A DNA stretch of 64,000 bases from Solimonas variicoloris DSM 15731 (GTDB lineage Bacteria; Pseudomonadota; Gammaproteobacteria; Nevskiales; Nevskiaceae). The stretch spans positions 372,001 through 436,000 of the forward strand of contig NZ_KB907925.1 in the NCBI RefSeq assembly GCF_000382285.1. The letters run 5' to 3'. Positions 1 through 64,000 of the stretch are shown in pieces. Below the pieces are notes generated by a model. The model had not been told where the DNA came from. It worked only from the letters and a program-made list of their open reading frames with translations, and made no database searches. The stretch's first letter is position 1. Each line of letters starts with the position of its first letter. Position numbers and translations under genes: made by a program.

Positions 1-66
1 CTGCGGCACGTCGCCGACGCCTTCCTGCGCGGCGAGCGCCGCAGCGTCGAAGCGTTCGAGTTCTAG
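1..66 (+). CDS. 3' end of an unidentified gene
   Basis: Only the last 21 codons and a TAG stop lie in the window; the frame is open from base 1. The visible tail is charged (RGERR, then VEAFEF at the end) and has no diagnostic motif. No function can be assigned. It converges with the truncated haemoglobin gene on the minus strand, leaving a 17-base gap. Confidence 0.45.
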   Translation: MRHVADAFLRGERRSVEAFEF

Positions 67-83
67 GGCGCGCCGCGCGGCGC

Positions 84-488
84 TCAGTCGCTGAAGTCCG
101 AGCCGACGCCGATCACGTCGTCGGCGTAGAGGTTGATGCGGGCGATGATGTCGTAGCGATCCTGCTCGTCCAGCGGCAGGCGCGACAGCGTCTCGAACAG
201 ATGGTCGACGAAGTGCTGGAAGTGCTCGCGGCTGATATGCATGCCCTGGTGCGCGTGGGCGATGACGCGGCCCTTGTAGTCTTCCGGGCCGCCGAGCGCC
301 GCCGAGAAGAACGCGTACTGCATGCGCCGCAGGCGTTCGAGCGGCACGCCCTTGAAGTACGGCGCCAGCAGCGGATCGGCCAGCACGCGCCGGTAGAACG
401 CGTCGATCAGCGCGACCACTGCCGCGTGTCCGCCGAGCGCCGCGTAAAGGTTTCTTTCCGCAGGCATCTCGGTCTTGTCGCTCGACAT
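84..488 (-). CDS. Truncated haemoglobin, group 1 type
   Basis: A 134-residue protein with the 2-on-2 globin pattern. It has a Tyr-Ala-Ala-Leu-Gly-Gly start, an FYRRVLADPLLAPYF helix B/C region, and an AHAHQGMHIS segment that should carry the proximal haem histidine. Such proteins bind O2 or NO in the cytoplasm and often serve in NO detoxification or O2 sensing. I chose the ATG at 488 because GGAG lies just upstream; an in-frame ATG 13 codons earlier would add an Arg/Cys-rich stretch atypical of the family. It stands alone, divergent from the DedA gene. Group assignment rests on eye alignment only. Confidence 0.88.
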   Translation of the reverse strand: MSSDKTEMPAERNLYAALGGHAAVVALIDAFYRRVLADPLLAPYFKGVPLERLRRMQYAFFSAALGGPEDYKGRVIAHAHQGMHISREHFQHFVDHLFETLSRLPLDEQDRYDIIARINLYADDVIGVGSDFSD

Positions 489-633
489 CAGGGCTCTCCG
501 GCAGGGGCAGTGGCGGTAGCTCAACATGCGCCCCGGCGGCCGCGGGCACCTTGACCCACGTCATGGCGCCGCCGTCGTCCTGCGCGCGCCCCGCGGTGCA
601 ATACTGCGCGTCCCGCCGCCGCCGCCGTTCTTC

Positions 634-1653
634 ATGCTCGACGCCCTGTCCCCGACGATCCTCGCGCCGCTGCTGGCGGCGCTGTGCGTGAGCGGCGCCG
701 CGCTCGGCCTGCCGGTGCCGACGATGCCGGCGCTGATCTATGCCGGCAGCGTCGCCGTCGGTCGCGCCGACGCGGCGGCGCTGCTGGCCGCGACCTTCGC
801 CGCCGCGGTCGCCGGCGGTTTCGCCGGCGACGCGGTCTGGTATCTGGCCGGGCGCCGCTACGGCTTTCGCGTGCTGCGCGTGCTGTGCCGCCTGTCGCTG
901 TCGCGCGATACCTGCGTGCGGCGCACGGAAACCTTCTTCGCGCGGCGCGGCGTGCGCATCCTGCTGGTCGCCCGCTTCCTGCCGGGGCTGGCGGTCGTCT
1001 CGGTGCCGATGACCGGCCTGTCGCGCGTGCCGTTCCGCCGCTTCGCGGCGCACGATCTGGCCGGCGTGTCGCTGTGGGTCGGCGGCGGGCTCGCGCTCGG
1101 CGCGCTGCTCGCCGGCCAGGTCGACGCGCTGCTGGCCTGGCTGCAGAACGCCGGCGTCGGTCTCGGCGGCGTGGTCCTGCTGGTGCTCGCGGTCTTCATC
1201 GCCCAGCGCGTCTGGCGGCGCCAGCGTCTGCTGCGCGCGCTGCGCGCCAGCCGCATCTCGGTCGACGAACTGCACGCGCTGATGGAGGCCGAGGCGCCGC
1301 CGCTGCTGATCGACGTGCGCTCGGCGCCGAACCGCGAGCAGGACCCCTGGCGCATTCCCGGCGCCAGCACGCCGGAGCCGGACGTGCTCGAACTGGCGCT
1401 CGCCGATCTGCCGCGCGACCGCACCGTGGTGCTGTATTGCGCGTGCCCGAACGAGATTTCCGCGGCGCAGATGGCGCAGCGCATGCGCGCGCTCGGCTTC
1501 AGCGACGTGCGGCCGCTGCTCGGCGGCCTCGACGCCTGGCGCGCGTCCGGCCGCGACCTGCTGCCGCTCGACGCGCTCGACGACACCCCCGACGATGCCC
1601 CCGCGGTGCCGCTCGTTGTGGCGCCGCCGCCCGGCAGCCGCGTCGAAGCCTGA
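634..1653 (+). CDS. DedA-family membrane protein fused to a C-terminal rhodanese domain
   Basis: A 339-residue protein. Residues about 1-200 form several hydrophobic segments with the DedA (SNARE-associated) signature, including GDAVWYLAGRRYGFRVL and the ARFLPGLAVVSVPMTG motif. DedA proteins act as undecaprenyl-phosphate or phospholipid transporters. Residues about 215-320 read as a rhodanese domain; the active-site loop YCACPNEIS contains two cysteines. The start is the ATG at 634; the frame stays open upstream to 526, but that extension is Pro/Arg-rich and non-conserved. DedA-rhodanese fusions are known in proteobacteria. What sulfur chemistry the cytosolic domain does is unknown. Confidence 0.85.
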   Translation: MLDALSPTILAPLLAALCVSGAALGLPVPTMPALIYAGSVAVGRADAAALLAATFAAAVAGGFAGDAVWYLAGRRYGFRVLRVLCRLSLSRDTCVRRTETFFARRGVRILLVARFLPGLAVVSVPMTGLSRVPFRRFAAHDLAGVSLWVGGGLALGALLAGQVDALLAWLQNAGVGLGGVVLLVLAVFIAQRVWRRQRLLRALRASRISVDELHALMEAEAPPLLIDVRSAPNREQDPWRIPGASTPEPDVLELALADLPRDRTVVLYCACPNEISAAQMAQRMRALGFSDVRPLLGGLDAWRASGRDLLPLDALDDTPDDAPAVPLVVAPPPGSRVEA

Positions 1654-1761
1654 GCGCGCGGCGTCCGCGCGTACGTCGCCACCGGCCTGTCACGCCGTCC
1701 CGCTAGCTTGCCCGCACCGGCGCTGGCGCCGGCACGGACGGTAACGAACGGGGGCGGGGAT

Positions 1762-1968
1762 ATGCAGCGTGGGGAACAGCGGCGCCCGGCGGGCGCGTGG
1801 CGGGTCTGGTCGTGCCTGATGCTGGCGGCGGGCCTGGCGGCCTGTGGCGACGCTTCGGTCGCCGGCAGCGGTGGCCCCGAGGACACGGCGGCTGCGCAGC
1901 GCGAGTTCGATCGCCTGCACGCGCTCGAAGCCGGCTGCTGCCGGGCCGCCGACGGCGCGCAGCCATGA
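1762..1968 (+). CDS. Small putative lipoprotein, translationally coupled to the next gene
   Basis: A 68-residue product with an N-terminal hydrophobic stretch (WSCLMLAAGLAAC) ending in a plausible lipobox LAAC. A short Ser/Gly/acidic tail containing a Cys-Cys pair follows. A purine-rich GGGGCGGGGA sits directly before the ATG. Its TGA overlaps the ATG of the downstream gene (ATGA at 1965), so the two are probably translated together and may act together in the envelope. There is no recognisable domain. Confidence 0.55.
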   Translation: MQRGEQRRPAGAWRVWSCLMLAAGLAACGDASVAGSGGPEDTAAAQREFDRLHALEAGCCRAADGAQP

Positions 1969-3302
1969 GGCGCGTGGCGCGGATGCTCGCGGCGCTGCTG
2001 CTGTCGGGCGGCGCGGTGCCGACGCTGGCCGCCGGCATGACCACGCACGCGCTGATGGCCGATCTCGGCCGTCAGGCCCTCGCGGACGGCGCGCTGAAGT
2101 CGCTGCTGGCGCAGCAGCGTGGCGCGCTGCTCGCCGGCGCCATCAACCCGGACGGCGGCTATGCGACCGGCGCGCTGTTCGACGGCGACCGCGAAATGGC
2201 CGAGCGCGCGCACTGGGAAGACTTCAACGACGCCTTCATCGCGCACCTGCGCGCGATCGGCTGCGACGCGCAGCTGCGCGCGGCGCTGGCCGCCGGGACC
2301 GGCGACGCCGCGCTGGCGGCGGTCCCGGCACGCTGCGCCAGGCTGGTCGCGTTCGCGTTCGGCAACGCCGCGCATGGGCTCGGCGACGAGATCTGGGACA
2401 GCCTGTTCGAAACCGTGGTCCGCGAACGCGATCTCGATGCCGCCAAGGCGTCGCCGCTGCACAGTGCAGGCCCGCACTGCTCGGTGTTCGACGCGGTCCG
2501 CGATCCGCAGGCGCTGCGCAGCGCGCTCGCACGCGGCGACGACGCGGCGGCGGCCAAGGCGCTCGATCTGGCTGCGACGCTCAGCATCGAAATGGCCATG
2601 GACATGGTCGCGATCGTCGACCAGCACCTCTGGGACGACGACGTGCCGCTGCTGGTGTTTCCGCCGGTCGAGGATCTGGTCGCCGCGCACGCGCTCAATC
2701 GCCCGGAACTCGGCATCGGCGCGGCGCAGGTGCAGCGCGGCTTCATGATCGCCAAGGCCGGCCTGGCGCTGGAGCGCGTCGCGGCGCTGCCGATGGCGCC
2801 GCTGGTGCGCAGCGCGATGCCGTGGGCGAGCGCGAACTACTACCTGAACTCCGGCGGCGTGGTCGACACCGCGCAGGCGATCGCCGCGCTCTACGAGCAT
2901 CTGTGGGCGAAGCTGCTCGGCGAGCCGCTGCCGATCGCCGTCGCTGGCGTGCATCCGCGCAACGGCGAGGCCGGCGTGCCGTACCGGGCCGGCGCGGCCG
3001 AGGGCTACATACGCGCGTTCACGACGCAGTCGGCGCCGGAGTCCGCCGTCGAGCGCGCCGGCGTGATCTGCCTGTTCGACGAGGACGGCCGGCGCGTCGA
3101 GGGCGAGACCATCTCCGGCCTCTACGATCCGGACTGGGGCCACGTCATCAACTTCACGCCGGCCGCCGATCTGGCGCCGGATCAGCGCTACACGGTGGTG
3201 GTGACCGACCGGCTCGTCGACCAGCTCGGCCGGGTGCCGCGCTCGGCCTACGCCTGGAGCTTTCGCACCGCGGCGGCGACGCCTGCCGCGCGCCGGCGCT
3301 GA
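1965..3302 (+). CDS. Secreted zinc-dependent phospholipase C-like protein with C-terminal Ig-like domain
   Basis: A 445-residue protein with a signal peptide (RRVARMLAALLLSGG then TLAAG). The mature N-terminus has His/Asp-rich segments (MTTHALMADLG, GAINPDGGY, AHWEDFNDAF, AAHGLGDEIWDSLF, IVDQHLWDDD) whose order resembles zinc-dependent phospholipase C-like proteins. Residues about 335-440 look like a bacterial Ig-like (SbsA/Big_5) domain, ending DQRYTVVVTDRLVDQLG...WSFRTA. It overlaps the small lipoprotein gene by four bases. The fold assignment is inferred from motif spacing, so the enzymatic claim is tentative; export is well supported. Confidence 0.6.
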   Translation: MRRVARMLAALLLSGGAVPTLAAGMTTHALMADLGRQALADGALKSLLAQQRGALLAGAINPDGGYATGALFDGDREMAERAHWEDFNDAFIAHLRAIGCDAQLRAALAAGTGDAALAAVPARCARLVAFAFGNAAHGLGDEIWDSLFETVVRERDLDAAKASPLHSAGPHCSVFDAVRDPQALRSALARGDDAAAAKALDLAATLSIEMAMDMVAIVDQHLWDDDVPLLVFPPVEDLVAAHALNRPELGIGAAQVQRGFMIAKAGLALERVAALPMAPLVRSAMPWASANYYLNSGGVVDTAQAIAALYEHLWAKLLGEPLPIAVAGVHPRNGEAGVPYRAGAAEGYIRAFTTQSAPESAVERAGVICLFDEDGRRVEGETISGLYDPDWGHVINFTPAADLAPDQRYTVVVTDRLVDQLGRVPRSAYAWSFRTAAATPAARRR

Positions 3303-3657
3303 AGCGCGACGGCGCCCGCCGCATCGCGCGCCGCGCCGCCGCGATCGCGGCGCACATCGCCGGCGGCGGATCGCTCTCGGCGGGGGCGAACGGACCCGGA
3401 TCTCCGCGGCTGGCGCGGACGTCAGCGGCAGGCCGCGACCGCGGCGCGCGGTGGTCGGGATGCGCGTGATCACCGAGCCATGTCGGCCGAAGCGCCGGCG
3501 CGGACGCGGGCCGACGATCACGGGGCAAGGCGGTGGACGGTCTCCGCTGAACGGGTGAGGCCGACTCACCAAAACCCCGGCACGCTGTCGTTCCAGCAAA
3601 CCCGAAACCGCGGCCGACCGTCGTTGCCGCCGTGGTGAGCACAGCCCAGGAGCGAGC
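3303..3657. other. 355-bp intergenic region before the Atu-like operon
   Basis: No frame here carries recognisable protein features. The stretch is Arg-codon-rich GC sequence until about 3550, where a palindrome (3554-3570) and slightly more A/T-rich DNA precede the enoyl-CoA hydratase start. AGGAGCGAGC before the ATG at 3658 is its ribosome binding site. This is where the operon promoter should lie. Confidence 0.5.
3554..3570. promoter_or_regulatory. Candidate operator palindrome GGTGAG-N5-CTCACC
   Basis: Perfect 6-bp arms separated by GCCGA, centred about 96 bp before the enoyl-CoA hydratase start and followed by AAAA. A TetR-family regulator is encoded in the same operon, and TetR proteins bind short palindromes near their own promoters, so this is a reasonable operator candidate. 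It could also be a chance hairpin. Confidence 0.3.
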
Positions 3658-4449
3658 ATGTCGGAAGCCGCATCGGACGTCCTAGTCGAGCGCCGTGGCG
3701 CCGTCACGTGGATCACGATCAACCGCGAGGCGCGCCGCAACGCGCTCAACGAGCAGGTCGTGCGCACGATCGACCAGGCGATCGCCGCCGCCGTCGGCGA
3801 CGGCGTGTCGCGCGCGATCGTCATCACCGGCGCCGGCGACAAGGCCTTCTGCGCCGGTGCTGATCTCGCCAAGAACGTGCAGGGCTTCGCGTTCGCGGTC
3901 GATTTCGCGCGGCCGAAGCACTACATCGTCGACCTGTTCAAGCGCCTGCAGGAATGCACGCTGCCGGTGATCGCGCGCGTCAACGGCCACGTCATGGCCG
4001 GCGGCTTCGGCCTGCTCTGCGCCTGCGACCTGGCGATCGCCGCCGACGACATCCGCATCGGCACCACCGAGCCGAAGATCGGCGTCACGCCGATGATGAT
4101 CCTGCCGTACATGATGCGCGTGCTGCCGCCGCGCCGGCTGCAGGAGATGTGCATCACCGGCGAGCAGTTCACGGCACAGGACGCGCTCGACTGGGGCGTC
4201 GTCAACTACGTGGTGCCGCGCGCCGAGCTCGACGCCAAGCTCGACTGGCTGCTGGCGCGCATCACCGACAAGAGCCCGACCGCGCTGCGCCTCGGCAAGC
4301 AGGCCTTCAGCGCGACGCGCGACATGAGCCTGCGCGAGGCGCTGGAGTACGCGCAGGCGATGGTGCCGGTGATGTCCTCGACGCAGGACGCCAGGGAAGG
4401 CATGACCGCGTTCCAGGAAAAGCGTGCGCCCAACTTCACGGGCAACTGA
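3658..4449 (+). CDS. Enoyl-CoA hydratase/isomerase family protein (possible AtuE-like)
   Basis: A 263-residue crotonase-fold enzyme. The CoA-binding and oxyanion segments are clear: AFCAGADL near residue 65 and NGHVMAGGFGLLCACDLAIA near residue 105, followed by GTTEPKIGVTP with the catalytic-region glutamate. It hydrates an unsaturated acyl-CoA. Upstream of AtuA and a biotin-dependent acyl-CoA carboxylase, it would fit the hydration step after carboxylation (isohexenylglutaconyl- or methylglutaconyl-CoA). The exact substrate cannot be read from sequence. It is the first gene of the operon; a 127-bp gap with a GC-rich hairpin separates it from atuA. Confidence 0.88.
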   Translation: MSEAASDVLVERRGAVTWITINREARRNALNEQVVRTIDQAIAAAVGDGVSRAIVITGAGDKAFCAGADLAKNVQGFAFAVDFARPKHYIVDLFKRLQECTLPVIARVNGHVMAGGFGLLCACDLAIAADDIRIGTTEPKIGVTPMMILPYMMRVLPPRRLQEMCITGEQFTAQDALDWGVVNYVVPRAELDAKLDWLLARITDKSPTALRLGKQAFSATRDMSLREALEYAQAMVPVMSSTQDAREGMTAFQEKRAPNFTGN

Positions 4450-4576
4450 GCGCGCCGTGCGTCCCTTCACCGCGCCGCTCCGCCGTGACGGCCGGCCGCA
4501 TCCGCCGGCCGCGCGCATCGCGCCGCCCCGCGCCGCCGTGTTCCGCGCGGCGATTGTTCTGCACAGGATCTGAGCC

Positions 4577-6364
4577 ATGAAAGATGTCATCCGCATCGGC
4601 TGCGGCGCCGGCTTCTGGGGCGATTCGGCCGAAGGCCCGCGCCAGCTCGTCGAATCCGGCGAGATCGATTACCTGGTGCTCGACTACCTGGCCGAGATCA
4701 CCATGTCGCTGCTCGCCAAGGCGCGCGCCAAGGACGCGAACCTCGGCTACGCGACCGACTTCCCGGACGTCATCGCGCGCCTCGCGCCGCAGATCAAGGC
4801 GCGCGGCATCAAGGTCGTCAGCAACGCCGGCGGCGTCAACCCGCAGGCCTGCCGCGAGCTGCTGCAGCAGAAGCTCAAGGCGCAGGGCATCGAGCTGTCG
4901 ATCGGCATCGTCGAGGGCGACGATCTGCTGGCGCAGGCGGCGTCGCTCAAGGACGTGCCGGAGATGTTCACCGGCGCTGCGTTCCCGGCCAAGCCGTGGA
5001 GCGTCAACGCCTACCTCGGCGCCTTCCCGATCGCCGCCGCGCTCGACGCCGGCGCCGACATCGTCATCACCGGCCGCTGTGTCGATTCGGCGGTCGCGCT
5101 CGGACCGCTGATCCATGAGTTCGGCTGGCGGGCCGACGACTACGACCAGCTGGCGATGGGCAGTCTCGCCGGCCACATCGTCGAGTGCGGCGTGCAGGCG
5201 ACCGGCGGCATCGTCACCGACTGGGCGACGGTCGCCGACGACTGGGACCGCATGGGTTTTCCGATCGCGATCTGTCACGCCGACGGCCGCTTCGAGCTCA
5301 GCAAGCCGGCCGGCACCGGCGGCAAGGTCACGCCGGAGACGGTCGCCGAGCAGATCGTCTACGAAATCGGCGATCCGGCGACCTATCTGCTGCCGGACGT
5401 CAGCTGCGATTTCCGCGACGTGCGGCTGGTGCAGGCCGGCCCGGACCGCGTCGCCGTCAGCGGCGCGCGCGGCCGTGCGCCGACCGACCGTTACAAGGTC
5501 TCGGCCACCTATCAGGACGGCTTTCGCGCGACCGGCACGATGATGCTCGGCGGCCCGGGTGCGGTCGACAAGGCGCAGGCGGTCGCGCGCGCGGTGCTCA
5601 AGCGCACGCGGCGCCTGTTTGCCGAGCGCGGTCTGGCCGACTACACGCGCACCGACGTCGAGGTGCTCGGCGCCGAGAGCAACTGGGGTGCGCAGGCGCG
5701 CGCCCGGGCGACGCGCGAGGTGGTGCTCAAGCTCGCCGTGCAGCACGCCGACAAGAACGCGCTGGAGATTTTCTCGCGCGAGTTCATCCCGGCGGCGACG
5801 GCGATGGCGCAGAGCATCACCGGCTTCTCCGGCGGTCGTCCGGGCGTGACGCCGCTGGTGCGGCTGTTCTCATGCCTGGTGCCGAAATCGAGCGTGACGA
5901 TCCGCGTCGACGTCGACGGCCGCGACGTACCGTTCACGCCGGCCGCGCCGGCGCCTGACGCCGTGCGGCCCGCGGCGACGCCGGCGCCGGCCGCCGAACT
6001 GCCCGCCGGTCCGCGCCGCCAGGTGCCGCTGCTCGCGCTCGCCTACGGGCGCAGCGGCGACAAGGGCAACGCCGCCAACATCGGCGTGCTCGCGCGCCGC
6101 GCCGAGTTCGTGCCGCTGCTGCGCGCGCAGCTCACCGCCGAGGCGGTGCGGCGCTACTTCGCGCACTTCGTCGAGGGCGCCGTCGAGCGCTTCGAGCTTC
6201 CCGGCCTCAACGGCTTCAACTTCCTGATGCAGGACGCGCTCGGCGGCGGCGGTGTCGCCTCGCTGCGCTACGACCCGCAGGGCAAGATGCTGGCGCAGAT
6301 CCTGATGGACTTCCCGCTCGAGGTGCCGGAAGCCTTCTTCGAGCAGGGGCTGCTCGCCGCATGA
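4577..6364 (+). CDS. atuA: AtuA-family acyclic terpene utilisation protein (DUF1446)
   Basis: A 595-residue protein with the two-part AtuA architecture. A large DUF1446 domain begins IRIGCGAGFWGDSAEGP and contains SNAGGVNPQACRELL and TGRCVDSAVALGPL. A short Pro/Ala linker near residue 460-475 leads to a C-terminal domain with LAYGRSGDKGNAANIGV. In Pseudomonas, atuA belongs to the cluster for citronellol/geraniol breakdown, but its biochemical role is not established. Homologues also occur beside other acyl-CoA carboxylases, so terpene catabolism here is inference. Its stop overlaps the TetR start by four bases. Confidence 0.88.
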   Translation: MKDVIRIGCGAGFWGDSAEGPRQLVESGEIDYLVLDYLAEITMSLLAKARAKDANLGYATDFPDVIARLAPQIKARGIKVVSNAGGVNPQACRELLQQKLKAQGIELSIGIVEGDDLLAQAASLKDVPEMFTGAAFPAKPWSVNAYLGAFPIAAALDAGADIVITGRCVDSAVALGPLIHEFGWRADDYDQLAMGSLAGHIVECGVQATGGIVTDWATVADDWDRMGFPIAICHADGRFELSKPAGTGGKVTPETVAEQIVYEIGDPATYLLPDVSCDFRDVRLVQAGPDRVAVSGARGRAPTDRYKVSATYQDGFRATGTMMLGGPGAVDKAQAVARAVLKRTRRLFAERGLADYTRTDVEVLGAESNWGAQARARATREVVLKLAVQHADKNALEIFSREFIPAATAMAQSITGFSGGRPGVTPLVRLFSCLVPKSSVTIRVDVDGRDVPFTPAAPAPDAVRPAATPAPAAELPAGPRRQVPLLALAYGRSGDKGNAANIGVLARRAEFVPLLRAQLTAEAVRRYFAHFVEGAVERFELPGLNGFNFLMQDALGGGGVASLRYDPQGKMLAQILMDFPLEVPEAFFEQGLLAA

Positions 6365-7115
6365 GCCGCGGCGCCGCCAAGCCGCATGCGCCGCGCCTGG
6401 CGCGCGAGGATCGCATCGCCGACATCCTCGTCGCCGCGCGCGACGTGTTCTGTGAGAAGGGCTACGAGCAGACCGCGGTGGCCGAGATCGCCACGCGCAT
6501 CGGCGTCGTCGAGGGCACCGTCTACAAATACTTCGCGACCAAGCGCGAGCTGCTGCTGAAGGTGCTCGAACACTGGTACGAGGAAATGTTCGGCGACTAC
6601 GCGCGCGACCTCATCGCCGTGAAGGGCGCGCGCGCGCGGCTGCGCCTGCTGGTCTGGCGCCATCTGCGCTCGATCCGCGACTACCCGCTGCTGTGCCGGC
6701 TGATGTTCCGCGAAATCCACGGCGAGGCCGACTATCACGGCTCCGGTCTGCATGCGCTGAACCGCCAGTACACGCAGTTCCTCGTCGACGTGATCGACGA
6801 AGGCCGCGCCGCCGGCGAACTGCGCAGCGACGTGCCGACCGCGCTGCTGCGCGATCTGATCTACGGCGCCGCCGAGCACCACACCTGGGCCTTCATCCAT
6901 CGCAGCGCGGCGGCCAACGGCCGTGCCGGCAGCGGGCGCGACACGCTCGACATCGACACGCTCGCCGACCAGATCACCTCGATCGTCTGCGACGGCATCG
7001 CGCGGCCCGACGCCACGCTCGAAGACGGCATGCAGCGTCTGAGCCGCATCGCCGCCCGTCTCGAATCGACCCTCGATTCCCGTGCCAAGGGCACGCCCCG
7101 CAACCGGAGCCGCGC

Positions 7116-7119
<4 letters not shown>
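6361..7119 (+). CDS. TetR/AcrR-family transcriptional regulator
   Basis: A 252-residue protein with an N-terminal TetR helix-turn-helix: RIADILVAARDVFCEKGYEQ, then TAVAEIATRIGVVEGTVYKYF and KRELLLKVLEHW. The longer helical C-terminal domain should bind an effector, plausibly an acyl-CoA given the neighbours. It overlaps atuA upstream (ATGA) and the biotin carboxylase gene downstream (ATGA at 7116), so it is translated within the operon it presumably controls. The palindrome at 3554-3570 is a candidate binding site. Confidence 0.9.
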
Positions 7120-8650
<1,531 letters not shown>

Positions 8651-8651
<1 letters not shown>

Positions 8652-9232
8652 TGCGCCGAGCGCGTGCCACGCCTGCTACGCAGGCGCCCTCTCTCCTAGC
8701 CTCTCTCCCGTATGAAACCCGGGACCTAGTCCCACAAGCGGGAGAGAGGGGTGAAGCAACCATTCCCTCTCCCGCAACGCGGGAGAGGGGCAGGGAGAGG
8801 GCCGCGCCGCAGGCGCGGAAGGCAAAGCGCGTTGCGCTCGGCAGGGCCAAAGCACTGCGTCGCGACCAGACCGACGCTGAGCTGCGCCTCTGGTATCGCC
8901 TGCGCGCTGGCCGCTTCCTGGGTTTGAAGTTCAAGCGTCAGCATCCGATCGGTCCCTACATCGCCGACTTCGTTTGTCTGGAGCATGGCCTGATCGTTGA
9001 AGCCGATGGCGGTCAGCACGGCGACACAGGACACGACGCGACGCGCGACGCGTTCTTGGCGAGTCGTGGTTTCCGTGTGCTGCGCTTCTGGAACGACGAC
9101 GTTCTGCAGAACACCGACGCGGTACTCGAAAGCATTCGCCTCGCCGCCGGCGAGGCGCCCTCTTCCCCAACCCCTCTCCCGTATGCAACCCGGGGCCTCG
9201 TCCCGCAGGCGGGAGAGGGGAACAGGAGCTAA
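8651..9232 (+). CDS. DUF559 (Vsr-like) endonuclease-domain protein
   Basis: A 193-residue product. Residues about 63-165 carry the DUF559 pattern: AKALRRDQTDAELRLWYRLR, LGLKFKRQHPIGPYIADFVC, LIVEADGGQH, then GFRVLRFWNDDVL. The D106, E117 and D119 arrangement fits a PD-(D/E)XK/Vsr-like fold. The first 60 and last 20 residues are translations of the flanking repeats, giving LPYxTRxLVPQAGE at both ends. The only ATG in frame is the one overlapping the biotin carboxylase TGA, so expression would rely on coupling; the true core may start nearer residue 60 from a non-ATG codon. Biological function of DUF559 proteins is not established. Confidence 0.8.
8683..8750 (+). repeat. Left direct repeat with internal palindrome
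   Basis: Begins GGCGCCCTCT and contains a perfect 11-bp stem CCTCTCTCCCG / CGGGAGAGAGG (8699-8710 region to about 8748). Aligns without gaps over most of its length to 9154-9220 with about a dozen substitutions. A change in the stem (T-A here, C-G in the right copy) is compensated in both arms, which argues that the folded structure matters. Confidence 0.85.
8765..8789. repeat. Short palindrome CCCTCTCCCGC-AAC-GCGGGAGAGGG
   Basis: A perfect 11-bp inverted repeat with a three-base loop, using the same core as the flanking repeats. Palindromes of this core recur between genes in Xanthomonadales-like genomes (recalled, not searched). Here it is read as protein within the N-terminus of the DUF559 product. 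A weaker hairpin, CCGCGCC-GCA-GGCGCGG, follows at 8802-8818. Confidence 0.85.
9154..9220 (+). repeat. Right direct repeat with internal palindrome
   Basis: Partner of 8683-8750, starting GGCGCCCTCT and holding a perfect 11-bp stem CCCCTCTCCCG / CGGGAGAGGGG. The spacing to the left copy is 471 bases (157 codons), so both are translated in the same frame of the DUF559 gene. Just after it comes AACAGGAGCT, which supplies the ribosome binding site for the biotin-carrier gene. Confidence 0.85.
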
Positions 9233-9235
9233 CGC

Positions 9236-9733
9236 ATGCATCACGCCTTCAAGCTCGGCGACGCCGAGCACAACGTCGCGCTGTCGCGCTCGGCGCAGGC
9301 TTACCGCCTGCATATCGGTGATGAGGTGCTCGACGTCGATCTCGCGGTCGGCGCCGACGGCCGCGCCTGGCTGACGCTGGGCGAGCGCCATCTCGAAGTG
9401 GTCGTCGCGACACGCGGCGACGACGTGTTCGTGCACGTCGACGGCGAGGCCTACCAGCTGCGCTACCGGCATCCGCTTGACCGTCTTGCGGCGCAGGCCG
9501 GCGGCAGTGCCGACGATCACATCCGCGCGCCGATGCCGGGCAGCATCGTTCTGGTCTCGGTGGCGGCCGGCGACGCGGTGACCAAGGGCCAGACGCTGCT
9601 GGTCATGGAGAGCATGAAGATGGAGACGACCATCGCCGCGCCGCGCGACGGCGTGATCGCAACGGTGACGTACGAGAAGGGACAGACCTTCGATCGCGAC
9701 GCGCTGCTGCTGAGTCTGGAAGCGCAGACGTAG
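9236..9733 (+). CDS. BT/biotin carboxyl carrier part of the split alpha subunit
   Basis: A 165-residue protein. Residues 1-90 resemble the BT linker domain of alpha subunits (beta-rich; VALSRSAQAYRLHIGDEVLDVDL). Residues 93-165 are a biotinyl domain with the acceptor motif MESMKME (Lys128) and IRAPMPGSIVLV. It starts at an ATG 8-10 bases after AGGAG, a site contributed by the inserted repeat. The frame differs from the biotin carboxylase frame, so it cannot be read as a simple continuation. Together the two parts total 676 residues, the usual size of the intact subunit. The TAG stop lies inside the following inverted repeat. Confidence 0.88.
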   Translation: MHHAFKLGDAEHNVALSRSAQAYRLHIGDEVLDVDLAVGADGRAWLTLGERHLEVVVATRGDDVFVHVDGEAYQLRYRHPLDRLAAQAGGSADDHIRAPMPGSIVLVSVAAGDAVTKGQTLLVMESMKMETTIAAPRDGVIATVTYEKGQTFDRDALLLSLEAQT

Positions 9734-9798
9734 GGCGGGTGCAAGCCGCCGTCCGCGATCAAGCGGGTTGCGCCGCTTCGCCGCCAACCCGCCCTACG
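9729..9798. repeat. Intergenic inverted repeat, CGTAGGGCGGGT ... ACCCGCCCTACG
   Basis: Perfect 12-bp arms at 9729-9740 and 9787-9798 enclose a GC-rich 46-bp centre with GCGGGTTGCGCCGCTTCG. This looks like a repetitive extragenic element of the kind found in many copies in gamma- and betaproteobacterial genomes (recalled, not searched). It fills the gap between the biotin-carrier and carboxyltransferase genes and contains the stop codon of the former. Confidence 0.8.
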
Positions 9799-9809
9799 AG
9801 AGAAGACCC

Positions 9810-11417
9810 ATGAAAAGAATCGAGAGCAAGCTCAACACCGCCTCGGCCGATTTCCAGGCGAACGCCGAACACAATCGCCGCCTTGCCGAGGAATTCCGCG
9901 AGAAGCAGGACAAGGTCCGCCATGCGCGGCCGCAGCGCGACATCGACCGCCTGCGCCAGCAGAACAAGCTGCTGGTGCGCGAGCGCCTGAAGCTGCTGCT
10001 CGATCCGGGCACGCCGTTCCTGGAGTTCTCGTCGCTGGCCGCCAACGAGGCCTACGACGGCGACGTGCCGGGCGCGGCCTGCGTGACCGGCATCGGCATC
10101 GTCTCCGGCCGCGAAGTCGTCATCAACGCCGGCGACGCTTCGGTGAAGGGCGGCGCCTGGTATCCGCTGACGGTGAAGAAGACGGTGCGCGCGCTCGACA
10201 TCGCGATCGAGAACCGCCTGCCGGTCGTGCATCTCTGCGATTCCGCCGGCGGCTTTCTGCCGCTGCAGGCGGATCTGTTCGCCGACAAGTACATGGCCGG
10301 CCGCATCTTCCGCAACCAGTGCATGCTGTCGAAGATGGGCGTGCAGCAGGTTTCGGTCGTGCTCGGCCACTGCACCGCCGGCGGCGCCTACGTGCCGGGC
10401 CTGTCCGACTACAACGTCATCGTGCGCGGCACCGGCGCGATCTTCCTCGCCGGCCCGCCGCTGGTGAAGGCCGCGACCGGCGAGGACGTCAGCGTCGACG
10501 AGCTCGGCGGCTGCGACATGCACACCAGCGTGTCCGGCACCGCCGACTATCCGGCCGATTCGGAAGAGGAAGCGATCGCCATCGCGCGCGACATCGTCGC
10601 GCAGTTCAAGCGGCCGCAGAAGTCGCTGATCGAATGGCAGGAACCGGAAGCGCCGTACTACGACGGCCGCGAGCTGTACGGCATCCTGCCGCGCGACATC
10701 AAGGCGCAGTTCGACATGAAGGAAGTGATCGCGCGTCTGGTCGACGGCTCGCGCTTCCACGAATACCAGCCGAACTACGGCAAGACCCTGATCTGCGGCT
10801 ACGCGCATCTGTGGGGCTACAAGATCGGCATCCTCGCCAACAACGGCGTGCTGTTCAACGACTCGGCGCTGAAGGGCGCGCACTTCATCGAGCTGTGCAA
10901 TCAGGGCCGCGTGCCGATCCTGTTCCTGCAGAACATCACCGGCTTCATGGTCGGCAAGGAATACGAGCGCCGCGGCATCACCAAGGACGGCGCCAAGATG
11001 ATCATGGCGGTGAGCAACTGCGAGGTGCCGAAGTTCACCGTCATGTGCCACGGCTCCTTCGGCGCCGGCAACTACGGCATGAGCGGCCGCGCCTTCGACA
11101 GCCGCTTCCTGTTCAGCTGGCCGCAGTCGCAGACCTCGGTGATGGGCGCCGAGCAGGCCGCCAACACGCTCGCCGACGTCAAGATCCGCCAGCTCGCCAA
11201 GCAGGGCAAGAAGCTCAGCCAAGCCGACATCGACGCGATCCGCGACCCGGTGCTCGGCGAGTTCAAGCGCAAGCAGAGCGCCTACTACACGACCTCCGAG
11301 ATCTGGGACGACGGCATGCTCGATCCCGTCGACACCCGCAACGCGCTCGGCATGTCGATCTCGGCGGCGCTCAACACGCCGATCGGCGATCCGCGCTACG
11401 GCGTGTTCCGCATGTAG
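9810..11417 (+). CDS. Acyl-CoA carboxylase beta (carboxyltransferase) subunit, geranyl-/methylcrotonyl-CoA type
   Basis: A 535-residue carboxyltransferase. The first half has the CoA-side loop HCTAGGAYVPGLSDYNV and the second half GSFGAGNYGMSGRAF and WPQSQTSVMGAEQAAN, both oxyanion-hole regions of the family. It transfers carboxylate from biotin to an acyl-CoA. AtuA in the same operon suggests a geranyl-CoA-type substrate (AtuC), but methylcrotonyl- or another branched acyl-CoA is equally possible. The start at 9810 is preceded by GAGAGAAG; an earlier in-frame ATG at 9768 falls inside the inverted repeat and is unlikely. It is the last gene of the operon and is followed by a hairpin terminator. 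Confidence 0.92.
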   Translation: MKRIESKLNTASADFQANAEHNRRLAEEFREKQDKVRHARPQRDIDRLRQQNKLLVRERLKLLLDPGTPFLEFSSLAANEAYDGDVPGAACVTGIGIVSGREVVINAGDASVKGGAWYPLTVKKTVRALDIAIENRLPVVHLCDSAGGFLPLQADLFADKYMAGRIFRNQCMLSKMGVQQVSVVLGHCTAGGAYVPGLSDYNVIVRGTGAIFLAGPPLVKAATGEDVSVDELGGCDMHTSVSGTADYPADSEEEAIAIARDIVAQFKRPQKSLIEWQEPEAPYYDGRELYGILPRDIKAQFDMKEVIARLVDGSRFHEYQPNYGKTLICGYAHLWGYKIGILANNGVLFNDSALKGAHFIELCNQGRVPILFLQNITGFMVGKEYERRGITKDGAKMIMAVSNCEVPKFTVMCHGSFGAGNYGMSGRAFDSRFLFSWPQSQTSVMGAEQAANTLADVKIRQLAKQGKKLSQADIDAIRDPVLGEFKRKQSAYYTTSEIWDDGMLDPVDTRNALGMSISAALNTPIGDPRYGVFRM

Positions 11418-11443
11418 CGTCGGCGCCACGCCCGGCGCCAGAA

Positions 11444-11471
11444 GGCAGGCCCGACCGGCGTCGGGCCTGCC
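11444..11471. terminator. Hairpin terminator between convergent genes
   Basis: Perfect 12-bp stem GGCAGGCCCGAC / GTCGGGCCTGCC with a CGGC loop, between the carboxyltransferase gene (+) and the DUF4382 gene (-). The T-run after it is short (TTT), so efficiency is uncertain, but its position suits bidirectional termination. Confidence 0.65.
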
Positions 11472-11488
11472 CGCGTTTGCGCGTGCTG

Positions 11489-12697
11489 TTACTGCAGGTC
11501 AGGGAAGTCGACCGTCGTCGTGCCGCCCGCCGTCACGGTGGCATCGGCGCCGGCGGTGTTGCCCGCGGCCGAGGTGGCGACGATGCGGTACTGGCCCGCC
11601 GCCGTGGCCACCGGCGCCAGCACGATCGGCAGCGTCGACGAATACGGAGCGTACTTCGGGGCATCGGCCGGCAGCGTGAAGCTGTAGAAGCCGGTGCTGC
11701 TGTCGGCATTGGCCGTCGCCACGGTGTAGGCGAGACCGTTGATGGTCTGCCGGGCGTCGAGCGAAATGCCGGCGACGGCATTGGCCGTGCCGCTGACCGT
11801 GCCGCTGCCGACACTCAGCGGATCGAGGACGAAGGGCGCCGCCGAGGTCGACAGGACGGTGCTGGTCTGCGCGGTGACCGGCACGTCGGAAATGATGCTG
11901 GCGGCGCTATCCGGCGCGGCGACGACCACGTCGTAGTCGCCGACCGCGGAGCTGTGTTCGAGCGGCGACAGCACGAAGTGGCCGGTCGCATCGGTATGCG
12001 TGCCGCGGATGATGACGCCGTTCTGTTCGGCATAGACGGGGATGCCGGCCGTGAGCGTCAGGCTCTGGCCGGCACGGGCGACGTAGCCATCGATCGTGCC
12101 GCTGACCACCTGCACCGCCGCGGTGACCACCGGCTTGAGCAGATAGCCGCTGGCATGCGGATTCCCCTTGCCCTTGCCGGTGGTGACGATCGACTTGCAG
12201 GCGTTGAAGTCGAGCACGAGGTCGACCAGTTCGTCGTTGCCGACCGTGAACGGCGAGCGGGTGTTGACCTTGATGCCGGTCTGCACCGCGCTGGGCGTTC
12301 TCAAGGCGACCTCGGCGGTTTCGCCGGACGGCACGACGGCGTTGTTGAGCGTCGCCGCGCCAGCGACGTTGGGCGCGAGGATCAGGCGCACCTGCTGGTA
12401 GGTGCCCGCCGGCAGCGCCGCCTGGCCAAGCGATTCGAGCGCGCCGTTGCTCAGGCTGAGCAGGTCGATTTTCTTCGGCGCCGGCAGATCGGTGTCGACC
12501 CAGTTGCCGCTGCCGTCGGCCTCACGGTTGATGGCGACCTTGGCGACGGTGACGTAGACATGTTCGTAGCCGCAGGCCGGCGCATCGGTCAGTGCCACCT
12601 TCACGGTGCCGCCCGCGTCGCTCAGGCCTCCGCCTCCGCCGCCGCAGGCCGCCAGCAGTGAGGCGGCGAGCGCCGGTACGAGATGTCGGATGTTCAT
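11489..12697 (-). CDS. DUF4382 domain lipoprotein
   Basis: A 402-residue predicted lipoprotein: LVPALAASLLAAC lipobox followed by a run of glycines. Residues about 30-170 match DUF4382 (VKVALTDAPACGYEHVYVTVAKVAINR, then DIDLLSLSNGA-type segments and LVLDFNACKSIV). The remainder is beta-rich, with carboxypeptidase-regulatory-like repeats that probably form Ig-like domains. Start at 12697 chosen for GGGAGGAG eight bases upstream. It is likely displayed on the outer membrane; function unknown. Confidence 0.82.
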   Translation of the reverse strand: MNIRHLVPALAASLLAACGGGGGGLSDAGGTVKVALTDAPACGYEHVYVTVAKVAINREADGSGNWVDTDLPAPKKIDLLSLSNGALESLGQAALPAGTYQQVRLILAPNVAGAATLNNAVVPSGETAEVALRTPSAVQTGIKVNTRSPFTVGNDELVDLVLDFNACKSIVTTGKGKGNPHASGYLLKPVVTAAVQVVSGTIDGYVARAGQSLTLTAGIPVYAEQNGVIIRGTHTDATGHFVLSPLEHSSAVGDYDVVVAAPDSAASIISDVPVTAQTSTVLSTSAAPFVLDPLSVGSGTVSGTANAVAGISLDARQTINGLAYTVATANADSSTGFYSFTLPADAPKYAPYSSTLPIVLAPVATAAGQYRIVATSAAGNTAGADATVTAGGTTTVDFPDLQ

Positions 12698-13023
12698 GGG
12701 GAAGCTCCTCCCTGTCATGCAGCACGTGCGTAAAAGTTCATCAACCGGCGTCCCTGTCAGCCGGTCGCGCGGGGGAGGCTAGGAGCGAAAAAGTTAACCG
12801 GGCGTGAACAAACCGTGAGACTGCCGCTCGTGCCACGCCGCTGCGCCGCTGCGCCGCTGCGCCGCTGCGCCGCTGCGCCGCTCGTCGGCCGGCGGCGCGT
12901 CGGCGGCGCGGGCGCTGCGCTGCTTCACAGGCCTGCGGCGGATCCGGCTTTGCAGTGCATGGGTCGCGTCGGGTAGACCGCAGCCGTCCGTCGTTGGCGG
13001 ATGTGGATCGGCGCTGCGCCGTT
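12698..13023. other. 326-bp gap between DUF4382 gene and the 3' end of the channel gene
   Basis: Holds the upstream region of the DUF4382 gene (minus strand), with a comparatively A/T-rich patch at about 12785-12815 (AAAAAGTTAAC, GAACAAACC) where its promoter probably lies. A tandem octamer array occupies 12841-12880. No credible gene is seen. Confidence 0.5.
12841..12880. repeat. Five tandem copies of CTGCGCCG
   Basis: Five exact 8-bp units, preceded by a partial CGCCG. As non-coding DNA about 145 bp upstream of the DUF4382 start, it may vary in copy number by slippage. No function can be inferred from the sequence. Confidence 0.85.
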
Positions 13024-14043
13024 TCAGGCCTGCGGCTTGATCTCGAGCAGCTGGTCGCCGGCCTGCACGATGGTGCGTTCGCCTTCCCAGAAGCCGATGC
13101 GCTGGCCGTCGCGGATCAGGTGGACGATCAGGCCGGGGCCGATCTCGCGCATCGGCCGGCCGATGTCGGTGTCCGTGGCGGGACGTTCGATCAGGCAGAC
13201 GCGGCCGTCGGAGCGCATCAGGTCGTCGATGTAGTCGCTGATGTGCGAGGAGCGCATCGAATCGGCCATCAGATAGCCGCTGACGAGCGAGGGCGCGATG
13301 ATCGCGTCGGCGCCCGCCTGGCGGATCAGCTTGATGTTCTCTTCCTCGGCCACCGAGCAGATCACGCGCACGCTGCGGCTGAGCTGGCGCACCGTGAGCA
13401 CGGCCAGCACCGCGGCATCGTCGCGCGGCAGGCAGATGAGCACGGCCTGGGCGTGTCCGATGCCGGCGTCCTGCAGATCCTGTTCGTGCGTGGCGTTGCC
13501 GAGCAGGCCGATGTAGCCGCGCTTGGCGGCCTGCGCGAGACGGCCGGAGTCGATGTCGAGGACTAGCACCGAACTCGGCGGCGTGCCGCGCGCCACCGCT
13601 TCCTGCGCGGCGGCTTCGCCGCTGTGGCCGTAGCCGCAGATGATCAGATGTCCGCGCAGGGTTTCTTGCAATCGGCTCATGCGTCGGCTCTCCAGCCAGC
13701 GTTGCAGCACCAGCTCGTAAGCGGTGCCGAGGAAGATCAGCCAGATCACCAGGCGGATCGGCGTGACCAGCAGCGTATCGACCAGGCGCGCGCGCCGCGT
13801 CACCGGCACGATGTCGCCGTAGCCGACGGTCGAGACCGTCACCGCCGTGAAGTAGGCGACGTCGCCGAAGCTGATCTCGCCGTCGATCTGATCGCGCAGG
13901 CCGTCACGGTCGAACCAGAAGATCGCCAGCACCAGCATGACCAGCACCGCCAGCAGTGTGATGCGCGCCAGCAGCATCTGGCCGGGCGAGCGGCTGGCGC
14001 GGACGAACAGGCGCGTGGACGGTCGCGGCGACGGAATTTTCAT
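13024..14043 (-). CDS. Two-TM potassium channel with RCK (TrkA-N/TrkA-C) domain
   Basis: A 339-residue protein. Two membrane helices (about 28-46 and 105-123) flank a pore loop with the K+ selectivity filter TVGYGD. A Rossmann RCK domain follows (HLIICGYGHSGEAAAQEAVARG) and then a TrkA-C segment near the C-terminus. This matches prokaryotic ligand-gated K+ channels regulated by nucleotide or Ca2+. The start at 14043 follows a weak GGCGGGC; the open frame continues upstream as an Arg-rich stretch that is unlikely to be translated. Divergent from the Ser/Thr kinase gene. Confidence 0.9.
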   Translation of the reverse strand: MKIPSPRPSTRLFVRASRSPGQMLLARITLLAVLVMLVLAIFWFDRDGLRDQIDGEISFGDVAYFTAVTVSTVGYGDIVPVTRRARLVDTLLVTPIRLVIWLIFLGTAYELVLQRWLESRRMSRLQETLRGHLIICGYGHSGEAAAQEAVARGTPPSSVLVLDIDSGRLAQAAKRGYIGLLGNATHEQDLQDAGIGHAQAVLICLPRDDAAVLAVLTVRQLSRSVRVICSVAEEENIKLIRQAGADAIIAPSLVSGYLMADSMRSSHISDYIDDLMRSDGRVCLIERPATDTDIGRPMREIGPGLIVHLIRDGQRIGFWEGERTIVQAGDQLLEIKPQA

Positions 14044-14258
14044 CGGCAGCCCGCCGGGCGGCCGGTGCCTGCGACAGGGATTCGGGCGGCGAACATGGGC
14101 GCGATGTTGCCCGCGCATCGCCGGCTTGGCCAGCGGCGCAGGTCCGCGACGCCGGTGGTGAGCGGCGCCCCTGCACAAGCGCGGGCGAATCCGGGACACT
14201 AGGATCGCCGCGGCGGCACCGGGGGGTGTCGCGCGGTTTCCACTTTCAGGGCGCGTAC

Positions 14259-16625
14259 ATGAGCACAGCCTTTCCGTCAGGGCGGATGGGTCCCTATCAG
14301 CTCGTCGAGCTGATCGGCGAGGGGGCGATGGGCCGGGTCTACCGGGCCCGGCAGGAGTCCCCGCAGCGCGCAGTGGCGCTGAAGCTGCCGCAGAGCGGCG
14401 CGGCGCGCGATGCGTTCCAGCGCTTCCGCCGCGAGATCGCGCTGCTGGCGACGCTGGAGCATCCGCATATCGCGCGTCTCTACGACGCCGGCGTCGCCGT
14501 CACCGAGCAGGGCGAGGTGCCGTATCTGGCGATGGAGCTGGTCGACGGCCAGCCGCTGACGACCGCCACCGCCGGCTGGCCGCGGCGGCGCAAGCTGGAG
14601 CTGCTCGCCAAGCTGGCGCGCGCCGTGCACTACGCGCACACGCGCGGCGTCGTGCACCGCGACCTCAAGCCGGCCAACGTGCTGGTGACGGCCGACGGCG
14701 AGCCGAAGATTCTCGACTTCGGCGTCGCCCGCGCGCGCGACGACGGCGAGGCGACGCAGCTGACCGGCATCGGCGAAATCCTCGGCACCCTGCCGTACAT
14801 GGCCTGGGAGCAGCTGAGCGGCCAGGCCGGCCGCGCCGACCCGCGCGTCGACGTCTACGCGCTCGGCGTCATCGCCTACGAGCTGCTCGGCGGACAGCGC
14901 CCGTACCCGGAGCTGCCGACGCACTCGGTGGCCGCCGCGCTCGAAGTGCTGCGCACCGGCAAGCCGGCGCCGCTGCAGTCAATCGCCCCGGACTGCCGCG
15001 GCGATCTCAACACCATCGTCATGAAGGCGCTCGCCCAGGACCCGGCGGCGCGCTATGACTCGGCGCTGGCGCTGGCCAGCGACATCGAACGCTTCCTCGC
15101 CGACCTGCCGATCGAAGCGCGGCCGCCGACCACGCGCTACCTGCTGCGCATGTTCGTGCGCCGCCATCGCGCGCTGACGGCTGGCGCCGCGCTGGCCGCG
15201 GTCGCGCTGGTGGCGGCGGCGCTGGTGTCGACGGCCTTCGCGCTGCGCGAGCAGGCGGCGCGCCGGGTCGCCGAGGAACAGACGGCCGCGTTCGAAGCGA
15301 CCAACCGCTTTCTCGAGGATCTGCTGTCGGCCGCCGATCCGGAGAAGGCGCAGGGCCAGCCGATGACGGTGCGGCAGATCATCGACCGCGCGCGCGTCGG
15401 ACTCGAACAGCAGCACACGCTGCCGCCGTCGGCCGACGTGCTGGCCAGCGTCGCGCTGGCGCTGACCTACAGCCAGCTCGGCGACAACACGGCGGCGATG
15501 GCGCTGCTCGACGGCGCCGCGCAACGCACGGCCGGGCAGCCGCTCAACGCGATGGCTGCCGCCAAGCTGCGGCTGGTGCGCGCGCAGGTGCAGACGCAGC
15601 TGCCCGACTGGGCCGGCGCCTTCGAGACCCTGCAGCCGCTGCTGACGCCCGAGCCGCCGGCTGAGCCGGGCATGGCGCGCATCTGGATCGACGCGCGTGC
15701 GGTGGCCGCCAACACACAGTATGCGCAGGGCCATCTCGACAAGGCGGGCGTATACATGGCCGGCCTCGGCGACCTGTCGGCGCGCCTGCTCGGCCCCGAC
15801 GATGTCAGCACCTTCAGCGCGCGCGCCAATGAAATCACGCTGCTGTACCAGAATGGCAAGCTCGCCGAGGCGCGCGCCGCGCTCGACGAGATCCTGCCGC
15901 GCATGGACCGCAGCATCGGCGCGCTGCACGCGTACACGCTGATCATGCGCCAGCAGCAGGCCATCGTGCTGCGCGATCTCGGCGAGCTGGACGCGGCGAT
16001 AGTGACGATCACACAGGTCGCCGCCGACCGGGCCCGCGTGTTCGGGCCGACGCACGACTTCACGCTGGCGGCGCGGCGCCTGATGCTGCAGATGCTGCGC
16101 CTGAAGGACCCGGCCTCGCCGGAGCTGTACCGGCTGACGCAGGAAACGGCCGAGCAGTTGCGCTCGCAGTACGGCATTGACAACCGCGCGACGCAGCAGG
16201 CGCTCGACGACTACGCGCGCGCCGCGCTCGCGCAGGGCAAGACGGAGCAGGCCGAAGCCCTCTATCGCGAGCTGCTGGCGACGCTGTCGCGGCTGAACTA
16301 CGGCGACGACAACGAGACGCTGGCGCGCCGCCAGGGCTATGCCGAGCTGCTGCTGAAGACGCGGCGCGAGGCGCAGGCCGAACGCGAGTTCGCCAGCCTG
16401 CTGCCGCGCTCGATCGCCGCGCTCGGCGACGAGCACCCGCGCAGCTTCACGATCCGCGGCCTGCATGGCGAGGCGCTGCTGGCACTCGGCCGCCGCGCCG
16501 AGGCGCGCGCCGAGCTGGAGCGCGCGACACAGCTCTGTGAGGCCAAGTTCGGCGCCGACCATGCGCGCACGCGCGAGCTGCGCGCCAAGCTCGGGCAGGC
16601 GAGCGCCGTGCCGGCCGCGTCGTGA
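14259..16625 (+). CDS. Membrane Ser/Thr protein kinase with C-terminal TPR region
   Basis: A 788-residue protein. The kinase domain (about 13-285) has glycine loop GEGAMGRVY, Lys42, HRDLKPAN (133-140) and DFG (153-155). The APE motif reads MAWEQ (182-184), so the usual proline is replaced by tryptophan. One membrane helix lies at about 307-328. The remaining 450 residues are helical with TPR-like pairs and should be periplasmic or bind partners. Its last codons overlap a histidine kinase gene, suggesting co-translation. An alternative ATG at 14226 would add 11 residues. Such PknB-like kinases with TPR tails are common in Xanthomonadales-like bacteria. Confidence 0.9.
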   Translation: MSTAFPSGRMGPYQLVELIGEGAMGRVYRARQESPQRAVALKLPQSGAARDAFQRFRREIALLATLEHPHIARLYDAGVAVTEQGEVPYLAMELVDGQPLTTATAGWPRRRKLELLAKLARAVHYAHTRGVVHRDLKPANVLVTADGEPKILDFGVARARDDGEATQLTGIGEILGTLPYMAWEQLSGQAGRADPRVDVYALGVIAYELLGGQRPYPELPTHSVAAALEVLRTGKPAPLQSIAPDCRGDLNTIVMKALAQDPAARYDSALALASDIERFLADLPIEARPPTTRYLLRMFVRRHRALTAGAALAAVALVAAALVSTAFALREQAARRVAEEQTAAFEATNRFLEDLLSAADPEKAQGQPMTVRQIIDRARVGLEQQHTLPPSADVLASVALALTYSQLGDNTAAMALLDGAAQRTAGQPLNAMAAAKLRLVRAQVQTQLPDWAGAFETLQPLLTPEPPAEPGMARIWIDARAVAANTQYAQGHLDKAGVYMAGLGDLSARLLGPDDVSTFSARANEITLLYQNGKLAEARAALDEILPRMDRSIGALHAYTLIMRQQQAIVLRDLGELDAAIVTITQVAADRARVFGPTHDFTLAARRLMLQMLRLKDPASPELYRLTQETAEQLRSQYGIDNRATQQALDDYARAALAQGKTEQAEALYRELLATLSRLNYGDDNETLARRQGYAELLLKTRREAQAEREFASLLPRSIAALGDEHPRSFTIRGLHGEALLALGRRAEARAELERATQLCEAKFGADHARTRELRAKLGQASAVPAAS

Positions 16626-17320
16626 GCGGCGGGACGCTCGCGGCGCTGCTCGCTGCAGCGATGGCCGCGGCCGCCGCCGTCGCCTTCGCGTACGGCCGCA
16701 TCGTGCGCCGCCGCCGCAGCCTCAGCGCACAGGAGCAGAGCGTGCAGGCGCAGGCGGCCGCGGTCGCCGCCGAGCGCGAACGCATCTATCGCGACCTGCA
16801 CGACGATCTCGGTGCCAAGCTGCTGACGCTGGTGCACGGCGCTGCCGATCCGGCCCTCGCCGATCTGGCGCGCAGCGCGCTGCAGGATCTGCGCGACGTG
16901 GTCAGCCGCACGCGCGGCGAGCCCGGCACGCTGCAGATGGCGCTCGGCGAAATCCGCCGCGAGGCCGAGCAGCGCCTGGCCGCCGCCGGCGCGCGGCTGG
17001 CCTGGGAACCCGCCGACGATCTGCCCGATCCGGCGCTCGACGCGGCGCAGGCGCTGCATCTGTACCGCATCGTCCGCGAGGCGCTCAGCAACGCGCTCAA
17101 GCACGCGCAGGCGCGCACCGTGCGCATCCGCGTGCGCCGCCACGGCGGCGCGCTTTATCTCGACGTCACCGACGACGGCCCCGGCGTCGCCGAGCCGCCG
17201 GGGCAGGGCGTGCACGGCATGCGTCGCCGCGCCGAAGCGCTCGGCGGCGCGGTCGACTGGAGCAGCGGCACCGTCGGCGGCACCAAGGTGACGCTGCACT
17301 TCCCGCTGCCGGACGGCTGA
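16622..17320 (+). CDS. NarL-class sensor histidine kinase lacking a sensor domain
   Basis: A 232-residue kinase starting at GTG that overlaps the upstream stop (GTGA). An N-terminal membrane helix (LAALLAAAMAAAAAVAFAYG) is followed by a short coil and the HisKA_3 dimerisation motif RIYRDLHDDLGAKLL with the phospho-acceptor histidine. The HATPase domain has REALSNALKHA (N box) and DDGPGVAEPPGQGVHGMRRR (G boxes). With no input domain of its own, it may take its signal from the Ser/Thr kinase it is coupled to. Its natural partner is the LuxR-type regulator at 19698-20339. Confidence 0.88.
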   Translation: MSGGTLAALLAAAMAAAAAVAFAYGRIVRRRRSLSAQEQSVQAQAAAVAAERERIYRDLHDDLGAKLLTLVHGAADPALADLARSALQDLRDVVSRTRGEPGTLQMALGEIRREAEQRLAAAGARLAWEPADDLPDPALDAAQALHLYRIVREALSNALKHAQARTVRIRVRRHGGALYLDVTDDGPGVAEPPGQGVHGMRRRAEALGGAVDWSSGTVGGTKVTLHFPLPDG

Positions 17321-17433
17321 GGCGGACCCTCCGCAGATAGGGACTGCTGCGCGGCAGCCCCCGTTTCGACAATCCCGACCGGTACTCCACGCGCCGGAAC
17401 ACGCCCGGCGCCGTCAGCCGAGGAAGGGAAGAA

Positions 17434-19077
17434 ATGGATTCACGAGCGCACACATTCCGCGACCGCCGGGCAGCGATCCTGCCGCGCGCGGTCCGCGCCG
17501 GCACGCTGCTGCTGGCGATCGGTCTCGCCGCCTGCGGCGGGGGCAATAACGGCAACGGCGAGCCCGAGCCGCCGAATCCGACGCAGACCTATACGGTGAA
17601 CGCGACGTCCGGCGCCGGCGGCCAGATCGCGCCGGCGACGCGTACGGTCGACGCCGGCGCGACGGCGAGCTTCACGCTGACGCCGGACGCCGGCTATCAC
17701 CTCGACGCGGTCAGCGGCTGCGGCGGCAGCCTCGCCGGTACGACTTACACGACCGCGGCGGTCAACGCCGACTGCACGGTGACGGCCAGTTTCGCCGCCG
17801 ATCCGGTCGCGATCACGTACACCGTCACCGGCACGTCCGGCGCCGGCGGCCAGATCGCGCCGGCGACGCAGACGGTCGCCGACCGCGCGCACGCGACGCT
17901 GACGGTGACGCCGGACAGCGGCTATCACATCGACGCCGTGAGCGGCTGCGGCGGTCTGCTCGACGGCAACACCTACACCACCGGCGAAATCACCGCCGAC
18001 TGCACGGTGACGGCGAGCTTCGCCGCCGATGCGGTCGTGCGGCGCTACACGGTGACCGGCGCCGCCGGTGCCGGCGGCAGCATCGCACCGGCCAGCCAGA
18101 CGGTGGACGAGGGCGCGCGCGCGACGCTGACGGTGACGCCGGACAACGGCTATCACATCGACGCCGTGAGCGGCTGCGACGGCACGCTCAGCGGCTCGAC
18201 CTACAGCACCGGCGTGGTCGCCGCGAACTGCACGGTGACGGCGAGCTTCGCGCTCGATGCCCCCGCGCCGGCGGCGCGCAAGCTCAACGACACCGGCATC
18301 GTCTATTGCGCCCGCGAGGGCCGCAACCAGGGCGACAACCGCATCGATTGCAGCGATCCGACGGCGCTGACGCCGGCCGCGCAGGACGCGATGAACGGCC
18401 GCGATGCATTGGCCGCGGCGGGTACGCTGACCAAGATCGGCGCCAGCACGCCCAACGCCGGCACCCGGCCGAACGGCTTCGACTTCACCAAGATCGGCAA
18501 GAACGGCGAGGTGCTGCCGTCCGACGCCGCGTTCTGGTACTGCGTGCGCGACAACGTCACCGGCCTGATCTGGGAGAACAAGACTGACGACAACGACCCG
18601 AACCGGCCGTCGGACATCAGCAATCTCGATCCGGGCATCCACGACAAGGACTGGACCTACAGCTGGTACGACAGCGATCCGGATCACTCCGGCAACGGCG
18701 GCGCGGCCGGCACCGAGAACGGCGGCAACTGCAACAGCAACGGCCATTGCGACACCGAGAAGTTCGTCGCCGACACCAATGCGGCCGGCTGGTGCGGCGC
18801 CAGCGACTGGCGCCTGCCGGGCGTCGACGAGCTGCAGGACATCGTCGACCGCGGCCGCCAGTACGGCACGCGGCCGGAGACCGGCATGGCGATCGATCCG
18901 GGCTACTTCGCGCACACGCAGTACTACCAGCCGTTCACCTACTGGAGCGCGACGCCGGCGGTGGCCTCCGACAAGGCCTGGTCGGTCGAGTTCTATTACG
19001 GCGTGCGCAGCGCCAACGGCAAGACCGGCGCGCGGTCCGTGCGCCTGGTTCGCGAGCCTTCGGCGATGCCGCGCTGA
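17434..19077 (+). CDS. Lipoprotein with three InlB-type beta repeats and a C-terminal DUF1566 domain
   Basis: A 547-residue predicted lipoprotein: TLLLAIGLAAC gives a lipobox with Cys34. After a Pro-rich spacer come three repeats of exactly 76 residues (starting at residues 53, 129 and 205). Each begins YTV.. SGAGG.IAPA, and each has a conserved Cys pair (VSGCGG and DCTVTASF type) that probably forms a disulfide. From about residue 285 the sequence is DUF1566 (Lcl C-terminal-like), with GLIWENK, DWRLPGVDELQDIVD and YWSATPAV...VRLVRE. Likely a surface-exposed binding protein; ligand unknown. Lies between the histidine kinase and its presumed regulator. Confidence 0.85.
   Translation: MDSRAHTFRDRRAAILPRAVRAGTLLLAIGLAACGGGNNGNGEPEPPNPTQTYTVNATSGAGGQIAPATRTVDAGATASFTLTPDAGYHLDAVSGCGGSLAGTTYTTAAVNADCTVTASFAADPVAITYTVTGTSGAGGQIAPATQTVADRAHATLTVTPDSGYHIDAVSGCGGLLDGNTYTTGEITADCTVTASFAADAVVRRYTVTGAAGAGGSIAPASQTVDEGARATLTVTPDNGYHIDAVSGCDGTLSGSTYSTGVVAANCTVTASFALDAPAPAARKLNDTGIVYCAREGRNQGDNRIDCSDPTALTPAAQDAMNGRDALAAAGTLTKIGASTPNAGTRPNGFDFTKIGKNGEVLPSDAAFWYCVRDNVTGLIWENKTDDNDPNRPSDISNLDPGIHDKDWTYSWYDSDPDHSGNGGAAGTENGGNCNSNGHCDTEKFVADTNAAGWCGASDWRLPGVDELQDIVDRGRQYGTRPETGMAIDPGYFAHTQYYQPFTYWSATPAVASDKAWSVEFYYGVRSANGKTGARSVRLVREPSAMPR
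17590..18270 (+). repeat. Three 228-bp in-frame repeats encoding InlB-type domains
   Basis: Units start at 17590, 17818 and 18046, a 228-bp period equal to 76 codons. The nucleotide identity is high in the blocks around GCCGGCGGC and GCTATCAC. This indicates duplication within the gene and a potential site of unequal recombination. Confidence 0.85.
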
Positions 19078-19151
19078 GCGTCGTGCGGTCCGGCCGCCGG
19101 GCGGCGGCCGGACCAGCCACTTTCCAACCGTATTCCTTCAGGAGTGAGCCC

Positions 19152-19694
19152 ATGCCCACCTCGAATCCGCTGTTCCGCGTCGCCGTTGCCCTGCTGATCG
19201 GCGCCGGCCTCGCCCAGACCGCTGCCGCCGCGCAGGTCTGCAATCCCGGCCTGTCGCCGGTGCGCCCGGACAACCAGTACCGCATCAGCGGCGACGGCAA
19301 GGAGGTCACCGACCTCGCCACCGGCCTGATCTGGCGGCGCTGCCTCGCCGGCATGAGCTGGGACGCCGACCAGAACACCTGCACCGGCACCGCGAGCACG
19401 ATGACCTACGGCGGTGCGCTCGCCTACGCGGCCGCCGAGGGCGGCGGCTGGCGGCTGCCGAACATCAAGGAGCTGCTGACGCTGGTCGAGCTGGCCTGCG
19501 AGCGGCCGGCGATCAACCTCACGGCGTTTCCCGGCACGCCGATGTACCCGACGGCGTCCTACGCACTGAGTTCGTCGCAGCATGCCGACAGCAACGGCGA
19601 CGCCTGGCGCGTCGACTTCAACGCCGGCGTCGACAGCGGCACGACCAAGACCGCGCGCAATCCGGTGCGGCTGGTGCGTGCGCCGGCGCCCTGA
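19152..19694 (+). CDS. Secreted DUF1566 domain protein
   Basis: A 180-residue protein with a signal peptide (FRVAVALLIGAGLAQTAAAA). It consists of a single DUF1566 domain: VTDLATGLIWRRC, GGWRLPNIKELLTLVE, YALSSSQ and NPVRLVRA at the end. Four cysteines could form disulfides after export. AGGAGTGAGCCC precedes the ATG. It follows the larger DUF1566 lipoprotein by 74 bases and is presumably co-transcribed, so the two may work together. Function unknown. Confidence 0.82.
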   Translation: MPTSNPLFRVAVALLIGAGLAQTAAAAQVCNPGLSPVRPDNQYRISGDGKEVTDLATGLIWRRCLAGMSWDADQNTCTGTASTMTYGGALAYAAAEGGGWRLPNIKELLTLVELACERPAINLTAFPGTPMYPTASYALSSSQHADSNGDAWRVDFNAGVDSGTTKTARNPVRLVRAPAP

Positions 19695-19697
19695 GGC

Positions 19698-20339
19698 TCA
19701 GAGCCGGCCGACGAGTCCGCGCCGGCTCGCTTCGAGCGTGGCCTCGGCGCGCGAGGTCACGGCGAGCTTGCGGTAGACGGTCTTGATGTAGGTCGCCGCC
19801 GTCGAGCGGGTGACGCCGAGCGACTGCGCGACGTCGGGCAGGTGGTAGCCCTTGGCGATCAGGATCAGGGTTTCGCGTTCGCGCGGGCTCAGCTCCTGCT
19901 CGTCGTTCGAGACCGGCGGCGCCTCGAACACGCGCAGCAGGCGCCGCGCGATGCTCGGCGACAGCGGCGGTTCGCCGCGCAGGATGCCGCGCAGCGCCTC
20001 GCTCATGCGCGCCGCCGGCTCGTCCTTGAGCAGGTAGCCGCGCGCGCCGGCGCGCAGCGCCGGAAACAGATGGGCGTCGTCGTCGTAGATCGTGGCGACG
20101 ACGGTGCTGCAGGCCGGGCACTGCCGGCGCAGCGCTTCGAGCACGTCGACGCCGCTGCCGTCGGGCAGGTCGAGGTCGATCAGCGCGAGATCCGGTGCGT
20201 AGCCGCCGGCCAGCCGCTGCAGCGCGGCGCCGATGCGCGCGTCGCTGGCGACGGTGGCGTCGGCGTAGGCCGTGCGCGCGGCGGCCGCCAGCGCCTGCGC
20301 CGCGGCCGGGTGGTCTTCGACGATCCAGATGTTGTTCAA
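19698..20339 (-). CDS. NarL/FixJ-type response regulator
   Basis: A 213-residue regulator. The receiver domain (about 1-120) has the acidic pair ED (VEDHP), the phospho-acceptor aspartate in LIDLDLPDGSG and the conserved Lys in GYLLKDE. The LuxR helix-turn-helix follows: LSPRERETLILIAKGYHLPDVAQSLGVTRSTAATYIKTVYRKL. It converges with the DUF1566 gene (3-base gap). As the only NarL-type regulator near the HisKA_3 kinase at 16622, it is the likely partner. What it regulates is unknown; the two DUF1566 genes are candidates. Confidence 0.9.
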   Translation of the reverse strand: MNNIWIVEDHPAAAQALAAAARTAYADATVASDARIGAALQRLAGGYAPDLALIDLDLPDGSGVDVLEALRRQCPACSTVVATIYDDDAHLFPALRAGARGYLLKDEPAARMSEALRGILRGEPPLSPSIARRLLRVFEAPPVSNDEQELSPRERETLILIAKGYHLPDVAQSLGVTRSTAATYIKTVYRKLAVTSRAEATLEASRRGLVGRL

Positions 20340-20519
20340 AGCCTAAGGTCCCCCGGCCGGGCGTCGCCGGCCGTGCGCGTTCTGCAGGCGCGCCCGGCTC
20401 CGCCGTCCGGCGTCCCTGTGCTCCGTGCGCGCCGGCGAGTATATCGGGGCGATGCCGGGAAGATGGGCATGGAGCGCGCCGGCGCCGGGCCCGGAGACGG
20501 CCGGCGGCGAAGCGACCGA

Positions 20520-20547
20520 TGTCGTAATCGAATATAGTATTGCGACA
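20520..20547 (+). promoter_or_regulatory. Promoter and palindromic operator of the Xre/RES toxin-antitoxin operon
   Basis: TGTCGTAAT (20520-20528) and ATTGCGACA (20539-20547) form an inverted repeat matching at 8 of 9 positions around a 10-bp A/T-rich centre that contains TATAGT, a good -10 box (20533-20538). It ends 20 bases before the antitoxin ATG. This is the expected arrangement for antitoxin autorepression. No good -35 box is visible. Confidence 0.65.
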
Positions 20548-20567
20548 TTTGACGTCACGGGTTCGCA

Positions 20568-20999
20568 ATGAGACTGGTCCCGATCGGCATCGACGCCGCG
20601 CCGGCCGCGCCGGAACGCAAGGACGGCGACTGGGCGGCGCGTCGCAACGCGGTCGGCCTGCGCCAGGTGCTGTCGATCGCGCAGGGCTGGCAGCTCGGCC
20701 AGGCCGAGCTGGCGCGCCTGCTCGGCACCACGCCGCGCACCGTGCAGCGCTGGCGCGCGCAGGCCGACGGCGGTCGCCTCGAGCTGTCGGCCGACGCGGT
20801 CGAACGGCTCAGCTACCTGCTCGGCATCCACAAGGCGCTGATGATCCTGCTGCCGACGCCGGACAATCAGCGCCACTGGCTGCGCCACGCCAATACCGAC
20901 GCGCTGTTCGGCGGCCAGGCGCCGCTGGCGCGCCTGCTGTCCGGCCAGGTCGCCGACCTGTACGTGGTGCGCCGCTACCTCGACGGCGCGCGCGGCTGA
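20568..20999 (+). CDS. Xre/MbcA/ParS-type antitoxin
   Basis: A 143-residue protein. The central region has a helix-turn-helix (LGQAELARLLGTTPRTVQRWRAQ) and the C-terminus a MbcA/ParS/Xre toxin-binding segment (RLSYLLGIHKALMILLP, WLRHANTDALFGGQAPLARLLSG). It ends six bases before the RES toxin gene. In characterised pairs this antitoxin blocks the toxin's active site and represses the operon; the palindrome at 20520-20547 is the likely operator. Confidence 0.9.
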   Translation: MRLVPIGIDAAPAAPERKDGDWAARRNAVGLRQVLSIAQGWQLGQAELARLLGTTPRTVQRWRAQADGGRLELSADAVERLSYLLGIHKALMILLPTPDNQRHWLRHANTDALFGGQAPLARLLSGQVADLYVVRRYLDGARG

Positions 21000-21005
21000 A
21001 GGCCG

Positions 21006-21698
21006 ATGAGCGACGACTACGGGCCGCTGCGCAGCCGCAGCGTCGACGGCGCGGTGCATCGCATCGTGCCGAGCCGCTATCCGGCGGTCTCGCTGTTCGA
21101 CGTCGCGCGCAACGACGAGGAGCTACAGATGCTGGCCGAGCTCGAAGGGCTGACCAACGAGCGCCTGCGCCACGAGAGCGGCGCGATCCAGCGCCTCGGG
21201 CCCGGCGAGTCGGTCTACGGGCCGGGCTGCACGCCGATCATGGCGGCGTTCTGCCATCCGTCGCCGTCGCGCTTCACCGACGGCAGCTTCGGTCTCTACT
21301 ACGCGGCCTGCCGCGTCGAGACCGCGATCGCCGAGACGCGCTACCACCGCGAGCGCTTCCTGCGCGATGCGGCAATGCCGCGCGAGGTGCTGGAGATGCG
21401 CTGCTACACGACGACGCTGGCGCAGCCGATGACGCTGCTGCCGGGCGACGCGCGGCGCGCCGCGATCCTGCACCCGGACGATTACGGCGCCGGCCAGCGC
21501 TTCGGCGCGGCGCTGCGCGCGCGCGGCGCCTGGGGCCTCTACTACAACAGCGTGCGCGACGCCCCGGACGGGCGCTGCGTCGCGGTACTGCGGCCGCGCG
21601 CGTTGCAGCCGGTGACGCAGACCCGCCATTACCGCTACTTCTGGGACGGCGCGCGCATCGCCGAGATCGAACCCTACGAGCGTCTGCGCGTGAGCTGA
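21006..21698 (+). CDS. RES-domain toxin (NAD+-degrading family)
   Basis: A 230-residue RES-domain protein. The family's name-giving Arg, Glu and Ser are plausibly Arg89 (SRFTDGSFGLYYA), Glu110 (AIAETRYH) and Ser182 (GLYYNSVRD). Characterised RES toxins degrade NAD+ and cause bacteriostasis. It follows the Xre-type antitoxin by six bases, the standard order for this type II system. The gene looks intact, so the pair is probably functional. Confidence 0.9.
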   Translation: MSDDYGPLRSRSVDGAVHRIVPSRYPAVSLFDVARNDEELQMLAELEGLTNERLRHESGAIQRLGPGESVYGPGCTPIMAAFCHPSPSRFTDGSFGLYYAACRVETAIAETRYHRERFLRDAAMPREVLEMRCYTTTLAQPMTLLPGDARRAAILHPDDYGAGQRFGAALRARGAWGLYYNSVRDAPDGRCVAVLRPRALQPVTQTRHYRYFWDGARIAEIEPYERLRVS

Positions 21699-21824
21699 GC
21701 GCGCCGCGCCGGCCGGCGCCGGTTCTCGTCCGATCCGGGGAGGAGCGGCACGCCGCGGCCGGCCATAGTCGCCGCGGGGGCGGCTGCCGTTCGATGCCGC
21801 GCGGGCCGCAGCGGGGGAAGCGCC

Positions 21825-22283
21825 ATGTCGTCGATCGAACTGTTCTACGCCGGCCTCGGCCTGCTGTCGGTGGCGCTGATCGTCTGGCTGAGCCGCGACC
21901 TGTACCGGCGCGGCGGTCCGGCCGGCGCCGCCTCGGCGCTCGAATGGGTCTGCTGGCTCACCGCCGCGCCGGCGCTGCTGATCGGCTGGTACTTCAACAT
22001 CGCCTACATGCGCGAGTACGGCGCCGCGGCCGGCTGGTGGCACTGGACCACGCTGCTGTTCGTGAACCCGGCGTCGGCGTCCGGCGGCCAGGACCTGATC
22101 CTCGCCAACCTGATCCTGTTTCCGCTGTGGACGATCGTCGACGGCCGCCGCCTCGGCATGCGCGCGCCGTGGCTGTACTTTCCGATGAGCCTGCTGACCA
22201 GTTACGCGTTCGCGATCGCCCTGTTCATGGCGGTGCGCGAGCGCCAGCGCCGCGCCAATGCCGCCGTCGGCCGTGGACAGTGA
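21825..22283 (+). CDS. DUF2834-like integral membrane protein
   Basis: A 152-residue protein with about four membrane helices (FYAGLGLLSVALIVWL, VCWLTAAPALLIGWYF, LILANLILFPLWTIV, SLLTSYAFAIALFMAV). A short cytoplasmic loop with DLYRRGG and a polar RERQRRANAAVGRGQ tail are visible. This resembles the DUF2834 family, whose function is unknown. The preceding GGGGGAAGCGCC provides ribosome binding. It may be co-transcribed with the hydrolase 26 bases downstream. Confidence 0.7.
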   Translation: MSSIELFYAGLGLLSVALIVWLSRDLYRRGGPAGAASALEWVCWLTAAPALLIGWYFNIAYMREYGAAAGWWHWTTLLFVNPASASGGQDLILANLILFPLWTIVDGRRLGMRAPWLYFPMSLLTSYAFAIALFMAVRERQRRANAAVGRGQ

Positions 22284-22309
22284 GGGCCGCGCACAGGCAG
22301 GCTGCGGGC

Positions 22310-23335
22310 ATGGGAAAGCCAGAACCTGAGACCGGGGCCGCGCGCCTCGACCCGCCGCACGCCGCTCTGCCGGTGAGCGAAACCGGCACGCCGCCGCTGA
22401 AGGACATTGTCATCAGCCGCCGCAGCCGCTTCTTCGTCTGGCTGATGCGCCGCCTGCTGCGGCCGTGGCTGGCGTGGATGCTGCGCGGCAACAAGGAACG
22501 CATCGCGCGCATGCAGCTGCTGGTCGCCGCGCAGGTCTGCCGCGACAGCAGCGGTCTGGCGGTCGATTACCAGGTGATCGGCGCGCCGGATCGCGGCGTG
22601 CCGGGCCATGTGGTCGGCGATCTGGCGCAGACGCAGCAGCCGGTGCTGCTGTGGCTGCACGGCGGCGCCTTCGTGCTGCCGGCCTCGCCGGACACGCACG
22701 TGCGTCTGGTCGCGCGCCTGTGCCGCATGCTCGACGCGGCCGGCTTCCTGCCCGACTACCGGCTGGCGCCGTACAACCGCTATCCGGCCGCGCTCGACGA
22801 CTGCGAGCGCGCCTACCGCGCGCTGCTCGATCTCGGTTTTCCCGCCTCGCGCATCGTGCTGGCCGGTGAATCGGCCGGCGGCAATCTCGTGCTTGGCCTG
22901 CTGCAGCGCATCCGCCGCCACGGCTGGCCGATGCCGGCCTGCGCGATCCCGGTGTCGCCGGCCACCGAGCTGGGCCGCGTGCACGGTCCGCCGTCGCGGC
23001 CGCTGCGCGCGCGCCGCGACCCGATCCTGCCGATCGTCGCGCTGCAGAGCGTCGACGATCTCTACGCCGGCGGCTGCGACGCCAGCGATCCGGAGCTGTC
23101 GCCGCTGTACGCCGACTGCCGCGGCTTCCCGCCGCTGTACCTGCTGGCCAGCGACGCCGAGGTGCTGCTCGACGACACCGTGCTGTTCGCGCGCCGCGCG
23201 CGCGCCGCCGGCGTCGAGGTGCAGGTTGAGATCTGGCCGGTGCTGCCGCACGCCTTTCCGCTGTTCGGCATGCTGTTTCCGGAAGTGCGCCGGGCGCGCG
23301 AGGACATCGTCGCCTTCGCCCGCCGCCGCTTGTGA
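22310..23335 (+). CDS. Alpha/beta hydrolase, hormone-sensitive-lipase family
   Basis: A 341-residue hydrolase. The oxyanion-hole motif HGGAF starts at residue 117, the nucleophile elbow GESAGG puts the catalytic serine at 188, and the later ASDAEVLLDD and LPHAFPL supply the Asp and His. DYRLAPYNRYPAALDD between them is diagnostic of the HSL branch. An N-terminal helical region of about 60 residues with basic and hydrophobic stretches may associate with membranes. It probably hydrolyses short- or medium-chain esters. The ATG at 22310 was chosen as the first credible start after the preceding stop; no strong ribosome site is seen. Confidence 0.87.
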   Translation: MGKPEPETGAARLDPPHAALPVSETGTPPLKDIVISRRSRFFVWLMRRLLRPWLAWMLRGNKERIARMQLLVAAQVCRDSSGLAVDYQVIGAPDRGVPGHVVGDLAQTQQPVLLWLHGGAFVLPASPDTHVRLVARLCRMLDAAGFLPDYRLAPYNRYPAALDDCERAYRALLDLGFPASRIVLAGESAGGNLVLGLLQRIRRHGWPMPACAIPVSPATELGRVHGPPSRPLRARRDPILPIVALQSVDDLYAGGCDASDPELSPLYADCRGFPPLYLLASDAEVLLDDTVLFARRARAAGVEVQVEIWPVLPHAFPLFGMLFPEVRRAREDIVAFARRRL

Positions 23336-23480
23336 GCGGCCGGCGCGCGACCTGTCACGTTTCCGGTACAAACGCAGGAGTCCGGTGCGCCGGGCTCGGC
23401 GCTACACTGCGGGACGCGGCGCCATCCGGCCCGCGCGTGCATCGAGATGGCCGCAGAGACGGCCCGAGGAGATTGCCCCA

Positions 23481-25383
23481 ATGGCTGCTTACGCCGACGT
23501 ATACCGCCGCTCGCTGGCCGAGCCCGCCGCATTCTGGGCCGAACAGGCCGAGACCCTGCACTGGACGAAGAAGTGGGAGCGCGTGCTCGACGACGCGAAC
23601 CCGCCGCTCTACCGCTGGTTCGTCGGCGGCGAGCTGAACACCTGCTACAACGCGCTCGACCGCTGGGTCGACGAAGGCCGCGGCGATCAGGCCGCGCTGA
23701 TCTACGACAGCCCGGTCACGCAGACCGTCGCGCAGTTCACCTACCGCGAGCTGCGCGACCGCGTCGCCGCGTTCGCCGGCGCGCTGCGCGCGCAGGGCGT
23801 CGGCCGCGGCGATCGCGTCATCGTCTACATGCCGATGGTGCCGGAGGCGGCGATCGCGATGCTGGCCTGCGCGCGCATCGGCGCCGTGCACTCGGTGGTG
23901 TTCGGCGGCTTCGCCGCGCCGGAGCTGGCCAAGCGCATCGACGACGCGCAGCCGGTGCTGGTGGTGTCGGCGTCCTGCGGCATCGAGCCGGGGCGCCTGG
24001 TCGAATACAAGCCGCTGCTCGATCACGCGCTGGCGCTGGCGACGCACAAGGTTGCGCACACCATCGTCCTGCAGCGCCCGCAGTGCCGCGCCGCGCTGCA
24101 GGCCGGCCGCGATCTCGACTGGCACGAGGCGGTCGCCGCGGCGACGCCGGCCGAGTGCGTGCCGGTCGCCGCCACCGATCCGCTGTACGTGCTCTACACC
24201 TCGGGCACCACCGGCAAGCCCAAGGGCGTGGTGCGCGACAACGGCGGCCACGCGGTGGCGCTGCGCTACTCGATGAAGGTGGTCTACGACTGCGAGCCGG
24301 GCGACGTGTTCTGGGCCGCTTCGGACGTCGGCTGGGTGGTCGGCCACTCGTACATCGTCTACGGCCCGCTGCTCGCCGGCTGCACGACCATCCTCTACGA
24401 AGGCAAGCCGGTCGGCACGCCGGACGCCGGACGCCGGCGCGTTCTGGCGCGTCATCAGCCAGCATCGGGTCAAGAATTTCTTCACCGCGCCGACCGCGTT
24501 TCGCGCGATCAAGAAGGAAGATCCGCATGGCGCGCTGCTGAAGCAGTACGACCTGTCGGGCTTCAAGACGCTGTATCTGGCCGGCGAGCGCTGCGATCCG
24601 GACACGATCGAATGGGCGCGCGCCCAGCTCCAGGTGCCGGTGATCGACAACTGGTGGCAGACCGAGCTCGGCTGGCCGGCGATCGCCAATCCGGTCGGCA
24701 TCGAGACGATGCCGGTGAAGCCCGGCTCGGCGGCGCTGCCGGTGCCCGGCTTCGACGTACGCATCCTCGACATCGACGGCAAGCCCGCCGCCACCGGCGA
24801 GATCGGCAACCTCGTCATCAAGCTGCCGCTGCCGCCGGGCACGCTGCCGACCCTCTGGCACAACGAGCAGGGCTACATCGACAACTATCTGTCGCACTAT
24901 CCCGGCTATTACCTCGCCGGCGACGCCGGCTACGTCGACGAGGACGGCTACTTCTGGGTGATGTCGCGCATCGATGACATCATCAACGTCGCCGGCCACC
25001 GTCTGTCGACCGGGGCCATGGAGGAAGTGCTGGCCTCGCATCCGGACGTCGCCGAATGCGCGGTGATCGGCGCCGCCGACGCGCTCAAGGGACAGGTGCC
25101 GGTCGGCCTGGTGGTGCTCAAGGCCGGCGTCGAGAAGTCGGCGGAACAGCTGTCGGCCGAACTCGTCGCCCGCGTGCGCGAGCAGATCGGCGCGGTCGCC
25201 GCCTTCAAGCAGGTCGCGATCGTCGCGCGCTTGCCGAAGACGCGTTCCGGCAAGGTGCTGCGCGCGACGATGCGCGCGATCGCCGACGAGAAGCCGTACA
25301 CCGCGCCGGCGACGATCGACGATCCGCGCACGCTCGAGGAAATCAACGCGGTGCTGACCCGCATGCGCAACGCCGCGCGCTGA
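23481..25383 (+). pseudogene. prpE: Propionyl-CoA synthetase (PrpE-like), frameshifted by a 7-bp duplication
   Basis: Two frames together encode a complete AMP-forming acyl-CoA synthetase: WTKKWERVLDDANPPLYRWF at the start, YTSGTTGKPKGVVRDNGGH in the AMP-binding core, then NWWQTELGWPAIANP and SRIDDIINVAGHRLSTG in the other frame, ending near KTRSGKVLRATM. The break falls in the GKPVGTPDAG region at 24420-24433, where CCGGACG is present twice. Removing one copy restores a single frame of 631 residues, the normal size. As written, translation from 23481 keeps about 315 correct residues and then runs out of frame to 24977. It could be a real null allele, a slippage-variable site or a sequencing/assembly error. 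Confidence 0.85.
24420..24433 (+). repeat. 7-bp tandem duplication (CCGGACG x2) causing the prpE frameshift
   Basis: The two copies lie at 24420-24426 and 24427-24433 and are followed by CCGGCGC, a related heptamer. Reading with one copy gives GTPDAGAFWRVISQHRVKNF, the expected continuation for the family. Confidence 0.9.
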
Positions 25384-25396
25384 GCGCGGCGGCGCC

Positions 25397-25852
25397 ATGG
25401 GCGGGCGCGTCGAGGACTTCGTCGCCGGCCAGCGCTGGATCACGCGCGGCCGCACGATCGGCGAGGGTGACATCGTCCAGTTCGCCGGCCTGGCCGGCGA
25501 CTGGACGCCGATTCACGTCGACGAGCACTTCGCGCGCGGCACCGTGCACGGCACGCGCATCGCGCACGGGCCGCTGACGATGGCGGTCGCGATCGGCCTG
25601 TTCACGCAGCTCGGCGTGTTCGGCGACGGCGTCATCGGCCTGCTGCACCTGGACTGGAACTTCCGCGCGCCGGTGAAGATCGGCGACACCGTGCACGCCG
25701 AGGTCGCGCTGCTCGACGCGCGTCTGGCATCGAAACCCGGCACCGGCGTGGTGCGCTTCGCGTTCGACGTGCGCCGCGACGACGGCGTCGTCGTCCAGCA
25801 GGGCGCGCTGACGGTGCTGATGCGCGCGCGCGGCGCGCCGCCGCAGGCCTGA
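25397..25852 (+). CDS. MaoC-like hot-dog dehydratase
   Basis: A 151-residue single hot-dog domain: ITRGRTIGEGDIVQFAGLAGDWTPIHVDEHFA contains the D-x5-H catalytic pair of (R)-specific enoyl-CoA hydratases, and RIAHGPLTMAVAIGLF is the following helix. It would hydrate an enoyl-CoA or act on a related acyl-CoA. It starts 13 bases after the prpE reading frame, so it was probably co-transcribed with it; loss of prpE may leave this gene without its normal substrate supplier. Confidence 0.87.
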   Translation: MGGRVEDFVAGQRWITRGRTIGEGDIVQFAGLAGDWTPIHVDEHFARGTVHGTRIAHGPLTMAVAIGLFTQLGVFGDGVIGLLHLDWNFRAPVKIGDTVHAEVALLDARLASKPGTGVVRFAFDVRRDDGVVVQQGALTVLMRARGAPPQA

Positions 25853-26107
25853 AGCGGACGCGACTCGGGGGGCGCGGCGGACGTGAACGGAACCGGGGCG
25901 GTCGACACGGACCTCGCACGCGGCCAGGCCTTCGCCATGGCGCTCAGCGCCCGGCAGCAGATCGGCGGCGGCGATGGAGGCGTCGCGCCGCGTGCATGCC
26001 GTCGTCCGGTGTTCGAGCCCCATGGTGCGCGAGCGCCGCAGTGCCGCGCACGGTTCTCACGAATCCGGCGGCAGCGGGCGCGCGGTGAGCCGGGTTAAAG
26101 TGTGACG

Positions 26108-26812
26108 ATGACTTCCGCGACACGATCCATCTTCATCACCGGCGGCGGCTCCGGGCTCGGCGCCGCGGTCGCGCGCCGCCTGGCGGCGGGCGGCGCGCGC
26201 CTCGGTCTGGCCGGCCGCCGTGCCGAACCGCTCGCGGCGCTGGCCGCCGAGCTGCGCGCGCAGGGCGCCGTGGCGCAGGCCTACCCGCTCGACGTCAGCG
26301 ACGCCGCCGCGCTCGAAGCCGCGATTGACGACTTCGCGCCGGACGCGCTGGTCTGCAGCGCCGCGATCCTCGGCCGCGGCGACATCTGGACCGCGCTGAC
26401 GCCGCAGCGCTTCGCCGAGGTGATGGCGATCAACGTCGGCGGCACCTTCAACGCGTGCCGCGCGGCGATGCGCCTGTGGCGGGCGCGTGGCAGCGGCGGC
26501 GACATCGTCAACGTTTCCTCGCTCGGCGGCCTGCGCGGCATGCAGCGCTTCGCCGGCTTCGGCGCCTACGCGACCTCCAAGCACGCCGTCGTCGGCCTCA
26601 CCGAGGCGCTCGCGCTCGAAGGCAAGCCCTACGGCATTCGCGTCAACGCCGTCGCGCCGGGCACGATGGACACGGCGATGGTCGGCGAGCTCGGCATCCA
26701 GGCGTCGACGCAGCCGGACGACATCGCTCCGACCGTCACCTTCCTGCTCGACCGCGCGCAGTCCGGGCCGATCAGCGGCACCATCGTCGAGGTGCATTGC
26801 AATGACGACTGA
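26108..26812 (+). CDS. Short-chain dehydrogenase/reductase, coupled to a PTPS-like gene
   Basis: A 234-residue classical SDR: cofactor loop TGGGSGLG, NVG in the NAG position, and catalytic Ser with YATSK. A start at GTG 26102 is also possible; I prefer the ATG. It overlaps the downstream 6-pyruvoyltetrahydropterin-synthase-like gene by 11 bases. That pairing suggests a pteridine reductase such as a sepiapterin reductase-like enzyme, but SDR substrate cannot be read from motifs. Confidence 0.85.
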   Translation: MTSATRSIFITGGGSGLGAAVARRLAAGGARLGLAGRRAEPLAALAAELRAQGAVAQAYPLDVSDAAALEAAIDDFAPDALVCSAAILGRGDIWTALTPQRFAEVMAINVGGTFNACRAAMRLWRARGSGGDIVNVSSLGGLRGMQRFAGFGAYATSKHAVVGLTEALALEGKPYGIRVNAVAPGTMDTAMVGELGIQASTQPDDIAPTVTFLLDRAQSGPISGTIVEVHCNDD

Positions 26813-27227
26813 GAAGCGCCCCATCGTCTATCTGACGCGGCGGGCCAGCTTCGCCGCCGCGCACCGCCTGTGGTCGGACGGCCTCAGCGCCGACGAGAAC
26901 CGCGCGCTGTTCGGCCCCTGCGCGCGCGACCACGGCCACGGCCACAACTACGTGATCGAGCTGACGCTGCGCGGCGGCATCGACCCGAAGACCGGCGTCG
27001 TCGTCAATCTGACCGAGATGCGCGACGCGATCCAGGAACGCATCCTCGATCACGTCGACCACCGCAATCTCAACATCGACTCGCCGCTATGCCGCGGCAT
27101 CAATCCGACCGCGGAAAACCTGGCGGTGGTGTTCTGGAACGCGCTGCAGCCGCGGTTCGGCGAGCTGATGTACGAGCTGACGCTGTACGAGACCGAAAAG
27201 AACTGGGTGCGCTACCGCGGCGAGTGA
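26802..27227 (+). CDS. 6-pyruvoyl/6-carboxy-tetrahydropterin synthase family protein
   Basis: A 141-residue protein with the family's zinc histidines (His21, His46, His48), a catalytic Cys40 in GPCARDHGHGHNY, and PTAENLAV with its conserved glutamate. Segments such as GGIDPKTGVVVNL and the terminal LYETEKNWVRYRGE resemble eukaryotic-type PTPS at least as well as QueD. It could therefore make a tetrahydropterin cofactor rather than queuosine precursors. No other queuosine or folate gene is nearby. It overlaps the SDR gene by 11 bases. Confidence 0.88.
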   Translation: MTTEKRPIVYLTRRASFAAAHRLWSDGLSADENRALFGPCARDHGHGHNYVIELTLRGGIDPKTGVVVNLTEMRDAIQERILDHVDHRNLNIDSPLCRGINPTAENLAVVFWNALQPRFGELMYELTLYETEKNWVRYRGE

Positions 27228-27337
27228 CCGGTGCGGCGCCGAATTACTGCAAACGGTCGAAGCTCGGCGCCGCGCGCTTGCCGGACACTGGACGCCGAAC
27301 CCTTTCATGCGCCGCGCGGCGGCACGGTCCTGAATCC

Positions 27338-28567
27338 ATGAGCGACGCTGCTTCGACCTACGTCATCGTCGGTGCCGGCCAGGCCGGCGGCGAACTCGCC
27401 GCCGAGCTGCGCAAGCTCGGTTACGCCGGCCGCATCGTGCTGCTCGGCGAGGAGCCGCATATCCCGTACCGGCGGCCGCCGCTGTCCAAGGCCTATCTCG
27501 CCGGCGAGATCGCCGAGGCCGGGCTGTACGTGATCCAGGAGGCGCAGCTCGCCAAGATCGGCGTCGAGTTCGTCGGCAATGCGCGCGTCGCCGCCATCGA
27601 CCGCGCGGCGAAGACAGTGCGGCTCGCCGACGGCCGCGCGTTCGCCTACGACAAGCTGGCGCTGACCACCGGCGGCCGCGCGCGCATGCTGACGCTGCCC
27701 GGCGCCGAGCGCCCGAACGTGCTGGCGCTGCGCACGATCGCCGACGTGCAGAAGCTCAAGCCGTACTGCCAGCCGGGCCGGCGCATCGTCATCATCGGCG
27801 GCGGCTTCATCGGTCTGGAGACCGCGGCGGTCGCCCGCAAGCTCGGCCTGCAGGTCACCGTGCTCGAAGGCCTGCCGCGCGTGCTCGCGCGCGTCACCGT
27901 GCCGGAGGTTTCGGCGTTCTTCGAGCGCGTGCACCGCGAGGCCGGCGTCGACCTGCGCACCGGCGTGCAGATCGAGGGCTTCGAAGGCGAGCCCGACGTG
28001 ACGCAGGTGCTGCTCGCCGGCGGCGAGAAGATTCCCGCCGATGTGGTCGTGGTCGGCATCGGCCTGACGCCGAACACCGAACTCGCCGAAGCCGCCGGCC
28101 TCGCCGTCGACAACGGCATCGTCGTTGACGAACATGCGCAGACCTCGGACCCGGACATCGTCGCCGCCGGCGACTGCACCAACCACCCGAGCGAATTCCT
28201 CGGCCGCCGCGTGCGCCTGGAATCGGTGCAGAACGCGATGGAACAGGCGCGCAGCGCCGCGCGCACGATGGCCGGCAAGCCGGATCCGTATCGCGCGGTG
28301 CCGTGGTTCTGGTCCGATCAGTACGACCTCAAGCTGCAGATGGTCGGCCTGTCGTCCGGCTTCGACCGCTTCGTCGTGCGCGGCGATCTCGGCGGGCGTG
28401 CGTTCGCCGCGTTCTACCTGAAGGACGGCCGGCTGATCGCCGCCGACGCCGTCAGCCGGCCACAGGATTTCATGTTCGCCAAGAAGCTGGTGGCGATGGC
28501 GGCGAGTGTCGATCCGGCACAGCTCGCCGACGAGTCGGTGCCGCTGAAGAATCTCGTGCCCGCCTGA
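27338..28567 (+). CDS. FAD-dependent ferredoxin reductase
   Basis: A 409-residue reductase of the rhodocoxin/putidaredoxin reductase type. FAD-binding YVIVGAGQAGGELAAELR at the N-terminus, PYRRPPLSKAYLAG, NAD(P)H-binding IVIIGGGFIGLETAAVARKLG near residue 150, and DIVAAGDCTNH near residue 270 are all present, with the reductase C-terminal domain after about 320. It passes electrons from NAD(P)H to the [2Fe-2S] ferredoxin encoded 13 bases downstream. Confidence 0.92.
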   Translation: MSDAASTYVIVGAGQAGGELAAELRKLGYAGRIVLLGEEPHIPYRRPPLSKAYLAGEIAEAGLYVIQEAQLAKIGVEFVGNARVAAIDRAAKTVRLADGRAFAYDKLALTTGGRARMLTLPGAERPNVLALRTIADVQKLKPYCQPGRRIVIIGGGFIGLETAAVARKLGLQVTVLEGLPRVLARVTVPEVSAFFERVHREAGVDLRTGVQIEGFEGEPDVTQVLLAGGEKIPADVVVVGIGLTPNTELAEAAGLAVDNGIVVDEHAQTSDPDIVAAGDCTNHPSEFLGRRVRLESVQNAMEQARSAARTMAGKPDPYRAVPWFWSDQYDLKLQMVGLSSGFDRFVVRGDLGGRAFAAFYLKDGRLIAADAVSRPQDFMFAKKLVAMAASVDPAQLADESVPLKNLVPA

Positions 28568-28580
28568 GGCTCTGCCGCGC

Positions 28581-28898
28581 ATGCCCAAAATCGTTTTCGT
28601 GCAGCCCGACGGCCGTCGCCAGGTCGTCGATGCGCCGGTCGGCCAGTCGCTGATGGAAGCGGCGACCCAGCATCTGGTGCCCGGCATCGTCGGCGAGTGC
28701 GGCGGCTCCTGCTCCTGCGCGACCTGCCACGTCTACATCGACGAGCCGTGGTTTTCGCAGCTCGCGCCGGCCGACGAAATGGAAGCCGGCATGCTCGAAG
28801 GCGCGGTGGCGCCGGGGCCGCACAGCCGACTCGGCTGCCAGGTGCCGGTGACCGACGCGCTCGACGGCCTCGTCGCGCACGTGCCGCCCGGCCAATGA
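28581..28898 (+). CDS. [2Fe-2S] ferredoxin, adrenodoxin/putidaredoxin type
   Basis: A 105-residue ferredoxin whose cluster cysteines follow the vertebrate/adrenodoxin spacing: Cys40-x5-Cys46-x2-Cys49-x36-Cys86. An extra Cys44 sits in the loop. With the reductase immediately upstream it forms a complete redox chain of the sort that serves a cytochrome P450 or a Rieske/non-haem oxygenase, but no oxygenase of either kind is in this window. Confidence 0.93.
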   Translation: MPKIVFVQPDGRRQVVDAPVGQSLMEAATQHLVPGIVGECGGSCSCATCHVYIDEPWFSQLAPADEMEAGMLEGAVAPGPHSRLGCQVPVTDALDGLVAHVPPGQ

Positions 28899-28922
28899 CG
28901 GTTTCTGCCTGAAGCGCCGCGC

Positions 28923-30239
28923 TTGAGCGCCCTTCTATCCCGCGTGCCGCTGCTGGCGCAGACCGCGTCCGCGCTCGGCCGCCGCGTGTGGACGCGCGTG
29001 CACGTGCCGGACGATCTCACCGCGGTGTCGCGCGTCGACCGCGAGGCCGAGGTCGACGCGCGCGAGGTCGGCATGCGCGCCGCCGCGCCCGAGCGCATCT
29101 GGGCGGCGGTCGAGCATCTGTTCCGCGGCGGCGTGCATCCGGCGATCACCATGGTGCTGCGCCGCCGCGGCCGCATCGTGCTCAAGCGCTCGATCGGCTG
29201 CGTGCACGGCAATCTGCCGGGCGACGAGGGCGCGCCGGTCGTGATCCGGCCGGACTCGCCGGTCAGCCTGTTCTCGGCGTCGAAGGCGATTTCGGCGCTG
29301 CTCGTGCACAAGCTGGTCGACGACGGTCGCCTTTCGCTCGACGACCGCGTCGTCGACTTCATTCCCGAGTTCGCGCCGCACGGCAAGCATCGCGTCACGA
29401 TCCGCGGCCTGCTCGCGCATCGCGCCGGCATTCCGGCGGTGCCGCACGTCGAGCCGACGCCGGAACTGCTGCATCGCTGGGACGAGATCATCGACCTGCT
29501 GTGCCGGGCGAGGCCCTTCGATCCGGATTTCGGCAAGCAGGCCTATCACGCCCTCAGCGCCGGCTTCATCGTCGGCGAAGTCGTGCGCCGCGCGAGCGGC
29601 CGCGAGCTGCCGGAACTGCTGCGCGAATGGCTCGCCGAGCCGCTGGGGCTGCAGTATCTGAGCTTCGGTCTGGCGCCGGAGCTGCGCCATCTGGCGCCGG
29701 TCAACGCGCGCACCGGGCCGCTGCCGTTCTGGCCGGCGACCGCGTACATCCGGCGCGCGGTCGGCGTGCCGTTCTCGGCGGCGGTCGCGGCGTCGAACCA
29801 CGAGGCGTTCCTGTCGGCGGTGGTGCCGGCCGGCAACATCTACGCCAATGCCGACGACGTCTCGCGCGTGCTGCAGATGCTGCTCAACGGCGGCGAGCTC
29901 GACGGCGTGCGCGTGCTCCGGCCGGAGACCGTCGCCGATGCGCTGCGCCCGGTCGGCCCGCTGCAGGTCGACCGCACGCTGATGTTTCCGTTGCGCTTCT
30001 CGGCCGGCTTCATGCTCGGCCAGAACCCGATCGGCCTGTTCGGACCGCGCAGCGGCATGGCCTTCGGCCATCTCGGTTTCATCAGCGTGCTGTGCTGGGC
30101 CGATCCGGAACGCGACATCTCGGTCGCCATTCTCAACACCGGCAAGGCGATGGCGCCGGCGATCGTCATGCGCATGATCGGCGTGCTGCGCGCGATCGCC
30201 GACGAGTGCCCGCGCGACGCCGTCGGGCGCGGACGATAG
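28923..30239 (+). CDS. Serine hydrolase, beta-lactamase/EstB family
   Basis: A 438-residue class C beta-lactamase-like esterase. The nucleophile motif is SASK within LFSASKAISALLVHKLVDDG. YHALSAGFIVGEVV supplies the Tyr-x-x region, and FGHLGF near the end replaces the KTG box. The start is taken as TTG at 28923, 24 bases after the ferredoxin stop; there is no in-frame ATG until about residue 50, so the exact N-terminus is uncertain. There is no signal peptide, so a cytoplasmic esterase is most likely. Confidence 0.82.
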   Translation: MSALLSRVPLLAQTASALGRRVWTRVHVPDDLTAVSRVDREAEVDAREVGMRAAAPERIWAAVEHLFRGGVHPAITMVLRRRGRIVLKRSIGCVHGNLPGDEGAPVVIRPDSPVSLFSASKAISALLVHKLVDDGRLSLDDRVVDFIPEFAPHGKHRVTIRGLLAHRAGIPAVPHVEPTPELLHRWDEIIDLLCRARPFDPDFGKQAYHALSAGFIVGEVVRRASGRELPELLREWLAEPLGLQYLSFGLAPELRHLAPVNARTGPLPFWPATAYIRRAVGVPFSAAVAASNHEAFLSAVVPAGNIYANADDVSRVLQMLLNGGELDGVRVLRPETVADALRPVGPLQVDRTLMFPLRFSAGFMLGQNPIGLFGPRSGMAFGHLGFISVLCWADPERDISVAILNTGKAMAPAIVMRMIGVLRAIADECPRDAVGRGR

Positions 30240-30257
30240 CGCGGCGCCGCCGCGCGC

Positions 30258-31040
30258 TCAGGCGCCGAGCACGAACGAGCTCATGCTCAGCGAGCTCAGC
30301 ACCGCCGTGTTGAACAGGCGCAGCGTCTCGTCGGGCTGCTGCAGCGCCAGCGGGTACAGCAGCGGGTAGTAATGCTCGGCGGTCGGCACCGCGAGCCGCG
30401 TGTTGTCGCCGAAGTTCTGCGCGTAGTCGATCAGCGCCGCATGGTCGCCGGCTTCCAGGCTGCGGCGCCAGCGCGCGTCGCATGCCAGCGCCCAGTCGTA
30501 GGGCTGCGGGCGGTGGAAATCGAACACGTAGAGGTTGTGCACGGCGTTGCCGCTGCCGAGCACGAGGATGCCTTCATCGCGCAGCGGCGCCAGCGCGCGG
30601 CCGAGCCCGTAGTGGAAGGCGGCTGGCTGGCGCATGTCGAGGCTCAGCTGCACGACCGGCACGTCGGCGCGCGGGTAGAGCGCGAGCAGCACGCTCCAGG
30701 CGCCATGGTCGAGGCCGCGGCCGGGATCGAGATGCACGGCGTGCTGCGCCTGCAGCAGATCGGCGACACGCTGCGCGAGCGAGGGGCTGCCGGGCGCCGG
30801 ATAGCGCACGTCGAACAGCGCCTTCGGAAAGCCGTAGAAGTCGTGGATCGTTTCCGGCGTCGCGGTGGCGCTGAGGTAGATGCCGCGCGTTTCCCAGTGC
30901 GCCGAGATGCAGAGGATCGCGCGCGGCTTCGGCAGCTCGCGGCCCAGCGCCTGCCACTGGCGGCGGAACGCGTTGTCCTCGATCGCGTTCATCGGCGAGC
31001 CGTGACCGACGAACAGCGCCGGCATGCGCGCCGCGCTCAC
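30258..31040 (-). CDS. ygiD: 4,5-DOPA-extradiol-dioxygenase family protein (YgiD)
   Basis: A 260-residue LigB-type protein. Likely metal ligands are His in VGHGSPMNAI, His in ISAHWETRGIYL and His in GNAVHNLYV. RGLDHGAWSVL, another conserved block, is also present. Escherichia coli YgiD has DOPA 4,5-dioxygenase activity in vitro; the physiological substrate in bacteria is unclear. Length and motif order are normal. Convergent with the serine hydrolase gene. Confidence 0.92.
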   Translation of the reverse strand: MSAARMPALFVGHGSPMNAIEDNAFRRQWQALGRELPKPRAILCISAHWETRGIYLSATATPETIHDFYGFPKALFDVRYPAPGSPSLAQRVADLLQAQHAVHLDPGRGLDHGAWSVLLALYPRADVPVVQLSLDMRQPAAFHYGLGRALAPLRDEGILVLGSGNAVHNLYVFDFHRPQPYDWALACDARWRRSLEAGDHAALIDYAQNFGDNTRLAVPTAEHYYPLLYPLALQQPDETLRLFNTAVLSSLSMSSFVLGA

Positions 31041-31141
31041 GAGACCGGCTCCGCCGCGGCCTGCGCCGGCCGCTGCCGCCTGTCCGTCAGAGTCCGGTCG
31101 TCCATGTCCGCCTCACCGTGCCGTGACGAAGCGATCCTAGC

Positions 31142-31160
31142 GCGCGGCCGAAGGCCGCGC
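31142..31160 (-). terminator. Hairpin downstream of the small exported protein gene
   Basis: Perfect 8-bp stem GCGCGGCC / GGCCGCGC with a GAA loop, 50 bases past the stop of the gene at 31211-31624. No T-run follows on the minus strand, so this may be a Rho-assisted or weak terminator. Confidence 0.35.
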
Positions 31161-31210
31161 TTGTGCGCTGTGCCGCAGTGCGCGCAGCGGCGACGGCCGC
31201 GCGCGACGCC

Positions 31211-31624
31211 TCAGTGCTTGGGACCGTTGCCGTGCCCGTGGCCGGACTTGTGCTCCGGGTCATGCCCGTTGCCTTGGCTGGCACCGCGGCCATGCTGCTT
31301 CTGGTAGGACGGCACGTAGACCTTCTCGTACCAGTCGTCGTCGACGAAGTAGACGCGCTGGCCGCAGGCGCCGTATTCGGAGCAGTGCTGGCTCCAGTGC
31401 TTGGCGTGACCGGGCGGCACGTGCAGATAGAGCGGTGCGCCGGCGGGCGCGCCGCGCACGATCACCGGTTCCGGATAGATCAGCCGCGGCTGCGGCACGC
31501 CGCCGATGTCGATGCGGCCGTAGAAGCCGGGCTCGCCGACCGTCACGGACACGCCGACCTCGGCGCTCGCCGCGGCGCTGGCGGCGAGCGAGATCGCGGC
31601 GAGGATGAAGGGCAGGGCTTTCAT
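31211..31624 (-). CDS. Conserved exported protein of unknown function
   Basis: A 137-residue product with a signal peptide (MKALPFILAAISLAASAAASA). The mature part begins EVGVSVTVGEPGFYGRIDIG and contains PLYLHVPPGHAKHWSQHC, ACGQRVYFVDDDWY and a His/Gly-rich tail (HGHGNGPKH). I recognise the pattern from many proteobacterial 'hypothetical periplasmic' proteins; no function is known. The His-rich tail might bind metal. Confidence 0.78.
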   Translation of the reverse strand: MKALPFILAAISLAASAAASAEVGVSVTVGEPGFYGRIDIGGVPQPRLIYPEPVIVRGAPAGAPLYLHVPPGHAKHWSQHCSEYGACGQRVYFVDDDWYEKVYVPSYQKQHGRGASQGNGHDPEHKSGHGHGNGPKH

Positions 31625-31709
31625 GGTCGTGGCTCCGGGACGGGGGATCAGTGATTCTAGGCGCGTTCGCGGTCTTTGGCCGATCCGGCGTGCCGGGGCC
31701 GTCGCCGCT

Positions 31710-32129
31710 TCACCATGAATCCGGATATTCGGCATGCGTCGGCAGGCCGCCGCTGCCGCAGGCCCACGGCGCGCGCGAGGCCCAGAAGATGTGATCGGTC
31801 GGCGCCATCGGCGGCGGCGCGTCGAGCGAGCCGGCCGGAATCACTACCAGCGTGCTGTTGCGCCGCACGCGCGGCAGCGGCGCGCCGCAGTGCCGGCAGA
31901 ACCATTTGCCGAAAGCCTTCGCGCCCGGCAGCTCGTAGCGGCCGATCGCGTCCTCGCCGGACAGCCAGCGCAGCTGCGTGGCGTCGGCCGTCAGATTGGT
32001 CGCATGCCCGGTGCCGCTGCTCTTGCGGCAGCGCGAGCAATGGCAGTGGATCATCTTCTGGAACGGCGGATCGATTTCGAAGCGCACCGTGCCGCACAGA
32101 CAGGCGCCCTGGATACTGCCTTCCGCCAT
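31710..32129 (-). CDS. GFA/CENP-V family zinc protein
   Basis: A 139-residue protein with the paired zinc sites of the GFA family: GACLCGTVRF, HCHCSRCRKSSG and FCRHCGAPL. The family is named after a glutathione-dependent formaldehyde-activating enzyme, but most members, including this one, have no proven activity. A GGGAGACGAAGC precedes the ATG. First of several small enzyme genes on this strand. Confidence 0.88.
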   Translation of the reverse strand: MAEGSIQGACLCGTVRFEIDPPFQKMIHCHCSRCRKSSGTGHATNLTADATQLRWLSGEDAIGRYELPGAKAFGKWFCRHCGAPLPRVRRNSTLVVIPAGSLDAPPPMAPTDHIFWASRAPWACGSGGLPTHAEYPDSW

Positions 32130-32170
32130 GCTTCGTCTCCCTTGCGTTGCGATCGCGGTCCGCCGCAGCC

Positions 32171-32563
32171 TCAGCGCAGCGGCTCGACCAGATGGGCGCG
32201 ATGAGCCGGCGCCGGGTAGGGCTCCGGCCAGAACTCGACGAGGCGCACGATCCGGCCCCGCTCGACCGTGAAGAACGACAGCGCGCGCGCCTGCTGCGCG
32301 CCGTCGGTCACCGACACGTCGGTGACGACCTCGTCGCTCGCGGCGACGAGGCGATGGAGCTCGAAGCGCCAGGGGCCGTGCGCCGGGTATTCGCGATTCA
32401 TGCGCGCGAAGTTCGCGGCGCCGCGGATGCGCTCGCCGGACTGCGGCCATTCGAGGACGAAGCGTTCGTCGAGCACGGCCGCGACCGCATCGAAATCGTT
32501 CGACGCCATCAGGCGCCAGAAGCTGCGGACCACGGATTCGGCGCTGGCGTGTGCGGACGGCAT
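32171..32563 (-). CDS. NTF2-like/SnoaL-family protein
   Basis: A 130-residue protein with the NTF2-like fold pattern: ESVVRSFWRLMASNDFDAVAAVLDERFVLEWPQSGERIRG (split here only as a landmark), then FELHRLVAASDEVVTDVSV and a final VEFWPEPYPAPAHRA typical of SnoaL-like enzymes. Members include isomerases, dehydratases and ketosteroid isomerase-like proteins; function here cannot be assigned. Confidence 0.8.
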   Translation of the reverse strand: MPSAHASAESVVRSFWRLMASNDFDAVAAVLDERFVLEWPQSGERIRGAANFARMNREYPAHGPWRFELHRLVAASDEVVTDVSVTDGAQQARALSFFTVERGRIVRLVEFWPEPYPAPAHRAHLVEPLR

Positions 32564-32633
32564 CGGCGCATTGTCGAGTGCGTGCGGACGGCGGACAAGT
32601 GCGGACGCCGCGCCGCCGCGCGCCGGCCCGGGC

Positions 32634-33185
32634 TCAGGCCGCCGGCAGGACGCGGTAGCGGCTCTGCACGAGGCCGTTGGCGGCCGCCGAGGTCTGCAGG
32701 TGTTCGAGCCGGCTGCCGCCGCCGTCGGCGGCGAACAGCGGGATGCCGTCGCCGAGCAGCACCGGCACGCGGGTGAGGGTCAGCTCGCGGATCAGGCCGG
32801 CGGCGAGAAAGCGCCGGATCGTCTGGCCGCCGTCGATGTAGAGATGCCGATGGCCGGCTGCCGCGAGCCGGGCCGCGATCGCGGCCGGCGCGCCGCCATC
32901 GGCCACCACCTTGCCGTGCAGCCGCGGCGGCAGCGCCAGTTCGCGTGCGCTCAGGACCACGACGGTCCGCCCTTCGTACGGCCACTCGGGAAAGTCGCGC
33001 GCCGTCTCGAAAGTCTTGCGGCCCATGACGATGGCGTCGACCGTGGCGATGAAGCGCTCGTAGGGCAGGCCGAGGCCGCGCTGGTCGAGGAATTCGGGTT
33101 TCGTCAGCCAGTCGAGCGCGCCGTCGCGGCGGGAGATGAAGCCGTCGACGCTGGTGGCGATGAACACGGAGCAATGCGGGTGCAT
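32634..33185 (-). CDS. Dihydrofolate reductase-like (RibD C-terminal) protein
   Basis: A 183-residue protein with the DHFR/RibD-C fold: CSVFIATSVDGFISRRDG at the start, IVMGRKTFETARDFPEWPY in the NADPH-binding part, and HLYIDGGQTIRRFLAAGLI near residue 130. Stand-alone members of this family are often annotated as dihydrofolate reductase family proteins, but few have been shown to reduce dihydrofolate. Normal length. Confidence 0.87.
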   Translation of the reverse strand: MHPHCSVFIATSVDGFISRRDGALDWLTKPEFLDQRGLGLPYERFIATVDAIVMGRKTFETARDFPEWPYEGRTVVVLSARELALPPRLHGKVVADGGAPAAIAARLAAAGHRHLYIDGGQTIRRFLAAGLIRELTLTRVPVLLGDGIPLFAADGGGSRLEHLQTSAAANGLVQSRYRVLPAA

Positions 33186-33232
33186 GAACGATGGTGCCGG
33201 ATGGTGAGGGGGTGGCGCAGGACGGCTGCGCG

Positions 33233-33637
33233 TCAGACCGGCGCGGCCGGCGTGCCGAAGCTCGCGGGATGTGCCTGCACGAAGCGGTACAGCAGCTCGG
33301 CGAGGTCGTCGGGGTACGTGTAGAACTGGCCGTCGAGTTCGTCGAGCGCCGCCGCGCGGCCGCTGTCGGCGGGTGCGGCGGCGACGGACGTTGCGCGTGC
33401 GACGATCTCGGCGCAGCGCAGCGCGCCGATGCTGCGCAGCGCTTCCGGCGCGAACGCGACCAGTGCCGCATCCTCACGGGCGACGAACTGCGCGAAGCCG
33501 TTGTTGTTGACCTGGCTTTCCAGCGCCCAGATCGCGCTGAAGACGCGCTGCGGCAGCGGCTGGGCGGAGAAGTCGACGCGACCGTAGGCGGTATGCGGGC
33601 TCTCGAAAAGCTCGATCAGATAAAGGTTCTTGTCCAT
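33233..33637 (-). CDS. DUF4375 (DMP19-like) protein
   Basis: A 134-residue protein with LPQRVFSAIWALESQVNNNGFAQF and the EALRSIGALRCAEIV helix characteristic of the DMP19/DUF4375 family. The white-spot-virus DMP19 is a DNA mimic, but bacterial members are uncharacterised. I use the ATG at 33637 because ACGAGG lies before it; the open frame continues upstream through a Pro-rich stretch. Confidence 0.75.
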   Translation of the reverse strand: MDKNLYLIELFESPHTAYGRVDFSAQPLPQRVFSAIWALESQVNNNGFAQFVAREDAALVAFAPEALRSIGALRCAEIVARATSVAAAPADSGRAAALDELDGQFYTYPDDLAELLYRFVQAHPASFGTPAAPV

Positions 33638-33738
33638 GCGTGCGCCTCGTGGCGGGGGCGTTGGCGCGGATGGTGGCGCGCCGCGCGGCGCAGCGCTGGC
33701 CATTTGCTTGACGTCGGTGCGGACGACGGGCGCGACGT

Positions 33739-35178
33739 TCAGTGCGCGCCGCGGCGCCGCGTACGGCGCGCCGGCGCATGCTCCGCGGCGCCCGCGGCGT
33801 GCGGCACGAGGCCGGCGGCCCGCTCCAGCTCTTCGAGCGCTTCGGCGCTGTACACGGCAAGCCGCTGCAGCGAGGGCAGCGCGTCGCGGCAGCCGGTGAA
33901 GCCGAGCGACAGGCGGTCGTGGTAGCCGACCAGGGTGACGTTGAGCGCGTAGCCGTCGAACAGCACCGAGATCGGATACATCGCCTCCAGCTCCGCGCCT
34001 TCGAGATAGAGCAGTTCTTTGGACGCGACCACGTTGGAGACCACGAAGTTGAAGATCGGCGGCAGATGCGAAAGCACGCGCGCCATCTGGCCGAGGATCA
34101 GCGGCGAGAGGCCGAGCATCGTGAACTGCGCGAGCGCTTCCGGCGACATGCCGCGCAGCTGGTCCTTGGTGCGCTGCGTGACGGCGCGGACCACGTGCAG
34201 ACAGTCGAGCGGATCGTCGGCCTGCGTTTCGAGCGGCACGACGAAACCGGCGACGGCGTTGCCCGGCTTGCCGTCGGCACGCGGCAGGCCGACCGGCACC
34301 GAGGCCACCAGCGGCTCGTGCGGCAGCGCGTCGAGTTCGAGCAGGTAGCGGCGCACGGCGCCGGCGATCAGCGCCAGCGCGACGTCATTGACGGTGCTCT
34401 GCGTCGCCGCGCTGACCGCCTTGATCCGCGACAGCTCGAACAGCTGCGTGGCGAGCCGGCGCTGCGGCGTGATCGGCACGTTGAGCAGCGTCCGCGGCGT
34501 CGACAGCGCCGAGAGGATGCCGCCTTCCGGGTTGTCGCGGCGCCGCGCCATGCGGCGCAGTGTCGATAGCAGCTCGCCACTGGCGCGCAGCTGCGTGCGC
34601 AGGGCCTCGACGCCCTGCTCGACGGCGTGGCCATGCGGCGCGTCGCGGGCCTCGCGCGGCTGCGCCGGCAACGCCCATAGCGCCGGCATGTCGCGCTGCA
34701 GCGCATCGGCGCTCAGCCAGCGGCGCACGAGCTTGAGCGCGCCCATGCCGTCGAGCGCGCTGTGATGGACCTTGAGGAAGAACGCGAAGCGGTCGTTCTC
34801 CAGGCCCTCGATCAAGGTGATCTCCCACGGCGGGCGGCGCAGGTCGAGCGGATGCGAGTGCAGGCGCGAAACCAGTACGCCGAGCTCGCGCTCGCCGCCA
34901 GGATACGGCAGCGCCGAATGGCGCACGTGGTAATCGATATCGATGTCCGGGGCCGGCTCCCAGGCCGGCGCCAGCGCCGACCACGGCGTGCGCGCGAGGC
35001 GCAGGTTGAACGGCTCGGTGCTCGGCATTTGTGCGCGCAGCCTGGCGAACAGCTGGCGCAGGAAATCGGGCGGCGCGTCCGGCGGCAGGCGGAAGGTCAT
35101 CAGGCCACCGACGTGCATCGGCGTGCGCGGCGATTCCATGCGCAGGAACGCGGCGTCGACCGGACTCAGGTATCTCAT
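33739..35178 (-). CDS. Wax ester synthase/diacylglycerol acyltransferase (WS/DGAT)
   Basis: A 479-residue acyltransferase beginning MRYLSPVDAAFLRMESPRTPM. The catalytic HHxxxDG motif is His138-His139...Asp143-Gly144 in KVHHSALDGMGALK; PLD and ND motifs and NxxxSNV near the C-terminus are also recognisable. It makes wax esters or triacylglycerol from acyl-CoA and an alcohol or diacylglycerol, as carbon storage. The start at 35178 follows GGGGAGAACG. The C-terminal tail is Arg/Ala-rich. Confidence 0.92.
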   Translation of the reverse strand: MRYLSPVDAAFLRMESPRTPMHVGGLMTFRLPPDAPPDFLRQLFARLRAQMPSTEPFNLRLARTPWSALAPAWEPAPDIDIDYHVRHSALPYPGGERELGVLVSRLHSHPLDLRRPPWEITLIEGLENDRFAFFLKVHHSALDGMGALKLVRRWLSADALQRDMPALWALPAQPREARDAPHGHAVEQGVEALRTQLRASGELLSTLRRMARRRDNPEGGILSALSTPRTLLNVPITPQRRLATQLFELSRIKAVSAATQSTVNDVALALIAGAVRRYLLELDALPHEPLVASVPVGLPRADGKPGNAVAGFVVPLETQADDPLDCLHVVRAVTQRTKDQLRGMSPEALAQFTMLGLSPLILGQMARVLSHLPPIFNFVVSNVVASKELLYLEGAELEAMYPISVLFDGYALNVTLVGYHDRLSLGFTGCRDALPSLQRLAVYSAEALEELERAAGLVPHAAGAAEHAPARRTRRRGAH

Positions 35179-35355
35179 CGTTCTCCCCACCGAGCGTGCG
35201 GCCGTCTGCGCGGCCTGGTCGCATCATGGGCCAAGCGCCGGCCGCTCGGCTAGTCATTTCGGGTGAGGCTCGCCCGCCTTGCTGCCCCTACGTTAGCGCG
35301 GCGGAATTCCTATAAAGAACGGGAGGAGGATCGGCGCAAGCCGGTCGGCGAGTCG

Positions 35356-37284
35356 ATGAACAAGACCAAGGCATGGAAGCGTTGCGGTTGGGTGGCGGCA
35401 TACGGTGCGGCGCTGGCGGCGTCGCAGGTGCAGGCGGGATCGTTCGACATCGGCACGGACACCACGCTGGATTACAAGGTCACCGCTAACTACGGTCTGG
35501 CGGTGCGTACGGAAAAGCAGGACAAGCGGCTCATCAACGGCCCGGTCGAGGAGTTCCAGTCGTACCTGTTCCCGGTCATTCCGGACGGCCAGCCGAACCA
35601 GATCTTCCGCTTCGAGGGCCAGGGCCTGCCGCAGTCGATCAACTCCGACGACGGCAACCGCAACTTCAACCGTGGCGACCTGATCCACAACCGCCTCAGC
35701 GTCTACGGCGAGATGCAGCTGCATCACGGCGACTTCGGCGCGGTGCTCAGCGGCTCGGCGTTCTATGACGACGTCTACCATCGCGACAACGCCAACGATT
35801 CGCCGCTGACGGTCAACAAGGGCAATCCGCCGGAAGGCATTCCGGACCCGGACTACGACCGCTTCACCGAATCGACCAAGTACTACGACGGCGAGCGCGC
35901 GCGTCTGCTCGAAGCCTACGTCTACGGCTCCTTCTATCTCGGCGACGAATCCAGCATCAACGTCCGCCTCGGCCAGCAGCTCGTCGCCTGGGGCGAGAGC
36001 CTGTTCATGTCGGGCATCGCCAGCGCGCAGAGCCAGGCCGACGCGACCAAGGCCTTCGTGCCCGGCACCGAGATCAAGGACATCCTGCTGCCGGTGCCGC
36101 AGCTCGCGTTCAACGCTTCGATCAACAACGAGCTGACGGCGCTCGGCTACTACAAGTTCGATTTCCGGCCGAACGAGATCTTCCCGGTCGGCGACTACTT
36201 CTCGCCGGCCGACGTCGTCGGCCCGGGCGCGCGCTTCGTCTACGGTTCGGCGAACCCGCTGTACGGCGGCCCGGGCAGCTGCACCGGTCTGCTGCAGAAC
36301 CTGCACGTCGGCACCGTGCCGACGCCGGTCACGCCGGCGATCGAGAATCTGGTCTGCAACGTGATCCTGGCCCCGGTCGGCCAGCTGGTGAACGCGCCGC
36401 GCTACATCTACGCCTACCGCGAGAAGGACATCGAGCCGAGCCAGTTCGGCCAGTGGGGCCTCGGCCTGAAGTACCAGCTGACTTCGGTCACCAACGTCGG
36501 CCTCTACCATCTGCGCTACCACGATCCGAATCCGTCGGTGCGCCTCAACGTCGGCTACGCGCCCTTCGGCTTCCTGCCGAACGGCACGCCGATCACCACG
36601 CAGCTCATCAACCAGACGGTGCCGGTGTCGTACAACGTCGAGTACTACGACGGCATCCACATGACGGCGATGAGCTTCTCGACGGTGCTCGGCGGCTTCA
36701 ACGTCGCCGGCGAGCTGAACTACCGCGACGGCGCGCCGACGGCGGTCGAGACGATGATCTCCGGCCATCTCAGCCCGGTCTACTCGCGCTCGAAGAGCGG
36801 CCAGCTGCTGATCTCGGCGCTGTACGCGACCAACCCGCGCCTGTTCTTCGACGATCTCGCCTTCGTCGCCGAAGCCGGCTATCTGCACATGATCGACGTC
36901 GACCGCGTCGACGCCTCGTCCGGCGTCGTGCCGATCGCCGACGGCAAGAGCCTGGTCTACGACCGCGACGCCTACGGCATCAGCACGCTGCTCATTCCGA
37001 CCAAGCACAACATCGTCGCGGGCTGGGACTTCAGCATGCCGATCACCTTCGCGTACCTGAAGAACAACCCGGCACTGGCCGGCGCGATGGGTGCGCTCTA
37101 CGGCGACGGCGACATGCGCACGAGCCTCGGTTTTTCGATGACGTATCTGTCGAACACGCAGATCGGCCTCGGCTACAACTGGTTCTTCGGCGATGCCGGC
37201 AAGACGATCGGCAACACCACGCTGGCGGCGAACCCGTACGTTGATCGCGACTATGCGACGCTCAACGTCAAGTACAACTTCTGA
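35356..37284 (+). CDS. DUF1302 outer-membrane protein
   Basis: A 642-residue protein with a signal peptide (WVAAYGAALAASQVQAG). The aromatic-rich, alternating strands of a beta-barrel follow: SSINVRLGQQLVAWGES, QFGQWGLGLKYQLTSV, and a final Phe (ATLNVKYNF) as expected for outer-membrane barrels. DUF1302 proteins often accompany DUF1329 lipoproteins and RND exporters in hydrocarbon- or steroid-using bacteria, but neither is here. TATAAA lies at 35311-35316 and GGGAGGAGG at 35321-35329; the latter is unusually far (26 bases) from the ATG chosen. Confidence 0.87.
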   Translation: MNKTKAWKRCGWVAAYGAALAASQVQAGSFDIGTDTTLDYKVTANYGLAVRTEKQDKRLINGPVEEFQSYLFPVIPDGQPNQIFRFEGQGLPQSINSDDGNRNFNRGDLIHNRLSVYGEMQLHHGDFGAVLSGSAFYDDVYHRDNANDSPLTVNKGNPPEGIPDPDYDRFTESTKYYDGERARLLEAYVYGSFYLGDESSINVRLGQQLVAWGESLFMSGIASAQSQADATKAFVPGTEIKDILLPVPQLAFNASINNELTALGYYKFDFRPNEIFPVGDYFSPADVVGPGARFVYGSANPLYGGPGSCTGLLQNLHVGTVPTPVTPAIENLVCNVILAPVGQLVNAPRYIYAYREKDIEPSQFGQWGLGLKYQLTSVTNVGLYHLRYHDPNPSVRLNVGYAPFGFLPNGTPITTQLINQTVPVSYNVEYYDGIHMTAMSFSTVLGGFNVAGELNYRDGAPTAVETMISGHLSPVYSRSKSGQLLISALYATNPRLFFDDLAFVAEAGYLHMIDVDRVDASSGVVPIADGKSLVYDRDAYGISTLLIPTKHNIVAGWDFSMPITFAYLKNNPALAGAMGALYGDGDMRTSLGFSMTYLSNTQIGLGYNWFFGDAGKTIGNTTLAANPYVDRDYATLNVKYNF

Positions 37285-37306
37285 CCGGGGCTGGTCTCCG
37301 GTTCTG

Positions 37307-37345
37307 GCCTGCGCGGTCGGCCTCCTCCGCCGCGCAGGCGCTTTT
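37307..37345 (+). terminator. Rho-independent terminator after the DUF1302 gene
   Basis: GCCTGCGCGG (37307-37316) pairs perfectly with CCGCGCAGGC (37330-37339) and is followed by GCTTTT. Located between the porin stop and the flavin reductase start, so the two are probably separate or only partly co-transcribed. Confidence 0.7.
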
Positions 37346-37371
37346 GTCCCGATCCCCCACGCGGTGCAGCG

Positions 37372-38364
37372 ATGACAGCGCAGGTTTTCGATCCCACCGA
37401 ATTTCGCAAGGCGCTCGGCACGTTCGCGACCGGCGTCACCATCATCACCACGCGCACCGCTGACGGCGCGCCGGTCGGCCTGACCGCCAACAGCTTCAAC
37501 TCGGTCTCGCTGAGCCCGCCGCTGGTGCTGTGGAGCCTCGCCAACAGCTCGGCGAGCCTGGAGATCTTCCGCAAGGCCGAGCACTGGGCGGTGCACGTGC
37601 TGGCGACCGATCAGGAAGAACTGTCGGCGCGCTTCGCGCGGCGCGGCATCGACAAGTTCGCCGGGCTCGACGTCGACACCGGGCAGGGCGGCGTGCCGCT
37701 GCTGCGCGGCTGCGCGGCGCGCTTCGAGTGCCGCACGGCCTTCCAGTACGAGGGCGGTGACCATCTGATCTTCGTCGGCGAGGTGCTCGCCTTCGACCGC
37801 GCCGAGTCGGCGCCGCTGGTCTTCCACGGCGGCCGCTATGCGCACGCCACGCGCCGCGACGCGCCGGACGTCAAGCCGCGCAGCGCGCACCTGGCCGGCA
37901 GCTTCTCCGAGGATTTTCTCGGCTATCTGCTCGGCCGCAGCCATTTCCGCTTCTTCGCGCAGCTGCGGGCTGCGCTCGACGCACAGCACCTCAGCGACAT
38001 GGAGTTCTACGTGCTGTCGACGCTGACGCTCAAGCCGCTGCTGACGGCGAGCGAACTCGCCGAGGGCATGGCCGGCGTGCTCGACGATCGCCGCAAGCAG
38101 GCGCTCGACTCGCTGGTCACCGCGGGGCTGGCGGCGACGCGCACCGGCGACGGCATCGCCTACGAACTGACGGCGCACGGCCGCGAGGTCGCGCTCGGCC
38201 TGATCTCGCGGGCCAAGGCCCTGGAGTCGCAGGTGCTCGAACGGCTCGGTCCGGACGCGCCGATCCTGAAGTCGCTGCTCAACCGCCTGCTCGGCGAGAT
38301 CGACCCGACCGCCGCCGCGCTGTGGCAGGCGCCCGAGGCGGAGCGGCGGCGCTCGGCCGGCTGA
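37372..38364 (+). CDS. Flavin reductase with C-terminal MarR-like domain
   Basis: A 330-residue protein. Residues about 1-165 are a flavin reductase domain (FRKALGTFATGVTIITTRTADG, GLTANSFNSVSLSPPLVLW). Residues about 180-320 look like a winged-helix MarR-type domain (VLSTLTLKPLLTASELAEGM, then LDSLVTAGLAATRTGDG). The same arrangement is known in the reductase component of p-hydroxyphenylacetate hydroxylase, where the C-terminal domain controls activity. It would deliver reduced flavin to a monooxygenase, but no partner oxygenase is in the window. Confidence 0.87.
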   Translation: MTAQVFDPTEFRKALGTFATGVTIITTRTADGAPVGLTANSFNSVSLSPPLVLWSLANSSASLEIFRKAEHWAVHVLATDQEELSARFARRGIDKFAGLDVDTGQGGVPLLRGCAARFECRTAFQYEGGDHLIFVGEVLAFDRAESAPLVFHGGRYAHATRRDAPDVKPRSAHLAGSFSEDFLGYLLGRSHFRFFAQLRAALDAQHLSDMEFYVLSTLTLKPLLTASELAEGMAGVLDDRRKQALDSLVTAGLAATRTGDGIAYELTAHGREVALGLISRAKALESQVLERLGPDAPILKSLLNRLLGEIDPTAAALWQAPEAERRRSAG

Positions 38365-38389
38365 CCGCGCGCCGCCGCCGCGTTCCGGC

Positions 38390-39094
38390 TCAGAACATCG
38401 CGTACTGGCTGCTCGGGATCACGTCGATCGTGCCCGGGTCGATGAAGCGGTGCACGCTCGTCATCATGCGCTCGAGGTTGTGCTGGAACTTCGCCTCGTC
38501 GCCGGCTGCGTCGAAGAACACGTAGGGATCGCGCATCGCCGCCGCCGGGAAGCATTCCTCGACGACGGCGTCGATCGCCGGTGCGCCGGGCGTCAGCGCC
38601 CGCACGACGACGTTCTGCACGTACTCGAAGTTCGACTGCGTCTCGATGCCGACCGGCGTGTGGCCGTTGTGCCAGAGGTCCAGCCACTGCGCAGGGCTCA
38701 GCCGCGACGGCCGGCGCAGGATCGCCAGCTGCGCGAAGCCTGCCGTGCGCAGGCCCGGCTGCGGCGGATGCGCGCGATTGACGATGGCCTGCGATTCGGT
38801 GACGAGATAGGCCGCGTGGCGCGGGGCGCTCGCCGCGATCGCCGCGTCGATGTCGCGACGCAGGAAACCGATCGCGCTGTCGACCCAGACCTGCAGCAGC
38901 GCGTCCGGCGCCGGATCGAGGACGCGCTGGCGCAGGCCGTCGGCCTCGCGCACCGCGTCGTCGTCGAGGTTCAGGCGCAGGCCGCGCGCGCCGGCGGCCT
39001 GCAGCGCCGGTGCCAGCCGTTCGCGCAGGTCGGTGAAGAAGGCGCTGCGCGACTGCGCCGGATCGCGCCAGCCGAGATAGAGGATCTTTTCCAT
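38390..39094 (-). CDS. EthD-domain-like protein
   Basis: A 234-residue protein that appears to hold two dimeric alpha/beta-barrel halves. The second contains AILRRPSRLSPAQWLDLWHNGHTPV, the EthD-type hallmark, followed by YVQNVVVRALT. EthD-like proteins accompany degradation pathways and are poorly understood. Start at 39094 (MEKILYLGWRD) is preferred over an upstream Met in frame because conservation begins there. 40 bases downstream of the SDR gene, probably co-transcribed. Confidence 0.8.
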   Translation of the reverse strand: MEKILYLGWRDPAQSRSAFFTDLRERLAPALQAAGARGLRLNLDDDAVREADGLRQRVLDPAPDALLQVWVDSAIGFLRRDIDAAIAASAPRHAAYLVTESQAIVNRAHPPQPGLRTAGFAQLAILRRPSRLSPAQWLDLWHNGHTPVGIETQSNFEYVQNVVVRALTPGAPAIDAVVEECFPAAAMRDPYVFFDAAGDEAKFQHNLERMMTSVHRFIDPGTIDVIPSSQYAMF

Positions 39095-39134
39095 CGGCGG
39101 GCCGCCGCCGCAGCGGACGGCGGCCTCTCCCGGT

Positions 39135-39920
39135 TCAAGGCATGTAGGCGCCGCCGTTGGCATCGAGCGCGGCGCCGGTCACCGCCGCCGCGTAGTCGGA
39201 CACCATGAACAGCGCCGCCTTGGCGCAATCGTCGTCGGTCGGAATCTCGCCGAGCGGAATGTCGGCGGCGACCTGCGCCTTGAGCTTTTCGAGCGGAATG
39301 CCGTGTTCCCTGGACTGCCATTCCATGTAGCCTTGCACCGGCGCGCCCCACATCCAGCCCATGTGCACGGAGTTGACGCGGATGCCCTTGGGGCCGAGTT
39401 CCTTGGCGAGCCACTTGACGGAGTTGGCGAGCGCCGCTTTCGACGCCGCATAGCCGGCTTCGCCGAGCGGCGGCACCTTGCGCACCGCCATGGTGTTGAT
39501 CATGACGATCGCGCCGCCCTTGCCCATGTGCGGGATCGTCGCCTGCGTCAGGCGCAGCGTGCCGAGCAGATTGGTCTCGAGCACCTCGCGCCAGCCGTCG
39601 AGGTTGGCGGTCGAGGCGTGGTCCATCTCGCCGTGGTAGAAGGCGCTGTTGACCAGCGCGTCGACCTTGCCGAAGCGCTGTGCGGCGACGGCGGCGAGTG
39701 CGTCGCACTGCGCGCGCTGGGTGATGTCGCAGACCTGCTTGACGACCTCGGCCTTGACGCCGAGCGCCTTGATGCGCGCCTCGGCGTCGTCGAGCTTGTC
39801 GGCCGAGCGCGCCGCGACGACCACACCGCGCGCCCCTTCGCGCGCCGCCTCGATCGCCAGCTTCACGCCGAGTCCGGGGCCGATGCCGGATACGATCACC
39901 ACCTTGTCCTTCAGCAGCAT
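39135..39920 (-). CDS. Short-chain dehydrogenase/reductase
   Basis: A 261-residue SDR: cofactor loop SGIGPGLG, catalytic GYAASK, and the cap LGEIPTDDDCAKAALFMVSD with GAALDANGG. The position of the catalytic serine reads NTMAV, so threonine may substitute. AGAGGAGCG lies before the ATG. Homologues of this subtype occur with sulfotransferase and DUF1214 genes as here, suggesting a shared pathway on a hydrophobic alcohol or ketone. Confidence 0.88.
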   Translation of the reverse strand: MLLKDKVVIVSGIGPGLGVKLAIEAAREGARGVVVAARSADKLDDAEARIKALGVKAEVVKQVCDITQRAQCDALAAVAAQRFGKVDALVNSAFYHGEMDHASTANLDGWREVLETNLLGTLRLTQATIPHMGKGGAIVMINTMAVRKVPPLGEAGYAASKAALANSVKWLAKELGPKGIRVNSVHMGWMWGAPVQGYMEWQSREHGIPLEKLKAQVAADIPLGEIPTDDDCAKAALFMVSDYAAAVTGAALDANGGAYMP

Positions 39921-40135
39921 CTGAACGCTCCTCTGGTTTCGTCGTTGTTCTGGTGCGCCCACTGCCCTCGACATCGGGCAGAGGCGATAAAGAGCACGCT
40001 GCGCCCGAGCCGGCGCTGCTTCGGACAGGCCGCCGTCGCGACGCGCGCGGCGCCATCCGGTATTGCGCCGCTCGAGCGCGCGCCCGGCTCGGATTGCGGG
40101 TCGGTCTTCATCCTTCCCGCAATGACGGCGCGCGG

Positions 40136-41314
40136 CTAGGCCGTCGCCGGCGCGTCGATATGGCGTTCGCGATACGCCGCAAAGTCGCGGTCGAGCTGGG
40201 CGTCCGACAAGCCGAACTGCTCGGCCGTGTACTGATGACCGCCCTGATGCGACTTCTCGTCGGCGGCGAGCCAGGCGCGCATCGCCTGTTCGGCGTCGGC
40301 CGGCAGCGGCAGGCCGAGCCAGGCGTAGATGTCGCGCACCACATCCATCGGCCGCTTGACGGTGTCGCGGAACTGCACGTCGAAGAACTGCCGCGGCGCC
40401 GTCTGCCGCACCGCGTCGGTGTGATCGAGCGCCCGGCGCATCAGCGCGCTCCACTCGTGGCCGGCGCGCTCGGCGCTGGCCTGTTCGCTGTAGATGCACC
40501 ACAGCGTGTGGATGAAACTCGAAATCGACGGAATGCTCTGGCGCGGATCGCGGTGCGTGAGGATCACCTGCGCTCCCGGGAACACCTTCAGCAGCAGGTG
40601 CATGCGCAGCAGGTGGTGCGGCGCCTTCAGCACCCAGCGTTCGGCCGTGACGCCGCGCTGGCGCTTCTGCCACTGCAGGAACTGCAGGCCGCGGCGCAGG
40701 AATTCGTAGACCGGCGTCTGATCCTGCGCGTCGAGCCACTGCATGTAGCCGGGAATGTCGGCGTAGGCGTTGTAGGCCGACATCATCGTGTGCTCGGTGA
40801 GCATCACTTCCTCGTCGGCCTCGTCGGCGTGCATCGGGTGCATCGCCGCCAGCTTCGGCATCGCCGTCGTCATCAGCTCGCACAGCGCGCGGCCTTCCTG
40901 GATGCGCAGCGTCGGCTCGGCCAGCGTCTCGCCGTCGAACGGCACCGGGAACTGCGATTCCCAGAACGACATCCAGTAGAAGCGCGGGTCGCGCGACAGC
41001 AGCCGGTGCAGCTTGGTCGTGCCGGTGCGCGGCAGGCCGACGATGACGATCGGCGCCGCGATCTTCTCCTGCGCGATCTCCGGATGCTTGGCGAAGTAGT
41101 CCTCGATGCGCAGACGATTGGTGAGCTGCGTGACGATCTTCTGGCGCAGCAGGTAGCGGCCGGTGTCGGACAGCTTCGCTTCCTGGTCGAGCGCGGCGCA
41201 GAGCCGGTCGAGCGCCGGGCGCAGCGGCGGTGCGCCGAAATCGGCCAGGCCGCCGGCGGCGGCGCGGGCATCGGCGATCAGTTCTTCGGGAACGAGGGTG
41301 GTGGCGTTGCTCAT
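40136..41314 (-). CDS. Sulfotransferase family protein
   Basis: A 392-residue protein with the PAPS-binding P-loop VGLPRTGTTKLHRLL at about residues 92-106 and a second block VILTHRDPRQSIPSI for the 3'-phosphate. This is the bacterial 'sulfotransferase family' that is widespread in mycobacteria and hydrocarbon degraders; its acceptors are mostly unknown, and some members may not transfer sulfate. It overlaps the DUF1214 gene by four bases (ATGA at 41311-41314). Confidence 0.9.
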   Translation of the reverse strand: MSNATTLVPEELIADARAAAGGLADFGAPPLRPALDRLCAALDQEAKLSDTGRYLLRQKIVTQLTNRLRIEDYFAKHPEIAQEKIAAPIVIVGLPRTGTTKLHRLLSRDPRFYWMSFWESQFPVPFDGETLAEPTLRIQEGRALCELMTTAMPKLAAMHPMHADEADEEVMLTEHTMMSAYNAYADIPGYMQWLDAQDQTPVYEFLRRGLQFLQWQKRQRGVTAERWVLKAPHHLLRMHLLLKVFPGAQVILTHRDPRQSIPSISSFIHTLWCIYSEQASAERAGHEWSALMRRALDHTDAVRQTAPRQFFDVQFRDTVKRPMDVVRDIYAWLGLPLPADAEQAMRAWLAADEKSHQGGHQYTAEQFGLSDAQLDRDFAAYRERHIDAPATA

Positions 41315-42447
41315 GCGGCGAGGGTCTGGTGGAGCTGGTCGTGCTTGACGACGGTGGTGACGGGATGGACCTGCTCGTGCGCGCCGACCCAGCGCAGGCA
41401 CATCGTGCCGCGCTCATGGCCGGCGGTTTCGAGCCAATTCACGGTCTGGGTCGGGGCGTGCTGCGGGTCGCGGTGCGCGAGCACGATCGTGCAGCTGCCA
41501 TCGGCGGCGAGCTGCGCGCTGTGCTTGTTGAGGTGGATGCGGTGGTAGCGGTAGTCGAGCGACTCCATCCACCAGTTGTTGATCTGCAGGTTCCAGAAGC
41601 GGCAGTCGGGAATGCGCGGCAAACGGATCACCAGCGCCTCGTCGGGCGCGAGCTGCCAGTACGAGTGATAGTAGAAGATGTTCGGATCGCCGCCGACGCT
41701 CTGGCACAGCGCCTGATCGGCGGGCGGCAGCTGGTTGGCGTGCGGCAGGTAGCTCTGCGCCCAGTTGGCGAACAGCGTCGCCGTGCCGTCGACGAAGCGC
41801 GCGGCGTTGCGCAGCCCGGCCTGCAGGCGCACGGCCGACAGCGGTGCCGGCTGGGCGTCGGTGCCGGTGCGCGCGATCGTCAGCTGCGCCGGCTTCTCGG
41901 TTTTGCGGTCGAGGAAGGTCTGGCGGACGATCACCGCGTTGCTGTCGGCCTCGATGCGCAGCCAGTCGCCGCTCGCCGGCTTCTCGGCGCTGACGCGAAT
42001 CTCGAACTCGCCGTTCGGCCCCAGATGCAGATCCTTGGCGTCGATGAAGCCGGTCTGCTCCATCTTGCCGTTGGTTTCGTAGCCGCCCTTCTGCGTGCCG
42101 ATCGACAGGTACGAAACGCTGCCGCGGGTGCCGCGGATCACGTATTCGTGGCGGCCGTTGATCTTGGCGAACAGGTAGGCGTTGTCCGGATTGTCGGCGC
42201 CGATCTTGCCGGTCTCGTGCGAGGGCAGGAAGAAGCCCGGGAAATCGGCATCGGCGAATTCCAGGTGCATCTCCAGACCGATGCGCAGCAGCCGCGTCAG
42301 ATAGCGCCAGCCCTCGGCGCGGTCGAGCGCGTCGGCCGGCGCCTCGGGACGCAGGACCTGACGGCCGGCCTGTTTCAGCGCCTCGCAGAATTCATCCCAG
42401 ACCGCGCCCGAGACCACGTCGCGCACGGCGCTTTCGTCGCTGTTCAT
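41311..42447 (-). CDS. DUF1214 domain protein
   Basis: A 378-residue protein. Its C-terminal half carries DUF1214: FYYHSYWQLAPDEALVIRLPRIPDCRFWNLQINNWW (landmark shortened: LPRIPDCRFWNLQINNWW). DHRIHLNKH-type and ADGSCTIVLAHRDP segments follow. No enzymatic role is known for the domain; it is repeatedly found next to sulfotransferases and SDRs. First gene of a minus-strand block with the sulfotransferase. Confidence 0.85.
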   Translation of the reverse strand: MNSDESAVRDVVSGAVWDEFCEALKQAGRQVLRPEAPADALDRAEGWRYLTRLLRIGLEMHLEFADADFPGFFLPSHETGKIGADNPDNAYLFAKINGRHEYVIRGTRGSVSYLSIGTQKGGYETNGKMEQTGFIDAKDLHLGPNGEFEIRVSAEKPASGDWLRIEADSNAVIVRQTFLDRKTEKPAQLTIARTGTDAQPAPLSAVRLQAGLRNAARFVDGTATLFANWAQSYLPHANQLPPADQALCQSVGGDPNIFYYHSYWQLAPDEALVIRLPRIPDCRFWNLQINNWWMESLDYRYHRIHLNKHSAQLAADGSCTIVLAHRDPQHAPTQTVNWLETAGHERGTMCLRWVGAHEQVHPVTTVVKHDQLHQTLAA

Positions 42448-42573
42448 CGCCCGGTTCTCCTCGTTCGCTCGGCACGCTCGTTGAGCGATCGACAGTAGGA
42501 CCGTCGCCAGGCAGCGACTTCATCTGTTTGAACTAGGCTGGGCGCGCCGCGCGCGCGGCGCGTGTGCGCAGCG

Positions 42574-43017
42574 TCAGTGCGCCGTCAGGCGCGGCCGCAG
42601 CCATAGCAGCGGCGGCAGCATCGCCAGCGCCGCGACGAGGTCGGCGACCAGGCCCGGCGTGAAGCCGAAATTCAGGCACAGCGCTAGATCGAGCGGCAGC
42701 CAGGTGAGCACGGCGTAGATCAGCGCATCGCAGGCCCAGCGCCGGCCCTCGCGCAGACCACGGCGGACCAGAAACCAGGCGAGCAGGCCCCAGCTCGCCA
42801 GCGTCGGGCCGAAGGCGGCGACCCAGAAACGCGCGCTCGCGGTGGCATCGCCGGGCGCCGGCAGCCAGACGTCGAGCGCGTTGCCGTAGAGCACGACGAA
42901 CGGCAGCGCGAGTCCGCCGACGACATGGAGCAGCGCCAGCGCTTCGAGCCAGCGGCAGGCGTTGCGGCCGGCGAGATCGAGGCCGCTGCGCGGCAGCGGA
43001 GGCCAGGGACGTGCCAT
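42574..43017 (-). CDS. Small membrane protein of unknown function
   Basis: A 147-residue protein with about four hydrophobic helices (VVGGLALPFVVLYG, FWVAAFGPTLASWGLLAWFLV, DALIYAVLTWLPLDLALCLNFG, LVADLVAALAMLPPLLWL). No known domain recognised. It begins 4 bases after the LysE-family gene stop and is likely in the same operon. Confidence 0.65.
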   Translation of the reverse strand: MARPWPPLPRSGLDLAGRNACRWLEALALLHVVGGLALPFVVLYGNALDVWLPAPGDATASARFWVAAFGPTLASWGLLAWFLVRRGLREGRRWACDALIYAVLTWLPLDLALCLNFGFTPGLVADLVAALAMLPPLLWLRPRLTAH

Positions 43018-43021
43018 CGTT

Positions 43022-43639
43022 TCAGCTCCGGCTCGCGGCGAGCTTGAGACCGAACAGCACGAACACGCCGCCGCTGCTGCGGTCCAGCGCGCGCACTGCG
43101 GCCGGGCGCGCCAGCCAGCGGCCGAGCGGCCGGGTCGCCAGCGTCAGCAGGCCGAACCAGAGCAGGCCGAGAACGGCGTGAATGCCGGCGAGCAGCGTAC
43201 TGAAGGCAACGACGTCGACGCCGGCCGGCACGAACTGCGGCAGGAAGCTGACGTAGAACACGCCGACCTTGGGGTTCAGCAGATTGGTCAGCAGGCCGCG
43301 CGCGAAACCCGTGCCGCGCGGCGGCGCGGCGGCGTCGACCGGCAGCGCGTCGCGCGGCCGCAGCAGCAGCTGCGCGCCGAGCCACAGCAGGTAGGCGGCC
43401 CCGGCGAGGCGCAGCGCCTCGTAGGCCAGCGTCGACACCGCGAACAGCGCGCCGAGGCCGAGCGCGACGGCCAGACCCCAGAGCAGGCAGCCGGCGCAGA
43501 TGCCGGCGCCGGCGAGCAGCGCGCGGCGCGGTCCTTCGGCGATCGCCGTGCGCAGCACGAGCAGGGTGTCGAGGCCGGGCGTGATCGTCAGCAGGCCGGC
43601 GGCGGCGGTGAACATCAACAGGGTGGGCAGCGTGGTCAT
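43022..43639 (-). CDS. LysE/RhtB-family exporter
   Basis: A 205-residue membrane protein of about six helices. The N-terminal TPGLDTLLVLRTAIAEGPRRALLAGAG and GLLTNLLNPKVGVFYVSFLPQF blocks are typical of the LysE/RhtB amino-acid exporter family. It begins 23 bases after mutM ends, so these genes may be co-transcribed. Substrate unknown. Confidence 0.9.
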   Translation of the reverse strand: MTTLPTLLMFTAAAGLLTITPGLDTLLVLRTAIAEGPRRALLAGAGICAGCLLWGLAVALGLGALFAVSTLAYEALRLAGAAYLLWLGAQLLLRPRDALPVDAAAPPRGTGFARGLLTNLLNPKVGVFYVSFLPQFVPAGVDVVAFSTLLAGIHAVLGLLWFGLLTLATRPLGRWLARPAAVRALDRSSGGVFVLFGLKLAASRS

Positions 43640-43662
43640 GGGCGGATGCTTCGAACGCGCGC

Positions 43663-44481
43663 TCAGCGCTGGCACTGCGGACAGTAGCAGGACGCGCGGC
43701 CGCCGAGCACGAGGCCCTTGATGGTGGTGCCGCAGACCCGGCACGGCTCGCCGTCGCGGCCGTAGACGGACAGTTCCTGCTGGAAGTAGCCGGACGCGCC
43801 GTCGGCGCCGGCGAAGTCGCGCAGCGTCGTGCCGCCGCGTTCGATCGCCTCGGCAAGCACTTCGCGAATCTTGTCGGCGAGCCGTGCGCACTCGGCGCGC
43901 GTCAGCCGGCCGGTGCGTCGCGTCGGCCGGATGCCGGCGCGGAACAGGCTTTCGGCGGCGTAGATGTTGCCGGCGCCGACCACGATGTGGCCGTCCATCA
44001 CGAAGTGCTTCACCGCGACGCTGCGGCCGCGCGACTTGCGGAACAGGTAGTCGCCGTCGAAAGCCGGATCGAAGGGCTCGGGCCCCATGCCGGCGAGCAG
44101 CGGGTGGACGTTCTCGTCGCGCGACCACCACAGCACGGCGCCGAAGCGGCGCGGGTCATGAAAGCGGATCAGGGTGTCGCCGTCGAGCAGGAAATCGACG
44201 TGATCGTGCTTGACCAGCGGCTGTGCCGGATCAAGCACTAGCAGGCGGCCGGTCATGCCGAGGTGCCAGATCATGCGGTCGCCCGAATCGAGCGTGACGA
44301 TCAGGTACTTGCCGCGCCGCGCGATGCGTTCGATGCGGCGATTGGCGGCGTCGTGCGCCAGATTCGCCGGCACCGGCCAGCGCAGCCGCGCGTCGCGCAC
44401 CGTGACGCGCGCGATGCGCCGGCCGCAAACGTAGGGCTCGAGGCCGCGGCGAACGGTTTCGACTTCGGGAAGCTCGGGCAT
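43663..44481 (-). CDS. mutM: Formamidopyrimidine-DNA glycosylase
   Basis: A 272-residue MutM/Fpg. It starts MPELPEVETVRRGL, with Pro2/Glu3 catalytic residues. The GRRIARV and IARRGKYLIV segments provide the conserved lysine. A C-terminal zinc finger with four cysteines (CRVCGTTIKG ... SCYCPQC) is complete. It removes oxidised purines (8-oxoG, Fapy) in base excision repair. The strong hairpin terminator at 44512-44548 isolates it from the ABC operon upstream, so it should have its own promoter in the short gap. Confidence 0.96.
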   Translation of the reverse strand: MPELPEVETVRRGLEPYVCGRRIARVTVRDARLRWPVPANLAHDAANRRIERIARRGKYLIVTLDSGDRMIWHLGMTGRLLVLDPAQPLVKHDHVDFLLDGDTLIRFHDPRRFGAVLWWSRDENVHPLLAGMGPEPFDPAFDGDYLFRKSRGRSVAVKHFVMDGHIVVGAGNIYAAESLFRAGIRPTRRTGRLTRAECARLADKIREVLAEAIERGGTTLRDFAGADGASGYFQQELSVYGRDGEPCRVCGTTIKGLVLGGRASCYCPQCQR

Positions 44482-44511
44482 GGCGGATCGTCAATCGGGA
44501 TCGCGGCCCGG

Positions 44512-44548
44512 AAAACAATGCGGCCCGCGTCAGCGGGCCGCATTGTTT
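44512..44548 (-). terminator. Strong Rho-independent terminator of the ABC/DUF4340 operon
   Basis: A perfect 16-bp inverted repeat (AAACAATGCGGCCCGC / GCGGGCCGCATTGTTT) with a 4-base loop, followed on the minus strand by TTTTC. It lies 18 bases past the DUF4340 stop and 31 bases before the mutM start. This is the clearest intrinsic terminator in the window. Confidence 0.9.
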
Positions 44549-44566
44549 CACGAAACGACGGGTCGT

Positions 44567-45463
44567 TCAGGGCTTGTCCGGTGCCGGTGCCGGTGTCGCG
44601 GCGCCCGCGGCGTCGGCCGGCGGCGGCGCTTCGGTCAGTTTCAGCAGCGTGTCGGCGTCGGCCTTCGACAGCGAGTAGCGCAGCTTCAGCTCGGGGCGGT
44701 CGAGGATCAGCTGCGGCTCGCGCGACACCAGCACCAGATGCACGGCGGCGCCGTCCTTCAGCGTCAGCGTGACCGGCTCGCCCTGGCCGCCGTCGGCCGG
44801 CATCTTGGCGTTCCACATCGCGCGTGCCTTGCGCCAGGCCTCGGTGAAGCGGGCCAGCGCGTCGCTCGAGGCCTCGGCAGTGGCCGGATTCGCGCTCCAG
44901 GTCTTGCCGTCGGCGGCGCGCTCGACCGTCAGCCCCGGCACCTCGATCTTCTGCAGCTCGGCGCTCGCCGGCAGCAGATCCTTGGCGACCAGATCGCTGT
45001 AGTCGGCGTCGACGGCGGTCGACGACGGGTCGTCGATCAGCGCGACCGTATCGCCAACGCGCACGTAGCGGCGGTATTCGAGCGGTTCCATGTCGCCGAA
45101 GTCGAGCTTCTGCTCGTTCAGCGTGACGCTGAACTGCGGCGGGTCGAGCTTGAGCTCGCCGAGCTTGACCTCGGCGAGCGGCAGCTTGCGCTTGGTCTCC
45201 TGCGTCGCAAGGCTGACCAGCGAGGCGACTTCGAACGGATCGGTCTCGGCCTGCACCGGCGCGGTCAGCTGCCAGCGCCCGGCCTGCTTTTCGAGCTGGA
45301 TCGTCGGCTGGCCCGGATGCTCGATGCGGATCGACTTCACGGCGTCGGCCGCCAGCGCGGTCAGCGGCGCGCCCTTTTCTTCCTTCTTCTGCGTGAAGTA
45401 GAGCGCCGCGGCGAGGCCGGCGACGACCAGCACGAGGACGGCGTTGAGCTGCATGCGGTTCAT
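44567..45463 (-). CDS. DUF4340 domain protein of a Gld-like ABC operon
   Basis: A 298-residue protein with one N-terminal membrane helix (AVLVLVVAGLAAALYF) and a large extracytoplasmic domain matching DUF4340 (IRIEHPGQPTIQLEKQAGRW, DYSDLVAKDLLPASA). A Pro/Ala-rich tail ends the chain. It is the last gene of the ABC operon, 14 bases after the GldG-like gene. DUF4340 proteins usually accompany these transporters; role unknown. Confidence 0.87.
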   Translation of the reverse strand: MNRMQLNAVLVLVVAGLAAALYFTQKKEEKGAPLTALAADAVKSIRIEHPGQPTIQLEKQAGRWQLTAPVQAETDPFEVASLVSLATQETKRKLPLAEVKLGELKLDPPQFSVTLNEQKLDFGDMEPLEYRRYVRVGDTVALIDDPSSTAVDADYSDLVAKDLLPASAELQKIEVPGLTVERAADGKTWSANPATAEASSDALARFTEAWRKARAMWNAKMPADGGQGEPVTLTLKDGAAVHLVLVSREPQLILDRPELKLRYSLSKADADTLLKLTEAPPPADAAGAATPAPAPDKP

Positions 45464-45477
45464 CGCGTTCTCCCGCT

Positions 45478-46866
45478 TCAGCGGCGCCGGCGCACGGCCC
45501 AGCGCAGCACGCCGTAGCCGAGCAGCAGCAGCGGCAGCAGCACCACGAAGCCGCCGGCGATCGCCAGCGTCGCCCAGCCCGGCAGATACAGCGCGCGGTC
45601 CGGAGCCTTCGGCACGTCGATGTTCAGCTGCGCGTCGCGGCTGGCGAGCCACTGCACGAGGTTGAGGCCGAGCTGCTGGTTGCCGAGCTGGTCGAGATAG
45701 GCGTCGGACAGGAAGTCGGCGTCGCCGATCAGCGCCACGCGCTGCGGGTGCGCCTGCATTTCCGGGGCGGCGTCCTGTTTCGCGTCGGGCGTGGCAGCTG
45801 CGGCGGCCGGCTGGTAATCGCGCGTCAGCGTCGCGCCGATCGTCAGCGGGCCCTTGATGTCCTGGTCGTCGAACTGCACGGCGCCGGCGTTGATGTCGCC
45901 GGTTTCGAGCCAGGCCGAGTCCGCGGTCTGCAGCAGCGGCTGCGCCTTCCAGGCACCGGCCGGCGCGGTCGTCAGCGAGCGCACCAGCGGGAACAGCGTG
46001 ACCATGTCCAGGCCCTGCGTCACCGGGTTCGGCGGATAGTCGATCGCGGCGAAGAAGCCGGGGTGGCCGGTGCCGAGAATCTGGTAGTCCGGGAAGATCG
46101 CGTAGCCGTTCTGCCAGCTGATGCCCAGTTCCTTGGCGAGCGGCTCGAGGCCCGGCGCGTAATCGGGGTCGGCCAGCCACAGCACGTTGCCGCCGTGCGC
46201 GACGTAGTCGGCGACGATCTGCGCCTCGCCTTCGAGCAGCTTCGAGGCCGGCGAGGCGATCACCAGCACGCTGGTGTTGTCCGGGATCTTCGGGGTCTTG
46301 ACCAGGTTGAGGCCCTGGACCTTGAGGCCCTTGTCCTTCAGCGCCTGCGCGAAGCGGCTGAACGAGGTCGGGCCGGGCTCGGCGGTCGAGCGCTCGCCGT
46401 GGCCTTCGAGGAACACCACCCACTGTTCGCCGCCGTAGGCGAGGCGCTGCAGCGCGGTGGTGATCGCCGGCTCGGTCGTCGCGTTCAGCGTCTCGCGGCG
46501 GCCCTGGTACTCGGCGACGATCTGGCCGACGTAGTTGACGTTGAACTCGCGGACCTTCTGCGGCGAGGCGCTCGGGTCGATGAAGTCGAGCTCGATGTTC
46601 TTCTTGACCCGCGTGTAGCGTTCGAGATCGGCTTCGATCGCGTGGCGCGTGTCGGCGCCGCTCGGCGCGAACACGTGGAAGACGATCGGATCGGGCATCG
46701 ACTCGAGCTGCTTGACGCTCGCTGCGGTCAGCGTGTTGCGCTTGCCGGCGGTCCAGTCGATGTCGGCCTTGAAGCGCACCGACAGGAAGCCGAGCAGCAC
46801 GATCACCGCGAGGATCAGCAGACCGTTGAACAGCTGCTGCGCAAGGATTTGCTTCTTCTGTTTCAT
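45478..46866 (-). CDS. GldG-like ABC-associated protein
   Basis: A 462-residue protein with a membrane helix near each end (LLILAVIVLLGFLSV; LPGWATLAIAGGFVVLLPLLLLGYGVL) around an extracytoplasmic ABC_transp_aux domain (IVFHVFAPSGADTRH, VVFLEGHGERS, VLWLADPDYAPGLEPL, VALIGDADFLSD). It corresponds to GldG of the Bacteroidetes gliding apparatus, but such operons occur in many non-gliding proteobacteria. Works with the permease and ATPase encoded upstream. Confidence 0.88.
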   Translation of the reverse strand: MKQKKQILAQQLFNGLLILAVIVLLGFLSVRFKADIDWTAGKRNTLTAASVKQLESMPDPIVFHVFAPSGADTRHAIEADLERYTRVKKNIELDFIDPSASPQKVREFNVNYVGQIVAEYQGRRETLNATTEPAITTALQRLAYGGEQWVVFLEGHGERSTAEPGPTSFSRFAQALKDKGLKVQGLNLVKTPKIPDNTSVLVIASPASKLLEGEAQIVADYVAHGGNVLWLADPDYAPGLEPLAKELGISWQNGYAIFPDYQILGTGHPGFFAAIDYPPNPVTQGLDMVTLFPLVRSLTTAPAGAWKAQPLLQTADSAWLETGDINAGAVQFDDQDIKGPLTIGATLTRDYQPAAAAATPDAKQDAAPEMQAHPQRVALIGDADFLSDAYLDQLGNQQLGLNLVQWLASRDAQLNIDVPKAPDRALYLPGWATLAIAGGFVVLLPLLLLGYGVLRWAVRRRR

Positions 46867-46904
46867 GGCGTTCTTTCTTGGGAGTCTCGTGGGCGTCGGG
46901 CGGT

Positions 46905-47648
46905 CTAGTTGCGCTCGATGTCGAGGCGCAGCACCGTCAGCCACAGGAACAGGGCCGAGAACAGGAAGTAGTAGACGACGTCGGCGGTCGCGAACACGCC
47001 GCGGCGCAGACTCTCGAAGTGATCGATCAGCGACAGGTAGCTGAAGACTTCCTTGAACGGCACGCTGTCGTTGTAGGCGAGGATGTTGGACAGCCAGATC
47101 ACCAGCAGCAGGCCGAAGCTGGCGACCGCGGCGATCGTCGGCTCGCGCGTCAGCGACGACACGAACAGGCCGGCCGCGGCGAACGCCATCATCAGCAGGA
47201 ACAGACCGACCAGGCCGGCGGCGACGCGGCCCCAGTCCATGTCCGTCGACCACGCCAGCGACAGCGGCATCAGCGCCATCAGCACGACCACGACGGCGAT
47301 GAAGCCGAGCACGCCGAGAAACTTGCCGAGCACGATCTCGGTCAGCGACACCGGTGCCGAGAACAGCAGCGTGATGCTGCCGGTCTTCCGCTCTTCGGCG
47401 AACAGCCGCATCGTCATCAGCGGGATGATCAGCAGCAGCAGCACGGTGGCGAAGCCGTACAACGAGCCGGCGACGACGTCGGAGACGCCGAGCTCGCTGC
47501 CGTCAGCGGCCGCCGCCGCGTACTGCGCGATCAGGTTGATGAAGACGAAGCCGGTGATGAACTGGACGACGGCGAGCACCGCCCAGGCGAGCGGCGACAG
47601 GAAGATGCGGCGCCACTCGGTGCGCGCGATGTTGAAAATGGCAGTCAT
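46905..47648 (-). CDS. ABC-2 type permease, GldF-like
   Basis: A 247-residue permease with about six membrane helices, starting MTAIFNIARTEWRRIFLSPLAW, a form common in this family, and containing MRLFAEERKTGSITLLFSAPVS, the conserved cytoplasmic loop. It should form the channel with the ATPase encoded upstream. Confidence 0.92.
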   Translation of the reverse strand: MTAIFNIARTEWRRIFLSPLAWAVLAVVQFITGFVFINLIAQYAAAAADGSELGVSDVVAGSLYGFATVLLLLIIPLMTMRLFAEERKTGSITLLFSAPVSLTEIVLGKFLGVLGFIAVVVVLMALMPLSLAWSTDMDWGRVAAGLVGLFLLMMAFAAAGLFVSSLTREPTIAAVASFGLLLVIWLSNILAYNDSVPFKEVFSYLSLIDHFESLRRGVFATADVVYYFLFSALFLWLTVLRLDIERN

Positions 47649-47715
47649 GACGCGATGCCCTGGACGTTGCGAAGGGGGTGGCTGGCGAAGCGGACGGCGG
47701 TGTGCGGCACGGCGC

Positions 47716-48657
47716 TCATGCGGCGGCCCTCAGGTCGCCGGACGTCAGCTCGACGAAGATCTCCTCCAGCGTGCGCTGCTGCGCGTGCAGCTCGATCAGG
47801 CCCCAGTCGTTCTGCGCTGCGGCCTTGGCGATCGCCTCGCGCGGGTCGGCGCCCTTGCGCGGGGTGACGAGGAAGCGGTCGCCGCCGAGCGGGCTGGCGC
47901 CATCGACACCGTCGATGCCGGCGAGCTGCACGGCCTGCGGCGCGCGCTTGAAGCCGGCGATGATCGAGGCGTCGCCCTGCGTCGCCGCCATCGGCTCGTT
48001 GTAGACCACCAGGCCGCGGGCGATGATCATCACGCGACTGCACACCGCCTGGATCTCCGGCAGGATGTGGCTCGACAGGATCACGCTGTGACTCTTGCCG
48101 AGATCGGCGATCAGGGTGCGGATCTCGCGGATCTGGATCGGGTCGAGGCCGACGGTCGGCTCGTCGAGGATCACCACCGGCGGGCGATGGATGATCGCCT
48201 GGGCGATGCCGACGCGCTGCTGATAGCCCTTCGACAGATTGCCGACCAGCCGCCCGCCGACATCGGCGAGGCCGCAGTCGCGCTTGGCCGAGGCCAGCGC
48301 CGCCGGCAGGTCCTTCTTGCCGATGCCGTGCAGGCTGGCGCAATAGCCGAGGTATTCGTCGACCGTCAGTTCCGGATAGACCGGCGGCTGCTCGGGCAGG
48401 TAGCCGAGCGCGCTTTTCGCCAGTCTCGGCTGCTCGCGCATCGACACGCCGCGGATGCGGACGTCGCCGTCGCTCGGCGCCAGGTTGCCGGTCAGCATCT
48501 TCATCGTCGTCGACTTGCCGGCGCCGTTCGGGCCGAGCAGGCCGAGGATCTCGCCCTTGCGCAGGGTCAGGTCGAGCCGGTTGACGGCGACCGTCGGGCC
48601 GTAGCGCCGGGTCAGGCCGCGCGCTTCGATCAGGACTTCGTTCGCTTCTGTGTCCAT
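47716..48657 (-). CDS. ABC transporter ATPase, GldA-like
   Basis: A 313-residue ATPase. Walker A GPNGAGKSTT, Q-loop in GYLPEQPPVYPELTV, signature NLSKGYQQRVGIAQA, Walker B VVILDEPTVGLDP and H-loop SSHILPE are all intact. A C-terminal extension of about 80 residues follows (EEIFVELTSGD). The start at 48657 was chosen over an upstream in-frame Met at 48717 because the family begins near VLIEARGLTRRYG. First gene of the four-gene operon. Confidence 0.94.
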   Translation of the reverse strand: MDTEANEVLIEARGLTRRYGPTVAVNRLDLTLRKGEILGLLGPNGAGKSTTMKMLTGNLAPSDGDVRIRGVSMREQPRLAKSALGYLPEQPPVYPELTVDEYLGYCASLHGIGKKDLPAALASAKRDCGLADVGGRLVGNLSKGYQQRVGIAQAIIHRPPVVILDEPTVGLDPIQIREIRTLIADLGKSHSVILSSHILPEIQAVCSRVMIIARGLVVYNEPMAATQGDASIIAGFKRAPQAVQLAGIDGVDGASPLGGDRFLVTPRKGADPREAIAKAAAQNDWGLIELHAQQRTLEEIFVELTSGDLRAAA

Positions 48658-48775
48658 GCGTTTTCGTTCGTGTCCCAGGGAAAGGTCTTTATCTTCGGAG
48701 GTTGGCGGGGGAGCCACAAAATCGCAGCCAGTGACCGCCCGGCGGCGCCGCGAGTTCCCTCACCTTACAAAATTG

Positions 48776-49666
48776 TCAGCTTTCCGACGTCGCCGCGAGC
48801 CGGTACGGATTCGGCTGTCCGTCTGGCTGGTGGCGATAGCGCTCGTAGGCCCACCAGTACTGCTCGGGCAGGGCCCGGATCACCGCCTCGACGCCGCGGT
48901 TCAGCGCCGCCACGCCGGTCTGCGGATCGGCGATGTCGGCCGGCGCCGGCGACAGATGGAAGCGGTAGCCGCGCCCGCGCGGCAGACGCTCGGCGATGCA
49001 GAACCAGACCGGCGCGCCGCTGCGCGCGGCGAGCTTGGTGACCAGTTCGGTGGTGTGCGCGGTCATGCCGAACAGCGGTGCGTAGACGCCGGCGCCGCGC
49101 GGCGGGTCGTGGTCCGGCAGGATGCCGATCATCTCCTGGTTCCTGAGCGCGGCGAGCAGCGCCTTGACGCCGGCGCCGGTGGTCGGCACCAGCCGCGCGC
49201 CGAGTCGCGTGCGGCCATCGTACATGATGGCGTCGACCGTGCCCTTCTGCGGCTTGTAGAGCGAGGTCATCGGCCCGTGCGCCGAGCAGAACAGGCCGGC
49301 CAGTTCCCAGGCGCCGATGTGCGGGCACAGCCAGATCACGCCGCGCCCCTGCGCGCGCAGCGCCTCGACCTGACGCGCCGCCGCCGGATCGTCGAGCCAG
49401 CGCTCCAGCCGCCGGCGGCGGCCGAACCACAGGGCCGGCGCTTCGAGCACGGCCTTGAACATGTGGCCGAGGCTGGCGCGGGCGATGCGCTCGCGCTCGC
49501 CGGCGCCCAGTTCCGGCAGGCAGTGGTCGAGATGCCACAGCGTCAGCCGCCGCTGCTTGTTCGGCACGCGCCACAGCAGGGCGCCGACGGCGGCGCCGAG
49601 GCCGTGCAGCAGCCATAGCGGGGCGGCGCCGGACGCGCGGATCAGGAAGCGGAGCCACGATTTCAT
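48776..49666 (-). CDS. LpxL/HtrB-like lysophospholipid or lipid A acyltransferase
   Basis: A 296-residue protein with an N-terminal membrane helix region (RASGAAPLWLLHGLGAAVGALLW). The catalytic motif H-x4-E reads PHIGAWELAGL, and QEMIGILPDHDPPRGAGVYAPLFG provides the acceptor-binding block. This is the lipid A late acyltransferase family; in this position it may instead acylate another lipid, as many bacteria have several copies. Upstream of it on the opposite strand is dtd. Confidence 0.88.
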   Translation of the reverse strand: MKSWLRFLIRASGAAPLWLLHGLGAAVGALLWRVPNKQRRLTLWHLDHCLPELGAGERERIARASLGHMFKAVLEAPALWFGRRRRLERWLDDPAAARQVEALRAQGRGVIWLCPHIGAWELAGLFCSAHGPMTSLYKPQKGTVDAIMYDGRTRLGARLVPTTGAGVKALLAALRNQEMIGILPDHDPPRGAGVYAPLFGMTAHTTELVTKLAARSGAPVWFCIAERLPRGRGYRFHLSPAPADIADPQTGVAALNRGVEAVIRALPEQYWWAYERYRHQPDGQPNPYRLAATSES

Positions 49667-49889
49667 GGCGCGCGATTGTAAAGTCGCCGGCGAAGCGGCT
49701 GCGAGCGGCGCGCGGCCCGGCAAGAAGGGGCCCGCCCGGTGAAGGGCGGGGCCAGGCATGGAAATCCAAGGAGCCGCCGCACGGGGAGCGCGACGGCACC
49801 GCCAGCTTAGGCCCGGCGCGCCCGTCGCGGCAGCGTGCGCCGGGGCCACGCGCTGTAGGAAAATCGAAGGTCGGCACGCAGGAGAGCGC

Positions 49890-50330
49890 ATGATCGGTTT
49901 GTTGCAGCGGGTTCGCGAGGCATCGGTGAGCGTCGACGGCGAGCGCGTCGCCGCGATCGGCGGCGGCCTGCTGGTGCTGGTCGGCGTGCAGCCGGACGAT
50001 AGCGAAGCCAGCGCCGCGCGCCTGCTCGAACGCCTGCTCGGCTATCGCGTGTTCGCCGACGGCGAGGGCCGCATGAACCGTTCGCTGCGCGACACCGGCG
50101 GCGGCCTGCTGCTGGTGCCGCAGTTCACGCTCGCCGCCGACACGCGCAGCGGCACGCGCCCCGGCTTTTCGACCGCGGCGCCGCCGCCGCTGGCGCGGGC
50201 GCTGTTCGCGCGGCTCGTCGAACTGGCGCGTGCCGCGCATGCCGACGTCGGCAGCGGCCGCTTCGGCGCCGACATGCAGGTCGCGCTCGTCAACGACGGA
50301 CCGGTGACGTTCTGGCTCGAGGCCCGCTGA
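49890..50330 (+). CDS. dtd: D-aminoacyl-tRNA deacylase
   Basis: A 146-residue protein starting MIGLLQRVREASVSVDG. The VPQFTLAADTRSGTRPGF motif and the Gly-cis-Pro loop in NDGPVTFWLE are complete, and the length is that of the family. It hydrolyses D-amino acids mischarged to tRNA. GGAGAGCGC is directly before the ATG. Confidence 0.96.
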   Translation: MIGLLQRVREASVSVDGERVAAIGGGLLVLVGVQPDDSEASAARLLERLLGYRVFADGEGRMNRSLRDTGGGLLLVPQFTLAADTRSGTRPGFSTAAPPPLARALFARLVELARAAHADVGSGRFGADMQVALVNDGPVTFWLEAR

Positions 50331-50418
50331 AGATCGCAGTCAGGTATCTGCTAGACAAATGATGCAATCCCGCCGCAAGCTTTCACCCATCTGCACAACC
50401 CACCAAGGAAACCGCCCG

Positions 50419-50892
50419 ATGAAACGCCCGATCCTCGCCCTCGCCGCCGCCCCGATGCTGGTCTTCGCCGTCACCGCCTGCGGTGGCAAGCCGCTCGATC
50501 CCGCCGTCAAGAAGGCGATGGACGAGCGCCATGAAGGCTTCGAGGCGATGGGCGACGCGATGAAGAAGATCGCCGACACGCTCAAGGGCGGCGGCAGCCT
50601 CAATCCGGAACTCGCCGCCGCGGCGGGCAAGATCAACGAGCTCGCGCCGCAGCTGAAGGACTGGTTCCCGGCCGGCTCGGGCCCGGAGAGCGGCCGCAAG
50701 ACCGGCGCCAAGCCCGAGATCTGGCAGCAGCCGGAAGTCTTCGCCGAAAAGCGCGAGGCCTTCGTCGCCGCCGCCGCCAAGCTCGCCGAGACGGCCGGCG
50801 CCAACGATGCCGCGGCGTTCGCGACGCAGGTCGGCGAGCTTGGCAAGACCTGCAAAGGCTGCCACGAGCAGTTCCGCAACAAGGACCACTGA
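50419..50892 (+). CDS. Cytochrome c' (class II), probable lipoprotein
   Basis: A 157-residue protein whose haem-binding CKGCH is near the C-terminus, as in cytochrome c'. Preceding helices KPLDPAVKKAMDERHEGFEAMG and FAEKREAFVAAAAKLAE form the four-helix bundle. The N-terminus ends in VTACGG, a plausible lipobox, so it may be anchored rather than free in the periplasm. AAGGAA precedes the ATG. Overlapping function with the b561-type gene six bases downstream is likely. Confidence 0.9.
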   Translation: MKRPILALAAAPMLVFAVTACGGKPLDPAVKKAMDERHEGFEAMGDAMKKIADTLKGGGSLNPELAAAAGKINELAPQLKDWFPAGSGPESGRKTGAKPEIWQQPEVFAEKREAFVAAAAKLAETAGANDAAAFATQVGELGKTCKGCHEQFRNKDH

Positions 50893-50898
50893 GTCGCC

Positions 50899-51573
50899 GT
50901 GGCACTCCCGGAACTCAAGCCGCAGCGTCTCTGGGACCTGCCGGTCCGGCTGACGCACTGGGCGCTGCTGGCGCTCGTGCTGTTCTCGTGGTGGAGCGGC
51001 GAGAACGGCGAGCTGGCCTGGCATCGCTATTCCGGCTATGCGGTGCTGGCGCTGCTGCTGTTCCGCCTCTACTGGGGCTTCGCCGGCAGCAGCAGCGCGC
51101 GCTTCCGCGGCTTCGTGCGCGGTCCGCGTGCGGTCGCCGCCTATGCGCGTGGCCTGTTCGCGCGGCCGGCGCCGGCCAGCGTCGGGCACAACCCGATGGG
51201 GGGCTGGAGCGTGCTCGCGCTGCTGGCGGTGCTGCTCGCGCAGACCGGCAGCGGCTTGTTCGCGGTCGACACCGACGGCCTCGAATCGGGGCCGCTGTCG
51301 CACTGGCTGTCGTTCTCGGCCGGCCGTGCGGCGGCCGAATTCCACGAGCTTTGTTTCGACGCCCTGCTGGCGCTGGTCGGCCTGCATGTCGCCGCGATCG
51401 CGTTCTACGCCGTCTACCGGCGCGAGAACCTGGTCGCGGCGATGCTCGGCGGCCGCAAGCGCCTGCCGCCCGGCGCCGCCGACGGCCTGCGTTTCGCGCC
51501 CTTGTGGAAAGCGGCGCTCGGCCTCGCCGGCGCCGCGCTGCTGGTCGTCGCAATCGTCCGCGGGCTCGGCTAG
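50899..51573 (+). CDS. Cytochrome b561-family membrane protein
   Basis: A 224-residue protein with four main membrane helices. Putative haem histidines lie in the first helix (PVRLTHWALLALVLFSWW), in ENGELAWHRYSGYAVLALLLFR and in the later EFHELCFDALLALVGLHVAAIAFY. It starts at GTG six bases after the cytochrome c' gene; together they probably move electrons between the quinone pool and the periplasm. Confidence 0.88.
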   Translation: MALPELKPQRLWDLPVRLTHWALLALVLFSWWSGENGELAWHRYSGYAVLALLLFRLYWGFAGSSSARFRGFVRGPRAVAAYARGLFARPAPASVGHNPMGGWSVLALLAVLLAQTGSGLFAVDTDGLESGPLSHWLSFSAGRAAAEFHELCFDALLALVGLHVAAIAFYAVYRRENLVAAMLGGRKRLPPGAADGLRFAPLWKAALGLAGAALLVVAIVRGLG

Positions 51574-51580
51574 CCGGTCG

Positions 51581-53272
51581 CTAGTCGGCGCCGAGCTCGC
51601 GGAAGTCCTGCTCCCAGTACTCGCCGGGCCGGCGCGCGTCGTCGCGCGCCGTGCCTTCGAGGCGGCGCAGCTCGACGCGGCGGATCTTGCCGGAGATGGT
51701 CTTCGGCAGCTCGTAGAACTCGATGCGGCGCACGCGCTGGTACGGCGCCAGCCGCTGACGCGCGAACTGCAGGATGTCGCGTGCCAGCTCGCGGCTCGGC
51801 GCATGCCCGTCGCGCAGCACGATGAAGGCCTTGGGCACCGCCAGGCGCAGCGGGTCGGGACTCGGCACCACCGCGGCCTCGGCGATCGCCGGGTGCTCGA
51901 TCAGCGCGCTTTCCAGCTCGAACGGACTGATGCGGTAGTCGGAGGCCTTGAACACGTCGTCGGCGCGGCCGACGTAGGTGTAGTAGCCGTCGGCGTCGCG
52001 CATCGCCACGTCGCCGGTGCGGTACCAGCCGTCGCGCATCACCGCCGCGGTCTTGTCGGCATCGTCGAGATAGCCCTGCATCAGCGCCGCCGGTCGCGGT
52101 TCGAGCGCGATCGCGATCTCGCCTTCGTCGGCCGGCCGGCCGTCGACGTCGAGCAGGGCGATGCGGTAGCCCGGCAGCGGCCGGCCCATCGAGCCGGGCT
52201 TCAGCGGCTGGCCCGGCGGATTGCCGATCTGCGCGGTGGTCTCGGTCTGTCCGTAGCCGTCGCGGATCGTCAGACCCCAGGCGCGGCGCACGCGCTCGAT
52301 GATCTCCGGATTCAGCGGCTCGCCGGCGCCGATCAGCTCGCGCAGCTGCACCGGCCAGGCGCCGAGATCCTGCTGCACGAGCATGCGCCACACGGTCGGC
52401 GGTGCGCACAGTGAGCTCACGCCGCAGCGCACCAGCACGTCGAGCACGGCGCGGGCGTCGAAGCGGTTGTAGTTGTAGATGAAGATCGTCGCGCCGGCGG
52501 TCCACGGCGCGAAGAAACAGCTCCACGCGTGCTTGGCCCAGCCCGGCGAGCTGATGTTGTAGTGCAGCGCGCCCGGCTGCAGGCCGAGCCAGTACATCGT
52601 CGACAGGTGGCCGACCGGATAGCTGCGATGTGTGTGCAGCACCAGCTTCGGCTTCGAGGTGGTGCCCGAGGTGAAGTACAGCAGCAGCGGATCGTCGGCC
52701 TGCGTCGCGCCGTCCGCGGCGAACGTCGCCGGCGCCGTGTAGGCGTCCTCGAACGGCCGCCAGCCTGCGGCGGCGCCGCCGACCGCCAGGCCGGTGAACT
52801 GCCCGGCGTACGGCGCGAACTTCGCGGTCTCGGCCGCGGCGGCGATCACGAAGCGCGCGTGGCCGCGCTGCAGGCGGTCGGCGAGATCGTCGCTCGACAG
52901 CAGCAGCGTCGCCGGGATCAGCACCGCGCCGAGCTTCATGGCGGCGAGCATCGTCTCCCACAGCGCGACGTGGTTCGGCAGCATCACCAGGATGCGGTCG
53001 CCGCGGCGCACGCCGAGCGCGCGCAGATGGTTGGCGACCTGGTTCGAGCGCGCCGACATCTGCCGCCACGAGCGCTTCAGCTCGCGGCCGTCCTCCTCGA
53101 CCAGCCACAGCGCCGGCGCGTCGTTGTCGCGCGCGACGACGTCGAAATAGTCGAGCGCCCAGTTGAAGTCCGGCAGCGCCGGCCAGCGGAACTCGCGCGC
53201 CGCGGTCTGGTAATCCTCGCGCAGCGCCAGCAGCTGGTCGCGCGCCTGCAGGAATGCATCGCTGCCTGTCAT
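51581..53272 (-). CDS. AMP-dependent acyl-CoA synthetase (medium-chain/benzoate-like)
   Basis: A 563-residue ligase. The P-loop is LYFTSGTTSKPKLVLHTH, the A5 motif DGYGQTETT, and the C-terminal catalytic lysine is in LPKTISGKIRRVELR. Similarity in the 50-residue N-terminus (FRWPALPDFNWALDYFD) matches the medium-chain acyl-CoA synthetase branch. AGGAG lies ten bases before the ATG at 53272. It follows the other ligase by 70 bases and is the last gene of the alcohol-oxidation run; acid activation is its likely job. Confidence 0.9.
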   Translation of the reverse strand: MTGSDAFLQARDQLLALREDYQTAAREFRWPALPDFNWALDYFDVVARDNDAPALWLVEEDGRELKRSWRQMSARSNQVANHLRALGVRRGDRILVMLPNHVALWETMLAAMKLGAVLIPATLLLSSDDLADRLQRGHARFVIAAAAETAKFAPYAGQFTGLAVGGAAAGWRPFEDAYTAPATFAADGATQADDPLLLYFTSGTTSKPKLVLHTHRSYPVGHLSTMYWLGLQPGALHYNISSPGWAKHAWSCFFAPWTAGATIFIYNYNRFDARAVLDVLVRCGVSSLCAPPTVWRMLVQQDLGAWPVQLRELIGAGEPLNPEIIERVRRAWGLTIRDGYGQTETTAQIGNPPGQPLKPGSMGRPLPGYRIALLDVDGRPADEGEIAIALEPRPAALMQGYLDDADKTAAVMRDGWYRTGDVAMRDADGYYTYVGRADDVFKASDYRISPFELESALIEHPAIAEAAVVPSPDPLRLAVPKAFIVLRDGHAPSRELARDILQFARQRLAPYQRVRRIEFYELPKTISGKIRRVELRRLEGTARDDARRPGEYWEQDFRELGAD

Positions 53273-53342
53273 CGTGTCCGGCTCCTGATCATGTGTGGAT
53301 GCGAAGTCCTGGCGAAGATAGCGCACGCGCCGCGCGCCGCGC

Positions 53343-55067
53343 TCAGGCCGCGCCGCCGTCCGGCGCCTGCAGGCCGAGCCGCTCGCCGGCCAGGCGGCGC
53401 AGCATGAATTTCTGGATCTTGCCGGTGACCGTCATCGGAAAATCCTCGACCAGCAGCACGTAGCGCGGCACCTTGAACGGCGCGATCTCGTCGCGGCAGA
53501 ACGCGCGCACCGCCTCGGCGTCGAGCGTCGCGCCCGGCTGCACGACGACGCAGGCGCACAGCTCCTCGCCGAAGCGCGGGTCGGGCACGCCGACCACCTG
53601 CACGTCGCGGATCTGCGGATGGCGGTAGAGGAACTCCTCGATCTCGCGCGGATAGATGTTCTCGCCGCCGCGGATCACCATGTCCTTGGCGCGGCCGAGG
53701 ATGCTGCAGTAGCCGGCGGCGTCGATCGCGCCGAGGTCGCCGGTGCGCATCCAGCCGTCGGCGTCAATCGCCTCGCGCGTCTTCTCGTCGTCGTCCCAGT
53801 AGCCGAGCATCACCGAGTAGCCGCGCACCTGCAGCTCGCCCTTGGTACCGCGCGGCACGACCGCGCCGCGCTCGTCGACGATCCTGGCTTCCAGATGCGG
53901 CTGCACGCGGCCGACGGTCGACACGCGGCGCTCGAGCGGATCGTCGACGGCGCCCTGGAAGCTGACCGGCGAAGTCTCGGTCATGCCGTAGGCGATGGTG
54001 ATCTCGCGCAGGTGCATGCGCTCCATCACCTTGCGCATCACTTCGACCGGGCACGGCGCGCCGGCCATGATGCCGGTGCGCAGGCTGGCCAGATCGAACT
54101 CGGCGAAGCGCGGGTGTTCCAGCTCGGCGATGAACATGGTCGGCACGCCGTGCAGCGCGGTGCAGCGTTCGTCCTGCACGGTCTGCAGCACCGCGAGCGG
54201 ATCGAAACCCTCGCCCGGGTAGACCATGCAGGCGCCGTGCGTCAGGCAGGCGAGGTTGCCCATCACCATGCCGAAGCAGTGGTACAGCGGCACCGGGATG
54301 CACAGGCGATCGTGCTCGCTCAGGCGCATCGCCCGGCCGACGAAGTAGCCGTTGTTGAGGATGTTGCGATGGCTCAGCGTGGCGCCCTTCGGCGCGCCGG
54401 TGGTGCCCGAGGTGAACTGGATGTTGACGGCGTCGCGCGGATCGACCGCGGCCGCCGCCGCGGCCAGCTGCGCGCGCTCGGCGCTGCCGGCGTCGCGCTG
54501 CAGCTCGGCGAAGGCGAGCATGCCCGGCGGCGGCTGCGGCGCCGTGCAGACGACCAGGCGCAGCGCCGGCAGCCGCGCCGCCTGCAGCGCGCCGGGCGCG
54601 CAGTGCGCCAGTTCCGGCGCCAGCGCCGCGATCATGCCGGCGTAGTCGCTGCTCTTGAACGCCGGCGCCAGGATCAGCGCGCGGCAGCCGACCTTGTTCA
54701 GCGCGTACTCGATCTCGTGGCGCCGGTAGGCGGGATTGAGGCTGACCAGGATCAGGCCGGCGCGCGCGGTCGCGAACTGCGCGAGCACCCACTCGACGCT
54801 GTTCGGCGACCAGATGCCGACGCGGTCGCCGGGCGCCAGGCCCAGCGCCAGCAGCCGCGCGGCGACGGTGTCGACCCGATCGCGCAGCTCGGCCCAGGTC
54901 CAGCGGATGCCCTGCTGGCGGACCACCAGCGCGTCGCGCGCGCCGTGGCGCGCGACGGCCGCGTCGAGCGCGGCGCCGATGCTGAGGTCGAGCAGCGGCG
55001 GCGCCGCCGCGCCGCGCACGTGGCTGGGGGCGTCCGCGGCGATGATGTCGCGGGCAGCCATCGTCAT
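53343..55067 (-). CDS. Fatty-acid-CoA ligase (AMP-binding)
   Basis: A 574-residue ligase: P-loop [28 protein letters not shown], and a C-terminal [13 protein letters not shown] holding the catalytic lysine. [10 protein letters not shown]-like and [23 protein letters not shown] segments are standard. The ATG at 55067 overlaps the aldehyde dehydrogenase stop (ATGA), so the enzymes are translated together: the acid made upstream is presumably activated to acyl-CoA here. Confidence 0.93.
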
Positions 55068-56578
55068 ACCGCCATGAAGACCGACTTGGTCTCGAGGTAG
55101 GCGTCGAGCGAGGCGCGGCCCATGTCGCGGCCGAAGCCGGACAGCTTGTAGCCGCCGAACGGCACCGCGCAGTCGAGCATGTTGTGGCAGTTGACCCAGA
55201 CCGTGCCGGCCTTGATCTTCGGCACCAGGCGCTGCACGCGCGACAGATCCTTCGACCAGATGCTGGCGCCGAGGCCGAACGGCGTGTCGTTGGCGCGCGC
55301 CGCGACCTCGTCGAGATCCTCGTACGGCATCGCCACCACCACCGGCCCGAAGATTTCCTCGCGGACGATGCGCAGCGACTCGTCGTCGCTGGCGAACACG
55401 GTCGGCTTGACGAAGTAGCCGCGGCGCTCGGCGCGGCCGCCGCCGCTGAGCACGCGCGCGCCCTGCTGGCGGCCGAGCTCGATGTAGCCGCAGACGCGGT
55501 CGAGCTGCTCCTGCGAGACCAGCGGTCCGAGCTGCGTCTGCGGGTCGAGGCCGTGGCCCATCGGCAGCGCGTCGGCGAGGCCGGCGAGCGCCTCGGTGAC
55601 GCGGCCGTAGAGCTTCTTCGGCACGTACAGGCGCGAGCCGGCGCAGCAGACCTGGCCGTGGTTGAAGAAGATCGCATTGGCGGCGCCCTGCGCGGCCACT
55701 TCCGGATCGCAGTCGTCGAGCACGATCATCGGCGACTTGCCGCCGAGTTCGAGCGTCACGCGCGTCATGTTGTCCATCGCCGCCTTGCCGATCAGCTTGC
55801 CGACCTCGGTCGAGCCGGTGAAGCTGACCTTGTGGATGCCCGGGTGCGCGACCAGCGGCGCGCCGGCCGACGGGCCGTCGCCGGTGACGATGTTGAGGAC
55901 GCCGGCCGGAAAGCCCGCTTCCTCGAACAGCTGGCCGAGATACAGCGCCGACAGCGGCGTCTGCTCGGCCGGCTTGAGCACCACGGTGCAGCCGGCGGTC
56001 AGCGCCGGCGCCAGCTTCCAGGCCGCGACCAGCAGCGGGAAGTTCCACGGCACCACGGCGGCGACCACGCCGACCGGCTCGCGGCGCGTGTAGGCGAAGA
56101 ACTCGGCGTCCGGCGGCGCGTACGGCACCGAGACGTCGATCGTCTCGCCGTGGATCTTGGTCGCGAAGCCGGCCATGTAGCGGAAGAACTCGACGGTCAG
56201 CGTGACGTCGACGGCGCGCGCGATCGCCGCCGACTTGCCGTTGTCGACCGACTCGATCTCGGCGAGCACCTGCGCGTCGCGTTCGATCAGGTCGGCGAGC
56301 TTGAGCAGCAGGCGCTGGCGCTGCGCCGGGCGCAGGCGCGGCCATTCGCCGTGTTCGAGCGCCTGGCGCGCGGCGGCGACTGCCAGTTCGATGTCGGCGG
56401 CCGCGGCCGCGGGCACGGTGGCGACGACCGATTCGTCGGCCGGGTTGATGACGTCGAAGCGCGCGCCGTCGCGCGCGTCGGTCCAGCGGCCGCCGATCAG
56501 CATGCGCTGCTCGCGGCGGTCGAGGAAGGCGCGGGCGCCGGGGCTGAGCAGGCTGGCGACGTCGGTCATCATGTTCAT
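55064..56578 (-). CDS. NAD(P)+-dependent aldehyde dehydrogenase
   Basis: A 504-residue dehydrogenase. Catalytic glutamate in [13 protein letters not shown], catalytic cysteine in [16 protein letters not shown], and cofactor-binding [17 protein letters not shown] and [11 protein letters not shown] are present. It oxidises an aldehyde to the acid, the natural step after the quinohaemoprotein alcohol dehydrogenase encoded upstream. AGGAGATTCC precedes the ATG. Confidence 0.94.
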
Positions 56579-56645
56579 CGTGGAATCTCCTGTCGTATGG
56601 CTACGACGCGGGTTGAGGCGAAAGGGGGGTACGGCCAAGAAGAGT

Positions 56646-56697
56646 CCCCTCGCCATCAAGGCGAGGGGCAAGGGGGGAGGCCCGGCCGTGGCCGGGC
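56646..56697 (-). terminator. Two adjacent hairpins between the alcohol and aldehyde dehydrogenase genes
   Basis: CCCCTCGCC-ATCAA-GGCGAGGGG (56646-56668) and GCCCGGC-CGTG-GCCGGGC (56680-56697) lie in the 126-bp gap. There is no T-run, so they are more likely attenuating or mRNA-stabilising structures (differential expression within the operon) than full terminators. Confidence 0.45.
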
Positions 56698-56704
56698 GGA
56701 GAGC

Positions 56705-58816
56705 CTAGGGTTGCGAGGGACGGACCGCGTCGGCGGTGCCCTGGATGAAAGCCTTGATCTTCTCGACCTGCTCCGGCGTCAGCTTGCCGGTGAAGTCCGG
56801 CATGCCGACGTTGGCGAACGGGCCGTTGAAGACGAACTGGTCGAGGTGCTCGATGAAGTGCTTGTCGACGTAGCCGAGGTTCGGCAGGTTGCCGCCCTTG
56901 TCGACGCCGGGCACGCCATGGCAGAAGACGCAGTTGCTGACGTACAGCGCCGTGCCTTCGGCGACGTCCTTGGGGTCGTACGGGACGCCGGACAGCAGCG
57001 AACCGCGCTGGTACTCGGTGAACTTCGGCAGCGGCGCCTTGCCGCCGAGCACGAAGGTATAGACCGTGCCCGGCACGTTGCCTTCGCTGGCGCGCTGCGA
57101 CTGGCCGTAGACGCCGCCCCAGCCGGCGGCGATCGACACGTACTGGCGGCCATCGACCTCATAGCTGATCGGCGCCGCGATCACGCCGGTGCCGGTCGGC
57201 GAGTCCCACAGCTTCTTGCCGGTGGTCGCGTCGTAGGCGAGGAAGCGCGCGTCGGCGGTGCCCTCGAAGACGAGGTTGCCGGCGGTGGCGAGCGTGCCGC
57301 CGTTCCACGGCGAGACGTGGTCCTGGCGCCAGGCTTCGCGCTGCTGCACCGGGTCCCAGGCGATCAGCGCGCCGAACGGCTTGCTCTTCGGCGCCTGCGC
57401 GTTGATCTGCATCGCCGTGTTCCAGCCGATGCCGCTCATCGGCTGGCCCGGTTCGTTGCTGCCGTGACCCTTCCAGCGCTTGTCCTCGGCCAGGTTCAGC
57501 GGCACGTTCTGCACCGGGAAGTAGGCGAGACCGGTCAGCGGGCTGAACGACATCGAGTGCCAGTTGTGGCCGCCGAACGGGCCCGGAATGATGTCGAAGG
57601 GCTTGTCGGCCGAGCGCGCGTTGGCGATCTCGATCGGCCGGCCGTTCTTGTCGTAGCCGGTCGCCCAGTTCACGTCGACGAAGTTCTTCGCCGAGATGAA
57701 CTGGCCGTTGCTGCGGTCGACGACGAAGAAGAAGCCGTTCTTCGGCGCGTGCAGGATGACCTTGCGCGTTTTGCCGTCGAGCTTGAGGTCGGCGAGGATC
57801 AGGTCCTGCGTCGAGGTGTAGTCCCAGTTGTCGCCGGGCGTTTCCTGGTAGTGCCAGACGTACTGGCCGTTGTCCGGGTTCAGCGCGACGATCGAGGCGA
57901 GGTACAGATTGTCGCCGCCGGCCGGGCTGCGCTGGCGGTGCGACCACGGCGAGCCGTTGCCGGTGCCGATGTACATCAGGTTCAGCTCGGGGTCGTAGAC
58001 CATCGAGTTCCAGACCGTGCCGCCGCCGCCGGCTTCCCAGTACTTGCCGGCCGGATCCCAGGTCTTGGCGGCTTTCTCCATCGACGCGTCCTCGTACGGC
58101 TTGGACGGGTCGCCCGGCACCACGAACCAGCGCCAGGCCTGCTTGCCGGTGTCGGCGTCGTAGGCGGTGATGTAGCCGCGCACGCCGAATTCGGCGCCGC
58201 CGTTGCCGATGATCACCTTGTTCTTGAACACGCGCGGCGCGCCGGTGACGGTGTAGGCGCGCGAGTGGTCGATGATGGTGTCCTGCGCCCAGACCTTCTT
58301 GCCGGTGCGCGCGTCGATCGCGATCAGGCGGCCGTCGAGCGAGCCGACGTAGACCTTGCCCTCGTGCACGGCGACGCCGCGGTTGACGACGTCGCAGCAG
58401 GCCTTGAAGGCGTTGCGCCGCGGCACCTGCGGGTCGTAGGTCCACAGGCGCTTGCCGCTGCGCACGTCGATCGCGTGCACCACGCTCCACGACGCGGTGA
58501 CGTACATCACGCCGTCGACGACGATCGGCGTGGCCTCGATGCCGCGCGTCGATTCGAGGTCGTACGACCAGGCCAGGCCGAGCTGGCCGACGTTGCCGGC
58601 GTTGATCTGCTTGAGCGGGCTGAAGCGCGTGCCGGCGTAGTCGTAGCCGTTGGTCGGCCAGTCCTTGCCGACGGCGGCGTTGGCGATCACGCGCGCCTCG
58701 TTGACGTTGGCCGCCGGCGCCGCGGCGTGCGCCGCGCCGGCGAGCGCCAGCGTCAGCAGCGTCGCGCCGAGCGCCGCCGGCCAGGCGGCGCGCGGACGGA
58801 TGGAATTCGGTCTCAT
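56705..58816 (-). CDS. Type II quinohaemoprotein (PQQ + haem c) alcohol dehydrogenase
   Basis: A 703-residue periplasmic enzyme. Signal peptide ends LAGAAHA. The N-terminal eight-bladed PQQ domain includes the Cys140-Cys141 vicinal disulfide (KACCDVVNRG). The C-terminal cytochrome c domain has CVFCH (629-633) and a Met ligand in VGMPDF near 672. It oxidises alcohols in the periplasm and passes electrons to cytochrome c. The gene is 60 bases after the transporter gene and has GAGGAGAGAAC before its ATG. Confidence 0.94.
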   Translation of the reverse strand: MRPNSIRPRAAWPAALGATLLTLALAGAAHAAAPAANVNEARVIANAAVGKDWPTNGYDYAGTRFSPLKQINAGNVGQLGLAWSYDLESTRGIEATPIVVDGVMYVTASWSVVHAIDVRSGKRLWTYDPQVPRRNAFKACCDVVNRGVAVHEGKVYVGSLDGRLIAIDARTGKKVWAQDTIIDHSRAYTVTGAPRVFKNKVIIGNGGAEFGVRGYITAYDADTGKQAWRWFVVPGDPSKPYEDASMEKAAKTWDPAGKYWEAGGGGTVWNSMVYDPELNLMYIGTGNGSPWSHRQRSPAGGDNLYLASIVALNPDNGQYVWHYQETPGDNWDYTSTQDLILADLKLDGKTRKVILHAPKNGFFFVVDRSNGQFISAKNFVDVNWATGYDKNGRPIEIANARSADKPFDIIPGPFGGHNWHSMSFSPLTGLAYFPVQNVPLNLAEDKRWKGHGSNEPGQPMSGIGWNTAMQINAQAPKSKPFGALIAWDPVQQREAWRQDHVSPWNGGTLATAGNLVFEGTADARFLAYDATTGKKLWDSPTGTGVIAAPISYEVDGRQYVSIAAGWGGVYGQSQRASEGNVPGTVYTFVLGGKAPLPKFTEYQRGSLLSGVPYDPKDVAEGTALYVSNCVFCHGVPGVDKGGNLPNLGYVDKHFIEHLDQFVFNGPFANVGMPDFTGKLTPEQVEKIKAFIQGTADAVRPSQP

Positions 58817-58875
58817 GTTCTCTCCTCGTTTCTACGAATGGATGCCGCGATGCGAAAAAGGTGCGAGCCGCACGC

Positions 58876-59781
58876 TCAGAACACCGTGAGCACGCGCAGA
58901 TTGATACGGTTGGCCTCCTTGAAGCCATTCTCGACGTCGAGATCGCGTCCGTAGTTGGCCATCAGCTGCAGCGTCGGCAGCACGAACCAGGCGGTGCCGA
59001 GCTGCATCTTCAGCGTGCGGAGCTTGTCGTCCTGGTTGACGCCGTCGACCTCGGTCTCGCCGCCGAAGCTGTACGACAGGCCGCCGCGCAGATCCCAGTT
59101 CGGACGCAGCTGGTAGCGCAGGAAGGTCTGCAGCTGGAACGACGGGTCCTGCTTGAGCTCGGCCTTGCTCGCACCATACTCGTCGTTCTTGCCGTAGACG
59201 GTGACGTCGCCGATCAGATCGAGCAGCAGCTTGTCGGTGAGCCCGGTGATGTAGCCGGCCTGCAGCGCGAACTTCCAGCGGTTCTCGCCGAGGTTGAGCG
59301 CGTCCTGGTGGTCGTAGCTGCCGGTCGGCAGGTAGAGGAACGGCGTGATGCCGAAGTAGGTGCCGGTCTTCGGCTGGTTCACCAGCCAGACCGTCGCCGC
59401 CAGCATCAGGTCGCCGACGCCGCTGGCGTCGCCGAGCGCGGCGATGTCGTCCTTGGCTTCGAGCTTGCCGAACGGCAGCAGGAACTGCGGGTCGACGATG
59501 TAGCCGCCGACGTCCATGAAGTGCACGCCGCGCGCGGCGCCGACGTTCGAGTCGAGCTGCGGATCGATCGGCGCCTTGTCGCCGTCGGCGTAGAGCTTGT
59601 CGCGCGTCGCGTACTGGTAGTACAGCAGGCCGAGGTTGGTGCCGCCCGGCAGCGCCGTGTAATCGCCGGCGTCGACGTCGACCGCCCAGGCCGTCGGCGA
59701 CAGCGCGCCGCCGAGGCCGAGGATCGCCGCCGTCAGGATGGCGCGTGCGCGGCACGCGGACGTCTGCTTGTGCATCGTCAT
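58876..59781 (-). CDS. Outer-membrane transporter, MetA-pathway/phenol-degradation type
   Basis: A 301-residue protein with a signal peptide (ILTAAILGLGGALSPTAWA) and alternating beta strands ending in VLTVF, as in outer-membrane channels. The block GTNLGLLYYQYATRD, TYFGITPFLYLPTGSY and TLQLMANYGRDLD resembles the family named from phenol MetA-pathway proteins. It may admit the alcohol substrate. GGAGGAAGACTC lies before the ATG at 59781. First gene of the run under the sigma-54-like promoter. Confidence 0.82.
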   Translation of the reverse strand: MTMHKQTSACRARAILTAAILGLGGALSPTAWAVDVDAGDYTALPGGTNLGLLYYQYATRDKLYADGDKAPIDPQLDSNVGAARGVHFMDVGGYIVDPQFLLPFGKLEAKDDIAALGDASGVGDLMLAATVWLVNQPKTGTYFGITPFLYLPTGSYDHQDALNLGENRWKFALQAGYITGLTDKLLLDLIGDVTVYGKNDEYGASKAELKQDPSFQLQTFLRYQLRPNWDLRGGLSYSFGGETEVDGVNQDDKLRTLKMQLGTAWFVLPTLQLMANYGRDLDVENGFKEANRINLRVLTVF

Positions 59782-59890
59782 TCGAGTCTTCCTCCAGTTC
59801 GTTATCGATGCCGGCCGCTTCGCGGGCGATCCGTGCAAGGCTTGGCGGCGCCGTTTCGCGGATGAGCGGCGGCGTCGCAAATTGAGATAA

Positions 59891-59907
59891 GGCAGGCTCT
59901 GTGCCAT
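59891..59907 (-). promoter_or_regulatory. Sigma-54 (-24/-12) promoter candidate for the alcohol operon
   Basis: On the minus strand this reads TGGCAC-AGAGC-CTGC: the -24 GG and -12 GC are separated by the canonical ten bases, with only one departure (C for T) in the -12 element. It points to the transporter gene 110 bases downstream and lies next to the gene for a sigma-54 activator. A CTCG-CAA-CGAG palindrome at 60029-60039 could be an upstream activator site. Confidence 0.65.
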
Positions 59908-60059
59908 CCTCGAAACGCGCAACGGAGACGGCGAAATAAAACGCCGCATCAAGGCCTTAACGAGTACGGAAAAGGCCCGGGCGCAAGTGCAACTGTATCG
60001 TTTCGAGTCAGTGCGCCGGCGCGGCTGTCTCGCAACGAGCCATGAGTCGGAGGAGCGTC

Positions 60060-61940
<1,881 letters not shown>

Positions 61941-61956
61941 GCGGCGCGGCGCTGCG

Positions 61957-62895
61957 TCAGACCCAGCGCCGCACCCAGCTGCGCAGCGTCTTCACGCGCT
62001 CCAGCAGCGCCTGGCCGGCGACCGCGCCGGGCGCCGGCTCCGGCGCGCGCTCGACCTGATAGCGCTGCGCCAGATCCGGGCTCTGCGCGAGCCGCTGGTG
62101 CTGCTTGAGCGCCGAATTGACGGCGATCTTGCACTGGCTGTCGTGGATCGGCTTGGTGATGAAGCGGTAGATCTGGCCCTGGTTGATGAGGTCGATCGCG
62201 CTGCCGGCGTCGGCGCGCTCGGTGAGGATCACCGACACCAGTTCCGGGCGGTGCTGCTTGAGCGTGCCGATCAGCGCGACCACCGGATTGTCCTGCACGC
62301 GCGTGTCCGAGATCACGACGCCGATCGGCTCGCGCTCGAGATGGCCGACGGCGTCGTCCATGGTGCGCGCGCCGAACACGCGGAAGTCGCCGCCGAGAAT
62401 CGCCTGGATCTTCGGCGGAACCTGCGGGTCGTCGTCGAGCACCAGTACGCCGGGCGTCGGGCCGCTGCCGGCCTCCGGCGCGCTGTCCGGCCGCGCCGCC
62501 GCCTGCGTCGCGCGCGCGGCGCTGACGGCGCGCGCGACGGTCGCCGTCAGATCCTCGTTCGACCACGGCTTGTTGACGAAGCGGAAGATCTCGCCCTCGT
62601 TGATCGAGCCGATGATCGCGTTGAGATCGGAATAGCCGGTCAGCAGGATGCGCATCGCCTGCGGATTCAGCTCGCGCGCGGCGCGCAGCAGCTCGATGCC
62701 GCTCATGCCGGGCATGCGCTGGTCGCTGACGATGACGTCGACCGGCTGCGTCTTCAGCAGTTCGAGCGCACTGTTGCCGCCGTCGGCGAAGAACAGCTCG
62801 TAGCGGCTGCGGAACAGGATGCGCATCGTCGTCAGCACGCGCGGCTCGTCGTCGACGAACAGCACGCGGGCGCGGGTGGCGGCGGTCTCGCTCAT
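61957..62895 (-). CDS. Response regulator with two receiver domains
   Basis: A 312-residue protein of two CheY-like receivers and no output domain. The first has VDDEP, a phospho-acceptor aspartate in VSDQRMPGMSG and Lys in FVNKPW; the second has LDDDP, SDTRVQDNP and FITKP. Both keep their key residues. The 87-base gap to the sensor kinase upstream suggests they work as a pair; with no DNA-binding domain it probably relays phosphate or binds a protein target. Confidence 0.88.
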   Translation of the reverse strand: MSETAATRARVLFVDDEPRVLTTMRILFRSRYELFFADGGNSALELLKTQPVDVIVSDQRMPGMSGIELLRAARELNPQAMRILLTGYSDLNAIIGSINEGEIFRFVNKPWSNEDLTATVARAVSAARATQAAARPDSAPEAGSGPTPGVLVLDDDPQVPPKIQAILGGDFRVFGARTMDDAVGHLEREPIGVVISDTRVQDNPVVALIGTLKQHRPELVSVILTERADAGSAIDLINQGQIYRFITKPIHDSQCKIAVNSALKQHQRLAQSPDLAQRYQVERAPEPAPGAVAGQALLERVKTLRSWVRRWV

Positions 62896-62981
62896 GGCGC
62901 CGCGCGCCGCGCGTGGCGGCTTCCTGTGCGGGGGGGATGGGGAGCGGTGCATGCGGCGTCCTTGCGCGGGGGTGGGGGAAA

Positions 62982-64000
62982 TCAGGCGACGAGCGCGTCG
63001 GCCTCGATCGGCGCCGCGTTGGCGCGCGGCTGGCGCAGCGGCAGGCGGATCGTGAACGCGCTGCCCTTGCCGGGCGTCGAGCGGACCTCGATGCGGCCGC
63101 CGTGGTCCTCGATGATGCGGAACACGATCGACAGGCCGAGGCCGGTGCCGTGGCCGACCGGCTTGGTCGTGAAGAACGGCTCGAAGATGCGCGCGCGCAC
63201 GTCCTCGCTCATGCCGACGCCGGTGTCGAGGATGCGGATCGCGATGCCGTCGCCCTCGGCCTGCGTGTGCAGGTAGATGCGCCCGTTTTCCTGGCCGGCC
63301 TCGACGATCGCCTGCGCGGCGTTGGTGATGAGATTCAGGAACACCTGGTTGAGCTGCGACGGCGAGCACTCGATCGCCGGCAGCGCGCCGTACTGGCGGA
63401 TCACCTCGACGCGGCCCTTGAGCTGGTTGTGCGCGATCTTCAGCGCCGAGTCGAGGCCGTCGTTGACGTTGAACAGGTCGTGGCGCGAACGGTCGACGCG
63501 CGAGAAGTCCTTGAGGCTGGCGACCAGCTCCGCGATCTGCAGCAGGCCGTGATCGGTGTCGGCGAGCAGGCCGTCGAGGTCGCCGGCCAGCGCCTCGGCG
63601 TCGATCGATTCGCGCAGCGCCTGCGCGGTCGCCATCGCCTGCGCGACTTCGTCCTCGCGCGCGCGCTCGTCGGTCAGCAGGTCGAGCGCGCGGTTCTGCG
63701 CGCCGCACAGCTGGCGCAGGTCGGCGAGCGAGCCGCGCACGATCTCGGCGTTGCTGCGCGCGTAGCCGAGCGGCGTGTTGATCTCGTGCGCGACGCCGGC
63801 GACCATCTGGCCGAGCGAGGCCATCTTCTCCGACTGCACCAGCTGCGCCTGCGAGGCGCGCAGCTCGTCGAGCGCCTGCGACAGATCGTGCGTACGCGTT
63901 TCGACCTGCTCTTCGAGGTGCTCGTTGGCGTGCGACAGCTCGGCGTTGGCGCGGTCCAGCTCGCGGTAGCTGCGGCGCAGACGCAGGCCGAGCCAGGCCA
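62982..64000 (-). CDS. Sensor histidine kinase, 5' part outside the window
   Basis: The frame is open to the window edge, so only the C-terminal part (about 339 residues) is visible. It begins in a coiled coil (ELSHANEHLEEQVETRTHDLSQ), then the dimerisation helix with GVAHEINTPLGYARSN (phospho-acceptor His). After a long linker comes the ATPase domain: NLITNAAQAI, DTGVGM and GHGTGLGLSIVFRI. The sensor input lies beyond base 64000. Partner is most likely the double-receiver regulator. Confidence 0.9.
   Translation of the reverse strand, partial: AWLGLRLRRSYRELDRANAELSHANEHLEEQVETRTHDLSQALDELRASQAQLVQSEKMASLGQMVAGVAHEINTPLGYARSNAEIVRGSLADLRQLCGAQNRALDLLTDERAREDEVAQAMATAQALRESIDAEALAGDLDGLLADTDHGLLQIAELVASLKDFSRVDRSRHDLFNVNDGLDSALKIAHNQLKGRVEVIRQYGALPAIECSPSQLNQVFLNLITNAAQAIVEAGQENGRIYLHTQAEGDGIAIRILDTGVGMSEDVRARIFEPFFTTKPVGHGTGLGLSIVFRIIEDHGGRIEVRSTPGKGSAFTIRLPLRQPRANAAPIEADALVA

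Follow-up and report, generated by a model that had tools for sequence, protein, structure and literature searches.

A DUF559 nuclease gene bounded by REP-like palindromes at an old joint between two carboxylase genes, with relatives lying in frame inside conserved proteins

Judged by the same locus in related genomes, the DUF559 gene between the biotin carboxylase and biotin-carrier genes of Solimonas variicoloris DSM 15731 entered a gene boundary that already existed, and did not split the carboxylase here. We consider it probable that this locus is one member of a widespread nuclease-plus-palindrome family, in which DUF559 is predicted to recognise its own palindromes and to spread both the repeats and the unit.

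The window, i.e. the whole 64,000-nucleotide stretch of DNA that was analysed, comes from a genome close to Solimonas flava, with a DUF559 protein 97% identical. According to Pfam and the open reading frames (ORFs), the gene order is AtuA, a TetR gene, biotin carboxylase (BC), the DUF559 frame with its palindromes, the BT/carrier gene and a carboxyltransferase. The features are as follows.

7116-8651, + strand: the 511-aa BC half of an acyl-CoA carboxylase (alpha subunit) (ORF; Pfam, scanned from 7125)
8651-9232, + strand: DUF559 open frame, 193 aa, both ends being translated repeat sequence (ORF, Pfam)
8670-8686, no strand: outward-lying small GC hairpin at the edge of the left repeat (sequence)
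8684-8749, no strand: REP-like unit on the left, made up of a tag and an expanded-loop palindrome (repeat alignment, folding)
8765-8808, no strand: second left REP-like unit, inverted, palindrome CCCTCTCCCGCAACGCGGGAGAGGG plus tag (hairpin listing, folding)
8802-8818, no strand: gene-facing small GC hairpin at the left repeats (sequence, folding)
8843-9139, + strand: DUF559 (Vsr-like nuclease) domain (Pfam, conservation, fold)
9138-9156, no strand: gene-facing small GC hairpin at the right repeat (sequence, folding)
9154-9220, no strand: REP-like unit on the right, made up of a tag and an expanded-loop palindrome (repeat alignment, pattern search, folding)
9224-9228, + strand: AGGAG, candidate ribosome-binding site for the BT/carrier gene (sequence)
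9236-9733, + strand: BT/biotin-carrier half, 165 aa (ORF, Pfam)

In its local particulars, this layout bears out the sequence-only reading. Thus, the BC gene ends in AIGAWRN with its TGA at 8649-8651, the DUF559 ATG at 8651 shares one base of that stop, the BT/carrier gene follows in another frame at 9236 behind the AGGAG, and the two halves total 676 residues when counted from the ATG at 7116. Pfam finds Biotin_carb_N, CPSase_L_D2 and Biotin_carb_C in the upstream half, DUF559 (PF04480, E 3.1e-39) in the middle, and, in the downstream half, Biotin_lipoyl together with BT_MCC_alpha, the latter a match under the cut-off that covers 41-116 of its 118 positions. Further upstream, the TetR stop and the BC start overlap as ATGA (7116-7119), a style of coupling that resembles the TGATG joint.

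The palindromic repeats noted around DUF559 are likewise real. Two direct copies of 68 bp (8682-8749 and 9153-9220) are 84% identical, a further palindrome lies at 8765-8808, and both clusters fold better than shuffled sequence (left, z -6.0; right, z -4.7; 0/200 shuffles as good in each case). The left cluster folds as an outer stem enclosing two hairpins, that is, as an inverted pair folding together. The 44-bp core of the expanded-loop palindrome occurs only twice in the genome at up to 3 mismatches, once on each side of DUF559, and the genome has one DUF559 match and 7 strict palindromes of the same kind; the genome-wide presence of the flanking repeats in this Solimonas genome is weak. 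ATGC stands on both sides of the insertion, and these four bases, which lie at the start codon, are a weak sign of target duplication; no firm duplication was found.

The same reading had taken a further step and proposed that the element itself divided the carboxylase gene. We searched 58 family genomes, the window's own included, found the carrier half in 49, and compared one locus per genome. The BC and carrier genes are separate at the same place in 48 of these 49 loci, the BC gene of the relatives usually ending in W-[RSTL]-N-stop. Three of the 48 (L157-L159) are distant, with carboxylases 61-62% identical, and may be paralogues. DUF559 is lacking at 42 of the 48 split loci: 28 of the 49 have a gap of at most 38 bp, including eight in which stop and start overlap by one base, and 14 have longer gaps, four of them holding the CCTCTCCC motif. 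Only six of the 49 carry DUF559 with palindromes, namely the window, its sister G038, and G030, G032, G043 and G004 (G and L numbers are our handles for genomes and loci). Close relatives thus show the split with neither DUF559 nor repeats, as in the eight overlapping loci and in G041, a member of the same genus with 3 bp between the two genes. An undivided subunit does occur among the relatives, in the form of L155 (G013), the sole fused BC-BCCP gene of the 49, in which a short linker joins BC to BCCP at the split point. This gene, and the agreement between the summed length of the halves and the undivided subunit, are what would speak for division of an intact alpha-subunit gene at a domain junction; set against the older, DUF559-free split, we regard that scenario as highly improbable. 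The TGATG at the start of the DUF559 frame looks like the old carrier-gene start reused. In addition, the BC/BCCP gaps of L006, L016 and L021 hold repeat-like units of other kinds, L006 for instance having TTCGACAGGCTCAGGGCGAACGG and L021 TAGGAGCGGACCTTGTCCGCGA, so that the joint tolerates several kinds of repeat.

How often the element reached this joint was addressed with a DUF559 tree of 137 rows and 112 columns, in which many forks are open. Five of the six joint copies group together (93/82, a branch that is not starred, i.e. not firm), and G030 is placed elsewhere. DUF559 identity among the joint genomes goes roughly in step with carrier-protein identity, G043 fitting less well and G030 being the exception: compared with the window, its BCCP is 77% identical but its DUF559 only 52%. 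The G043 copy has a stop within the compared span and looks decayed. We read these data as one old arrival followed by losses, with a second arrival in G030, the only joint copy that looks independent; the starred branches would also allow a single origin. The BC/BCCP site may therefore represent one old insertion with losses, and this weighs against movement.

Turning to other DUF559 genes, the expectation that they too would be bounded by such repeats was amply realised across Pseudomonadota. Among relatives in named genomes (the best 80 of 278 confirmed, many of them mutually related; 79 after one duplicate was dropped), the motif CCTCTCCC/GGGAGAGG lies within 400 bp on both sides of 54/79 loci and on at least one side of 76/79. 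In control windows from the same loci the corresponding counts are 0/491 on both sides and 25/491 on either. Perfect hairpins of at least 9 bp flank both sides of 41/79 DUF559 loci as opposed to 4/491 controls. Within the family, the motif is present on both sides of 33 of 57 DUF559 loci, on either side of 41 and on neither side of 16, a set for which only 3 control windows fitted. Ten motif-lacking loci (from the first 115) were read by eye, and nearly all have other palindromes, e.g. CCCTCCCCCGC or CCTTCTCCC, on at least one side; in the 58 family loci listed, L208, L214 and L216 have no hairpin of at least 8 bp on either side. The tag tends to point inward (27/36 upstream, 24/33 downstream), a trend drawn from the minority of the 137 loci in which the strict tag was found.

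Repeat type and number also go with the nuclease clade. Several hairpin types flank the family DUF559 genes, and two were searched across the 58 genomes. Palindromes of the CCTCTCCTCC type are confined to two of them, G041 (38) and G045 (5), both with a DUF559 gene flanked by that type; G040, the third member of this DUF559 clade, has neither flanking hairpins nor such repeats. The CCTCCCCCGC palindromes number 59, 37, 23, 10 and 3 in G008, G051, G052, G023 and G011, whose DUF559 genes form one clade (99/76) and are flanked by CCCTCCCCCG or CCTTCCCCCG palindromes. In the other 53 genomes the highest counts are 10 and 7, and 45 have none (p 7e-7, with types chosen after seeing the flanks and kinship ignored). 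As for strict palindromes, the median is 28 where the DUF559 match reaches about 1e-14 or better (35 genomes) and 1 in the other 23 (p 1.4e-5, kinship ignored). Palindromes do persist in genomes lacking DUF559 (50 in G039, 41 in G056, 37 in G022), which weighs against coupling, and two DUF559 genomes, G040 and G054, have no strict palindrome. Genome-wide, then, the repeat variant follows the DUF559 variant in these sequence counts, for repeat types defined post hoc and with kinship ignored. Movement of the repeats by DUF559 would best explain the matched types and counts.

A quite unlikely alternative is that DUF559 is a resident Vsr-like repair nuclease, beside which repeats moved by another enzyme, e.g. 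a Y1 transposase, merely collect. A Caulobacter DUF559 protein, described in passages of PMC12907096 as Vsr-like and as having a functional link with a cytosine methyltransferase, would fit this, as would the Y1-transposase matches present in 42 of the 58 family genomes. Yet this leaves unaccounted for the agreement between repeat variant and DUF559 variant, and the joint occurrence of DUF559 and repeats inside MetH and LeuS described below. Nor are the Y1 genes themselves bounded in this way: of 30 Y1 loci among the matches listed, none has palindromes on both sides and two have them on either side (0/27 and 1/27 for full-length ones). The Y1 transposase as partner of these repeats was judged unlikely on the count of 0/30.

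The more general idea in the sequence-only reading, that of a repeat-nuclease element inserting at domain junctions while the host gene stays expressible, is supported at sites other than the carboxylase, for DUF559 with palindromes of the same kind lies in frame inside MetH, LeuS and HrpA of related genera. By Pfam, it sits between the B12-binding and activation domains of MetH in G045, G004, G003 and G051, between HA2_N and the OB fold of HrpA in G005 and G007, and in LeuS of G017, in which the editing-domain match breaks off at position 142 of 185, immediately ahead of the insert. MetH is single-copy in 54 genomes, four of which have DUF559 inside it; all 31 MetH junctions compared (4 with DUF559, 27 without) have lengths divisible by three, and the inserts of G045, G003/G004 and G051 enter one and the same linker at slightly different points. 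LeuS occurs once in 52 genomes and twice in G022, and one of these 53 genomes has DUF559 inside it. Among 22 LeuS loops compared, one holds DUF559 with repeats (G017) and two, L271 (G023) and L279 (G051), hold repeats alone at the same editing loop, all in frame. Congeners have empty sites in LeuS for G017 and in MetH for G045 and G051. Furthermore, the DUF559 in LeuS of G017 falls on one supported branch (100/96) with those in MetH of G003 and G004, which argues that the unit changed its host gene. Pfam finds in the interrupted MetH, LeuS and HrpA the host domains, DUF559 and a related nuclease model only, with no intein domain. Given the open frames and, for MetH and LeuS, the single copies, we infer that the interrupted proteins still work. 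These other loci give good support to a repeat-nuclease element that would settle in joints and linkers and keep the host frame open.

Several further arrangements were seen. DUF559 shares one open frame with a TadA-like deaminase at five loci, a separate start being possible. Eleven sites of the three-base-loop repeats were taken from G003/G004 and eight frames scanned with Pfam; L217, L225 and L229 lie in protein genes (Pfam and reading). In L229 (G003), a palindrome pair lacking DUF559 interrupts a NuoG-like protein in frame, its position being between two domains of molybdopterin type. For G005, two of the four stretches had masked bases and were left out. The MetH linker of L240 (G054) has a different in-frame insert of about 33 residues that lacks the CCTCTCCC palindrome, and the HrpA frame of L046 (G005) contains, besides DUF559, about 150 consecutive residues that look like translated repeats.

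The enzyme itself appears to be maintained. Numbered on the DUF559 core (8819-9151), the window has the conserved residues E21, D50, E61, D63, Q66 and H67; these and R14 are invariant in 48 aligned rows, and each is found in at least 131 of the 137-row set. Of the seven copies embedded in MetH, LeuS or HrpA, six keep all of these residues; the exception, the MetH-embedded copy of G003, has R at H67 and looks decayed. With dN/dS of about 0.1-0.26 in eight DUF559 pairs, and 0.19 for the MetH-embedded pair, the substitution pattern shows the putative nuclease residues to be under purifying selection. For the predicted DUF559 structure (mean pLDDT 86.6), Foldseek matched 3HRL (E 2.7e-9) and then the catalytic domain of I-Bth0305I (E 2e-4), with Vsr as a weak further match (E 0.07). 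Comparison with an anti-phage library gave only a weak DpdF match. The window's DUF559 domain is found in 3/50,697 phage records, and the LeuS-embedded one in 41/72,556 plasmid records.

The fold match to a homing endonuclease, which is the nearest solved structure after 3HRL, brings up a second alternative: each DUF559 clade would cut the uninterrupted allele of its own site and be copied in by repair, the palindromes being linkers or a by-product. That would agree with the loyalty of DUF559 clades to their sites across genera and classes, with the many sites beside or inside conserved metabolic genes, and with the alternation of filled and empty sites among congeners. Indeed, protein neighbours on both flanks are common to 338 pairs drawn from the 137 DUF559 loci, a few large clusters contributing many of them, and the neighbours of representatives include aconitase with a PEP-mutase family protein, NAD synthase, 2-oxoacid dehydrogenase acyltransferase, and urease alpha with a CobW/UreG family protein. 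The shared flanks also weigh against a mobile unit, as they show that the DUF559 gene rarely moves and is mostly inherited in place, and the repeats vary more than its placement does. Many RAYT genes are likewise mostly inherited in place. Since most copies at the BC site diverge as in vertical descent, which also gives site loyalty, and since homing explains neither the clade-matched palindrome populations nor the repeat-only insertions at the same LeuS loop, and since Pfam sees no intein domain in the interrupted proteins, we hold it to be unlikely.

Having weighed these alternatives, we return to movement of the repeats by DUF559. The proposed unit is a DUF559 gene bounded by REP-like palindromes, often in inverted pairs (REPIN-like), and in the window it sits in the short joint between two already separate carboxylase genes. 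DUF559, with its Vsr/I-Bth0305I kind of fold, would recognise its own palindromes and drive a rare spread of the repeats, spread of the whole unit being rarer still. Surviving insertions would be those in operon joints or flexible linkers, where a stop-free, frame-preserving repeat length could leave the host protein working. We infer the action on palindromes, the mobilisation by DUF559 and the mode of insertion from the patterns above.

The unit may be compared with several known systems. First, it resembles REP/REPIN sequences and their RAYTs (Y1 HUH enzymes) in its short GC-rich palindromes, in the inverted pairs that fold together, in copies found genome-wide, and in repeats that flank a low-copy nuclease gene. 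The window's left repeats also share the REPIN fold of two hairpins inside an outer stem. It differs in that the enzyme is DUF559, with a Vsr/I-Bth0305I-like fold instead of HUH, in that the tag is of a GCCCTC type and not of the GTAG/GGAG type by reading of the window units and some others, and in that DUF559 units also lie inside proteins. Second, I-Bth0305I, Vsr and 3HRL share with DUF559 the fold and the residence in or beside conserved genes, whereas here no intein domain is seen and the gene is bounded by palindromes. Third, the CGTC-tagged REPs are, in passages of PMC3733652, palindromic, mostly proteobacterial and not associated with transposase genes; the DUF559 units resemble them and differ in their GCCCTC-type tag. 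Fourth, Rickettsia palindromic elements insert in frame in unrelated protein genes, with no mobilising enzyme named in section 4.2 of PMC10969869. The likeness extends to MetH, LeuS and HrpA with DUF559 and to LeuS and the NuoG-like protein with repeats only; the difference from what that section describes is that some insertions here carry the nuclease itself.

A literature search that covered neither subscription papers nor preprints found no link between DUF559 and palindromic repeats. The related elements in frame inside core enzymes point to an undescribed kind of mobile DNA. Some bacterial palindromic repeat classes, such as the CGTC repeats as portrayed in those passages of PMC3733652, have no known mobilising enzyme, for which a DUF559 that travels with its own repeat variant is a testable candidate. 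Moreover, an entire nuclease domain in frame inside MetH or LeuS would be a natural domain insertion by a mobile element with no evident splicing. More tentatively, and with confidence falling a little short of even, we suggest that DUF559 nucleases could be the missing enzymatic partners of a large proteobacterial class of palindromic repeats. They would make up a third REP system, next to the RAYT one, based on a Vsr/homing-endonuclease fold; its autonomous and its repeat-only forms would enter essential proteins in frame at linkers and rewire domain junctions and operon joints.
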